A stretch of DNA of 38,495 bases from an uncultured Mycoplasmatota bacterium (lineage in GTDB: Bacteria > Bacillota_I > Bacilli_A > RF39 > UBA660): contig CANPPW010000013.1 of assembly GCA_947576095.1 (NCBI GenBank), positions 1 to 38,495 of the forward strand. The letters run 5' to 3'. Position numbers and translations under genes: made by a program. The notes beneath the pieces are model-generated. The model did not search any database. It saw only the letters and a program-made list of their open reading frames with translations, and was not told where the DNA came from. Below, one piece after another: positions 1 to 38,495 of the stretch (position 1 is the stretch's first letter; every line of letters starts with the position of its first letter).

Positions 1-2
1 AT

Positions 3-617
3 AAAGTTGTTAAGAAAAGTAATTGTGAACACTCTATAACTTTTAGAGAAGATATTTTAAAAGATTTATTCGTACAGATTTATAACTCTATTGTAGAGAA
101 AAAGCATAAGACAAAGGACAAGTTATTAAATGCCATTCGTGAAACTTTAGAAAGTGATGATAATAAAACTAGAATTGATAAACTTGTAAAAGACAAAATA
201 AATCTTGAAAAAAGATTATCAAATTTAATTGATATGAAACTAGATGACTATGACAATAAAAATGCTTATGTAGAAAAGGAAAAAGAAATCAATACTAAGA
301 TAAAAAGTCTTAGTGATGAAATCTATCAATTAGAATTAGCAAACAACAATAATAAAGAAATTTCTAAAAGACTAAAAGAGATAGAAGAAGTTGTATTTGA
401 AAGTGAGAAATCATTAAAAGAATTTGATGAGGTAGCATTTGAAAATTTAGTTGAAAAAATCATAATAGGCGAAAAAGATGAGAATGGAAATGACAAACCT
501 AATGTGATTAGATTTATTTTAAAAATTGGTGGAGATTATAAAGCCATAATCTCTCAAAATAACAATAGTATTGATAGTGTGTCATTTGAACAAGGAAACA
601 GGATTGTCTGTTCCTGA
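3..617 (+). CDS. Large serine recombinase, C-terminal part only (5' end outside window)
   Basis: An open frame enters from the left edge and ends at 617, giving about 204 residues. There is no resolvase catalytic domain here. What is visible is a Lys/Glu-rich alpha-helical stretch (about residues 20-135), like the coiled coil after the zinc ribbon in large serine recombinases, then a short beta-rich tail (VIRFILKIGGDYKA) of the kind that ends this family. These enzymes catalyse site-specific insertion and excision of phages and conjugative elements. The last residues are probably not native: from about 590 the DNA reads in another frame as the middle of an XRE repressor, so the gene appears to run across an attachment site. 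Assignment rests on architecture and position, because the catalytic part lies outside the window. Confidence 0.6.
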   Translation, partial: KVVKKSNCEHSITFREDILKDLFVQIYNSIVEKKHKTKDKLLNAIRETLESDDNKTRIDKLVKDKINLEKRLSNLIDMKLDDYDNKNAYVEKEKEINTKIKSLSDEIYQLELANNNNKEISKRLKEIEEVVFESEKSLKEFDEVAFENLVEKIIIGEKDENGNDKPNVIRFILKIGGDYKAIISQNNNSIDSVSFEQGNRIVCS

Positions 618-1008
618 TGCTGAAATGTTAATAACTATATCAGAAATTTTTGAAACACCAGTTAGTGACATTCTTGGGGAAAGTATAGTAGAAAAAGAAA
701 AAAATGATTTAAAAGTAATATCTGAAAAATTAGAAGTTATTAATGAGCAATTATCTATGAGGAAAAAGCAAAAAAGAAAAAGAATAGTAAACTTCTTAAT
801 AATTACAGATGTATGCATTATATTACTTTTTATATTATTAGAAGTATTAGGTAGTCCATATCAATCTTGGGATTATAGTGATCCTGAATGGTCTATTATT
901 GGAACATTATGGCATTCATTTGAGTGGGTATTTTTTAAAGTAGCTCCACTTACAGTTATTGTGATTACTTCAATAATAGGAATAATATATGTAAAAAGAA
1001 ATAAATAA
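571..1008 (+). pseudogene. XRE-family regulator, 3' half only, with C-terminal membrane segments
   Basis: From about nucleotide 594 the frame reads ETGLSVPDAEMLITISEIF, which fits the second half of an XRE helix-turn-helix domain (the usual SKWETG...PDAE...L..I context). The first half, including the recognition-helix start, is missing and is replaced by the overlapping 3' end of a serine recombinase. After the HTH remnant come a charged linker (SIVEKEKNDLKVISEKLEVINEQL), a membrane segment near residues 72-92 and a second one near 120-140. HTH plus membrane-anchor regulators of this shape are common in Firmicutes. No proper start codon or ribosome binding site precedes the remnant, so I read it as a gene split by insertion, with the 5' half expected at the other end of the element. 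Confidence 0.65.
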
Positions 1009-1036
1009 AAAATTACAATTTCTGCAACAAATGATA

Positions 1037-1065
1037 TTGCTTTAAACTAAGATAAACGATATAAT
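1037..1065 (+). promoter_or_regulatory. Sigma-A-type promoter for a small RNA
   Basis: TTGCTT at 1037-1042 and a perfect TATAAT at 1060-1065 are separated by exactly 17 bases, predicting a transcript start near 1072. The next sizeable open frame starts more than 200 bases downstream, behind a terminator at 1180-1205, so the promoter seems to serve a short non-coding transcript. Confidence 0.6.
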
Positions 1066-1071
1066 AAATAT

Positions 1072-1205
1072 ATCAAATACCAGTGAACTTATTTTTTTGC
1101 TGATGAGTGCAAAACCCCATCAGTAAACGCACCAGATTGATAGGAAACCCGAACCTTTAATTCGAGAGTAATAAATATTAACTAGAAGTACCGTCTAGTT
1201 TTTTT
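1072..1205 (+). ncRNA. Candidate small RNA with H-type pseudoknot
   Basis: This segment lies between a good promoter and an intrinsic terminator and holds no convincing open frame. CTGATG (1100-1105) pairs with CATCAG (1118-1123). The loop of that hairpin contains GTGC (1107-1110), which pairs with GCAC (1129-1132) just downstream, making a classical H-type pseudoknot. A small CGAA/TTCG hairpin (1150-1164) follows, then the terminator. I do not recognise the family. It resembles in layout compact riboswitches or RNAs linked to abortive-infection genes, but no such gene follows. The predicted length is about 134 nt. The structure was judged by eye, not folded. Confidence 0.45.
1180..1205 (+). 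terminator. Intrinsic terminator of the small RNA
   Basis: AACTAGA (1180-1186) pairs perfectly with TCTAGTT (1194-1200) across a 7-base loop, and the stem runs straight into seven T residues. It closes the transcript predicted to start near 1072. Confidence 0.75.
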
Positions 1206-1293
1206 GTTATTTAAGAATGGAAGTGAAGAGTTTTTTATGAAAGTAGAAGTAAAATAATTAAAAATCAGTAATGAACTATCAAAAAAGATTGAT

Positions 1294-1509
1294 ATGATAT
1301 GTAGATTTGCAGGTGTAAGTTCGAACTTAACAAGTGGATGTATAAAAAATATCAAAGGAACAAATATTGCCTATGTGAAACCTCATATCTTATCAGTTAA
1401 TGGAAATGACTATTTATTATTTGAAGAATGTGATGATGTATTTATAAATGGTTATTTCAAAAGTATTAAGTTAAAAGATTTAGAAAGGTATTTGAAAAAA
1501 ACTAAATAA
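1294..1509 (+). CDS. Small hypothetical protein (71 aa), possibly a remnant
   Basis: A 71-residue frame without a clear ribosome binding site. The C-terminal half (LSVNGNDYLLFEECDDVFINGYFKSIKL) has the alternating hydrophobic pattern and the ING...SI ending seen in YabP/YqfC-type sporulation proteins, but the match is weak and the N-terminal half does not fit. It lies between a terminator-closed small RNA and the leader of a serine recombinase, inside decayed mobile DNA, so it may be a fragment rather than a working gene. Start codon choice is uncertain. Confidence 0.3.
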   Translation: MICRFAGVSSNLTSGCIKNIKGTNIAYVKPHILSVNGNDYLLFEECDDVFINGYFKSIKLKDLERYLKKTK

Positions 1510-1527
1510 TTTAATTTAAAACTAGGC

Positions 1528-2816
<1,289 letters not shown>

Positions 2817-3004
2817 AGATATCATCAAAATAGAACAGCTTTATATTAGAGAATTGTATTTATACAAAGATTTATAAAGCATTATTTATGTTGGAATTAT
2901 TAGGTGAAAAGGCAGTAATGAAATTGATAGTTTCATTAGAAAAGAAATTAATAAAAAAATAATGAATTGCAAAAAACGATTTTTTGTAGAAAATTAGATA
3001 GGTG

Positions 3005-3010
3005 TATAAT
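3005..3010 (+). promoter_or_regulatory. Likely -10 element of the gene at 3041
   Basis: A perfect TATAAT sits 30 bases before the chosen start. A poor -35 candidate (TTGTAG, 2984-2989) lies 15 bases upstream. Because this promoter falls inside the longest possible open frame (GTG at 3002), it argues for the downstream ATG at 3041. Confidence 0.45.
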
Positions 3011-3040
3011 AAAATTAATATTTTTAATAGGGAGGTAAGT

Positions 3041-4063
3041 ATGGGACTTTTAAATACAAAAATAGGTAAAATATTAAGTAGAGATTATATTACATTTTTT
3101 ATATGTAAAATGGATGCAAAATTAAGAAAATTAAAGTTACAAAAACATAATAAATATGTACAAATGGTGTGTGATATCCATTCTAGTAGTATACCAAATC
3201 AGATAAGAACTTCTGAAATCCCATTTGAATTTAATACTGACTTTAGTGATTTAGAAATGATTCCTTTAGATAAAAAGGTAAAATCTTTTTTAAAATGGTA
3301 TTATAAAAAATGGATTAAAGGCCATTATACATATGTTGGTGAACTTTATGGTCAAAAACGTATAATAAATTTTATTGAAAAAATGGTTTCATGGTATGAA
3401 ATGAAATATCCAGATTTTGAAGTAAATCGATTTATGACAGGAACAAGTATTCATAATAAATCTATAGATGATATTTTGTTAAATAAAGGTGTAGATTCTA
3501 TCAAATGGAAAAATTTACTTGATTATCATACATTTGTTTTAACACTTTCAGAGGAAGAAAAAGGATATTTGCAAGATCCAATTTTTAGAAGTAGCTATTG
3601 CATGAAAGATGCTTATATGGGATTTTTACATATAACAAAAGATGGTATAGTAAAAACCGATGAAGTTAGATTTGATATTTCTGAGTATTATCATGGTATG
3701 ACTTTAGGGAAAAGTTTATATGTAACAGATGATTTTGATAATTTAAATTTGTTACAAGTTAAATTGTTAATGGAAAAATATAATATGTTAAATGATGTTA
3801 TAGGGATTCAAAAAATAATAGATGATTACCAATTACAAATTGAAACAAAAGAAAGATTATTAGATTGTGTTATGTATAGAATAATAGAACGTGGTGGAAA
3901 TAAAATAGGAGCTTTTAGAGCATTTCTGTTTGCCAAAGAATTTAATAGAAATGCCAGAATTCCTATGATGTATAGTACTGATGATCCTCACTTTTCATTA
4001 GAAAAAATTTTATCAGAAACTTCATTTGAAAAAGGTCCAGTATTAACGAAAGCTATAAAGTAA
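3041..4063 (+). CDS. Hypothetical protein, 340 aa
   Basis: A soluble-looking 340-residue protein with no signal peptide or membrane segment. ATG 3041 is chosen because GGGAGG lies 6-11 bases upstream and a TATAAT box (3005-3010) lies inside the longer frame. The sequence is rich in Lys, Asp and aromatic residues, with repeated WYYKKW/WYEMKY-type stretches near residues 85-130 and a central SEEEKGYLQDP segment. I recognise no domain or catalytic motif. Neighbours are recombinase fragments on the left and two small unassigned genes on the right, so it is probably cargo of a mobile element. A role in phage defence or element maintenance is possible but nothing in the sequence shows it. Confidence 0.7.
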   Translation: MGLLNTKIGKILSRDYITFFICKMDAKLRKLKLQKHNKYVQMVCDIHSSSIPNQIRTSEIPFEFNTDFSDLEMIPLDKKVKSFLKWYYKKWIKGHYTYVGELYGQKRIINFIEKMVSWYEMKYPDFEVNRFMTGTSIHNKSIDDILLNKGVDSIKWKNLLDYHTFVLTLSEEEKGYLQDPIFRSSYCMKDAYMGFLHITKDGIVKTDEVRFDISEYYHGMTLGKSLYVTDDFDNLNLLQVKLLMEKYNMLNDVIGIQKIIDDYQLQIETKERLLDCVMYRIIERGGNKIGAFRAFLFAKEFNRNARIPMMYSTDDPHFSLEKILSETSFEKGPVLTKAIK

Positions 4064-4143
4064 ATCCTTGTTAATTCATTTATATTTTTAGGGATGTATT
4101 TTACCTAGTAAAGGTATTAAAATTAAGAGAGGAAACATACATT

Positions 4144-4380
4144 ATGCCAAATGGCAGCTTGTTTGATGTAGATAGGGCCGCTTTGATAGCCCATTCTGGA
4201 GGTTTTGACTTTTATATGCAGCTAGATGAAAATACAATAGATTTTTATAGTAAGAAAAAATTATTAAAAAATTTAATTGATTGGGAAAAGCATTTACTTA
4301 TAAAAGAGTATGATGTAAATCCTAGGGAACAACAGTGGTTTATATCCGATAAAGAATTGAGATTAAAAGCTGAATTATGA
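4144..4380 (+). CDS. Small hypothetical protein, 78 aa
   Basis: A 78-residue frame with an AAGAGAGG ribosome binding site about 10 bases before ATG 4144. The sequence is acidic and helical with a conserved-looking N-terminal part (RAALIAHSGGFDFYMQLDENTIDFY) and no membrane segment. I do not recognise it. It follows the 340-residue unknown gene after an 80-base gap and may be co-transcribed with it. Both end before a bidirectional terminator at 4504-4544. The size and acidic character would fit a small regulatory or immunity-type protein, but that is speculation. Confidence 0.5.
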   Translation: MPNGSLFDVDRAALIAHSGGFDFYMQLDENTIDFYSKKKLLKNLIDWEKHLLIKEYDVNPREQQWFISDKELRLKAEL

Positions 4381-4503
4381 TCTATTTATAAAGAAGTTCC
4401 ACTTATGAGAGGGATCAATATTGTAAAGGTAAAGTAAAAAAACGATATGATTTTATGAATTAATATTTTTGAGTATCTGAATATAATCATTAAATCCATA
4501 CAA

Positions 4504-4544
4504 AAACTACTATCAAAATATAATTGAAAGTAGTTTATTTTTTT
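4504..4544. terminator. Bidirectional terminator
   Basis: AAACTACT (4504-4511) pairs with AGTAGTTT (4529-4536), followed on the plus strand by TATTTTTTT. On the minus strand the same stem is followed by AGTTTTTG. It lies between the plus-strand gene ending at 4380 and the minus-strand gene ending at 4574, and so can serve both. Confidence 0.65.
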
Positions 4545-4573
4545 ATAAAAATTTAATTTTAACTGAGTCAATT

Positions 4574-4996
4574 TTACCATCTACTATTTTCTATGAATAA
4601 ATCTCTAGGTAAATCAAATAATTCATTATGTGTAACATTCATTATTTTATTGGCTATATTAAGAATTGTGTAAATAGATAATTCATCAAAATTATTTAAT
4701 TTTTCTTTCATAAGATTCCAGATGGTATCTTCCTTAATTAAATCGAATGCTTTGTATCCCTTTTCAGTTAATCCTTTAATTTTGTGATCACTAAATACCT
4801 CATTTTCATCATAACTTAATTTATCAAGAACTGTTAAATAGTGCTCCTTATTGAATAAAGTGACAATAGCCCTTATATCTTCAATTGAAAAATCGGTTAT
4901 TTTCTTTTGTAAATTTGCTACTGTTAGAGTCTCTCCAAAAGGAATTTTTTCAACTTCTAATAGAATTTTTCTAGCACAATTGTTATTGATTTTCAA
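4574..4996 (-). CDS. DUF2513-like protein, 140 aa
   Basis: The start is taken as TTG at 4996, preceded on the minus strand by GGAGGTG with 5 bases of spacing, giving an N-terminus LKINNNCARKILLEVE that matches the usual MKLN.DC.R.ILL.(I/L)E opening of DUF2513 proteins. The middle (SIEDIRAIVTLFNKEHYLTVLD... IKGLTEKGYKAFDLIKEDTIWNLMKEKL) also fits the family: a winged-helix-like region, then the Lt..G..fld.ir.d..W motif. DUF2513 members are common on phages and integrated elements and their function is unknown. Upstream codons in the same frame lack a ribosome binding site. The gene is antiparallel to its neighbours, consistent with mobile cargo. Confidence 0.65.
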   Translation of the reverse strand: MKINNNCARKILLEVEKIPFGETLTVANLQKKITDFSIEDIRAIVTLFNKEHYLTVLDKLSYDENEVFSDHKIKGLTEKGYKAFDLIKEDTIWNLMKEKLNNFDELSIYTILNIANKIMNVTHNELFDLPRDLFIENSRW

Positions 4997-5110
4997 GTGT
5001 ACACCTCCATTCATTAATAATATATCATAATTGGTTTGTTTTAACAAAACATTATTACTGAATAATATGTAAAGTAGTGAAAAATGCTTAAAAAAAGGAA
5101 AACTGTGATA

Positions 5111-5116
5111 TAATCT
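5111..5116 (+). promoter_or_regulatory. Extended -10 element before the broken dehydrogenase
   Basis: TGATATAAT (TG-n-TATAAT) at 5108-5116 is a perfect extended -10 box, about 60 bases before the start codon at 5178. No convincing -35 is seen. It probably drove the dehydrogenase before that gene was deleted internally. Confidence 0.4.
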
Positions 5117-5177
5117 ATTTGAACAGGAGATATCAATAACTTTGGAGACAATTTTAATTTAAAAGGAGAGGTAATAT

Positions 5178-5436
5178 ATGAAAAAAGGAACTATTGTAAA
5201 TGTATCTTCTACAAATGGAACAAAAAGTTAGAGTTAATGCAGTTGCTATTGGTTGGGCGGATACAGATATGAATAAAGATTTGCCACAGGATTATATAGA
5301 TGACGAACTTTCTAAAATTTATTTGGAGAGATTTGCAAAACCAATTGAAATAGCCAAAACAATCTATTTTCTAGCAAGTGATGAATCAAGTTATATAAAT
5401 AGTGAAATCGTAACAATTGATGGTGGCTATTGTTAG
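5178..5436 (+). pseudogene. Short-chain dehydrogenase/reductase, internally deleted
   Basis: An AAGGAGAGG site precedes ATG 5178. The first 17 codons read GTIVNVSSTNG, the conserved strand that normally lies near residue 130 of an SDR and carries the catalytic serine region. This frame stops at 5231. From about 5221 another frame continues with KVRVNAVAIGWADTDMNKDL and ends IYFLASDESSYINSEIVTIDGGYC, the classical C-terminal part of FabG-like enzymes. Missing are the N-terminal Rossmann fold with its TGxxxGxG motif and the YxxxK catalytic pair. The remains therefore come from at least two deletions plus a frameshift, and the gene cannot make an active reductase. Confidence 0.85.
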
Positions 5437-5530
5437 AATCAAATATTTATTACCTTGTATTATTAAAAAGCGTTTAATTGAACAGAAAGGGTTTCTTTTT
5501 TATGGAAATTATGATATTATATATTTGTAT

Positions 5531-5604
5531 TGCTCCATAGCCAAGTGGTAAGGCATCGGACTCTGACTCCGTGAGCGCTAGTTCGAATCTAGCTGGAGCA
5601 GCCA
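5531..5604 (+). tRNA. tRNA-Gln (anticodon CTG)
   Basis: The acceptor arms TGCTCCA and TGGAGCA pair fully, the T arm is GCTAG/CTAGC around TTCGAAT, and the anticodon loop CTCTGAC gives CTG, reading the glutamine codon CAG. CCA is encoded (5602-5604) after discriminator G. A C34 glutamine tRNA supplements the usual TTG isoacceptor, which should lie elsewhere. A short hairpin terminator follows at 5685. Confidence 0.9.
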
Positions 5605-5684
5605 ATATGATTACTCATGAAAGATTCATTATGATAGATTTGATTTCGTAATATGGAATCTCTATATGTTAGTTAATATAGTGT

Positions 5685-5709
5685 AAGGAATGACGAAAGT
5701 CATTCTTTT
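5685..5709 (+). terminator. Terminator after tRNA-Gln
   Basis: AAGGAATGAC (5685-5694) and GTCATTCTTT (5699-5708) form a 10-bp stem with one G-U pair and a GAAA tetraloop, running into a T tract. It lies about 80 bases past the tRNA and before the radical SAM gene. Confidence 0.65.
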
Positions 5710-5779
5710 ATAATCATAAAATATATATGGTGTGTATCAAATAAGTTATATCATATTTATTTTTGAAAGAAGGCTGTAT

Positions 5780-6778
5780 ATGGATAAAAAGCTGCTTGTA
5801 AGAAATAGGCAAATAAGAATAGAAAGACCTAGGATATCAACTAATCAATTATATACCACTTATGAAAATCATGGAGTTTTTCAAATTTGTTTTAGTAGTA
5901 GAGGGTGTGTTCATGCTTCTAAGGGATATTGTATCATGTGTGATTATGGGATGGTGGAATGTATCACAGCAAAACAACTAGAGTGTGCATTTGATAAAGC
6001 AATTTCTAAAAGTAAAGAAGCAATAAAGGTTTTATTATTAAATTCTTTTGGGAGTATATTAGACGAAAATGAAATCAGTAAAGATTGTTTTAAATTATTA
6101 TTAAAAAAGATAAAAAATATAGATGTAAAAACCATTATATTTGAAACGCACTATACAACAATTACTAGGGAGAAATTACATATAATAAAAAAATCTCTTC
6201 CTAATAAAGACATTTTTTTTGAATTTGGATTAGAAACATCCAATCAGGAAATTCGTGAAAATTATTTGTTAAAATATATAGATAATAATTGCCTTTTAGA
6301 TAGAGTAAGTCAGATTCATTCGTATGGAATGCAGGTAATTGCTAATATTATTGTAGGAATTCCTTTTTTAAAAGAAGAAGAACAAGTCAATGATGCCATA
6401 GATTCTATTATGTGGTGTTTTAATCATGAGATAGATGAAGTAGAATTATTTCCGATGAATATAAGACCTTATACTTTATTAAGAGAACTATTTGAAAAAA
6501 ACGAATATAAAGTAATTTCACATTGGATGGTTATTGAAGTTTTATCTAAAATTCCTAAAGAACATTTAGAAGATATACATATTGCTTGGTATGGAAATAG
6601 GGACTTAGTTTATAAGGGAGGGATGCATTCTGTTTTTCCTACGTTTTGTTGTAACTGCCAGAAATCCTTAATTAATTTTTATGATTCATATTTAAAAAAT
6701 AAGGATTGTGATGATAGAAAAAAATTGATTGAACATTTAATTCTCCATAAAAATTGTGATTGTTATAAACAAGGATGA
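5780..6778 (+). CDS. Radical SAM protein with a C-x7-C-x2-C cluster motif
   Basis: The start at ATG 5780 has GAAAGAAGG just upstream. The longer frame from 5732 lacks a site. The protein has 332 residues. The motif RGCVHASKGYCIMCDYG (around residue 45) is a C-x7-C-x2-C iron-sulfur ligand set, different from the common CxxxCxxC and like that of the TIGR01210/RaSEA and Elp3-related radical SAM proteins. Further support is the TIM-barrel pattern: LLLNSFGS, TIIFETHY, FEFGLETSNQEIRE and VIANIIVGIPFLKEEEQVNDA. The C-terminus adds FCCNCQKS and HKNCDC, which could bind a second metal or cluster. The family acts on tRNA or related substrates in known members, but the substrate here cannot be named. 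It stands alone between tRNA-Gln and the NagZ-like gene. Confidence 0.75.
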   Translation: MDKKLLVRNRQIRIERPRISTNQLYTTYENHGVFQICFSSRGCVHASKGYCIMCDYGMVECITAKQLECAFDKAISKSKEAIKVLLLNSFGSILDENEISKDCFKLLLKKIKNIDVKTIIFETHYTTITREKLHIIKKSLPNKDIFFEFGLETSNQEIRENYLLKYIDNNCLLDRVSQIHSYGMQVIANIIVGIPFLKEEEQVNDAIDSIMWCFNHEIDEVELFPMNIRPYTLLRELFEKNEYKVISHWMVIEVLSKIPKEHLEDIHIAWYGNRDLVYKGGMHSVFPTFCCNCQKSLINFYDSYLKNKDCDDRKKLIEHLILHKNCDCYKQG

Positions 6779-6911
6779 GGAGAAAAAGTGACTAATACTT
6801 ATATGAGAGATTTTTTTGTGAAAATTATAAATTTAAAAAGTATTATGAAAATATAAATCGAACAGTATATTTATTTAAAAATAAAATATAATGTTACTAT
6901 AAGGTGATGAT

Positions 6912-8279
6912 ATGAATAAAAAACAAATAATGTATGGTATTGGAATTATGTTTTTAGTTGTAACCATTGTAAGTTCTCTTGTTTTTGTAAACAAGCAGGA
7001 TGCTGCAACAAGTAAATTACAAGGAAAAATTCTTTCTGTTGCTGGTGGGGAATTAACAGTACAAGATAAAGAAAATATTATTTACACATTTAATGTAGAT
7101 GATATAAATGCTGAAATTGGTGATGATGTTTTAATTGAGTATACTGGTTTATTAGATAAAAATAAAAGTATGCAAGATAATGCTGTTATTCATTATACTA
7201 ATATGGCCGCCTCTACTGATGAAAATGGGATTCCAAGTGATTGGTTAGATAATGGAATTTTTAAAGATTATTATGCTGTAGCGAAAAAGCAACTCGATAA
7301 ACTTACATTAGATGAAAAAATAGGGCAGCTCTTTTTGGTTCGTCATCCAGATACAAATGCAGCAGAATTACTTAAGAAATATAATTTTGGGGGATATGTT
7401 TTTTTTGAAAGAGATTTCAAAAATAAAACAGAACAACAAGTTACAAATATGATAAAAGATTTACAGAAATCTGCGAATACACCTATATTAACAGCTGTTG
7501 ATGAAGAAGGTGGTAAGGTTGTAAGAGTTAGTAGTAATCCCAATCTTGTAAGTGCTCCATTTAAATCTTCTCAGCAGTTATATCAAATGGGTGGATTTGA
7601 GCAAATTAAACAAGATACAATTTACAAAAGTAAAGTACTATCTCATTTAGGATTAAATTTAAATTTAGCCCCTGTTGTCGATGTATCTGTAAATCCAAAT
7701 GACTATATGTATGAAAGATCATTTGGCTCTGGAACAGAATTAACTTCTACTTACGCTAAAACAGTAATAGAATCTAGTAAAGATACAGGCGTTTCTTATA
7801 CATTAAAACATTTTCCTGGATATGGTAATAATGCAGATACGCATACTGGATCATCTGTGGATCAAAGAAGTTATGATGATATTTTAAACAATGATTTGCC
7901 ACCTTTCGAGGTAGGTATAAAAGCAGGAGCCGAAGCAGTTTTAGTTAGTCATAATACTGTTACAAGCATTGATGCGAGTAACCCAGCTTCCTTATCTGCA
8001 AGTGTACATAATCTTCTTAGAAATAAACTGAATTTTACAGGAATTATTATAACAGATGATTTAGACATGGGAGCTATCTCTTCTATTTCAGACGCTACTG
8101 TGAAAGCGATTCTAGCAGGAAATGATTTAATTATTACAACAGATTATGAAGACAGTGTGAATCAAGTGAAAAAGGCTCTTCAAAATGGAACTATTTCAGA
8201 AGATCTTATTGATAAACTTGCTTTTAGAATTTTGTCATGGAAATATTATAAAGGTATCATGTTTCAAAATCAAAAATAG
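6912..8279 (+). CDS. nagZ: Membrane-anchored beta-N-acetylglucosaminidase (GH3, NagZ type)
   Basis: This hydrolase removes terminal N-acetylglucosamine from muropeptides. Residues 7-27 form an uncleaved signal anchor, so it should act outside the membrane. Residues about 35-98 form a small beta-rich domain (LQGKILSVAGGELTVQD... DDVLIEYTG) that looks like an OB or SH3-like fold and is not part of standard NagZ. The glycosidase domain follows from about 130: IGQLFLVRHPDT, TAVDEEGGKVVR, and KHFPGYGNNADTH at 299-311, carrying the Asp-His pair typical of NagZ. TDDLDM near 381-386 carries the nucleophilic aspartate. The 455-residue length fits one catalytic domain plus the extra N-terminal part. 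It starts at ATG 6912 after AAGGTGATGAT. Confidence 0.88.
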   Translation: MNKKQIMYGIGIMFLVVTIVSSLVFVNKQDAATSKLQGKILSVAGGELTVQDKENIIYTFNVDDINAEIGDDVLIEYTGLLDKNKSMQDNAVIHYTNMAASTDENGIPSDWLDNGIFKDYYAVAKKQLDKLTLDEKIGQLFLVRHPDTNAAELLKKYNFGGYVFFERDFKNKTEQQVTNMIKDLQKSANTPILTAVDEEGGKVVRVSSNPNLVSAPFKSSQQLYQMGGFEQIKQDTIYKSKVLSHLGLNLNLAPVVDVSVNPNDYMYERSFGSGTELTSTYAKTVIESSKDTGVSYTLKHFPGYGNNADTHTGSSVDQRSYDDILNNDLPPFEVGIKAGAEAVLVSHNTVTSIDASNPASLSASVHNLLRNKLNFTGIIITDDLDMGAISSISDATVKAILAGNDLIITTDYEDSVNQVKKALQNGTISEDLIDKLAFRILSWKYYKGIMFQNQK

Positions 8280-8290
8280 AAGACATATTA

Positions 8291-8313
8291 AAAAGAAATC
8301 ATTGATTTCTTTT
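8291..8313 (+). terminator. Terminator after nagZ
   Basis: AAAAGAAATC and GATTTCTTTT form a perfect 10-bp stem around ATT, and the T tract is part of the 3' arm. The -35 box of the next promoter begins only three bases later (8316). Confidence 0.75.
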
Positions 8314-8315
8314 TA

Positions 8316-8345
8316 TTGTCATACAAAATCAATCTATGATATAAT
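8316..8345 (+). promoter_or_regulatory. Promoter of the LiaF-like/DUF4097 pair
   Basis: TTGTCA (8316-8321) and TATAAT (8340-8345), 18 bases apart, with an extended TG upstream of the -10 box. The start codon at 8374 lies about 20 bases past the expected transcript start. I see no clear LiaR-type operator, only the core promoter. Confidence 0.6.
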
Positions 8346-8373
8346 AAGTATATTCAAAAGAAAAGGTGAGAAT

Positions 8374-9042
8374 ATGAGTAGAATTTTATGGGGAATTTGT
8401 TTTATCATAATTGGTATTATTATAGGGACAAATAGTTTTGGGCTGACCAATATTAATATTTTTTTTGATGGTTGGTGGACTCTTTTTATTATTGTTCCAT
8501 GTTTTATAGGATTATTTAACAAAAAAGAAAGCAAACTAGGGAATCTAATTGGCGTGTTGATAGGGGTTGTACTACTTTTAGTAGTGCGAGGAATTTTAAA
8601 CTTTGAGATAGTTGCTAAAATGATTTTGCCTATTGTATTTGTCATAATAGGATTATGCCTTATGAGTGGGAACTTTATAAAACAAACAATATCTAAAAAG
8701 ATAAAAGAAGGAAAAAGAAAAGGTTTAGAAACAATTGTTGCAACATTTTCGGAGCAGAATATTTGTAAGGAAGATGAATGCTTTGATGGAGCCAGTTTAG
8801 ATGCTGTATTTGGTAGTATTCTTTTAGATTTGAGAAAAGCTAAAATTGAAAAAGAGGCGGTTATTTCTGTAAGTGCTATATTTGGTGGCATAGATATTTT
8901 GGTTCCTAGTAATACAAATGTTAAAGTAAAAGCAACACCTATATTTGGTGGTGTATCCAATCGGGTATCAAAAAAAGATAATCATGAAAAAACCATTTAT
9001 ATTGAGGCGTTTTGTTTGTTTGGAGGCATTGATATAAAATGA
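8374..9042 (+). CDS. LiaF-like membrane protein (cell-envelope stress family)
   Basis: ATG 8374 follows AAAAGGTGAG. The longer frame from 8185 overlaps nagZ and the promoter and is rejected. The 222-residue protein has four N-terminal membrane segments (about residues 3-20, 32-49, 57-75, 83-103), then a short basic linker and a cytoplasmic beta-repeat domain. The FGSILLDLRKAKI, FGGIDILVPSNTNVKVKATPIFGGV and FCLFGGIDI repeats are the hallmark of LiaF C-terminal (DUF2154-like) domains. LiaF in Bacillus holds back the LiaRS envelope-stress system. No kinase or regulator lies next door here, so its role in this organism is open. The TGA overlaps the ATG of the following gene by 4 bases, implying translational coupling. 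Confidence 0.8.
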   Translation: MSRILWGICFIIIGIIIGTNSFGLTNINIFFDGWWTLFIIVPCFIGLFNKKESKLGNLIGVLIGVVLLLVVRGILNFEIVAKMILPIVFVIIGLCLMSGNFIKQTISKKIKEGKRKGLETIVATFSEQNICKEDECFDGASLDAVFGSILLDLRKAKIEKEAVISVSAIFGGIDILVPSNTNVKVKATPIFGGVSNRVSKKDNHEKTIYIEAFCLFGGIDIK

Positions 9043-9851
9043 GTAATTTTCAAAAAGCAATCAAAGTTTTCGCTCTTTGTTTAGCTGGTTTTATCATTTT
9101 AAATATAATAAGTGGTGTTCTTTGGTTTTTGAGTTTATTTGCCAATATTGGATTTAAAAGTGAATCTAGAGAAGATTTTTCAGAAGTTTATCAAGGTATC
9201 ACAAAATTAGATGTGGATCTTGCTCGTTCTAAATTGGAGTTAAAAGAGGGAAGCACTTTTAAAGTGGAAATAAAAAATGCTCATGATCACCTGAAAATAA
9301 GTGAAAAAAATGGTATATTGAAAATAAAAGAAAAAAATTTTTGGTTATGGAATACGCATGCATCAAGCAGGATTACAGTCTATGTTCCTAAAAATATCAA
9401 TTTAAATACAATTCGTATAGATGCAGGAGCAGGAACAATTTATATGGATCAAATAAATTCAGATATTCTTGATATAAATCAAGGAGCGGGAATATTAACA
9501 ATAACCAATTGTAAATTTTTAAAAACAAATATTGATGGGGGAGTAGGAGAAATTAAGGTTACATCTTCTTTTTTAAATCAATTGGATTTAGAAGCTGGAG
9601 CTTCTAAAATGAATATTGAGGCCCAAATTTCTGGAGCAAGTAAAATTGAATGTGGTGTTGGCACGGTGTTTTTATCTTTGCTAGGTAATGAAAAAGATTA
9701 TCGAATATCAGTAGAAAAAGGTCTTGGGAATATTCTTATCAATCATAAAGAATATAAGAATAATATTGTTTATGGAAATGGTAAAAATATACTTAAAATA
9801 GAAGGTGGTGTAGGAAGTATTGATGTACAATTTAAAAATAATGATACCTAA
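9039..9851 (+). CDS. DUF4097-type beta-helix membrane-anchored protein
   Basis: A 270-residue protein translationally coupled to the LiaF-like gene (ATGA overlap). Residues about 8-35 are one membrane segment. The rest is a repetitive beta-strand region with Gly-rich turns (IRIDAGAGTIYMDQI, LDINQGAGILTI, NIDGGVGEIKVTS, LEAGASKMNIEA, IECGVGTVFLS, IEGGVGSIDVQF). A repeat of about 20 residues is typical of DUF4097/LiaG-like proteins and predicts a right-handed beta-helix outside the membrane. Such proteins accompany LiaF, PspC or DUF1700 genes and are thought to take part in envelope-stress sensing, but their activity is not established. No transcription terminator with a clear T tract follows. 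Confidence 0.75.
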   Translation: MSNFQKAIKVFALCLAGFIILNIISGVLWFLSLFANIGFKSESREDFSEVYQGITKLDVDLARSKLELKEGSTFKVEIKNAHDHLKISEKNGILKIKEKNFWLWNTHASSRITVYVPKNINLNTIRIDAGAGTIYMDQINSDILDINQGAGILTITNCKFLKTNIDGGVGEIKVTSSFLNQLDLEAGASKMNIEAQISGASKIECGVGTVFLSLLGNEKDYRISVEKGLGNILINHKEYKNNIVYGNGKNILKIEGGVGSIDVQFKNNDT

Positions 9852-9882
9852 TACAACTTTTAAAACAAGAATAAAATTGTTC

Positions 9883-9911
9883 TTGCCAAAAAAAAGAAGA
9901 AGTGATATGAT
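9883..9911 (+). promoter_or_regulatory. Promoter of tRNA-Glu
   Basis: TTGCCA (9883-9888), 17 bases, then TATGAT (9906-9911) with an extended TG. Transcription should start near 9918, inside a 10-bp hairpin (9911-9937, TAATAATGTC paired with GACATTATTA) that precedes the tRNA. Confidence 0.55.
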
Positions 9912-9941
9912 AATAATGTCTTTTTAAGACATTATTACTAT

Positions 9942-10018
9942 GGCCTGTTGGTGAAGGGGTTTAACACACAAGGTTCTCAACCTTGGATTCATGGGTTCGA
10001 AACCCATACAGGTCACCA
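9942..10018 (+). tRNA. tRNA-Glu (anticodon CTC)
   Basis: Acceptor arms GGCCTGT and ACAGGTC pair with one G-U, the T arm is ATGGG/CCCAT around TTCGAAA, and the anticodon stem CAAGG/CCTTG encloses TTCTCAA, giving CTC, which reads the glutamate codon GAG. CCA is encoded (10016-10018). Sequence features outside the anticodon match bacterial tRNA-Glu. It is a minor isoacceptor in an AT-rich genome. Confidence 0.9.
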
Positions 10019-10032
10019 ATTAAATAAATAAG

Positions 10033-10056
10033 CCTTTGTTTTTCAAAGGTTTTTTT
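10033..10056 (+). terminator. Terminator after tRNA-Glu
   Basis: CCTTTG and CAAAGG pair around a T5 loop and are followed by seven T residues, 14 bases past the tRNA. Confidence 0.8.
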
Positions 10057-10136
10057 GTACTTAAGATGAAAAAATGCTTTCATGAAAATAGTATATATTT
10101 TTACTATATAAAATACCTTTCTTTTCTCTTTTTTGT

Positions 10137-10165
10137 TTGCAACCACTATTAAAGTATGATATTAT
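10137..10165 (+). promoter_or_regulatory. Promoter of the gtr cassette
   Basis: TTGCAA (10137-10142) and TATTAT (10160-10165) are 17 bases apart, 22 bases before the start codon at 10188. An AAAGGAGTG ribosome binding site lies between. Confidence 0.5.
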
Positions 10166-10187
10166 TTTATTAAAGGAGTGAATAAAA

Positions 10188-11729
10188 ATGGCAAAAGAAT
10201 TGAAGGAATTCAAAAAATTTATACAAAAGTATTCAAAATCATTCATATGTATATTAATATTGGCGATATTAACTTATTCTATTAAGATTTTCAATTATAG
10301 TATATCTATTGATACAGAAGTAACAATTAATAATATTAATAGTAATGATAGTTTTTGGATTGGGATAGGAAGATGGATGACCGTATTTTTAGGGAAAATA
10401 TTTCAACATGGAAAACGATTTAATCCTTTCCTTTCTAATATTTTGATACCTATATTTTTGACAGTCTCTGTTATAATAATAGGGTATACTATTTGTAAGG
10501 TTCTTAAGAAAGAAAAACAAAATAAATTAATATTTTATACTTTAGGAGGCCTGATTGTAACTTCACCTGCTATTGCAGAGATGATGAACTTTACAATGAT
10601 GGGAGCAGAAGTTTCTTTTGGTATGGTATTGATGGCCTTGGCAGTTTACCTCTCTTATATGGCAATTTATGAGAAAAAAAGATATTTATATATACCTACT
10701 ATTATTATATTAATCTCTGCTATGGGAACATATCAGGCAATTTATCCGATGTACATAAGTATAATTGCTTTTATATTTTTACTAGATAAAATTAAAAATG
10801 GAATGAAAAGAACATTGATAGAGGATATAAAAATAATATTAAAAATGCTTTGTGTATTTATGATATCATTTATACTATGTTCAATGATTACATCTATTCT
10901 TGTACTTATTTTTGATGCACAAAAAAGTAGTTATTTGGATAATCAAATCAATTGGGGTAGACAACCAATAAAAGCTGTATTAGTTATTGTATTAGGATAT
11001 ATAAAAAGTGTAGTACTACCACACCACAGTGCCGTATGGAATAAATCTTATATTTTCTTAAGTATAGGTATGGTGATTTATTCTATTTATCTTCTAAGGA
11101 AAGAAAAGCAAAGAGCAATATTACCTATATTATGTATTGGTTTTTTACTAGTCTCTCCATTTCTTATATCTATTTTGACAGGAAATGCAGTTGCAATAAG
11201 AACTATGATGAATTTTCCTTGTGTTGTTGCGACTTTATTTGTATTGTTAATAAGTAGTATTGATAAAAGTAAATTCTTAAAATATGGTGTACTTTTATTT
11301 ATTATTTTATTTTCTTGTATTCAATTTAAATCTACTATGGACTTGTTTTATAGTGATTATATTAGATATGAAGAAGATAAGAATTTGGTACATTCTGTAT
11401 TTAATAAAATAGATATGTCTGATGAACTAAATGGTGAAAATAGAGAATCGACAGCTATTGTATTTATTGGTTTATATCAGCCCAAATCATTAGGTGTAGT
11501 AGCTAAAGGGGATGTAATGTCATATTCTTTCTTTGAATGGGATAGCAATACAGATAACCTATCAAATCTAAGAATACATGGTTTTGCACAAACTTTAGGA
11601 TATAGATATAAATTACCAACAATAGAGCAAATTAATAAGGCAAAAACATCATGGGAGAGCTTGGATATATATCCACAAAAAGGTTTTATAAAGAAAATAG
11701 ATGATTTTATATTAGTTCGAATTGCATAA
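10188..11729 (+). CDS. GtrII-family membrane glucosyltransferase
   Basis: A 513-residue integral membrane protein with about ten to twelve hydrophobic segments spread over residues 18-375, then a soluble tail of about 130 residues. The N-terminal loop after the first segment (SISIDTEVTINN... FWIGIGRWMTVFLGKIF) matches GtrII-type proteins, where acidic residues of the first outer loop are important. These enzymes move a glucose residue from a bactoprenol carrier to a surface polymer on the outer face of the membrane. The next two genes encode the expected partners GtrB and GtrA in the same direction, which supports the call more than the sequence alone. The acceptor polymer (teichoic acid, polysaccharide or glycolipid) cannot be told. 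Starts at ATG 10188 after AAAGGAGTG. Confidence 0.78.
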   Translation: MAKELKEFKKFIQKYSKSFICILILAILTYSIKIFNYSISIDTEVTINNINSNDSFWIGIGRWMTVFLGKIFQHGKRFNPFLSNILIPIFLTVSVIIIGYTICKVLKKEKQNKLIFYTLGGLIVTSPAIAEMMNFTMMGAEVSFGMVLMALAVYLSYMAIYEKKRYLYIPTIIILISAMGTYQAIYPMYISIIAFIFLLDKIKNGMKRTLIEDIKIILKMLCVFMISFILCSMITSILVLIFDAQKSSYLDNQINWGRQPIKAVLVIVLGYIKSVVLPHHSAVWNKSYIFLSIGMVIYSIYLLRKEKQRAILPILCIGFLLVSPFLISILTGNAVAIRTMMNFPCVVATLFVLLISSIDKSKFLKYGVLLFIILFSCIQFKSTMDLFYSDYIRYEEDKNLVHSVFNKIDMSDELNGENRESTAIVFIGLYQPKSLGVVAKGDVMSYSFFEWDSNTDNLSNLRIHGFAQTLGYRYKLPTIEQINKAKTSWESLDIYPQKGFIKKIDDFILVRIA

Positions 11730-11785
11730 AAGGTCTTTTATTAGAATCAATTCATATAAAAATTAGAAAGGGTATGCAGTAATAA

Positions 11786-12763
11786 ATGAAAAAAGTATCA
11801 ACATTATTTATCGTTATTCCTTGTTATAACGAAGAAGAAGTTTTAGAAGAAACAACAAGACAACTTAAAATCAAAATGGATGGTTTAATTAAAAATAAAA
11901 AAATTAGTCAAGATAGTAAAGTGATGTATGTAAATGATGGTTCTAAGGATAAAACCTGGGAGCTAATTGAAGATATTAGTCAAAAAGAAAACCATTTTAC
12001 AGGTTTATGTTTATCTAGGAATAGAGGCCATCAAAATGCTTTGTTAGCGGGTCTTATGACCGCTAAAAATTATGCAGATATAGTGATTTCTATGGATGCT
12101 GATTTGCAAGATGATATCAATGCAATCGATGAAATGTTAGAAAAATGCAATTTGGGAAATGAAATTGTCTATGGTGTTAGAAGTGCCCGTTTAAAAGATA
12201 CATGGTTTAAAAGAGTAACAGCAGAAGGTTTTTATAAATTTATGAAACTGATGGGGGTAGAAATAGTATTTAATCATGCAGATTATAGAGCAACTAGTAA
12301 AAGAGTTTTAGAGTATTTAGAAACATATGAAGAAGTAAATTTATTTTTAAGAGGAATTTTTCCTTTAATTGGATTTAAAAGTGATATTGTTTACTATGAA
12401 CGAAATGAGAGATTTGCTGGAGAAAGTAAGTATCCTTTAAAAAAGATGTTATCTTTTGCTTGGGATGGAATCACTTCTTTTTCAGTAAAACCTATTAAAA
12501 TGGTTCTAAATTTGGGGATATTTATATTTTTCATTAGTATATTTATCTTACTTTATTGTTTAATAGTGAAATTATTAGGAAATACAGTTCCTGGTTGGAC
12601 TTTCACTACTTGCTCTATTTGGTTAGTAGCGGGACTTGAAATGTTATCTTTAGGGCTTATTGGTGAATATATTGGAAAAATATATAGAGAAACCAAAGCT
12701 AGACCTAGATTTATTATCTCTAGAAATTTAGAAGAAGAAAAGAAAAAAGTTAGACAATCATAA
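11786..12763 (+). CDS. gtrB: Bactoprenol glucosyltransferase (GtrB-like)
   Basis: A 325-residue GT2 enzyme that loads a sugar onto polyprenyl phosphate on the inner face of the membrane. The catalytic part (residues 1-230) shows FIVIPCYNEEEVLEET, VNDGSKDKTW (nucleotide binding), LSRNRGHQNALLAGL, and MDADLQDD near residue 102 (the metal-binding DxD region). ERNERFAGESKYP near 207 is the signature of the DPM1/GtrB family. Two membrane segments follow (about 240-262 and 275-297), then GLIGEYIGKIYRETKARPRFI, the usual end. It lies between the GtrII and GtrA genes. The donor is probably UDP-glucose by analogy with phage gtr operons, although the sequence does not prove the sugar. Confidence 0.88.
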   Translation: MKKVSTLFIVIPCYNEEEVLEETTRQLKIKMDGLIKNKKISQDSKVMYVNDGSKDKTWELIEDISQKENHFTGLCLSRNRGHQNALLAGLMTAKNYADIVISMDADLQDDINAIDEMLEKCNLGNEIVYGVRSARLKDTWFKRVTAEGFYKFMKLMGVEIVFNHADYRATSKRVLEYLETYEEVNLFLRGIFPLIGFKSDIVYYERNERFAGESKYPLKKMLSFAWDGITSFSVKPIKMVLNLGIFIFFISIFILLYCLIVKLLGNTVPGWTFTTCSIWLVAGLEMLSLGLIGEYIGKIYRETKARPRFIISRNLEEEKKKVRQS

Positions 12764-12823
12764 AAGAATGAATTTAATGTCTAGTTGGCAGTAGTTATTA
12801 TAAGGGGTAATGAGGTGATGTAA

Positions 12824-13297
12824 ATGAAGAAAGATAACCAAAGGAAACAAATAGATCCAATTGAAAATATGATCATTCATATTTTAGATCATTTAAATAT
12901 AAAATTAAATCCATCTACTTTGAAATTATTAATTCAAATTTTTAAATTTGTTATAGTTGGTGTGATGGCAACCTTAATTGATTTTATTTTACTATATGTG
13001 TTTAAAGAATTTTTACATGCATCCATATTAGTATCTAATACAATATCGTTTATTGTATCAACACTATATAATTATGTAGCAAGTGTAAAATGGGTTTTTG
13101 ATATCAATAGTAATAAAGATCCAAAGAGAAACTTTGTTATATTTATTACATTTAGTATAATAGGTTTATTTATAAATAATAGCATTATGTGGGTAACTAC
13201 AAATATCTTTGCAATATATTATTTATTATCTAAAGTTTTAGCGACTGCTATTGTTATGGTTTTCAATTTTGTTACTAGAAAATTATTTTTAGAGTGA
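12824..13297 (+). CDS. gtrA: GtrA-like flippase
   Basis: A 157-residue GtrA-family protein. After a polar N-terminus of about 38 residues, four membrane segments follow: about 40-61, 69-88, 103-122 and 130-150. FVIVGVMATLIDFILLY and ISFIVSTLYNYVASVKWVF are the conserved GtrA motifs. The family is thought to flip the polyprenyl-linked sugar made by GtrB so that the GtrII-type transferase can use it. The N-terminal extension is longer than in phage GtrA. It is the last gene of the cassette, ahead of a strong terminator. Confidence 0.87.
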   Translation: MKKDNQRKQIDPIENMIIHILDHLNIKLNPSTLKLLIQIFKFVIVGVMATLIDFILLYVFKEFLHASILVSNTISFIVSTLYNYVASVKWVFDINSNKDPKRNFVIFITFSIIGLFINNSIMWVTTNIFAIYYLLSKVLATAIVMVFNFVTRKLFLE

Positions 13298-13316
13298 TAT
13301 GAAAATAAATATTAAC

Positions 13317-13341
13317 ATCAGGAGTAATCCTGATTGTTTTT
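13317..13341 (+). terminator. Terminator of the gtr cassette
   Basis: ATCAGGA and TCCTGAT form a perfect 7-bp stem with a GTAA loop, followed by TGTTTTT. Confidence 0.75.
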
Positions 13342-13378
13342 ATTCGTTAATTATGGTTTGTTTATAGAAATTTTATAC

Positions 13379-13407
13379 TTGTTTTACATACTAAAAAATA
13401 TTATAAT
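13379..13407 (+). promoter_or_regulatory. Promoter of gltX
   Basis: TTGTTT (13379-13384) and TATAAT (13402-13407) are exactly 17 bases apart, with the start codon 28 bases downstream. No T-box-like leader fits in this short distance. Confidence 0.6.
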
Positions 13408-13435
13408 ATAAAAGAGATAAAAGGAGAGATTATAG

Positions 13436-15091
13436 ATGAAAGAAGCTGCTAAAATCATATTTCCCAATATAGATAAAAATAGGGATTATTATGAAGGAAA
13501 GTATTCTGAAAGGGCTTTAAAAGAGGATGCAATTGTTACAAGATATGCTCCTAGTCCAACAGGTCACATTCATATAGGAAATTTATTTTCTTGCCTCATT
13601 GGTAGAAAAATATCAAAAGATACAAATGGGATTTTTTATTTAAGAATTGAAGATACAGATGGAAAAAGAGAAATCGAAAATGGAATTGAAGGTATCATAA
13701 AGGATTTACATGATTTTGATATTTTATTTGATGAGGGAGCTATTTCTAAAAATGAATGTTTTGGCAGTTATGGACCATATATTCAAAGTGAGCGAAAAGA
13801 AATCTATCAAACTTATATAAAAGATTTATTAGAAAAAGGTCTAGCTTATGTTTCCTTTTTAACACCAGAGGAAAAGGAAAAAATGACAGCTTTACAGGAA
13901 AGAACAAAACAAAGAATCGGATATTATGGTCCTTTTGCAACAGATCGTTATCTAACAGAGGAAGAAGTTATTCAAAAGATAAAAGAAGGAAAGCCTTATG
14001 TAATTCGTTTGAAAAGTATGGGTAACTTTGATAAACGTTTTGTTCATAATGATCTAATTAAAGGAAAAGTAGAATTTCCAGAAAACGATATGGATATTGT
14101 TATTATGAAAGGGGATGGACTTCCTACATATCATTTTGCACATGTCATCGATGATCATTTGATGCATACCACACATGTAATTCGTGGAGAAGATTGGTTA
14201 TCATCTATCCCTGTTCATCATGAATTATGGCAAACATTAGAATTTAAAGAACCCAAATATGCACATACACCTCTTTTGATGAAAATAGATGAAGAAGGTG
14301 TAAAAAGAAAGTTATCAAAAAGAAAAGATCCTGAGGCTGCTATTAGTTTTTATGATCAAGAAGGTATTCCTGTTCAGGCTGTATGTTTATATCTTATGAC
14401 AGTTGCAAATTCTAATTTTGAGGAATTTTTGTTACATAATAAAGATAAAGGAATAGATGATTTTGTTTTTGATTTCAAAAAAATGAGTAAAAGTGGAGCT
14501 TTATTTGACGTTGAAAAATTAAAAAATATATCACGAAATTATTTAAGTACTTTAAAAGCTATTGACATCTATGATGCTTTGGTACATTTTACTCAAAAAT
14601 ATGATGAAGAATTTTACAGACTTATTACAAAATATAAAGAAGAGACAATTTCTGTTTTAAATATTGAAAGAGAACAAAAAAAGCCTAGAAAAGACTTTTA
14701 TGCTTATGGTGATATTCGTAATCAAATTTGGTATATGTATGATGAATTATTTGAACCTAAATATTATGAGTGGGGAACTATTTCAGATGCAAAAGAGATT
14801 TTGTCTATACTAAAAGTATATATAGAAAAATATTGGGATGAAACGGATGATGAAAATACATGGTTTCAAAAATTAAAAGATTTATCAGAAGAATTTGGAT
14901 ATGCTAGAGAAGTAAAGGAATATAAACAAAATCCTGAATTTTATAAGGGCCATGTTGGAGATATTAGTATGGTGATTAGAGTTGCTCTTACATCAAAGGC
15001 AATGACACCTAATCTTTATGATATTGTTAGTATTTTAGGGAAAAATAGAATAGAAAAAAGAATTTCATTGATTGAAGAAAAATACAGATAA
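13436..15091 (+). CDS. gltX: Glutamyl-tRNA synthetase, long clostridial-type form
   Basis: This class I synthetase charges tRNA with glutamate. The Rossmann fold begins RYAPSPTGHIHIGN, with the HIGH equivalent at residues 44-49. RIEDTD follows, then HVIRGEDW, and KRKLSKRKDPE near residue 296 is the KMSKS equivalent. At 551 residues it is longer than the usual 465-490. It has about 35 extra N-terminal residues (IFPNIDKNRDYYEGKYSERALKED) and a long C-terminal helical part, features I associate with a second GltX type found in Clostridia and relatives. Whether it also charges tRNA-Gln for the transamidation route cannot be seen from sequence alone. AAGGAGAG lies 10 bases before ATG 13436. Confidence 0.92.
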   Translation: MKEAAKIIFPNIDKNRDYYEGKYSERALKEDAIVTRYAPSPTGHIHIGNLFSCLIGRKISKDTNGIFYLRIEDTDGKREIENGIEGIIKDLHDFDILFDEGAISKNECFGSYGPYIQSERKEIYQTYIKDLLEKGLAYVSFLTPEEKEKMTALQERTKQRIGYYGPFATDRYLTEEEVIQKIKEGKPYVIRLKSMGNFDKRFVHNDLIKGKVEFPENDMDIVIMKGDGLPTYHFAHVIDDHLMHTTHVIRGEDWLSSIPVHHELWQTLEFKEPKYAHTPLLMKIDEEGVKRKLSKRKDPEAAISFYDQEGIPVQAVCLYLMTVANSNFEEFLLHNKDKGIDDFVFDFKKMSKSGALFDVEKLKNISRNYLSTLKAIDIYDALVHFTQKYDEEFYRLITKYKEETISVLNIEREQKKPRKDFYAYGDIRNQIWYMYDELFEPKYYEWGTISDAKEILSILKVYIEKYWDETDDENTWFQKLKDLSEEFGYAREVKEYKQNPEFYKGHVGDISMVIRVALTSKAMTPNLYDIVSILGKNRIEKRISLIEEKYR

Positions 15092-15094
15092 TAG

Positions 15095-15125
15095 ACAGTA
15101 GATTATAGAAATCTATTGTTTTTTA
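15095..15125 (+). terminator. Terminator after gltX
   Basis: ACAGTAGATT (15095-15104) and AATCTATTGT (15110-15119) form a 10-bp stem with one G-U pair, followed by six T residues. Confidence 0.8.
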
Positions 15126-15145
15126 ATATATAAAAAGTTAGAATG

Positions 15146-15170
15146 ATTTTACTACTAATTTACTACTTTT
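15146..15170. repeat. 25-bp dispersed repeat, copy 1
   Basis: ATTTTACTACT, four bases AATT, then TACTACTTTT. The same word occurs at 37323-37347 with CACT in the centre, differing at only two of 25 positions. The unit is itself an imperfect direct repeat of TTTACTACT. This copy lies between gltX and a minus-strand unknown gene, close to a 9-bp inverted repeat of AAATGTCGT further right. It resembles recombinase attachment or arm sites, but no recombinase is next to this copy. Confidence 0.5.
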
Positions 15171-15317
15171 GAAAGCGAAAATATAATAAATTACAAAAAT
15201 ATATGTGATTATCTACCAAAAATAAAAATGTCGTAAACACTTATAAATAAAGGTTATAACGACATTTAAGAACTTATAAAAGCTTACCTAAAAAGTGCTA
15301 TATTTTTTAAATGAAAA

Positions 15318-15347
15318 AACAAATAAATTTTTTTAAATTTATTTGTT
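15318..15347 (-). terminator. Terminator overlapping the 3' end of the minus-strand gene
   Basis: AACAAATAAATTT (15318-15330) and AAATTTATTTGTT (15335-15347) form a perfect 13-bp stem with a 4-base loop. On the minus strand it is followed by TTTTTTC. The stop codon (15339-15341) of the unknown gene lies inside the stem. Confidence 0.75.
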
Positions 15348-16157
15348 TGAGTATTGATAAGTTGAATGATTTGTAAGTCTGAGTTGCAAGATAGTTGAAT
15401 CTTCATTTGTGAAATATTTATTTTGAATATACATTAACTTCTGTGCATTTTGACTTTCCATCTGGAGTATTCGAATAGATTCTTTTGCACTTTTTTCAAT
15501 GATTCTAGCAAGATGCATAATAGAATCTCCATCTAAGTTAAAATTTTGTAGAACTTCATATAATACTTCAATAGGCCAGTTGATTTCACTTTTGTAGAGT
15601 TTGGTAATGATTTCATAAATAGATTGTGGCATATGAAATTGGTTTAAATTTTTGTGTGCGTGTAAATCATTCCATAGTTTTTCTTTATCAAATCCCTTTT
15701 GTATTAAATAATCGTGAATGATTTGAAATTCTTGATATCGAATAGCCCTGATTTGTTGGTCTGTCAATAGACCGTTTTCTTCTACTTTTTTTGCTTCACT
15801 GAAAAAATGAGAAGAAGAACTATCCACGACCCTTTGGAATCTAGCCCAATCATAAATGAGTTCCCACATCGGATTTCCATCAATTGCTTGTAAAATCAAA
15901 CAATTTCTGGCCTGTTTTACAAATCGTTCATTTTGTGTGATTATACGATTTTGAGTTAGATTTATACATTTAATTTTTAATCTTTCTCTCCAATCATAGA
16001 ATTCTGTTGAAGAATATACCTCCTGCCATAGCTCGTTACGCAATTCTTCTATTACACCATTCAAAATAAGTTTTTCTTCTTCAGATAAAAAATGGTTCCC
16101 CAATCTTAACCATGTGAGAATTACTTTTTGTTGTTTAGGGGGAAATGTTGTTTTCAT
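15339..16157 (-). CDS. Hypothetical protein, 272 aa
   Basis: A soluble, mostly helical protein of 272 residues with a very good ribosome binding site (GAAAGGAGTGAT) before its ATG at 16157. It opens MKTTFPPKQQKVILTWLRLG and is rich in Trp, Gln and Glu. Four tryptophans lie in the first 110 residues, including ELWQEVY, WELIYDWARFQR. I recognise no domain, signal peptide or membrane segment. It is the only minus-strand gene between gltX and recD2 and ends in its own terminator, so it is a single-gene unit. A TATAAT-like box lies about 30 bases upstream on the minus strand. Confidence 0.7.
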   Translation of the reverse strand: MKTTFPPKQQKVILTWLRLGNHFLSEEEKLILNGVIEELRNELWQEVYSSTEFYDWRERLKIKCINLTQNRIITQNERFVKQARNCLILQAIDGNPMWELIYDWARFQRVVDSSSSHFFSEAKKVEENGLLTDQQIRAIRYQEFQIIHDYLIQKGFDKEKLWNDLHAHKNLNQFHMPQSIYEIITKLYKSEINWPIEVLYEVLQNFNLDGDSIMHLARIIEKSAKESIRILQMESQNAQKLMYIQNKYFTNEDSTILQLRLTNHSTYQYSNK

Positions 16158-16265
16158 AGTATCACTCCTTTCTGCGAACTTTTCTATTATATCATATTCA
16201 AAAAAAATATCTATCCTTTTGTCTGAAATCTGAGTTTTTTTGCTTCAATTGTCAAAATCATTTCT

Positions 16266-16293
16266 TTGAAAAAGAGAGGATGTATGATAGAAT
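16266..16293 (+). promoter_or_regulatory. Promoter of recD2
   Basis: TTGAAA (16266-16271) and TAGAAT (16288-16293), 16 bases apart. Transcription would begin near 16300, leaving a leader of fewer than ten bases before ATG 16309. This fits the weak ribosome binding site there. Confidence 0.45.
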
Positions 16294-16308
16294 GAAAATG
16301 GTGATTGT

Positions 16309-18531
16309 ATGCAAACATATGTAAAAGGAATTTATCGAAGAGCCATTTTTACCTCAGAAAAAGGGTATATTATTGGTATTTTAAAAGTAAAAGAAACAAA
16401 TGATGATGAAATAAAAAGTTTTATAGGAAAAACAATTACTTTTACTGGCTATTTTCATGAACTAACAATAGATGATATGTATGAGTTTATAGGTTCTTCG
16501 ATAGAACATCCAAAGTATGGATTTCAGTTTGCTGTAGAATCTTATGAGAGATTGAAACCCAATGATAAAGAGGGCATTATTTTATTTTTATCTAGTAATT
16601 TATTTAAAGGTGTTGGTGAAAAATTAGCTACTAAAATAGTAGAACATTTAGGAGAGAATACACTAGATAGAATGACAAGTGAGCCTGAGTGTTTAAATTT
16701 AGTACCTGGTTTAACGAAAAAAAAAGCAGATCAGATCTTAAAGACACTTATGAAATATGAAGAAGGAAGTGCTACAATCGTATACCTTACAGATCTTGGT
16801 TTTTCCATGAAAGATGCGCTTTCTATTTATCATACCTATAAAGATCGAACCATTTCTAAAATAGAATATAATATATATGATTTGATAGAAGATGTAGGGG
16901 ATCTTTCTTTTCTAAAAGTGGATACTGTGGCTCATAAACTAGATATAAAAGAGGTAGATGCAAGAAGAATTAAAGCAACGATTTTATATAAAATGAAAGA
17001 ACATACTTATAAATACGGAGATACTTATATGACTAAAGACAGAATTTATGAGGAGGTATGTTCTTATCTTGGTTTTTCTATACTTGAATCAGATTTTGAA
17101 CAATATTTAAAGGAACTATATATAGATGATAAAATTATAATAGATATAGAAGATTACTATTTAAAAAATATCTATGATGCAGAGCGAAATTTAATTTATA
17201 AAATAACAAAATTATTAAAAAAAGATAAAGAAAATTTTTCTAATTTAGAAAAGCTAATTCATAAAGAAGAGAAAATAAATGGAATTACTTATAGTGATAA
17301 TCAGAAAAAAGCGATATGTCAATCGTTAGAAAATCATATTTTTTTAATTACAGGTGGACCAGGTACAGGAAAAACCACTATTATTAAGGCTATTTTAAAT
17401 ATATATATTAAACTTTATGATATAACTGAAGATGACGCATCTTCTATGATCGCCTTACTTGCACCTACAGGGAGAGCTAGCAAAAGAATGGCTGATGGAA
17501 CCCAATTTTCAGCATCTACTATACATAGATTTTTGAAATGGAATAAAGAAAATAATGCTTTTGCTATAAATGAGTTGAATAAATCAAAAAGTAAACTTAT
17601 TATTATTGATGAAATGAGTATGATTGATTTAGAATTAATGGATCATTTATGTAAGGGTATTACCGATGATGTGAAGTTAATTATGGTTGGTGATTTTAAT
17701 CAGCTCCCACCAGTAGGACCTGGGCAAATATTGAAAGACTTGATAGAAAGTCATCAGATAGAAAGAATGGAACTAGATGTTTTATATCGTCAAAAAGAGA
17801 CATCTTATATTCCCTATTTAGCAAAAGAAATAAGAGATAATCAACTAGTTGATTTTAAAAATGGAACAAATGATTATATGTTTCTAAAATGTAGTAGTGA
17901 AATGCTTTTATCTAGTTTAAAAGAAATATGTATGAAAGCAATAAAAAAAGGATATGACTATAAAAGATTACAAATCATGGCCCCTATGTATAAAGGATTT
18001 AATGGAATTGATATGTTAAATATCAATTTACAAGATATTTTTAACCCCCAAGATGATACAAAACAGCAACTTGAGGTGGAGTCTATTTTATATCGGGAGC
18101 AAGATAAAATTCTTCAGCTGGTCAATATGCCAGAAGAGAATGTTTTTAATGGAGACATAGGAACCATTTGTAAAATTATAAAAGCTTCTCATTCGGAAAG
18201 TAAAAAAAACGAGATTTATGTTGACTTTGATGGTAATATTGTAAAATATACACCAAAGGATTTTTATAAAATAAAACATGGTTTTGTGATGAGTATTCAT
18301 AAATCGCAAGGAAGTGAATTTGATTTTGTAATTCTCCCTGTTTCTCATACTTATAGACGAATGTTATACCGAAAGTTAATTTATACAGCAGTGACAAGAG
18401 CTAAGAAGAAATTAATCATTATAGGAGAAGAAGATGCTTTTATTTATAGTGTATCCAATAATAATGAATATATACGAAAAACAAAATTTTGTGAAAAATT
18501 GTCTCAAATATGTATAGATGACATAAAATAG
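16309..18531 (+). CDS. recD2: RecD2-type DNA helicase
   Basis: A 5'-3' superfamily 1B helicase acting in DNA repair without RecBC. Residues 1-80 form an OB-like N-terminal domain (GIYRRAIFTSEKGYIIGILKV). Residues about 85-240 hold helix-hairpin-helix repeats (LFKGVGEKLATKIVEHLGE, LVPGLTKKKADQILK). The Walker A motif GGPGTGKTT is at about 349-357, IIIDEMSMID (Walker B) follows, then VGDFNQLPPVGPGQIL. LDVLYRQKE carries motif IV-type residues, and SIHKSQGSEFDFVILP plus YTAVTRAKKKLIIIG near the end are motifs V and VI. The 740-residue length is normal for RecD2. The leader is very short. Downstream genes are separated by only 59 bases and may be read through. Confidence 0.93.
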   Translation: MQTYVKGIYRRAIFTSEKGYIIGILKVKETNDDEIKSFIGKTITFTGYFHELTIDDMYEFIGSSIEHPKYGFQFAVESYERLKPNDKEGIILFLSSNLFKGVGEKLATKIVEHLGENTLDRMTSEPECLNLVPGLTKKKADQILKTLMKYEEGSATIVYLTDLGFSMKDALSIYHTYKDRTISKIEYNIYDLIEDVGDLSFLKVDTVAHKLDIKEVDARRIKATILYKMKEHTYKYGDTYMTKDRIYEEVCSYLGFSILESDFEQYLKELYIDDKIIIDIEDYYLKNIYDAERNLIYKITKLLKKDKENFSNLEKLIHKEEKINGITYSDNQKKAICQSLENHIFLITGGPGTGKTTIIKAILNIYIKLYDITEDDASSMIALLAPTGRASKRMADGTQFSASTIHRFLKWNKENNAFAINELNKSKSKLIIIDEMSMIDLELMDHLCKGITDDVKLIMVGDFNQLPPVGPGQILKDLIESHQIERMELDVLYRQKETSYIPYLAKEIRDNQLVDFKNGTNDYMFLKCSSEMLLSSLKEICMKAIKKGYDYKRLQIMAPMYKGFNGIDMLNINLQDIFNPQDDTKQQLEVESILYREQDKILQLVNMPEENVFNGDIGTICKIIKASHSESKKNEIYVDFDGNIVKYTPKDFYKIKHGFVMSIHKSQGSEFDFVILPVSHTYRRMLYRKLIYTAVTRAKKKLIIIGEEDAFIYSVSNNNEYIRKTKFCEKLSQICIDDIK

Positions 18532-18590
18532 GATACACTAGGAATGTATGTATAACATACGATCATATTTTTCTTTAGCGAGGTGAGATA

Positions 18591-18743
18591 ATGAAATTAG
18601 GAAAAAGTGCCTTATTTATGGCATTAGGTGCAGGTGCCGTTTTAGCGTACCAAAAATATAGTGAGCCAGTTATGCATGAGGCAAAAGTGGCCGCTAACAA
18701 AGTTTTAAAGAAAACAGATAAAAAGCTAGAAGATATGATGTAA
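18591..18743 (+). CDS. Small YtxH-like membrane protein, 50 aa
   Basis: A 50-residue protein encoded with a clear GAGGTGAG site before ATG 18591. It reads MKLGKSALFMALGAGAVLAY (one membrane segment), then a short amphipathic, Lys-rich helix ending KKTDKKLEDMM. This layout is seen in small YtxH-like envelope proteins whose role is unknown. It lies 59 bases after recD2 and its stop codon abuts the terminator at 18745. A small palindrome (GTATG/CATAC around TATAA, in the 18545-18560 stretch) lies between recD2 and this gene. Confidence 0.65.
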   Translation: MKLGKSALFMALGAGAVLAYQKYSEPVMHEAKVAANKVLKKTDKKLEDMM

Positions 18744-18744
18744 A

Positions 18745-18771
18745 AAAAGCCCCCATATGAGAGGGGCTTTT
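18745..18771 (+). terminator. GC-rich terminator
   Basis: AAAAGCCCC (18745-18753) and GGGGCTTTT (18763-18771) pair perfectly. It is the most GC-rich stem in the neighbourhood and separates the small membrane protein from the sirA-like gene. Confidence 0.85.
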
Positions 18772-18816
18772 GATTAAAATAATAAAAAACATACCATAAT
18801 AGAAATGGTGATGTGA

Positions 18817-19224
18817 ATGAGAATATATCATTTATTTATTATAAAAAGTGAATTTTATTCATCTTATGTAAATAATCCAATCTCTCTTTATAAAACATTA
18901 GAAAATTTATATAAATTTTCTATGAAAGATTATCGTTTTGGAATTTCTTTGTATCACCAACTTTGTGAGTTACATAAAATAGATATATTAGAGAATTATT
19001 GTGTAAAAAAGAATTTTCCTAAAAGAAAAAACAGGTATTTACTTACTCAATCATTTGAAAAAGAAAAAACAATTTTAGAAATTAGACCCTCTGTTTTAGT
19101 TGTGTATAGCAATAGGAATATTCCATCTATCTTTAACATATTACATTATTATAGTTCCTATATTTTTGTATGCGATTTTAAAAATAAAGATTATTTTTGG
19201 TTATCAAATCAATATAAAAAGTAA
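18817..19224 (+). CDS. sirA: SirA-like sporulation inhibitor of replication
   Basis: A 135-residue protein whose N-terminus MRIYHLFIIKSEFYSSYVNNPISLYKTLENLY fits the SirA family opening (R.YYIYLI..EFA.HYFG...LF.LF.EY). In Bacillus, SirA binds DnaA early in sporulation and stops new rounds of replication. The strongest support is position: the next gene is yneF-like, and sirA (yneE) and yneF are neighbours in B. subtilis as I recall. Residues 45-100 diverge and the protein is slightly shorter than the Bacillus one. If correct, it implies that this lineage sporulates or recently did. The start at 18817 is supported by a weak GGTGATGTG site. Confidence 0.6.
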   Translation: MRIYHLFIIKSEFYSSYVNNPISLYKTLENLYKFSMKDYRFGISLYHQLCELHKIDILENYCVKKNFPKRKNRYLLTQSFEKEKTILEIRPSVLVVYSNRNIPSIFNILHYYSSYIFVCDFKNKDYFWLSNQYKK

Positions 19225-19293
19225 TAATCTTTTCTGGAACACTTGAAAAAATAGGTGAAATTTAGTACTATGTATATAGAGGGGAATGATAAA

Positions 19294-19512
19294 ATGGGTG
19301 CATTTTTATTAGATTTATTAAAGATACTTGCAGGTTTTATTGGAGGTGCAATTATTGGCTTTTTTGTAGCCCGTAATTATATGAAAAAATATATGAAGAA
19401 AAATCCTCCTATTAATGAGCAAATGATTAAGGCTATGATGAGCCAAATGGGAAGAACACCAAGTCAGAAACAAGTAAACCAAATGATGAAAACAATGCAA
19501 AAAAATATGTAA
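19294..19512 (+). CDS. yneF: YneF / UPF0154 small membrane protein
   Basis: A 72-residue protein from ATG 19294 after GAGGGGAATGAT. The upstream in-frame start at 19255 has no site. One N-terminal membrane segment (LLDLLKILAGFIGGAIIGFFVARNY cut by the membrane edge at about residue 26) is followed by the conserved UPF0154 tail: KKNPPINEQMIKAMMSQMGRTPSQKQVNQMMKTM. The family is conserved in Bacilli and Mollicutes and has no known function. It follows the SirA-like gene, as in Bacillus. Its coding end overlaps the stem of the terminator at 19491. Confidence 0.9.
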   Translation: MGAFLLDLLKILAGFIGGAIIGFFVARNYMKKYMKKNPPINEQMIKAMMSQMGRTPSQKQVNQMMKTMQKNM

Positions 19513-19525
19513 GCATTGTTTTTTT
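19491..19525 (+). terminator. Terminator overlapping the end of yneF
   Basis: AACAATGC (19491-19498) pairs with GCATTGTT (19513-19520), followed by T residues. The 5' arm lies within the last codons of yneF. Confidence 0.7.
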
Positions 19526-19575
19526 GCATTTTTAATAGTATCATGATAAAATAAAATAAAAATGAGGTGGCTAAG

Positions 19576-22167
19576 TTGGGAGAGTATGACCAGTTTATCA
19601 GTGAAATCTTAAAAAAACCAGAACTTTTAGAAAAAAAAGAAAATTTTGAAAAAATCTTTTTGGTGCCTTTTCATAAAGCAAGTCTTTTATTTGCACGTCT
19701 TCCTAAATCTATTTTTAGTAATATGGTCAAACATACTGAGATTTTGGAGTCCACAAATGAAATGTTTTTTAAATCTTTTTTCTTAAACTGTAAGATAGAA
19801 GACCAGAAGTATATATTAGATAATGATATTTTACTTTATAAAATTGTATGTTCCAAACCCAATACTAATAAAAAATATATTTATGATTTGGTAGATTCCT
19901 CTATTAAAGTAGATTTAATTTCCCGCTTTTGTAAAACGGAGCAAATCGAAAAGGGGTTTACGAAAAAATTGATAGATAGACTTTCTATGGATGAATTTAT
20001 ACAAAATCTCCCTTTATTAAAATCTATTTTAAAATCGTATTATAAACTATCTATATCTGAAGATAAGGATACAATTTTAGATAAAATTCAAGAAAAATAT
20101 GGAATTTTAAGAGAAGAGGCTATAAAGTTTTATACACTTGCTAAATCAGGGCAAAGAGAACTTTTGATGTTAGAAAAAATCGCTGATAAAGAAACATTTG
20201 TTATATATAGCCGTTTTGGTCTTTTGTTAAAAGTTTCTTTAGAAAATGGAACATTTATATTCGAAGAGGAAGTAACTTATGCAGAAACTCTCATTTGTCA
20301 TATTGAGGTTAAACCCATATTACGTCTTTTTCAGATGATTATAAAAAAAGAAGAGAAAATATCATATGAAAAAGCTTTTGTTTTATCCATTCAATTATAT
20401 AGTCTTGTAGGTTTTGATGATGCCAAAAAAATTTTGGATGATAAATTTACCTATGTAACAGATGCATCCCTTAAACGTGCTGCTGAATTGAACTTTATTT
20501 GTGAGCGAAGAAAATATAGACTTTCTCATCCTGATGAATTTTATCATCATAAGATTCAAAATAGAATAAAAGAGGGTATCCAAAAGAAGGATATATCCGT
20601 CTTTAAAAGCTTCACAGCTTTTAAAGACTCTTCTTATATAAAAAACTTTATATCCTCTTTAGAACATAAGATAATGCACGTAAAAGAAGAGATGCAAGAG
20701 AAAACTTTATGTGATATTTTATCAGCGGAGATTGGTAAAAGAGAATGTCTTTTAAAACTGGAATTTACTAAACAATATATAAAAAACTATAGAAAACTAT
20801 ATCCTAGAAAAAGAGATGCACTTAGTTTTGAAGAATTATATCAGATGTTTTCTCATATTTCTTCCAATCTCTTTCAGTTTGATAGAGCAGGTAAGAGTGT
20901 GGTAGACGAACAATTAAGTACCTTTTTGCTTGGAAATAAAAAGGTAGACAATGATTGTTTGTTAAGGCTTTTGTTTAATCATATTGATGTAGGAATGAAC
21001 CAATCGATTGATCAGGTGCTAAATCATTTTTCGCTTATAAAAAATATTGTACAAAAATCAAATGGCAATCTATCTTTACATTCTCTTTTGGATGTACAAA
21101 ATATATGTAGTGCCGTTTTGTATCATTTAGAACCAGATGAAAAAGATTTATCTTTGGATACTATATCCAAAATACTTAAATCACATAAACATTGTACAGA
21201 GCCTAAAGAACAAATTTTTAAACGAGCAAGAGAATTACACCGAAAACAGAAAGGAAAGGTTTGTAGTACAATTCCATCTACAAGTGGGAGTATAGAAGGC
21301 GAAGTAGAGTATTGTGTACTTCCTTTTGATAGTGATAAGATTATAACCGCAGGAATTGATACGGGAAGTTGTTTGAAAGTAGGAGGCAAGGGGGAAGACT
21401 TTTTAACTTATATTGCTACAAGCTGGCATTCACTGATTGTATCTTTATATGATCAAAGGGAACAAAAAGTATATGTTTGCCCTTTTATTCGAAATGGAAA
21501 TGGGTTATATGGAAATGGAATAGATCCTAAGCCGCCTGAAGCAAGATTTCCTTATCTATTAAAAGCATTGCAGCAATGTACTTTAGAGATGATCAGAAAA
21601 ACGGATGAATCTGAACCCCTATCTTTTGCGACGATAACAGATTTGAATATCGAAGAGCAAATAAAGTCCTTTTCGCTTCCTACTATGAAAATAGATACAT
21701 ATTTACCTATTGAATCTACCTTTTATTCTGATTATCATAAAGAAAATAAACAAACTTATGTACTTGCAACAAAAGAAGAGGCTATCAAACCTTTATACTA
21801 TGTTCCATCCATACTATACTATCAAAAGAGAGAAGATATTTATACATATATATATGGACAAAGTGCAGATCATCTTACCGATCAGATCAACAGTATTGCT
21901 TATGCACAGATATCTTATTTAAATGTATCAGAGCAAGAACAAATGAGAAGGAAACGTAATTTTGTTCCTTTAGATGTTACCCAATTTTCTTACATTATGG
22001 GAAATAAGGATTGGTTTATTGCAGTTGATTTTGAAAATAATATATTACTTAAGTTATTACCAAATGACAAAAGAGCACAGATTGAGTGTATGCAAGCATT
22101 AGATATGATTCATAAAAAAATACTAGAAGAAAAGGAGCTGCATTGTGGAAATAAAAGGTATTGTTAA
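19576..22167 (+). CDS. Large unassigned protein, 863 aa
   Basis: A long soluble protein starting at TTG 19576, chosen because GAGGTGG ends 6 bases upstream; GTG 19567 would sit inside that site. No signal peptide or membrane segment. The first 560 residues are alpha-helical and repetitive in feel, with many Leu/Lys/Phe helices, as in HEAT-like scaffolds. A compact C-terminal part follows. Around residues 590-665 lies a conserved-looking block: AGIDTGSCLKVGGKGEDF, then VYVCPFIRNGNGLYGNGIDPKPP and CTLEMIRK. Its Cys, Gly and Asn pattern looks enzymatic or metal-binding, but I cannot place it in a family. The final 180 residues are mixed alpha/beta. It overlaps the following OB-fold gene, so the two are probably made together. 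Confidence 0.8.
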   Translation: MGEYDQFISEILKKPELLEKKENFEKIFLVPFHKASLLFARLPKSIFSNMVKHTEILESTNEMFFKSFFLNCKIEDQKYILDNDILLYKIVCSKPNTNKKYIYDLVDSSIKVDLISRFCKTEQIEKGFTKKLIDRLSMDEFIQNLPLLKSILKSYYKLSISEDKDTILDKIQEKYGILREEAIKFYTLAKSGQRELLMLEKIADKETFVIYSRFGLLLKVSLENGTFIFEEEVTYAETLICHIEVKPILRLFQMIIKKEEKISYEKAFVLSIQLYSLVGFDDAKKILDDKFTYVTDASLKRAAELNFICERRKYRLSHPDEFYHHKIQNRIKEGIQKKDISVFKSFTAFKDSSYIKNFISSLEHKIMHVKEEMQEKTLCDILSAEIGKRECLLKLEFTKQYIKNYRKLYPRKRDALSFEELYQMFSHISSNLFQFDRAGKSVVDEQLSTFLLGNKKVDNDCLLRLLFNHIDVGMNQSIDQVLNHFSLIKNIVQKSNGNLSLHSLLDVQNICSAVLYHLEPDEKDLSLDTISKILKSHKHCTEPKEQIFKRARELHRKQKGKVCSTIPSTSGSIEGEVEYCVLPFDSDKIITAGIDTGSCLKVGGKGEDFLTYIATSWHSLIVSLYDQREQKVYVCPFIRNGNGLYGNGIDPKPPEARFPYLLKALQQCTLEMIRKTDESEPLSFATITDLNIEEQIKSFSLPTMKIDTYLPIESTFYSDYHKENKQTYVLATKEEAIKPLYYVPSILYYQKREDIYTYIYGQSADHLTDQINSIAYAQISYLNVSEQEQMRRKRNFVPLDVTQFSYIMGNKDWFIAVDFENNILLKLLPNDKRAQIECMQALDMIHKKILEEKELHCGNKRYC

Positions 22168-22363
22168 AGAAATTGATATATCGGGAGGATTTATCATAGG
22201 ATCAGATCGGAATGAATATGTATTTAATCATCTTGACATTTTAGGTTCAATTCCCTTAAAAAAAGGAGATATTGTCTTATTTAAAGCCAACCAAACATAT
22301 GATGTCAAAAAAACAATCCATTACGCAACACTAATTACAAAAGAAAAAGAGAAAAATATTTGA
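22145..22363 (+). CDS. Small OB-fold / cold-shock-like protein, 72 aa
   Basis: A 72-residue protein from GTG 22145, overlapping the end of the 863-residue gene by 23 bases, with AAAAGGAG upstream inside that gene. The sequence EIKGIVKEIDISGGFIIGSDRNEYVFNHLDILGSIPLKKGDIVLFKAN has the spacing of a cold-shock or S1-like beta barrel: G.VK....GFI.....EYVF.......L..GD.V.F. Classical cold-shock proteins carry aromatic RNP motifs (KGFGFI, VFVHF) that are only partly kept, so nucleic-acid binding is plausible but unproven. Coupling to the large gene suggests a shared role. Confidence 0.6.
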   Translation: MEIKGIVKEIDISGGFIIGSDRNEYVFNHLDILGSIPLKKGDIVLFKANQTYDVKKTIHYATLITKEKEKNI

Positions 22364-22410
22364 TTGTTTTTTTGTATAATTATAGTAAATAAAAAAAGAT
22401 TTCATTATCT

Positions 22411-22482
22411 ACTGTTCCTCAAGAGGGAGGTTTCGTTATTTAAGGATTGTAATCTATCTTTTATAGAGAACAGTCCTTTTTT
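22411..22482 (+). ncRNA. Structured RNA candidate with terminal stem and T tract
   Basis: ACTGTTC (22411-22417) pairs with GAACAGT (22468-22474), closing a loop that holds two smaller hairpin options: CCTC/GAGG around 22417-22430 and GATT/AATC at 22445-22454. The closing stem is followed by CC and six T residues. The arrangement (long-range stem, internal hairpins, T tract) is that of a small RNA or a riboswitch-type leader. I do not recognise the family and see no strong promoter, only a TATAAT at 22375. Confidence 0.35.
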
Positions 22483-22513
22483 AATTTTATTAGAAGTATA
22501 ATATCATTAGCAT

Positions 22514-22615
22514 GTCCATTTATTATCTCAAATTGGCTTATAGTGATTTGTAGATGGACTTAATAAAACTTTAATAAATGTATAAAGTTTTATTGGTATT
22601 TTGTACCATTTTTTT
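22514..22615 (+). promoter_or_regulatory. Structured leader/attenuator before the amidotransferase gene
   Basis: Three consecutive hairpins fill this stretch. GTCCATTTAT (22514-22523) pairs with GTAGATGGAC (22550-22559, three G-U pairs). AATAAAACTTT (22562-22572) pairs perfectly with AAAGTTTTATT (22584-22594). TGGTA (22594-22598) pairs with TACCA (22604-22608) before seven T residues. The last is a plausible intrinsic terminator only 35 bases before the start codon at 22650, so transcription of the amidotransferase-murF pair may be attenuated. The ligand or signal is unknown, and the stretch could also be the tail of a separate small RNA. Confidence 0.45.
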
Positions 22616-22649
22616 CCTTAGACATATAATTTTATAAGGAGGGAATGAT

Positions 22650-23294
22650 ATGAAACCTATTATAGGAATTATTCTAAGACCTATGCAAAATAAATCAAAT
22701 AGAGATGTGGAGGCTATATATAATAGTGTCAAAGAAGCCGTTATTCAAAAAGGAGGAATTCCCCTTGGAATCATTTTATATCATAAGGGGAAGCCAACAC
22801 AAGAAAATATAGCAGATTTAAAAATCTTATTATCTTTTTGTAATGGAATTTTATTACAAGGAGGAGAGGACTTTTATCCAATTGATATATGGATCGCAAA
22901 CTATGCTTATGAAAAAGATATACCTGTATTGGGAATTTGTTTAGGAATGCAAATTATGTCTTGTGCACAAAATGGTATTATGAAAGAGATCAAAGATGCA
23001 TCTCATCAGCAGATAGGATATGATTATGTTCATAGTGTTCATATAGACAAAGAATCTCTATTATATAAAATTATCAAAGAAGAAGATATTTTTGTAAATA
23101 GTAGACATCACTCTTTTATAGAAAATACCACACTTGATAAGGTAGGATATGCGAAGGATGGAGTATTAGAAGCTGTGGAAGATCCAGATAAACGTTTTTT
23201 TTTAGGAGTACAGTGGCACCCTGAGGATATGATTACATATGATAAGGTAGCAAATCTTTTGCTAGAAGCTTTTATAGAAAAATGTAGGGAGTGA
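22650..23294 (+). CDS. Class I glutamine amidotransferase-like hydrolase (peptidase C26)
   Basis: A 214-residue protein of the gamma-glutamyl-gamma-aminobutyrate hydrolase/PuuD type. IIGIILRPM opens the fold. GILLQGGEDFYP carries the family's GG motif, GICLGMQIM near residue 100 contains the nucleophilic cysteine, and GVQWHPEDM near 190 holds the His-Glu pair, so the triad is complete. Such enzymes hydrolyse gamma-glutamyl amides. The exact substrate is not shown. It starts at ATG 22650 after AAGGAGGG and overlaps murF by 4 bases counting a GTG start, or is 5 bases away from the preferred TTG. Proximity to murF suggests a cell-wall or glutamate-related substrate, which is inference only. Confidence 0.82.
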   Translation: MKPIIGIILRPMQNKSNRDVEAIYNSVKEAVIQKGGIPLGIILYHKGKPTQENIADLKILLSFCNGILLQGGEDFYPIDIWIANYAYEKDIPVLGICLGMQIMSCAQNGIMKEIKDASHQQIGYDYVHSVHIDKESLLYKIIKEEDIFVNSRHHSFIENTTLDKVGYAKDGVLEAVEDPDKRFFLGVQWHPEDMITYDKVANLLLEAFIEKCRE

Positions 23295-23299
23295 TATTT

Positions 23300-24619
23300 T
23301 TGACTGCGAAAGAGTTACAAAATATTGTAAAAGGAGAGTTGCTAAGTGGGAATTCTTCTTTAAAAATTAAAGGATTTTCTGTAGATACGAGAGTACTTCA
23401 AAAAAATGAAGCATTTGTCGCACTATCTAGTCATCAAAGTGATGGACACGCTTATATAAAAGAAGCCATTTTAAAAAAAGCATCCTGTATCATAGTGACT
23501 AAAGATGTAGATATAAAGACAAAAATTCCGATTATTAAGGTCGCATCCACATATGAAGCTTTATTTGATATTGGAAAATATTATAGAAAAAAATATCCAA
23601 TTTTATATATTGGTATCACTGGTTCTAATGGAAAAACGACAACAAAGGAGCTGCTTTATACAATTTTATCTAAAAAATATCATATTTTAAAGACAGAAAA
23701 AAATTATAATAATCATATAGGAATTCCTCTTACCTTATCCCATCTTTCTGATGTGCATGAGATCGCACTAATTGAAATGGGAATGAATCACCAGGGGGAA
23801 ATTGAAAAACTCTCCCAGCTTGTAGAACCTCATATTGGCATTATTACCAACATTGGCGTATCTCATATTGGTAACTTAGGTTCTCAAAAAAATATTTATA
23901 AGGCCAAATTAGAAATTACCAAAAATCTTTCTGATGGTATCTTACTGGTTAATGGGGACGATAAATATTTAAAAAAAGTAAAAAGTACTAAAAAATATGA
24001 TGTAATTCACTGTGGATGCCATAGTAGTTATCATCTAAAACCATACCATGTCAAATCTACGATGGAAAATCTTACTTTTTCTCTAAATTATAGGGAAAGA
24101 GTATATACAGTAAAAGTCCCTGTTTTAGGAAGTCATTTTCTAGCAGATATAATGCTCGCCATTGAAACAAGTTTACTACTAGGTTTTACAATGGAAGAAA
24201 TTCTTTTAGCTATAAAGGAATATAAACCATCAGATAAAAGAATGAAAATGATAGAAAAAAATAATTATAAAATAATAGATGACTGTTATAATGCTAGTTA
24301 TGATTCTTTTAAGGGATTTATTCATATAGTAAAAGGATTAAAAGAAGATAAGATCATTGTTGTAGGAGATATGCTTGAACTTGGAAAATATAGTAAAAAA
24401 TATCATTTAAAACTAAAAAAACAATTAAAGAAAATCAAAAATTGTCAAATTTTATTGATTGGAGACGAAACTAAGTATATAAAAGGAAAAAATATGATTC
24501 ATTTTGAAAAGAACGAAGATGTGATTTCCTTTTTAAAAAAACAAAATCTTTCTCATCATGTGATTGCTTTTAAAGCCTCTAGAGCCATGCACTTAGAAGA
24601 TATTATAAACAGTTTATAA
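23300..24619 (+). CDS. murF: MurF, UDP-MurNAc-tripeptide D-Ala-D-Ala ligase
   Basis: It adds the D-Ala-D-Ala dipeptide to the UDP-MurNAc tripeptide in the cytoplasm, the last soluble step of the peptidoglycan precursor. TTG 23300 is preferred because the AGGGAG site sits 9 bases upstream. GTG 23291 would overlap it. The three Mur domains are present: N-terminal substrate domain (LSGNSSLKIKGFSVDTR), central ATPase with ITGSNGKTTTKE near residue 110, and ALIEMGMNHQGEI. The C-terminal domain includes IIDDCYNASYDSFKGFI and VVGDMLELG. About 439 residues, normal for MurF. It follows the C26 amidotransferase gene without a gap. Confidence 0.93.
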   Translation: MTAKELQNIVKGELLSGNSSLKIKGFSVDTRVLQKNEAFVALSSHQSDGHAYIKEAILKKASCIIVTKDVDIKTKIPIIKVASTYEALFDIGKYYRKKYPILYIGITGSNGKTTTKELLYTILSKKYHILKTEKNYNNHIGIPLTLSHLSDVHEIALIEMGMNHQGEIEKLSQLVEPHIGIITNIGVSHIGNLGSQKNIYKAKLEITKNLSDGILLVNGDDKYLKKVKSTKKYDVIHCGCHSSYHLKPYHVKSTMENLTFSLNYRERVYTVKVPVLGSHFLADIMLAIETSLLLGFTMEEILLAIKEYKPSDKRMKMIEKNNYKIIDDCYNASYDSFKGFIHIVKGLKEDKIIVVGDMLELGKYSKKYHLKLKKQLKKIKNCQILLIGDETKYIKGKNMIHFEKNEDVISFLKKQNLSHHVIAFKASRAMHLEDIINSL

Positions 24620-24651
24620 TATAAATGAGAATCTATTCTTTCCTATTTTGA

Positions 24652-25818
<1,167 letters not shown>

Positions 25819-25833
25819 AAATGGAAGAAAAAG

Positions 25834-25868
25834 AAAAGTCCAATTTAGTTCGTATTGGACTTTTTTTT
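25834..25868. terminator. Terminator between tgt and the TIGR04086 gene
   Basis: AAAAGTCCAAT (25834-25844) pairs with ATTGGACTTTT (25854-25864), followed by more T residues on the plus strand. The stop codon of the minus-strand gene lies in the loop and A residues flank the stem on the left, so it can end both convergent genes. Confidence 0.85.
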
Positions 25869-26219
25869 GTTAATACCAATCATACTTCCAAATGTAGTAA
25901 TAGCCACTATAATGATATAAAATAGAATATGTTTCCAAGAGAAGGTAGCAATCTGAAAACAAAGTCCTATTAAAATCCATAAAATAAGTAAAATAAGGCT
26001 GAGTTTAAGTCCCTCTAACCATCCATTTTCTAAACTTCTTTTTCCGTTTATAAATCCACCGATAAATAGTGAAGAAAGCAGACAAATAATTTTGAAAAAA
26101 GAAAAGATTTTTCCATTCATTATACCAAAATAATGTAAAATGGTTAAAAGAAAAATAGAACTACACAAGATTATAAAAACATATGCTAAACTGTAGCCTA
26201 GTTTTTTTAAATCATTCAT
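25845..26219 (-). CDS. yrzE: TIGR04086-family membrane protein (YrzE-like)
   Basis: A 124-residue protein from ATG 26219 on the minus strand, preceded by AGGTGATAAT. The longer frame adds 18 residues without a site. It has four membrane segments (about residues 5-27, 36-53, 65-85, 93-112) with a GGFINGKRSLENGWLEG loop that is typical of TIGR04086 proteins, a family found beside yajC, tgt and secDF in Firmicutes and of unknown function. It is convergent with tgt and divergent from the DUF421 gene. Confidence 0.75.
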   Translation of the reverse strand: MNDLKKLGYSLAYVFIILCSSIFLLTILHYFGIMNGKIFSFFKIICLLSSLFIGGFINGKRSLENGWLEGLKLSLILLILWILIGLCFQIATFSWKHILFYIIIVAITTFGSMIGINKKKSNTN

Positions 26220-26294
26220 ATTATCACCTAATAAAATATACTCAATTGTATAAAATATTATGCTTAGTATCAAGATAAAATAGAGGTGATATTT

Positions 26295-26924
26295 ATGTAT
26301 ATATCTATTATTTTTAAAACATTATTTATTTACTTTTTTATAGCCTTTGTATATCGAATTATGGGGAAGAAAGAAGTGGGACAACTTGGCATTATCGATT
26401 TGATTGTATCCATTTTAATTGCAGAATTAGGTGCTCTTACAATTGAAAACGAAAAAGCCTCTATTTTGGTTTCCATTATACCTATTACAGTAATTGTATG
26501 TATTCAGCTTATATTAGGATACCTGTCTTTGAAAAATGCACATTTAAGACATTTTATCGATGGAAATCCTGTTGTGATTATTAATAAGGGAAAATTAAAT
26601 TTTAAAGAAATGACAAGACTTAGATATACATTAGATGATTTAGTAGGACAACTTCGAGAACAAGGAATTCAAAGTATTGAACAAGTTGAATATGCTGTAT
26701 TAGAAAATAATGGGAAATTATCTGTTTTTGAAGAAGAAAAAAATTATCCATTACCAATTATTTTAGATGGTATAGTTGATGAGAAAGTACTTGAAGAAAT
26801 TGGAAAGGATGAGGTATGGTTATATAAAATGCTGAAAGATAGAAAAATACATTTAGAAGATGTTTTTTATGCATTTTATAAAGGTAAGCAGACTTTTATT
26901 ATTAAAAAAAGTGATTTAATATAA
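26295..26924 (+). CDS. yrbG: DUF421 membrane protein (YrbG-like)
   Basis: A 209-residue protein from ATG 26295, where AGAGGTGAT gives a good site. Three N-terminal membrane segments (about residues 4-20, 30-50, 58-76) are followed by the two-part DUF421 cytoplasmic domain: FIDGNPVVIINKGKLNFKEMTRLRYTLDDLVGQLREQGI and EYAVLENNGKLSVF. This region is conserved in YetF/YrbG-type proteins. In Bacillus members influence spore germination or envelope properties. The biochemical activity is unknown. The gene is divergent from the TIGR04086 gene, as expected from the Bacillus arrangement tgt-yajC-yrzE-yrbG-spoVB. Confidence 0.85.
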   Translation: MYISIIFKTLFIYFFIAFVYRIMGKKEVGQLGIIDLIVSILIAELGALTIENEKASILVSIIPITVIVCIQLILGYLSLKNAHLRHFIDGNPVVIINKGKLNFKEMTRLRYTLDDLVGQLREQGIQSIEQVEYAVLENNGKLSVFEEEKNYPLPIILDGIVDEKVLEEIGKDEVWLYKMLKDRKIHLEDVFYAFYKGKQTFIIKKSDLI

Positions 26925-26991
26925 TTCTTTTGCTAAAAAGCAGACTTGATAAAAGCAAAAAATTTCTTTATAATATTATAAGAGGGATATT

Positions 26992-28395
26992 ATGAAAGAA
27001 AAAAAAGATTTAGTGAAAAACACTTTTATTATTGCACTTGGAAAATGTAGTACACAAATAATTACCTTTTTACTATTGCCCCTTTATACATCTATTTTAT
27101 CAACAAAAGAATATGGGGAATATGATTTGTTAAATACCATTTCTATATTTGCCATACCCTTTATTACTTTGTTAATGGAAGAGGCGATGTTTCGTTTTTT
27201 AATTGATGCAAATACAAGAGGGGAAAAGCAAAAGGTAATGAATCAGGCTGTTCTTTTTTCTTTCTTAAGCATGATGATTGCATCTATTTTGATTTATATT
27301 GTTGGTAATATTTTCCATTATCATTACACTCTTTATTTAATCCTTTTCATAATGGGCAGTATTTTATCTGGTTTGGCTGGTTCTGTTTGTAGAGGACAGG
27401 GAAAATATATTGTGTATGCTGTATTTAACTTCTTATCCAGTATTTCCAATGTTCTATTGAATATTATCTTGATTGTAATTTTTAAAATGGGCATTGATGG
27501 CTTATTTTTAGCCTATATTTTATCAAATTCAATTGTATCACTATGGATTTTATACAAACTAAGAGTATTTAAAAATCTTTCTTTTAAAAATATTGATTCT
27601 TCTTTAATGAAAGAAATGATTACATATTCGGTTCCACTTGTACCCAATAGTGTCTCTTTTGCGATTATTAATTTATCAGATCGTCTTTTAATTACAGGTT
27701 TTCTTGGAAGTTCAATAAACGGGATTTATGCAATGGCAAATAAATTTCCTAGTATTATGAATACTTTTTATAATTTCTTTTATATGGCCTGGAAAGAATC
27801 AGCATCTAAGGTTGTAAAAGAAGAGGGAAGGGAGGAATTTTATAACAGCATTTTTTTACATTTAAAACATTTTTTAATTTCAGTATCCTTACTTTTAATA
27901 GCAGTACTTCCTTTTGTTTTTCCACTTTTGATAAAAAAAGGATATATGGAAGCTTATACTTATATTCCTCCTCTTATTTTGGCTATTTATTTTTCCAATT
28001 TATCAAGCTATTATGGAGGGATTTTTGCGGCATATAAAGATACAAAAATTATGGGAACAACAACAGTGTTTGCTGCAATATTAAATTTAGGAATTAATTT
28101 TGCGTGTATTCGATTGATTGGTATATATGCAGCAATCGTTTCTACGTTTCTTGCCTTTTTCATTGTATATCAGTATCGTAGCCTGAAGATTAAAAAGTAT
28201 ATTACTTTTAAAAGAGACCCACTAGGACTTTGTAGTATGCTTGCTCTTTGCTCTGTTATTATGTGTTATTATTCTAAAAATATTTGGCTTTATATGATAA
28301 GTTTTCTTATTTCTGTAGCATATGGCATATATTTAAATCAAGAATTTATAAAAATAATTTATCAAAAATTTCGCCCTAAAGTGAAAACGTCATAG
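26992..28395 (+). CDS. Polysaccharide flippase (Wzx/MOP superfamily)
   Basis: A 467-residue membrane protein with about 12-14 hydrophobic segments. The start (KNTFIIALGKCSTQIITFLLLPLYTSILSTKEYGEYDL) is the standard MOP opening, followed by MNQAVLFSFLSMM and SYSVPLVPNSVSFAIINLSDRLLI-type segments near 205-230 that fit oligosaccharide flippases moving lipid-linked sugars across the membrane. It has no glycosyltransferase neighbours, so its cargo cannot be named; the nearby gtr cassette has its own flippase. It is inserted between the DUF421 and spoVB genes, where Bacillus has none. A weak AACCCT/AGGGTT hairpin follows at about 28407-28437. Confidence 0.82.
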   Translation: MKEKKDLVKNTFIIALGKCSTQIITFLLLPLYTSILSTKEYGEYDLLNTISIFAIPFITLLMEEAMFRFLIDANTRGEKQKVMNQAVLFSFLSMMIASILIYIVGNIFHYHYTLYLILFIMGSILSGLAGSVCRGQGKYIVYAVFNFLSSISNVLLNIILIVIFKMGIDGLFLAYILSNSIVSLWILYKLRVFKNLSFKNIDSSLMKEMITYSVPLVPNSVSFAIINLSDRLLITGFLGSSINGIYAMANKFPSIMNTFYNFFYMAWKESASKVVKEEGREEFYNSIFLHLKHFLISVSLLLIAVLPFVFPLLIKKGYMEAYTYIPPLILAIYFSNLSSYYGGIFAAYKDTKIMGTTTVFAAILNLGINFACIRLIGIYAAIVSTFLAFFIVYQYRSLKIKKYITFKRDPLGLCSMLALCSVIMCYYSKNIWLYMISFLISVAYGIYLNQEFIKIIYQKFRPKVKTS

Positions 28396-28494
28396 AGAAA
28401 GAACCCTTTTTATTGCAAAATGATAATGATAGGGTTTAAATTTTAGTTTTTTATCATATAGTAAAATAGGTAAATATTTTTTGAAATGAAAAGG

Positions 28495-28523
28495 TTGACA
28501 TTAGGAAAAATATTAGATAGGAT
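28495..28523 (+). promoter_or_regulatory. Promoter with consensus -35 box
   Basis: A perfect TTGACA (28495-28500), 17 bases, then TAGGAT (28518-28523). It drives the coiled-coil membrane protein starting at 28547. Confidence 0.65.
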
Positions 28524-28546
28524 AAAAAGGCATAGGGGTGAAGTAT

Positions 28547-29143
28547 ATGAAATCAATTGAAAAAATAATACATCAAAAAAGAACACAAGTAGCTGTTTTG
28601 GAAGAAGATAAGAAGCAAAAGGGATTAGAAAAAATGGAGTTAATTGCCAAGCAAAATGCATTATATGAAAAAAGGGATGTTTTAAAATGTAATATAGCTT
28701 GTCTACAAAAACAGTTAGATGTTTATAGAAATTATGGATACCTAAAAAAAATACCATATTATTTTTTTATATTACTAGCTAGCCTTTTGATGATTTTAAC
28801 ACCTTTGTTTTCTGTATCTATTTCAGTTATAGGTGGTAGTAGTCTATTTTCTATTGTAGCTTCTTTACTATATGGTTTTCATAAACAATTAGAAATAGGA
28901 AAGAATGTGCCTAATCTTGTTAAATCAATTACCAGTCAGAGTCAAACCCTTCATCAAACAGAAGTGTTAATTAGGCGGCTGAATGAAGAAGAACTTGAAT
29001 TATCCTTAAATTTACAAGATTTGAGAGCCCAAATTGAGGTGTTAAGATCTATTATCTGTGATTTAGAGCAGGAAAGAAATAAAAATTATAATCTATATGA
29101 GAATCATTTACAAAGTTGTAATGTTTTAACAAAGAAAATATAG
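28547..29143 (+). CDS. Coiled-coil membrane protein of unknown function, 198 aa
   Basis: ATG 28547 has AGGGGTGAA just upstream. Residues 1-65 form a charged coiled coil (KKQKGLEKMELIAKQNALYEKRDVL), two membrane segments lie near residues 75-92 and 97-115 with a short turn (SVSISVIGGSS), and residues 125-198 are a second long coiled coil ending LEQERNKNYNLYENHLQ. The symmetric helix-hairpin-helix layout suggests a structural or clamp-like membrane protein. I recognise no family. It has its own consensus promoter and a terminator, so it is a single-gene unit. Confidence 0.7.
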   Translation: MKSIEKIIHQKRTQVAVLEEDKKQKGLEKMELIAKQNALYEKRDVLKCNIACLQKQLDVYRNYGYLKKIPYYFFILLASLLMILTPLFSVSISVIGGSSLFSIVASLLYGFHKQLEIGKNVPNLVKSITSQSQTLHQTEVLIRRLNEEELELSLNLQDLRAQIEVLRSIICDLEQERNKNYNLYENHLQSCNVLTKKI

Positions 29144-29176
29144 TTTTACATTTTTAATGATTTTAATAAAGATGTT

Positions 29177-29202
29177 TTGGCAAAATTGTCAAGCATTTTT
29201 TT
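29177..29202 (+). terminator. Terminator after the coiled-coil gene
   Basis: TTGGCA (29177-29182) and TGTCAA (29187-29192) pair around AAAT, with GCA and seven T residues after. One G-U pair. Confidence 0.5.
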
Positions 29203-29310
29203 ATTTTGGGTGGTTGTTTTGAAAGAGAAATCTCTAAAATTACTAAGTATTCGATACTTTAAAATTTATAATATATTTTGGGGAGAATAAAATGAGATAC
29301 CATATCACAT

Positions 29311-29332
29311 AGGAGCATCTATAGATGCTCCT
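29311..29332. repeat. Perfect 22-bp palindrome near the end of spoVB
   Basis: Two 11-base arms (AGGAGCATCTA and its complement) form an uninterrupted palindrome 12 bases past the spoVB stop. Neither side carries a T tract, so it may be a weak terminator, an mRNA-stabilising stem or a protein-binding site. Just upstream, at 29292, a ribosome binding site (GGGGAGAA) precedes a six-codon frame MRYHIT. Confidence 0.5.
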
Positions 29333-29344
29333 AAATATATTTGT

Positions 29345-30640
29345 TTAGCGTGCAAGTTCTTTTTTGACTTCTTTTGCTTGATGAAATGTTACATATATAA
29401 TATTGGCTGATGTAGCAAGTACTAGGCCCCACATACCGATTTTAAAACTTGAAAATGCCAATAAAATAATCATGCGAATAATCATGCCACCAAGCGTTCC
29501 TTTCATGGCAGAAGAAGCTTTCCCCATAGCTTGTAGTGCACCTGTTAGTGGAGCTTGCACATAATATAAAAGGCAAATGGGCGCTAATATTTTGGTATAT
29601 AATGTGCCATGTGTTTGTTTATAAATGAGTTTTAAAGGAACCTCAGGAATCCATAAAAATAAAAGGGTTACAGGGATACCAATGAGAAGAGAAAAATAGA
29701 TAGCTTGTTTGATTTTTTTCTTTGTATACCGATAATTACCATGACTATGGTGATATGAAACAGTTGGAATGAGTGCTTGTGAAATGGCCATTGTAAAGAA
29801 AGATGGCATCATCAGTAGAGGCATTACATATCCGCTAATAATTCCATATTCTTCTAATATGAAAGCATTGGAATAACCAATTTTATGTAAAATATAGGTC
29901 AGGATAATAGGCTCTAAAAAGTAACCAACACTCCCTATGAGCCGGCTTCCTGTTGTAGGAATACTAATATGTAAAATATTTTTAATATTTTGTTTTTGTG
30001 GAACAAAATCTTTTTTTGTCAACTTGAAATTTTTAGGTAGAAAGAAAAATAAAACTAAAATAGAAGTTACCTCACTTCCAATATTTGCAAGAACAATAAA
30101 AGCTGTTGCATATTCAATTCCAGATCTTAAAAAAATAGGAATTCCCACCATTATAATAATAAGTCTTACAAAGTCTTCCATTACGTTGCTTAAAACATGA
30201 GGAAACATTTTTTCTTTTCCAAAAAAATACCCTCTTAATATACTTGAAATAGAAATAAAAGGTAGTACAAGTCCAATGGCAATTAGACTATAGTAACATC
30301 TTTCCTCATGAAGCAAATAAATAGATAAAAAACGGGAAGCAATCAACATAAAAATTAAAATACATAAATTAAAAACAAGTGTTACTGGAAGAATCGAAAA
30401 AACAAGATTTTTATTATTGCTTTTATTTTCAGCAACCAGCTTACTAATCGCAACAGGTAAGCCTAATTGTGCCAGTGCCATAAGTAAGGTAAAAGTAGGC
30501 ATGATGAGCATATAAAGGCCCATCCCTTTCGGACCTAGTGATCGTGCCATGATAATTCGAATAAACATACTTACAATTTTTGTGAGGAATCCCCCAATCA
30601 TTAAAATAAGTGTTGATTTGACAAATTTACTTTTTTTCAC
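29345..30640 (-). CDS. spoVB: SpoVB-family polysaccharide transporter
   Basis: The start is GTG 30640 on the minus strand with AGGAGGAATTTT upstream. The 44 codons before it have no site. The 431-residue protein has about 12-14 membrane segments and the SpoVB-type opening KSTLILMIGGFLTKIVSMFIRIIMARSLGPKGMGLYMLIMPTFTLLMALAQLGLP. SpoVB-family members are MOP-superfamily transporters linked to spore cortex peptidoglycan and are related to lipid II flippases. It is somewhat shorter than the Bacillus protein (about 518 by recollection), with the cut at the C-terminus. It diverges from the comN-like gene. Presence supports a sporulating ancestry but MOP proteins can serve in vegetative wall synthesis, so sporulation is not proven. 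Confidence 0.8.
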   Translation of the reverse strand: MKKSKFVKSTLILMIGGFLTKIVSMFIRIIMARSLGPKGMGLYMLIMPTFTLLMALAQLGLPVAISKLVAENKSNNKNLVFSILPVTLVFNLCILIFMLIASRFLSIYLLHEERCYYSLIAIGLVLPFISISSILRGYFFGKEKMFPHVLSNVMEDFVRLIIIMVGIPIFLRSGIEYATAFIVLANIGSEVTSILVLFFFLPKNFKLTKKDFVPQKQNIKNILHISIPTTGSRLIGSVGYFLEPIILTYILHKIGYSNAFILEEYGIISGYVMPLLMMPSFFTMAISQALIPTVSYHHSHGNYRYTKKKIKQAIYFSLLIGIPVTLLFLWIPEVPLKLIYKQTHGTLYTKILAPICLLYYVQAPLTGALQAMGKASSAMKGTLGGMIIRMIILLAFSSFKIGMWGLVLATSANIIYVTFHQAKEVKKELAR

Positions 30641-30754
30641 AAAATTCCTCCTTTTATATTTCCATAAAATATTAATTTTTTCTTTCCAAATAAGATAAAT
30701 TCGGCTATAATATAATATGTAAGCTTTTCCAAAAATATTTATAGGAGGATTTAT

Positions 30755-31042
30755 ATGGATATAACATTTCATTCGCTAGAAGAATTATATAAACGTTTAT
30801 TGCCAGCTTTACGTACTAAAAAAAATGAGATGGTTCGAATGGGATATACATATATTAAAGAAGATGATATTTGGAATTATTTAAAAGAAGTAAAATGGAT
30901 AGGGGCCCGAAATTTAACACTTTCTGATATGGTATCCGATGTTTTAAATATAGATGATATACAAATTGATATATACCTAAAAAAGGAACTTAGAATTTTA
31001 AAAAGAAGAAGAAACTTAGAGGAGGATGATTTTTATGTGTAA
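30755..31042 (+). CDS. comN: ComN/YrzD-like post-transcriptional regulator
   Basis: A 95-residue protein from ATG 30755 after ATAGGAGG. The sequence KKNEMVRMGYTYIKEDDIWNYLKEVKWIGARNLTLSDMVSDVLNID matches the ComN (YrzD) family: a small helical protein that in B. subtilis binds comE mRNA and localises at division sites. It lies between spoVB and secDF as in Bacillus, and its end overlaps the secDF start by 8 bases. A TATAAT-like box precedes the gene near 30703. There is no competence operon in this window, so the target here is unknown. Confidence 0.75.
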   Translation: MDITFHSLEELYKRLLPALRTKKNEMVRMGYTYIKEDDIWNYLKEVKWIGARNLTLSDMVSDVLNIDDIQIDIYLKKELRILKRRRNLEEDDFYV

Positions 31043-33308
31043 AGGAAAAGAGGTTCTCAAAAAAATAGGGATGCTTATTTTTACTTTAATCATTATGATT
31101 GCGATTATGATCCCGCTTTTAAAAGATTATAAATTTGGTCTTGATTTACAAGGCGGATTCGAAGTTTTATATGAAGTAAAGGGACTGAATGGTGAGAAAG
31201 TTACTAAGGACATGGTGACAAGTACCTATAAAACAATCTCTAAAAGAATCAATGTTTTAGGAGTTAGTGAACCTTCCATTGTAATAGAGGGAGATAATAA
31301 AATCAGGGTTCAATTGGCTGGTATTTCTGATAAAGAGGAAGCTAGGGATGTATTAAGTAAAGCAGCAACCCTATCTTTTAGAGACACAAATGATAATTTA
31401 CTTATGGCAGCAGATGTTTTAAAAGCAGGAGGAGCAAAGGTTAGTAGAGATCAGTATAATAAGCCAGTTGTTTCTCTATCTATTCATAATCGTGATGAAT
31501 TTTATACAGTGACTAAAAAAATTAGTGAGTCAAATGATAATCGAATTGTAATATGGCTCGATTTTGATCCTATGAAAGATTCATTTGCTACACAGCAAAA
31601 TAATTGTGGAAGTTTAAATCAATCAAGATGTTTATCAGTTGCATCCGTATCACAAGGATTTGCCAGTGATGTAATTATTCAAGGAAATTTCGAGGAAAAA
31701 GAAGTAAAGACACTTGTGGAATTAATTAATTCAGGATCCCTACCTACTAAATTAGAAGAAGTATCTTCTAAAACTGTAGCTGCTTCCTTTGGAGAAAATT
31801 CCATGACCAAAACAGTTACCGCTGGAGTTATTGGAATTATATGTATTATTGTATTTATGATTGCCATATATCACTTTGCAGGGTTTGTTGCAAGTATGGG
31901 AGTTATTATTTACACATTTGTTACACTTTTTGTTTTTTGGTTAGTAGGCGGTGTTTTAACACTACCTGGGATTGCAGCTATGGTAATTGGCATTGGCATG
32001 GCAATTGATGCAACTGTGATTAGCTTTGCTAGAATTAAAGATGAATTATATAAAGGAAACAGTTTATCGCAAGCTTGTAAAAAAGGAAATAAAGGCTCTT
32101 TAAAGAGTATTATTGACGCTAATATTACGACTTTAATTGCGGCTATCATTTTATTTATTTTTGGTGAAAGCAGTATTAAAGGATTTGCAACCATGTTGAT
32201 CATTAGTACAATGGTTACTATGGCAATTATGGTGGCTCTATCAAGGTGGTTAGTTACAACATTTGTAAAAACCGGTTATTTTGAAGAAAAACTAAATTTA
32301 TTTATTGGTGTTAAAAACCATGAGATTATGGGAAGTTATAATCAGGATCCTAAGTCATTACATCCATTTCAAAAAATTGATTTTATTAAAATGAGAGGGA
32401 AATTTTATTTACTTAGTGTTATACTATTTGTAATTGGAATGATTTCACTTTGTACACAGGGCCTTACATTAGGAATTGATTTTAAGGGAGGCTCTAGCAT
32501 TACGCTTCAAACAGATCGTAATTTATCACAAAGTACAATCCGTAAGGATTTAAAAGAATTAAAATTAACTGAGCAAAATATTGAAATTCTTAATAATGGA
32601 GATATTTCCATTAAGGTGAATGAAACACTGGAAAAAGAAGAAGTTGCTAGTATAGAGAAATATTTTACTGAAAAATATAAAGCAAAAACAGATATTGGTG
32701 TAATTTCAAATGTTGTAAAAAAAGAACTTGTAAAAAATGCTTTATTATCAGTTGTTCTTGCTACTATAGGTATTATCTTATATGTTGCATTTCGTTTTAA
32801 ATTTTCATATGCTTTTGCAGGCGTGGTTGCGCTTTTACATGATGTATTTGTTATTATTGCTATTTTTAGTCTATGTAAATTTGAAGTGTCTAGTATTTTT
32901 ATTGCTGCGATACTTTCTATCATTGGATACTCTATTAATGATACAATTGTTACATTTGATCGTACAAGAGAGTTAATTAAAGGGAAAAAGAAAATAAAAA
33001 ACAAGGAAGAACTAGCCAATCTTTTAAATCATGGATTGCGTAGAACTTTAAGCAGGTCCTTGATTACAACAATTACCACATTATTACCTGTTATTTGTCT
33101 TATTTTCTTTGGTTCACATGAAATCATTAACTTTAATATTGCACTTTTGATTGGCCTTATATCAGGCGTTTACTCATCTATCTTTATTGCGAGTAGTATA
33201 CTTTATGATATGGAAAAAAATAAGGTTGGCAAAAATGTAAAAAAGAAATGGTATGAAGATGAGAAAGAGGCTATGGAATTACCTGTAAAAGGTATCAATA
33301 CAAAATAG
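31035..33308 (+). CDS. secDF: Protein translocase SecDF fusion
   Basis: A 757-residue fused SecD-SecF that uses proton flow to drive late steps of Sec export. ATG 31035 fits the GAGGAGG site better than ATG 31026. The SecD half has FGLDLQGGFEVLYEV near residue 33, the outer P1 domain to about 255, then a six-segment membrane domain including VIGIGMAIDATVISFARIKDEL. The SecF half opens near residue 455 with LGIDFKGGSSITL and ends with AAILSIIGYSINDTIVTFDRTRE and GLRRTLSRSLITT. Both conserved aspartates of the membrane segments are visible. Bacillus uses the same fused form. It overlaps comN by 8 bases and ends at a terminator. Confidence 0.95.
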   Translation: MCKGKEVLKKIGMLIFTLIIMIAIMIPLLKDYKFGLDLQGGFEVLYEVKGLNGEKVTKDMVTSTYKTISKRINVLGVSEPSIVIEGDNKIRVQLAGISDKEEARDVLSKAATLSFRDTNDNLLMAADVLKAGGAKVSRDQYNKPVVSLSIHNRDEFYTVTKKISESNDNRIVIWLDFDPMKDSFATQQNNCGSLNQSRCLSVASVSQGFASDVIIQGNFEEKEVKTLVELINSGSLPTKLEEVSSKTVAASFGENSMTKTVTAGVIGIICIIVFMIAIYHFAGFVASMGVIIYTFVTLFVFWLVGGVLTLPGIAAMVIGIGMAIDATVISFARIKDELYKGNSLSQACKKGNKGSLKSIIDANITTLIAAIILFIFGESSIKGFATMLIISTMVTMAIMVALSRWLVTTFVKTGYFEEKLNLFIGVKNHEIMGSYNQDPKSLHPFQKIDFIKMRGKFYLLSVILFVIGMISLCTQGLTLGIDFKGGSSITLQTDRNLSQSTIRKDLKELKLTEQNIEILNNGDISIKVNETLEKEEVASIEKYFTEKYKAKTDIGVISNVVKKELVKNALLSVVLATIGIILYVAFRFKFSYAFAGVVALLHDVFVIIAIFSLCKFEVSSIFIAAILSIIGYSINDTIVTFDRTRELIKGKKKIKNKEELANLLNHGLRRTLSRSLITTITTLLPVICLIFFGSHEIINFNIALLIGLISGVYSSIFIASSILYDMEKNKVGKNVKKKWYEDEKEAMELPVKGINTK

Positions 33309-33330
33309 GTGTAGAATATTCTACACTTTT
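33309..33330 (+). terminator. Terminator between secDF and relA
   Basis: GTGTAGAATATTCTACAC is a perfect palindrome starting one base after the secDF stop, followed by four T residues. The T tract is short, so read-through into relA is likely. Confidence 0.6.
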
Positions 33331-33354
33331 ATGTTTAGAAGTGAGGATTTGAAT

Positions 33355-35529
33355 ATGACACAACAAAAAACAAAAGTAACCTTTGACGTTTTATATAAAA
33401 AGGTATCAAGTTATATACAATCAGAAGTAGAACTAGAAAAAATAAAGGAAGCATATGCCTATGCTGATAAAATGCATTTTGGTGTAAAAAGATTAACAGG
33501 GGAAAATTATATAGATCATCCTTTAAATGTTGCTTATATTTTAACCGATATTAAAGCAGATAGTGCAACGATATGTGCTGCTCTTATGCATGATATTTTG
33601 GAGGACTGTGATGTTACAAAGCAGCAAATGGAAACGAAGTTTGGAACAGAAATTACGGAACTTGTAGATGGTGTGACTAAAATTAATAAACTGAATTTTC
33701 AAGGAGATAATGAGGCTACAATTGCAAACCATCGTAAAATTTTAGTAGGTCTTTCTCAAGATGTTCGTGTTATTATTATTAAACTTGCTGATCGACTACA
33801 TAATATGAGAACATTATGGGTTCATTCTTTAAAAAAGCAAAAAGAAAAAGCCAAAGAGACCTTAGATATATTAACACCTATTGCTGAGAGGCTAGGAATG
33901 AACCATATTAAGAGCGAGTTGGAAGATTTATCCCTTCGCTATTATAAGCCTGATGTATATTTTCAAATTGTTGAGAAACTGAATAAGACAAAAGCAGAGC
34001 GGGATACTTATGTGCGAAAAATGATTGAAAATGTAAGTGAACTTTTAACAAGTCACCATATTGAACATGAAATAAAAGGTAGAAGTAAAAGTATTTATAG
34101 TATTTATAAAAAAATGGATAAAGGGAAAAAATTCAGTGATATTTTTGATTTACTTGCTCTTAGGGTTTTTGTACATACAGAAGCAGAATGCTATACAGCA
34201 CTTGGAATCATTCATTCTAAGTTTAAACCCATACCTAAACGCTTTAAAGATTATGTAGCTATGCCAAAGACTAACATGTATCAATCTTTACATACAACTG
34301 TATTCGGCGTGGATGAGAATTTATTTGAAATTCAAATACGTACTTATCAAATGGATGAAATCGCTGAAAATGGTATTGCTTCCCATTGGTCTTATAAAGA
34401 AAAGGGAAGTAGTGTAAAAGCGGATATGCAAAATGAAATGGAACAGAAATTACAGTTTTTTAAATCATTAATGGAACTTTGGGAAGAAGATGCAACTGAT
34501 GAGGAATTTGTTAACAATGTAAAAAATGATTTGTTAAAAAATACAATCTATGTATTTACACCATTGGGAGATGTTTTAGAACTTCCCTTAGGATCTACTC
34601 CAATTGATTTTGCTTATAAAGTTCATTCTAAAATAGGGGATCAAATGGTAGGTGCGCTTGTAAATGGTTCTATTGTTTCACTCGATTATCAATTACAAAA
34701 TAATGATATTATTAAAATTAATACAAGTAATCAGTCCCAAGGTCCTTCCAGAGAGTGGATTCAAATCGCGAAAACCAATAGTGCAAAGAGTAAAATAAAA
34801 GCATTTTTTAATAAAATTGACAAAGAAGAACAGTTAAAAGATGGACTAGATACCCTTACTAAGGAACTTAGAAGACAGAAACTTGCATATAATGAATTTA
34901 TGCAGGATAAGAATATAAAGAAAATCTTAGATGAATTAAAATTAAAAGATATAGATGAACTTTATACGAGTATAGGTTCCAATAAAATCAATGTAAATTC
35001 TGTTATTCATATTGTTACAAAGGAAACAGATAGTAAGCAAGATATTCTTTTAAAAAGAACTCAAAACAATAAAGAAGTAAAAATAAATAGTATACATAGA
35101 GATGTTATTGTAGAAGGCATTGATGATATCAAAGTAAATATTGCTTCTTGTTGTAAACCTGTTCCTGGAGATTCTATGGTAGGGTATATTACCAAAGGAT
35201 ATGGAATTTCGGCTCATAGAACCAATTGTCCTAATATATCTTCGTTAGATGAGAGAATGATTGATATTACATGGAATGAAAATACAGAGCAAAAATATAA
35301 TTCAACATTGCTTGTAAGAGCTTCATCAGATGAGCATTTATTAATGGATATTATTTCCAAAACGTCAGGACCAGATCATATCGTACAAAGCGTAGTGAAT
35401 TTAGGAAAAGGCAAAAATATGTCTTATGAAATAACTGTATTTGTTAAAAATAAAGAAGTGCTTGAAAAACTTATGAATGATATTTCCTCTTTAAAAAGTG
35501 TATTAAGTGTAGAAAGAATCATTCGCTAA
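33355..35529 (+). CDS. relA: Bifunctional (p)ppGpp synthetase/hydrolase
   Basis: The stringent-response enzyme makes and breaks (p)ppGpp. ATG 33355 follows GTGAGG. The protein has 724 residues in the usual order. The HD hydrolase domain (about 40-190) includes HFGVKRLTGENYIDHPLNVA, MHDILEDC near 78-85 and KLADRLHNMRTL. The synthetase domain (about 220-340) includes IKGRSKSIYSIYKKM and FDLLALRVFV. The TGS domain opens IYVFTPLGDVLELPLGSTPIDFAYKVHS. A zinc-finger-like region has IASCCKPVPGD and AHRTNCPN, and a C-terminal ACT domain follows. HDxxED and the synthetase residues are intact, so both activities are expected. Its TAA overlaps the ATG of dtd by one base. Confidence 0.95.
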   Translation: MTQQKTKVTFDVLYKKVSSYIQSEVELEKIKEAYAYADKMHFGVKRLTGENYIDHPLNVAYILTDIKADSATICAALMHDILEDCDVTKQQMETKFGTEITELVDGVTKINKLNFQGDNEATIANHRKILVGLSQDVRVIIIKLADRLHNMRTLWVHSLKKQKEKAKETLDILTPIAERLGMNHIKSELEDLSLRYYKPDVYFQIVEKLNKTKAERDTYVRKMIENVSELLTSHHIEHEIKGRSKSIYSIYKKMDKGKKFSDIFDLLALRVFVHTEAECYTALGIIHSKFKPIPKRFKDYVAMPKTNMYQSLHTTVFGVDENLFEIQIRTYQMDEIAENGIASHWSYKEKGSSVKADMQNEMEQKLQFFKSLMELWEEDATDEEFVNNVKNDLLKNTIYVFTPLGDVLELPLGSTPIDFAYKVHSKIGDQMVGALVNGSIVSLDYQLQNNDIIKINTSNQSQGPSREWIQIAKTNSAKSKIKAFFNKIDKEEQLKDGLDTLTKELRRQKLAYNEFMQDKNIKKILDELKLKDIDELYTSIGSNKINVNSVIHIVTKETDSKQDILLKRTQNNKEVKINSIHRDVIVEGIDDIKVNIASCCKPVPGDSMVGYITKGYGISAHRTNCPNISSLDERMIDITWNENTEQKYNSTLLVRASSDEHLLMDIISKTSGPDHIVQSVVNLGKGKNMSYEITVFVKNKEVLEKLMNDISSLKSVLSVERIIR

Positions 35530-35981
35530 TGAGAGTACTTTTACAAAGAAGTCTTTTATCTTCTGTTGTTGTAGATCAAAAAACAGTTGGCGAAATTCAA
35601 AAAGGTCTTGTTATTTTTGTTGGATTTACTTATAATGATACTATAGAAGATATTCGTAAGATGGTACACAAAATTATACATTTGCGAATTTTTGATGATG
35701 AAAAAGGTATTATGAATCGATCTATTTTGGATGTAGAAGGAGAAATTTTAAGTGTTTCACAGTTTACTTTGTATGCTAATACAGAAAAGGGAAGAAGACC
35801 TAGTTATATAGAAGCGTTAAAAAGTGAAGAAGCTAAATTACTTTATGATGCTTTTAATAAAGAATTAGAAAATACAGGACTTCATATTGAAACTGGCATT
35901 TTCGGCTCTGAAATGCTTGTTCATATTCAAAATGATGGACCTATTACAATTGCCTTAGAAAGTGAGAAAAAATATGAGTAA
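35529..35981 (+). CDS. dtd: D-aminoacyl-tRNA deacylase
   Basis: A 150-residue enzyme that removes D-amino acids (and glycine) wrongly attached to tRNA. It opens MRVLLQRSLLSSVVVDQKTVGEI, carries SQFTLYANTEKGRRPSY (the SQF.L active-site loop) and ends VHIQNDGPITIALES, where GP(V/I)TI is the second, cis-proline active-site motif. Full length for the family. The start codon shares one base with the relA stop codon, giving tight coupling as in Bacillus relA-dtd. The AI-2E permease gene overlaps its end by 8 bases. Confidence 0.95.
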   Translation: MRVLLQRSLLSSVVVDQKTVGEIQKGLVIFVGFTYNDTIEDIRKMVHKIIHLRIFDDEKGIMNRSILDVEGEILSVSQFTLYANTEKGRRPSYIEALKSEEAKLLYDAFNKELENTGLHIETGIFGSEMLVHIQNDGPITIALESEKKYE

Positions 35982-37044
35982 AAAAAAGATTAATTTTCAA
36001 CTTGTGAATATGGCATTAGCGGTTATTATTGTTTTCTTTTTATATAGGACTGGTAATTTATGGATAGGTATTTTAGGTAAACTATGGCAGATTATATTTC
36101 CTTTTTTTATAGCATTTGTCCTTGCTTATGCATTATATCCTTTTACAATTTTTTTAAGAAAAAAAGGAATTCCTAAAAAATTTAGTAATATTCTTGCTGT
36201 ACTGCTAGTTTTAGGGATTCTTGTATTTATTGCCGTTATGGTATTTCCTATTTTAACTTCTGAATTAACAAATTTATTTAGTGGAATTATTACATTTATT
36301 AAGGAAATCTCTCTTGACTATGATCTAGATCTTGGCCCTTTGCAAAATGCACTATCGGGTTCTTTTAATGATATTATTTCCAGTTTAGGAAAACATGTGT
36401 CAGATGGGGCGATTACCGCCATCAATGTTTCGCTAAGTTTTCTATCTACTGCTTTAATTGTCTTTAGTGCCTCTATTTACTTTTTGTTTGATATGGATAG
36501 TATTAGAAAGAAAGTAAAAAGACTTCTTAAAAATAAATCAAGAAAATTAAATCGTTATATAAGAGCTGTTGATGCAGAGATGAGAAGTTATCTATCAGGT
36601 TTTTTAACCATTGCATTTATTAGTATTTTTGAATATGGCATTGCCTATGCCTTAATTGGACATCCAAGTGCTTTTTTACTAGCAATTTTAGCAGCTGTAG
36701 CTAATTTAATTCCTTATTTTGGTGGAATTATCAACAATGTGATTGCAGCAATTACCGCGTTTGCTTTTTCGCCATCTTTATTTATTCGAACACTTATTGT
36801 TTTTGTTGTTTTGTCTGCTTTAGATGGGTATGTAATCAATCCACTTGTATATGGAAAAACAAATAAAGTACATCCTATTGTGGTTATTTCAGCCGTTTTT
36901 GCAGGAGGAATTTTAGGAGGAATCTTTGGCATTATAGCGTCTTTACCAATCGCCATTATTATTATGACAACATATAAATTTTATAAGGATGATTTGTATG
37001 AAAAGATTGATAGTATGAAGGATCGAAAAAAAGAAGAGAGCTAA
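35974..37044 (+). CDS. AI-2E family (PerM/YtvI-type) membrane permease
   Basis: A 356-residue protein from ATG 35974, overlapping dtd by 8 bases, with AAGTGAG upstream. Hydrophobic segments near residues 8-26, 31-55, 65-90, 155-175, 205-235, 240-270, 275-300 and 310-340 match the eight-segment AI-2E fold. A soluble stretch separates the third and fourth segments. LIPYFGGIINNVIAAITAF and GYVINPLVYGKTNKVHPIVVISAVFAGGILGGIFGIIASLPIAIII are conserved family motifs. Some members export AI-2 or act as Na+/H+ antiporters. Substrate here is unknown. It closes the relA operon. Confidence 0.85.
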   Translation: MSKKKINFQLVNMALAVIIVFFLYRTGNLWIGILGKLWQIIFPFFIAFVLAYALYPFTIFLRKKGIPKKFSNILAVLLVLGILVFIAVMVFPILTSELTNLFSGIITFIKEISLDYDLDLGPLQNALSGSFNDIISSLGKHVSDGAITAINVSLSFLSTALIVFSASIYFLFDMDSIRKKVKRLLKNKSRKLNRYIRAVDAEMRSYLSGFLTIAFISIFEYGIAYALIGHPSAFLLAILAAVANLIPYFGGIINNVIAAITAFAFSPSLFIRTLIVFVVLSALDGYVINPLVYGKTNKVHPIVVISAVFAGGILGGIFGIIASLPIAIIIMTTYKFYKDDLYEKIDSMKDRKKEES

Positions 37045-37082
37045 CCTTAAAAGGGCCCTTTTGTTAAAGACTAAAGAAAAAG

Positions 37083-37116
37083 ATGATTTCTGTATAAAAT
37101 ACGGAAATCATTTTTT
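37083..37116 (+). terminator. Terminator of the relA-dtd-permease operon
   Basis: ATGATTTCTGTAT (37083-37095) and ATACGGAAATCAT (37099-37111) form a 13-bp stem with one G-T pair around AAA, followed by T residues. A loop-less palindrome AAAAGGGCCCTTTT (37049-37062) precedes it right after the stop codon. Confidence 0.85.
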
Positions 37117-37322
37117 GTAGATTTCATTTATAAGATGGGAATTCTATGTTCATCAATAATATTATTGTTAATTCCACCACATTCATGAAATGCTTGCTTA
37201 TTTATTAAATCTGTTTTAGACATATAAACCTATAAAGTTTAATATTCTTTTTTTTATTGTAAGAATATATATAGATCTTAAAATCGTCTTTTTTAAGGGC
37301 ATACTAGTAATATTTCAAGTTT

Positions 37323-37347
37323 ATTTTACTACTCACTTACTACTTTT
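37323..37347. repeat. 25-bp dispersed repeat, copy 2
   Basis: ATTTTACTACT, four bases CACT, then TACTACTTTT. It matches 23 of 25 positions of the copy at 15146-15170 in the same orientation. It lies 50 bases upstream of the EEP-family gene, and a decayed tyrosine integrase lies about 0.9 kb further right, so it may be an old attachment or arm-type site. Confidence 0.5.
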
Positions 37348-37396
37348 CCAACACATATTGGTGTATTCTATTAAACAATCGATTGGAGGAGAATTT

Positions 37397-38164
37397 ATGA
37401 GCTATATTAGAGTTGGAACTATGAATACAAAGGATAATAAAATTAATCGTAATGGGGGTATTCAAGAAGATGGAACAAATAACGCTAAATTAGTTTCTGA
37501 TATAATTAAGGAAAAAGAGTTTGATTTATTGGGTACACAAGAATTAACGATTAAGTATGTAAACGAATTACAACGTTTTTTACCAAATTATAAATTCTAT
37601 GGGAATTATCGATATGGTAATGTATTAGCAAGGGTGATGCCCTATAATGAAAATAATCAAATTATTACTAAACAGAATGTCTTAGAATGTAAAACGATAT
37701 GGTTACCTTGGGTGGCAAATAATTTCCCCGATTTAAAAACTTCCATTGTAAAAATGTCCATTATGCCTCGTATAGCCACAATTGTAGTATCTGAAGATGA
37801 GGAACATAGAAAAGTATGCATGATAAATACGCATCTAGACTATCAAGTACCATCTATTCAGGTTAGACAATTAGAAGCCTTAAAAAAAATAATCCAGAAA
37901 TATTCTTTATATGATATCATCTTAACAGGGGACTTTAACATGGAAATAGGTGATAAGAGTTTCAGCTTATTTGTAAATGATACAAAAGATAAACTTCAGC
38001 ATGTTGATGTAGATGGAGTAACATGGCATGGTGTCAATGGGGAAGAAACTATGGTGGACCATATATTTGTACCAAAAAATTGGCAAGTCGAAAATACTGA
38101 AATCATAGATTTAAAAGGGACCTCAGATCACGATGCGATATGTGTGGATGTTAGGAGAAGATAG
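37397..38164 (+). CDS. Endonuclease/exonuclease/phosphatase (EEP) family hydrolase
   Basis: A 255-residue metal-dependent phosphodiesterase or nuclease. ATG 37397 has TTGGAGGAG upstream. The EEP motifs are all present: VGTMNTKDN (N-terminal Asn), DLLGTQEL (metal-binding Glu), INTHLDYQ, LTGDFNMEIG, TMVDHIFV and GTSDHDAICV (catalytic Asp-His). No signal peptide, so it should act in the cytoplasm. Members range from DNA repair nucleases to lipid phosphatases, and the sequence does not say which. It is flanked by the 25-bp repeat and integrase debris, so it may have arrived with a mobile element. It ends at its own terminator. Confidence 0.85.
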   Translation: MSYIRVGTMNTKDNKINRNGGIQEDGTNNAKLVSDIIKEKEFDLLGTQELTIKYVNELQRFLPNYKFYGNYRYGNVLARVMPYNENNQIITKQNVLECKTIWLPWVANNFPDLKTSIVKMSIMPRIATIVVSEDEEHRKVCMINTHLDYQVPSIQVRQLEALKKIIQKYSLYDIILTGDFNMEIGDKSFSLFVNDTKDKLQHVDVDGVTWHGVNGEETMVDHIFVPKNWQVENTEIIDLKGTSDHDAICVDVRRR

Positions 38165-38217
38165 GTATAGTGAGTATTAATAAACATCATAGAAAAGACT
38201 TAAGTAACTAGGATTCG

Positions 38218-38244
38218 ATACTATGCAATGTCATAGTATTTTTT
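38218..38244 (+). terminator. Terminator after the EEP gene
   Basis: ATACTATG (38218-38225) and CATAGTAT (38232-38239) pair perfectly and are followed by five T residues. Confidence 0.75.
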
Positions 38245-38257
38245 AGATACTTAAAAT

Positions 38258-38475
38258 TAATACATTAAAAAATTTAAATGAAATATCTTTTGTTATTTAT
38301 TTTCGTTTTTATATAGGTCTAAGAATTGGTGAACTTTGTGCATTACAATGGGAAAAAATATTGGTTTGAAAAATAAGGAAATAAAAATAAAGAAAACTTT
38401 GATAAGAATTAAAAAACTAATGAAAGGGAAAATAAAAAACGTGGACTTATGTCAAGTTTTTAGACACAAATTTCT
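38258..38475 (+). pseudogene. Tyrosine integrase, degraded fragments
   Basis: One frame (about 38270-38370) reads FYIGLRIGELCALQWEKI before a stop. This is the integrase box I motif containing the first catalytic arginine (TGLRIGEL..L.W.DI). A shifted frame continues with LKNKEIKIKKTLIRIK, the beta-strand pair that normally follows, and later VFRHKFL, which resembles the box II HxxRH context after a large deletion. No start codon, N-terminal domain or catalytic tyrosine is present in the window. I read it as the remains of a phage- or ICE-type integrase broken by at least one frameshift and a deletion. It could continue past the right edge. Confidence 0.7.
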
Positions 38476-38495
38476 TTAGTAAATTAAAATTTAAG

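Follow-up and report, generated by a model that had tools for sequence, protein, structure and literature searches.

The aminoacyl-tRNA transferases ATE1, FemX, L-PGS, and LFTR do not use acyl-CoA. These enzymes have a common GNAT core (PMC10115844; PMC2922099). The consensus of the GNAT P-loop is Gln/Arg-x-x-Gly-x-Gly/Ala; active GNATs with atypical P-loops exist, and an inactive GNAT domain lacking the P-loop Gln/Arg is also on record (PMC4964394). The locus described here lies in a window of 38,495 nucleotides (the whole stretch of DNA analyzed) that makes up one contig of the 1.16-Mb genome of an uncultured bacterium whose named relatives are Bacilli, for example Candidatus Onthousia and Candidatus Faecimonas. 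These bacteria belong to a group of Bacilli from the gut with small genomes. It consists of two overlapping genes, the larger encoding a protein with a candidate GNAT-fold domain and the smaller a predicted, divergent cold-shock domain. We know of no described system that has GNAT-fold and cold-shock domains as one dedicated module, and a separate gene for a cold-shock subunit is, to our knowledge, no part of the GNAT-fold aminoacyl-tRNA transferase families. Literature searches on a GNAT with a cold-shock domain, a GNAT toxin with a cold-shock protein, PcfJ with a GNAT, and DUF4116 with an acetyltransferase returned nothing relevant. The pair seems undescribed, and it has the following features.

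19576–22167, + strand: large gene, TTG start, 863 amino acids, from the open reading frame search; predicted helical superhelix, helical middle, and C-terminal GNAT-like block
22145–22363, + strand: small gene, GTG start, 72 amino acids, divergent cold-shock domain by profile and fold searches; shares 23 bp with the large gene
19564–19570, + strand: GAGGTGG, a Shine-Dalgarno-like site 5 nt 5' of the large gene's TTG, by sequence inspection
22132–22137, + strand: ribosome-binding site AAGGAG of the small gene, 7 nt 5' of GTG 22145 and within the 3' end of the large gene, by sequence inspection
19576–20175, + strand: residues ~1–200 of the large protein, predicted α-superhelix, with weak PUF/importin/MgtE_N-like rows
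21262–21783, + strand: residues 563–736, GNAT-fold-like α/β domain with Gly593, Cys599, Arg639, Gly641, and Asn642; P-loop absent
21829–22164, + strand: residues 752–863, conserved C-terminal helix-strand-strand-strand-helix piece (GNKDWFIA...DKRA)

The original prediction had placed an 863-residue gene in a 23-base overlap with a small gene. Both open reading frames were found, with 23 bp shared and a good ribosome-binding site for each, and the two peptides singled out in the large protein, TGSCLKVGGKGEDF and CPFIRNGNGLYGNGIDP, are present. The large open reading frame has an alternative GTG start at 19567, upstream of TTG 19576. As the TTG has a good Shine-Dalgarno sequence and GTG 19567 falls within it, 863 amino acids is the likelier length. 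The small protein is probably made from the same mRNA as the large one, by coupled translation.

Intact or nearly intact homologues of the large protein (27–36% identity) occur at 31 loci in other genomes among the GTDB species genomes, all in Bacilli wherever a class is named, and the gene overlap recurs at the relatives' loci (4–68 bp). This recurring arrangement and the 31 relatives put the pair above chance. Within the same bacterial family, 19 of 145 genomes have a match to the large protein, 11 of them strong, the window's genome included. Some copies are irregular. At two loci (L032:8683-11676 and L066), the large gene consists of a 256-amino acid N-terminal frame and a separate C-terminal frame, which is either a broken copy or a true split, and at another (L068) it is present only as a short C-terminal frame. 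A stop interrupts the large gene in L175:3-2188, which retains the cold-shock gene, followed by a GQYFT-type protein that by eye is DNA methyltransferase-like.

The small gene is present at 23 of the 32 close loci, where it overlaps the large gene or, in one case (L072), is fused. At that locus (L072:779-2152), the cold-shock partner is in frame with the next gene, that of phosphopentomutase DeoB (named by eye). The partner also accompanies divergent members of the superfamily (765–1740 amino acids), either downstream (L035, L036, L039, L041, L107, L112, L115, and L121) or upstream (L038 and L126). Conversely, a profile of the partner gave 15 matches in 141 family genomes (E up to 0.002), 14 of which adjoin a superfamily gene; the sole exception is L174:5519-5731. 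The partner is absent from the remaining nine close loci (28%; L044, L045, L046, L049, L050, L051, L063, L065, and L067), where a six-frame profile search detected no hidden or frameshifted copy. Two of these (L065 and L067) have deoB directly 3' of the large gene. The coupling claimed for the two genes therefore proved strong but not universal, and the separation that would speak against it was found in part. Linkage is much tighter in the converse direction: a small gene rarely occurs without a large one, whereas the nine homologues without a partner indicate that the small gene is not obligatory.

Four congeners keep yneF, the class-I amidotransferase gene, and murF in order, without either gene of the pair. 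The spot varies within the genus; in these genomes (L152, L153, L154, and L158) it contains almost nothing or unrelated genes (460- and 162-amino acid products; 144-amino acid and reverse-strand 387-amino acid products; 141- and 109-amino acid products). Given this joint absence, the 14 of 15 adjacencies, and the 23 of 32 close loci with a partner, the two genes can be regarded as a single unit, a conserved accessory module. We infer that the two proteins act together.

In the window, gltX, recD2, and yneF lie upstream of the pair, and genes for a class-I glutamine amidotransferase, murF, and tgt lie downstream. Two further neighbors, at 15339–16157 (− strand, 272 amino acids) and 26286–26924 (+ strand, 212 amino acids), have no NCBIfam match. 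The genes surrounding the relatives' loci are unrelated, mostly housekeeping, and different each time, and offer no functional hint. It is highly improbable that the pair serves this bacterial family as a housekeeping factor for RNA modification or translation, linked to adjoining core genes. Proximity to tgt, gltX, and murF here, and to deoB-, mutS-, pnp-, and tex-like genes (named by eye) elsewhere, would suit such a role, but the neighbors change from locus to locus and the genes are missing from most genomes of the family, which argues that the pair is accessory.

The small protein had been predicted to be a nucleic-acid-binding-type barrel, and it can be assigned more precisely than to a generic OB fold. 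Its model (pLDDT 82) is that of a cold-shock domain, a five-stranded OB barrel. Foldseek matched it to CspA, CspC, and Unr domains (prob 1.00), and VIA aligned it with cold-shock proteins and Unr over 62–70 residues (Z 9–10), although cold-shock matches of this kind also resemble other OB barrels, such as IF-1 and S1. The best match of the family profile to PDB sequences was a cold-shock family protein (2kcm, E 0.004). Like CspA/CspB and the cold-shock domains of Unr (Z about 10), the small protein has the five-stranded barrel, a similar size, and partial RNP motifs. It differs from them in its diverged RNP1, in a PF00313 score below the Pfam cut-off (17 bits against 27 bits; E 0.0055), and in almost always adjoining the large gene. 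Since RNP1 is only partly retained, RNA binding by the small protein is not assured.

The large protein yielded no worthwhile match in Pfam, NCBIfam, PADLOC, or PHROGs, and a sequence-profile comparison with the PDB gave noise only; as had been proposed, the two-gene system has no name in these family libraries. An AlphaFold model built from an alignment of 32 sequences (mean pLDDT 86), together with the alignments, bears out a helical scaffold followed by a compact, conserved C-terminal block. The N-terminal half is predicted to be helical and to begin with a superhelix, for which VIA gave weak MgtE_N/PUF/importin-like rows (2yvy, 9ptd, and 1wa5). A Pfam match to MgtE_N occurs in two of the 32 members (best E 5e-5).

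The C-terminal block had been considered unmatchable to any family. This holds for sequence profiles but not for fold, as the structural searches consistently returned GNATs. All 50 of the Foldseek matches listed for the large model against the PDB are GNAT-superfamily proteins (best E 0.042, none <0.001). Most VIA rows for residues 563–736 are GNATs too, with Z 6.6–7.7 over 115–150 residues, and the rows of the large model include FemA (1lrz, Z 7.5) and ATE1 (8tzv, Z 6.7); according to the tool, Z < 8 can reflect a common arrangement. The predicted order of elements in residues 563–736, β-α-α-β-β-β-α-β, fits the GNAT topology. Residues 752–863 align weakly in VIA with the C-terminal halves of the GNAT domains in NAGS and ATE1, a likeness that would be in keeping with a GNAT that is split or doubled. 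No sequence profile of the GNAT, Fem, ATE1, or LFTR families matches any member, nor do the Pfam and NCBIfam GNAT models match the large protein or its relatives. Thus, residues 563–736 are consistent with a GNAT fold, which we regard as unproven because no row is individually significant and sequence methods are blind to it. The assignment could instead be an artifact of a common arrangement, with the C-terminal block having another, unnamed α/β fold. The Foldseek E values above 0.04, the VIA Z values below 8, and the missing profile matches would fit this explanation. It appears unlikely, however, as the matches listed all point to a single superfamily, whose succession of strands and helices agrees with that of the model.

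Compared with the GNAT superfamily (NatD, Gcn5, RimI, and SpeG), residues 563–736 have a candidate likeness in predicted topology and overall fold, whereas the 863-amino acid protein has no detected sequence similarity, no P-loop, an invariant cysteine, and a long helical N-terminal part. The acyl-CoA P-loop (Q/R-x-x-G-x-G/A), located between β4 and α3 in GNATs, occurs in 0 of 66 aligned members. In the same alignment, Gly593 and Cys599 are invariant (66/66 each) and Arg639 is nearly so (63/66). Cys599 sits between helices 1 and 2. An Arg-Gly-Asn turn (Arg639, Gly641, and Asn642) is nearly invariant across very large divergence. Conservation of this kind in the Gly/Cys/Arg set is more suggestive of an active site than of a scaffold.

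We tentatively favor, over any single alternative, an accessory two-protein module in which a CoA-independent GNAT-fold transferase is brought to nucleic acid by the cold-shock subunit. The large protein would form an α-helical scaffold with a GNAT-fold domain, much diverged, at its end, and the cold-shock subunit may bind single-stranded RNA (or ssDNA). In a putative physical complex, this subunit and the scaffold would place the GNAT-like domain at a substrate associated with nucleic acid, where the domain might transfer an acyl or aminoacyl group without CoA, by analogy with FemX, L/F-transferase, and ATE1, which act with aminoacyl-tRNA. The GNAT core, often two-lobed and with a basic tRNA-binding helix, is used with aminoacyl-tRNA in FemX/FemA, ATE1, L/F-transferase, and MprF/L-PGS, and a cold-shock partner would make sense for a substrate linked to RNA. 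Relative to these enzymes, the large protein has no profile match, and the candidate likeness is at the level of fold. The linkage of the two genes, the empty sites, the GNAT rows, the Gly/Cys/Arg conservation, the precedent of the GNAT-core aminoacyl-tRNA transferases, and the cold-shock fold argue for this reading. It is weakened by the missing GNAT profile match, the lack of a significant fold hit, the nine homologues without a partner, the uninformative neighbors, the partial RNP1, and the fact that GNAT domains lacking a proper P-loop can be inactive (PMC4964394).

Nearly as likely as a CoA-independent transferase is a purely non-catalytic role, in which the GNAT-like domain would be a pseudo-enzyme that senses a ligand or acts as a scaffold, like ornithine decarboxylase antizyme, and the pair an RNA-binding regulator. 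The P-loop is missing from every aligned member, VIA itself lists the antizyme (4zgy, Z 7.5, 116 residues, rmsd 3.7; again a Z below 8), and binding proteins typically combine a helical scaffold with a cold-shock protein in this way. The resemblance of the invariant glycine and cysteine and the near-invariant Arg-Gly-Asn turn to an active site speaks against this role.

The C-terminal block defines a wider superfamily. Its profile (A4) detected members in 118 of 386 genomes of the bacterial family, and when 392 genomes sampled from the phylum were searched, all clear matches fell within this family. Members reach 1870 residues, and their N-terminal parts differ, including DUF4116 and BspA-type leucine-rich repeats. 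Two BspA-type leucine-rich repeat proteins (L110:367-4281 and L111:5839-9768) have a version of the superfamily C-terminal domain. Giant proteins of 1300–1870 amino acids (L109:1803-7424, L108, L113, L123, and L124) end in a half-domain of the superfamily with the pattern CCQ...AQSWVWRN...LCFDNIE, with several arranged in tandem on a single contig (L123 and L124).

This CCQ branch (CCQ...QSWVWRN...CFDNIE) has a relative in the Microcystis phage MaMV-DC, namely ORF68L (L135:1762-3852), a hypothetical protein of 697 amino acids. The C-terminal CCQ...AQSW...CFDN block of ORF68L, which follows a long N-terminal part, is homologous to that of the CCQ branch, but ORF68L is only distantly related to the 863-amino acid protein and has no partner gene annotated next to it in the stretch shown. 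A viral origin was considered and rejected: IMG/VR contains no match to the 863-amino acid protein or the CCQ-branch profile, the phage collection likewise has no relative of the former, and matches to the CCQ branch were confined to MaMV-type phages. Plasmids gave nothing noteworthy. By eye, an NC motif and strands follow each other similarly in the PcfJ family (PF14284), and PcfJ-like phage models are among the weak structural rows. Membership in PcfJ found no support, since hhalign against PcfJ loci from family genomes detected no similarity (P 0.28–0.68, with a thin PcfJ alignment of five sequences).

The patchy, accessory distribution of the large protein and its superfamily, the complete absence of the two-gene unit at empty sites, and the distant phage relative would be compatible with an anti-phage or toxin-antitoxin module, in which the GNAT-like domain would be the effector and the cold-shock protein the sensor or antitoxin. 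Against this, a PADLOC scan of the two window proteins matched no defense system, the surroundings are mostly core genes rather than defense islands (single cases excepted), and nine members have no partner. Moreover, acetylating GNAT toxins have a P-loop, which is absent here. As there are neither consistent defense neighbors nor a PADLOC match, we consider such a module less likely than a transferase or a non-catalytic regulator, and quite unlikely overall.

The C-terminal block of the large protein, then, has no strong match to a characterized family and a weak match at the level of fold. A bolder form of the transferase reading, which we consider doubtful, is that the pair represents a new class of two-subunit RNA-associated transferase, in which a CoA-independent GNAT-fold catalytic domain with a Cys/Arg active site, carried on a helical scaffold, would be delivered to RNA, perhaps aminoacyl-tRNA, by a dedicated cold-shock subunit. 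The module would have spread among small-genome gut Bacilli as an accessory cassette, with a distant counterpart in large cyanophages. Should the pair work as proposed, a role could be assigned to a domain superfamily that about a third of the family's sampled genomes encode, as do some phages. Even without the mechanism, the locus provides two proteins that can be tested together, and a site with an invariant cysteine and a near-invariant arginine, for many unannotated proteins.
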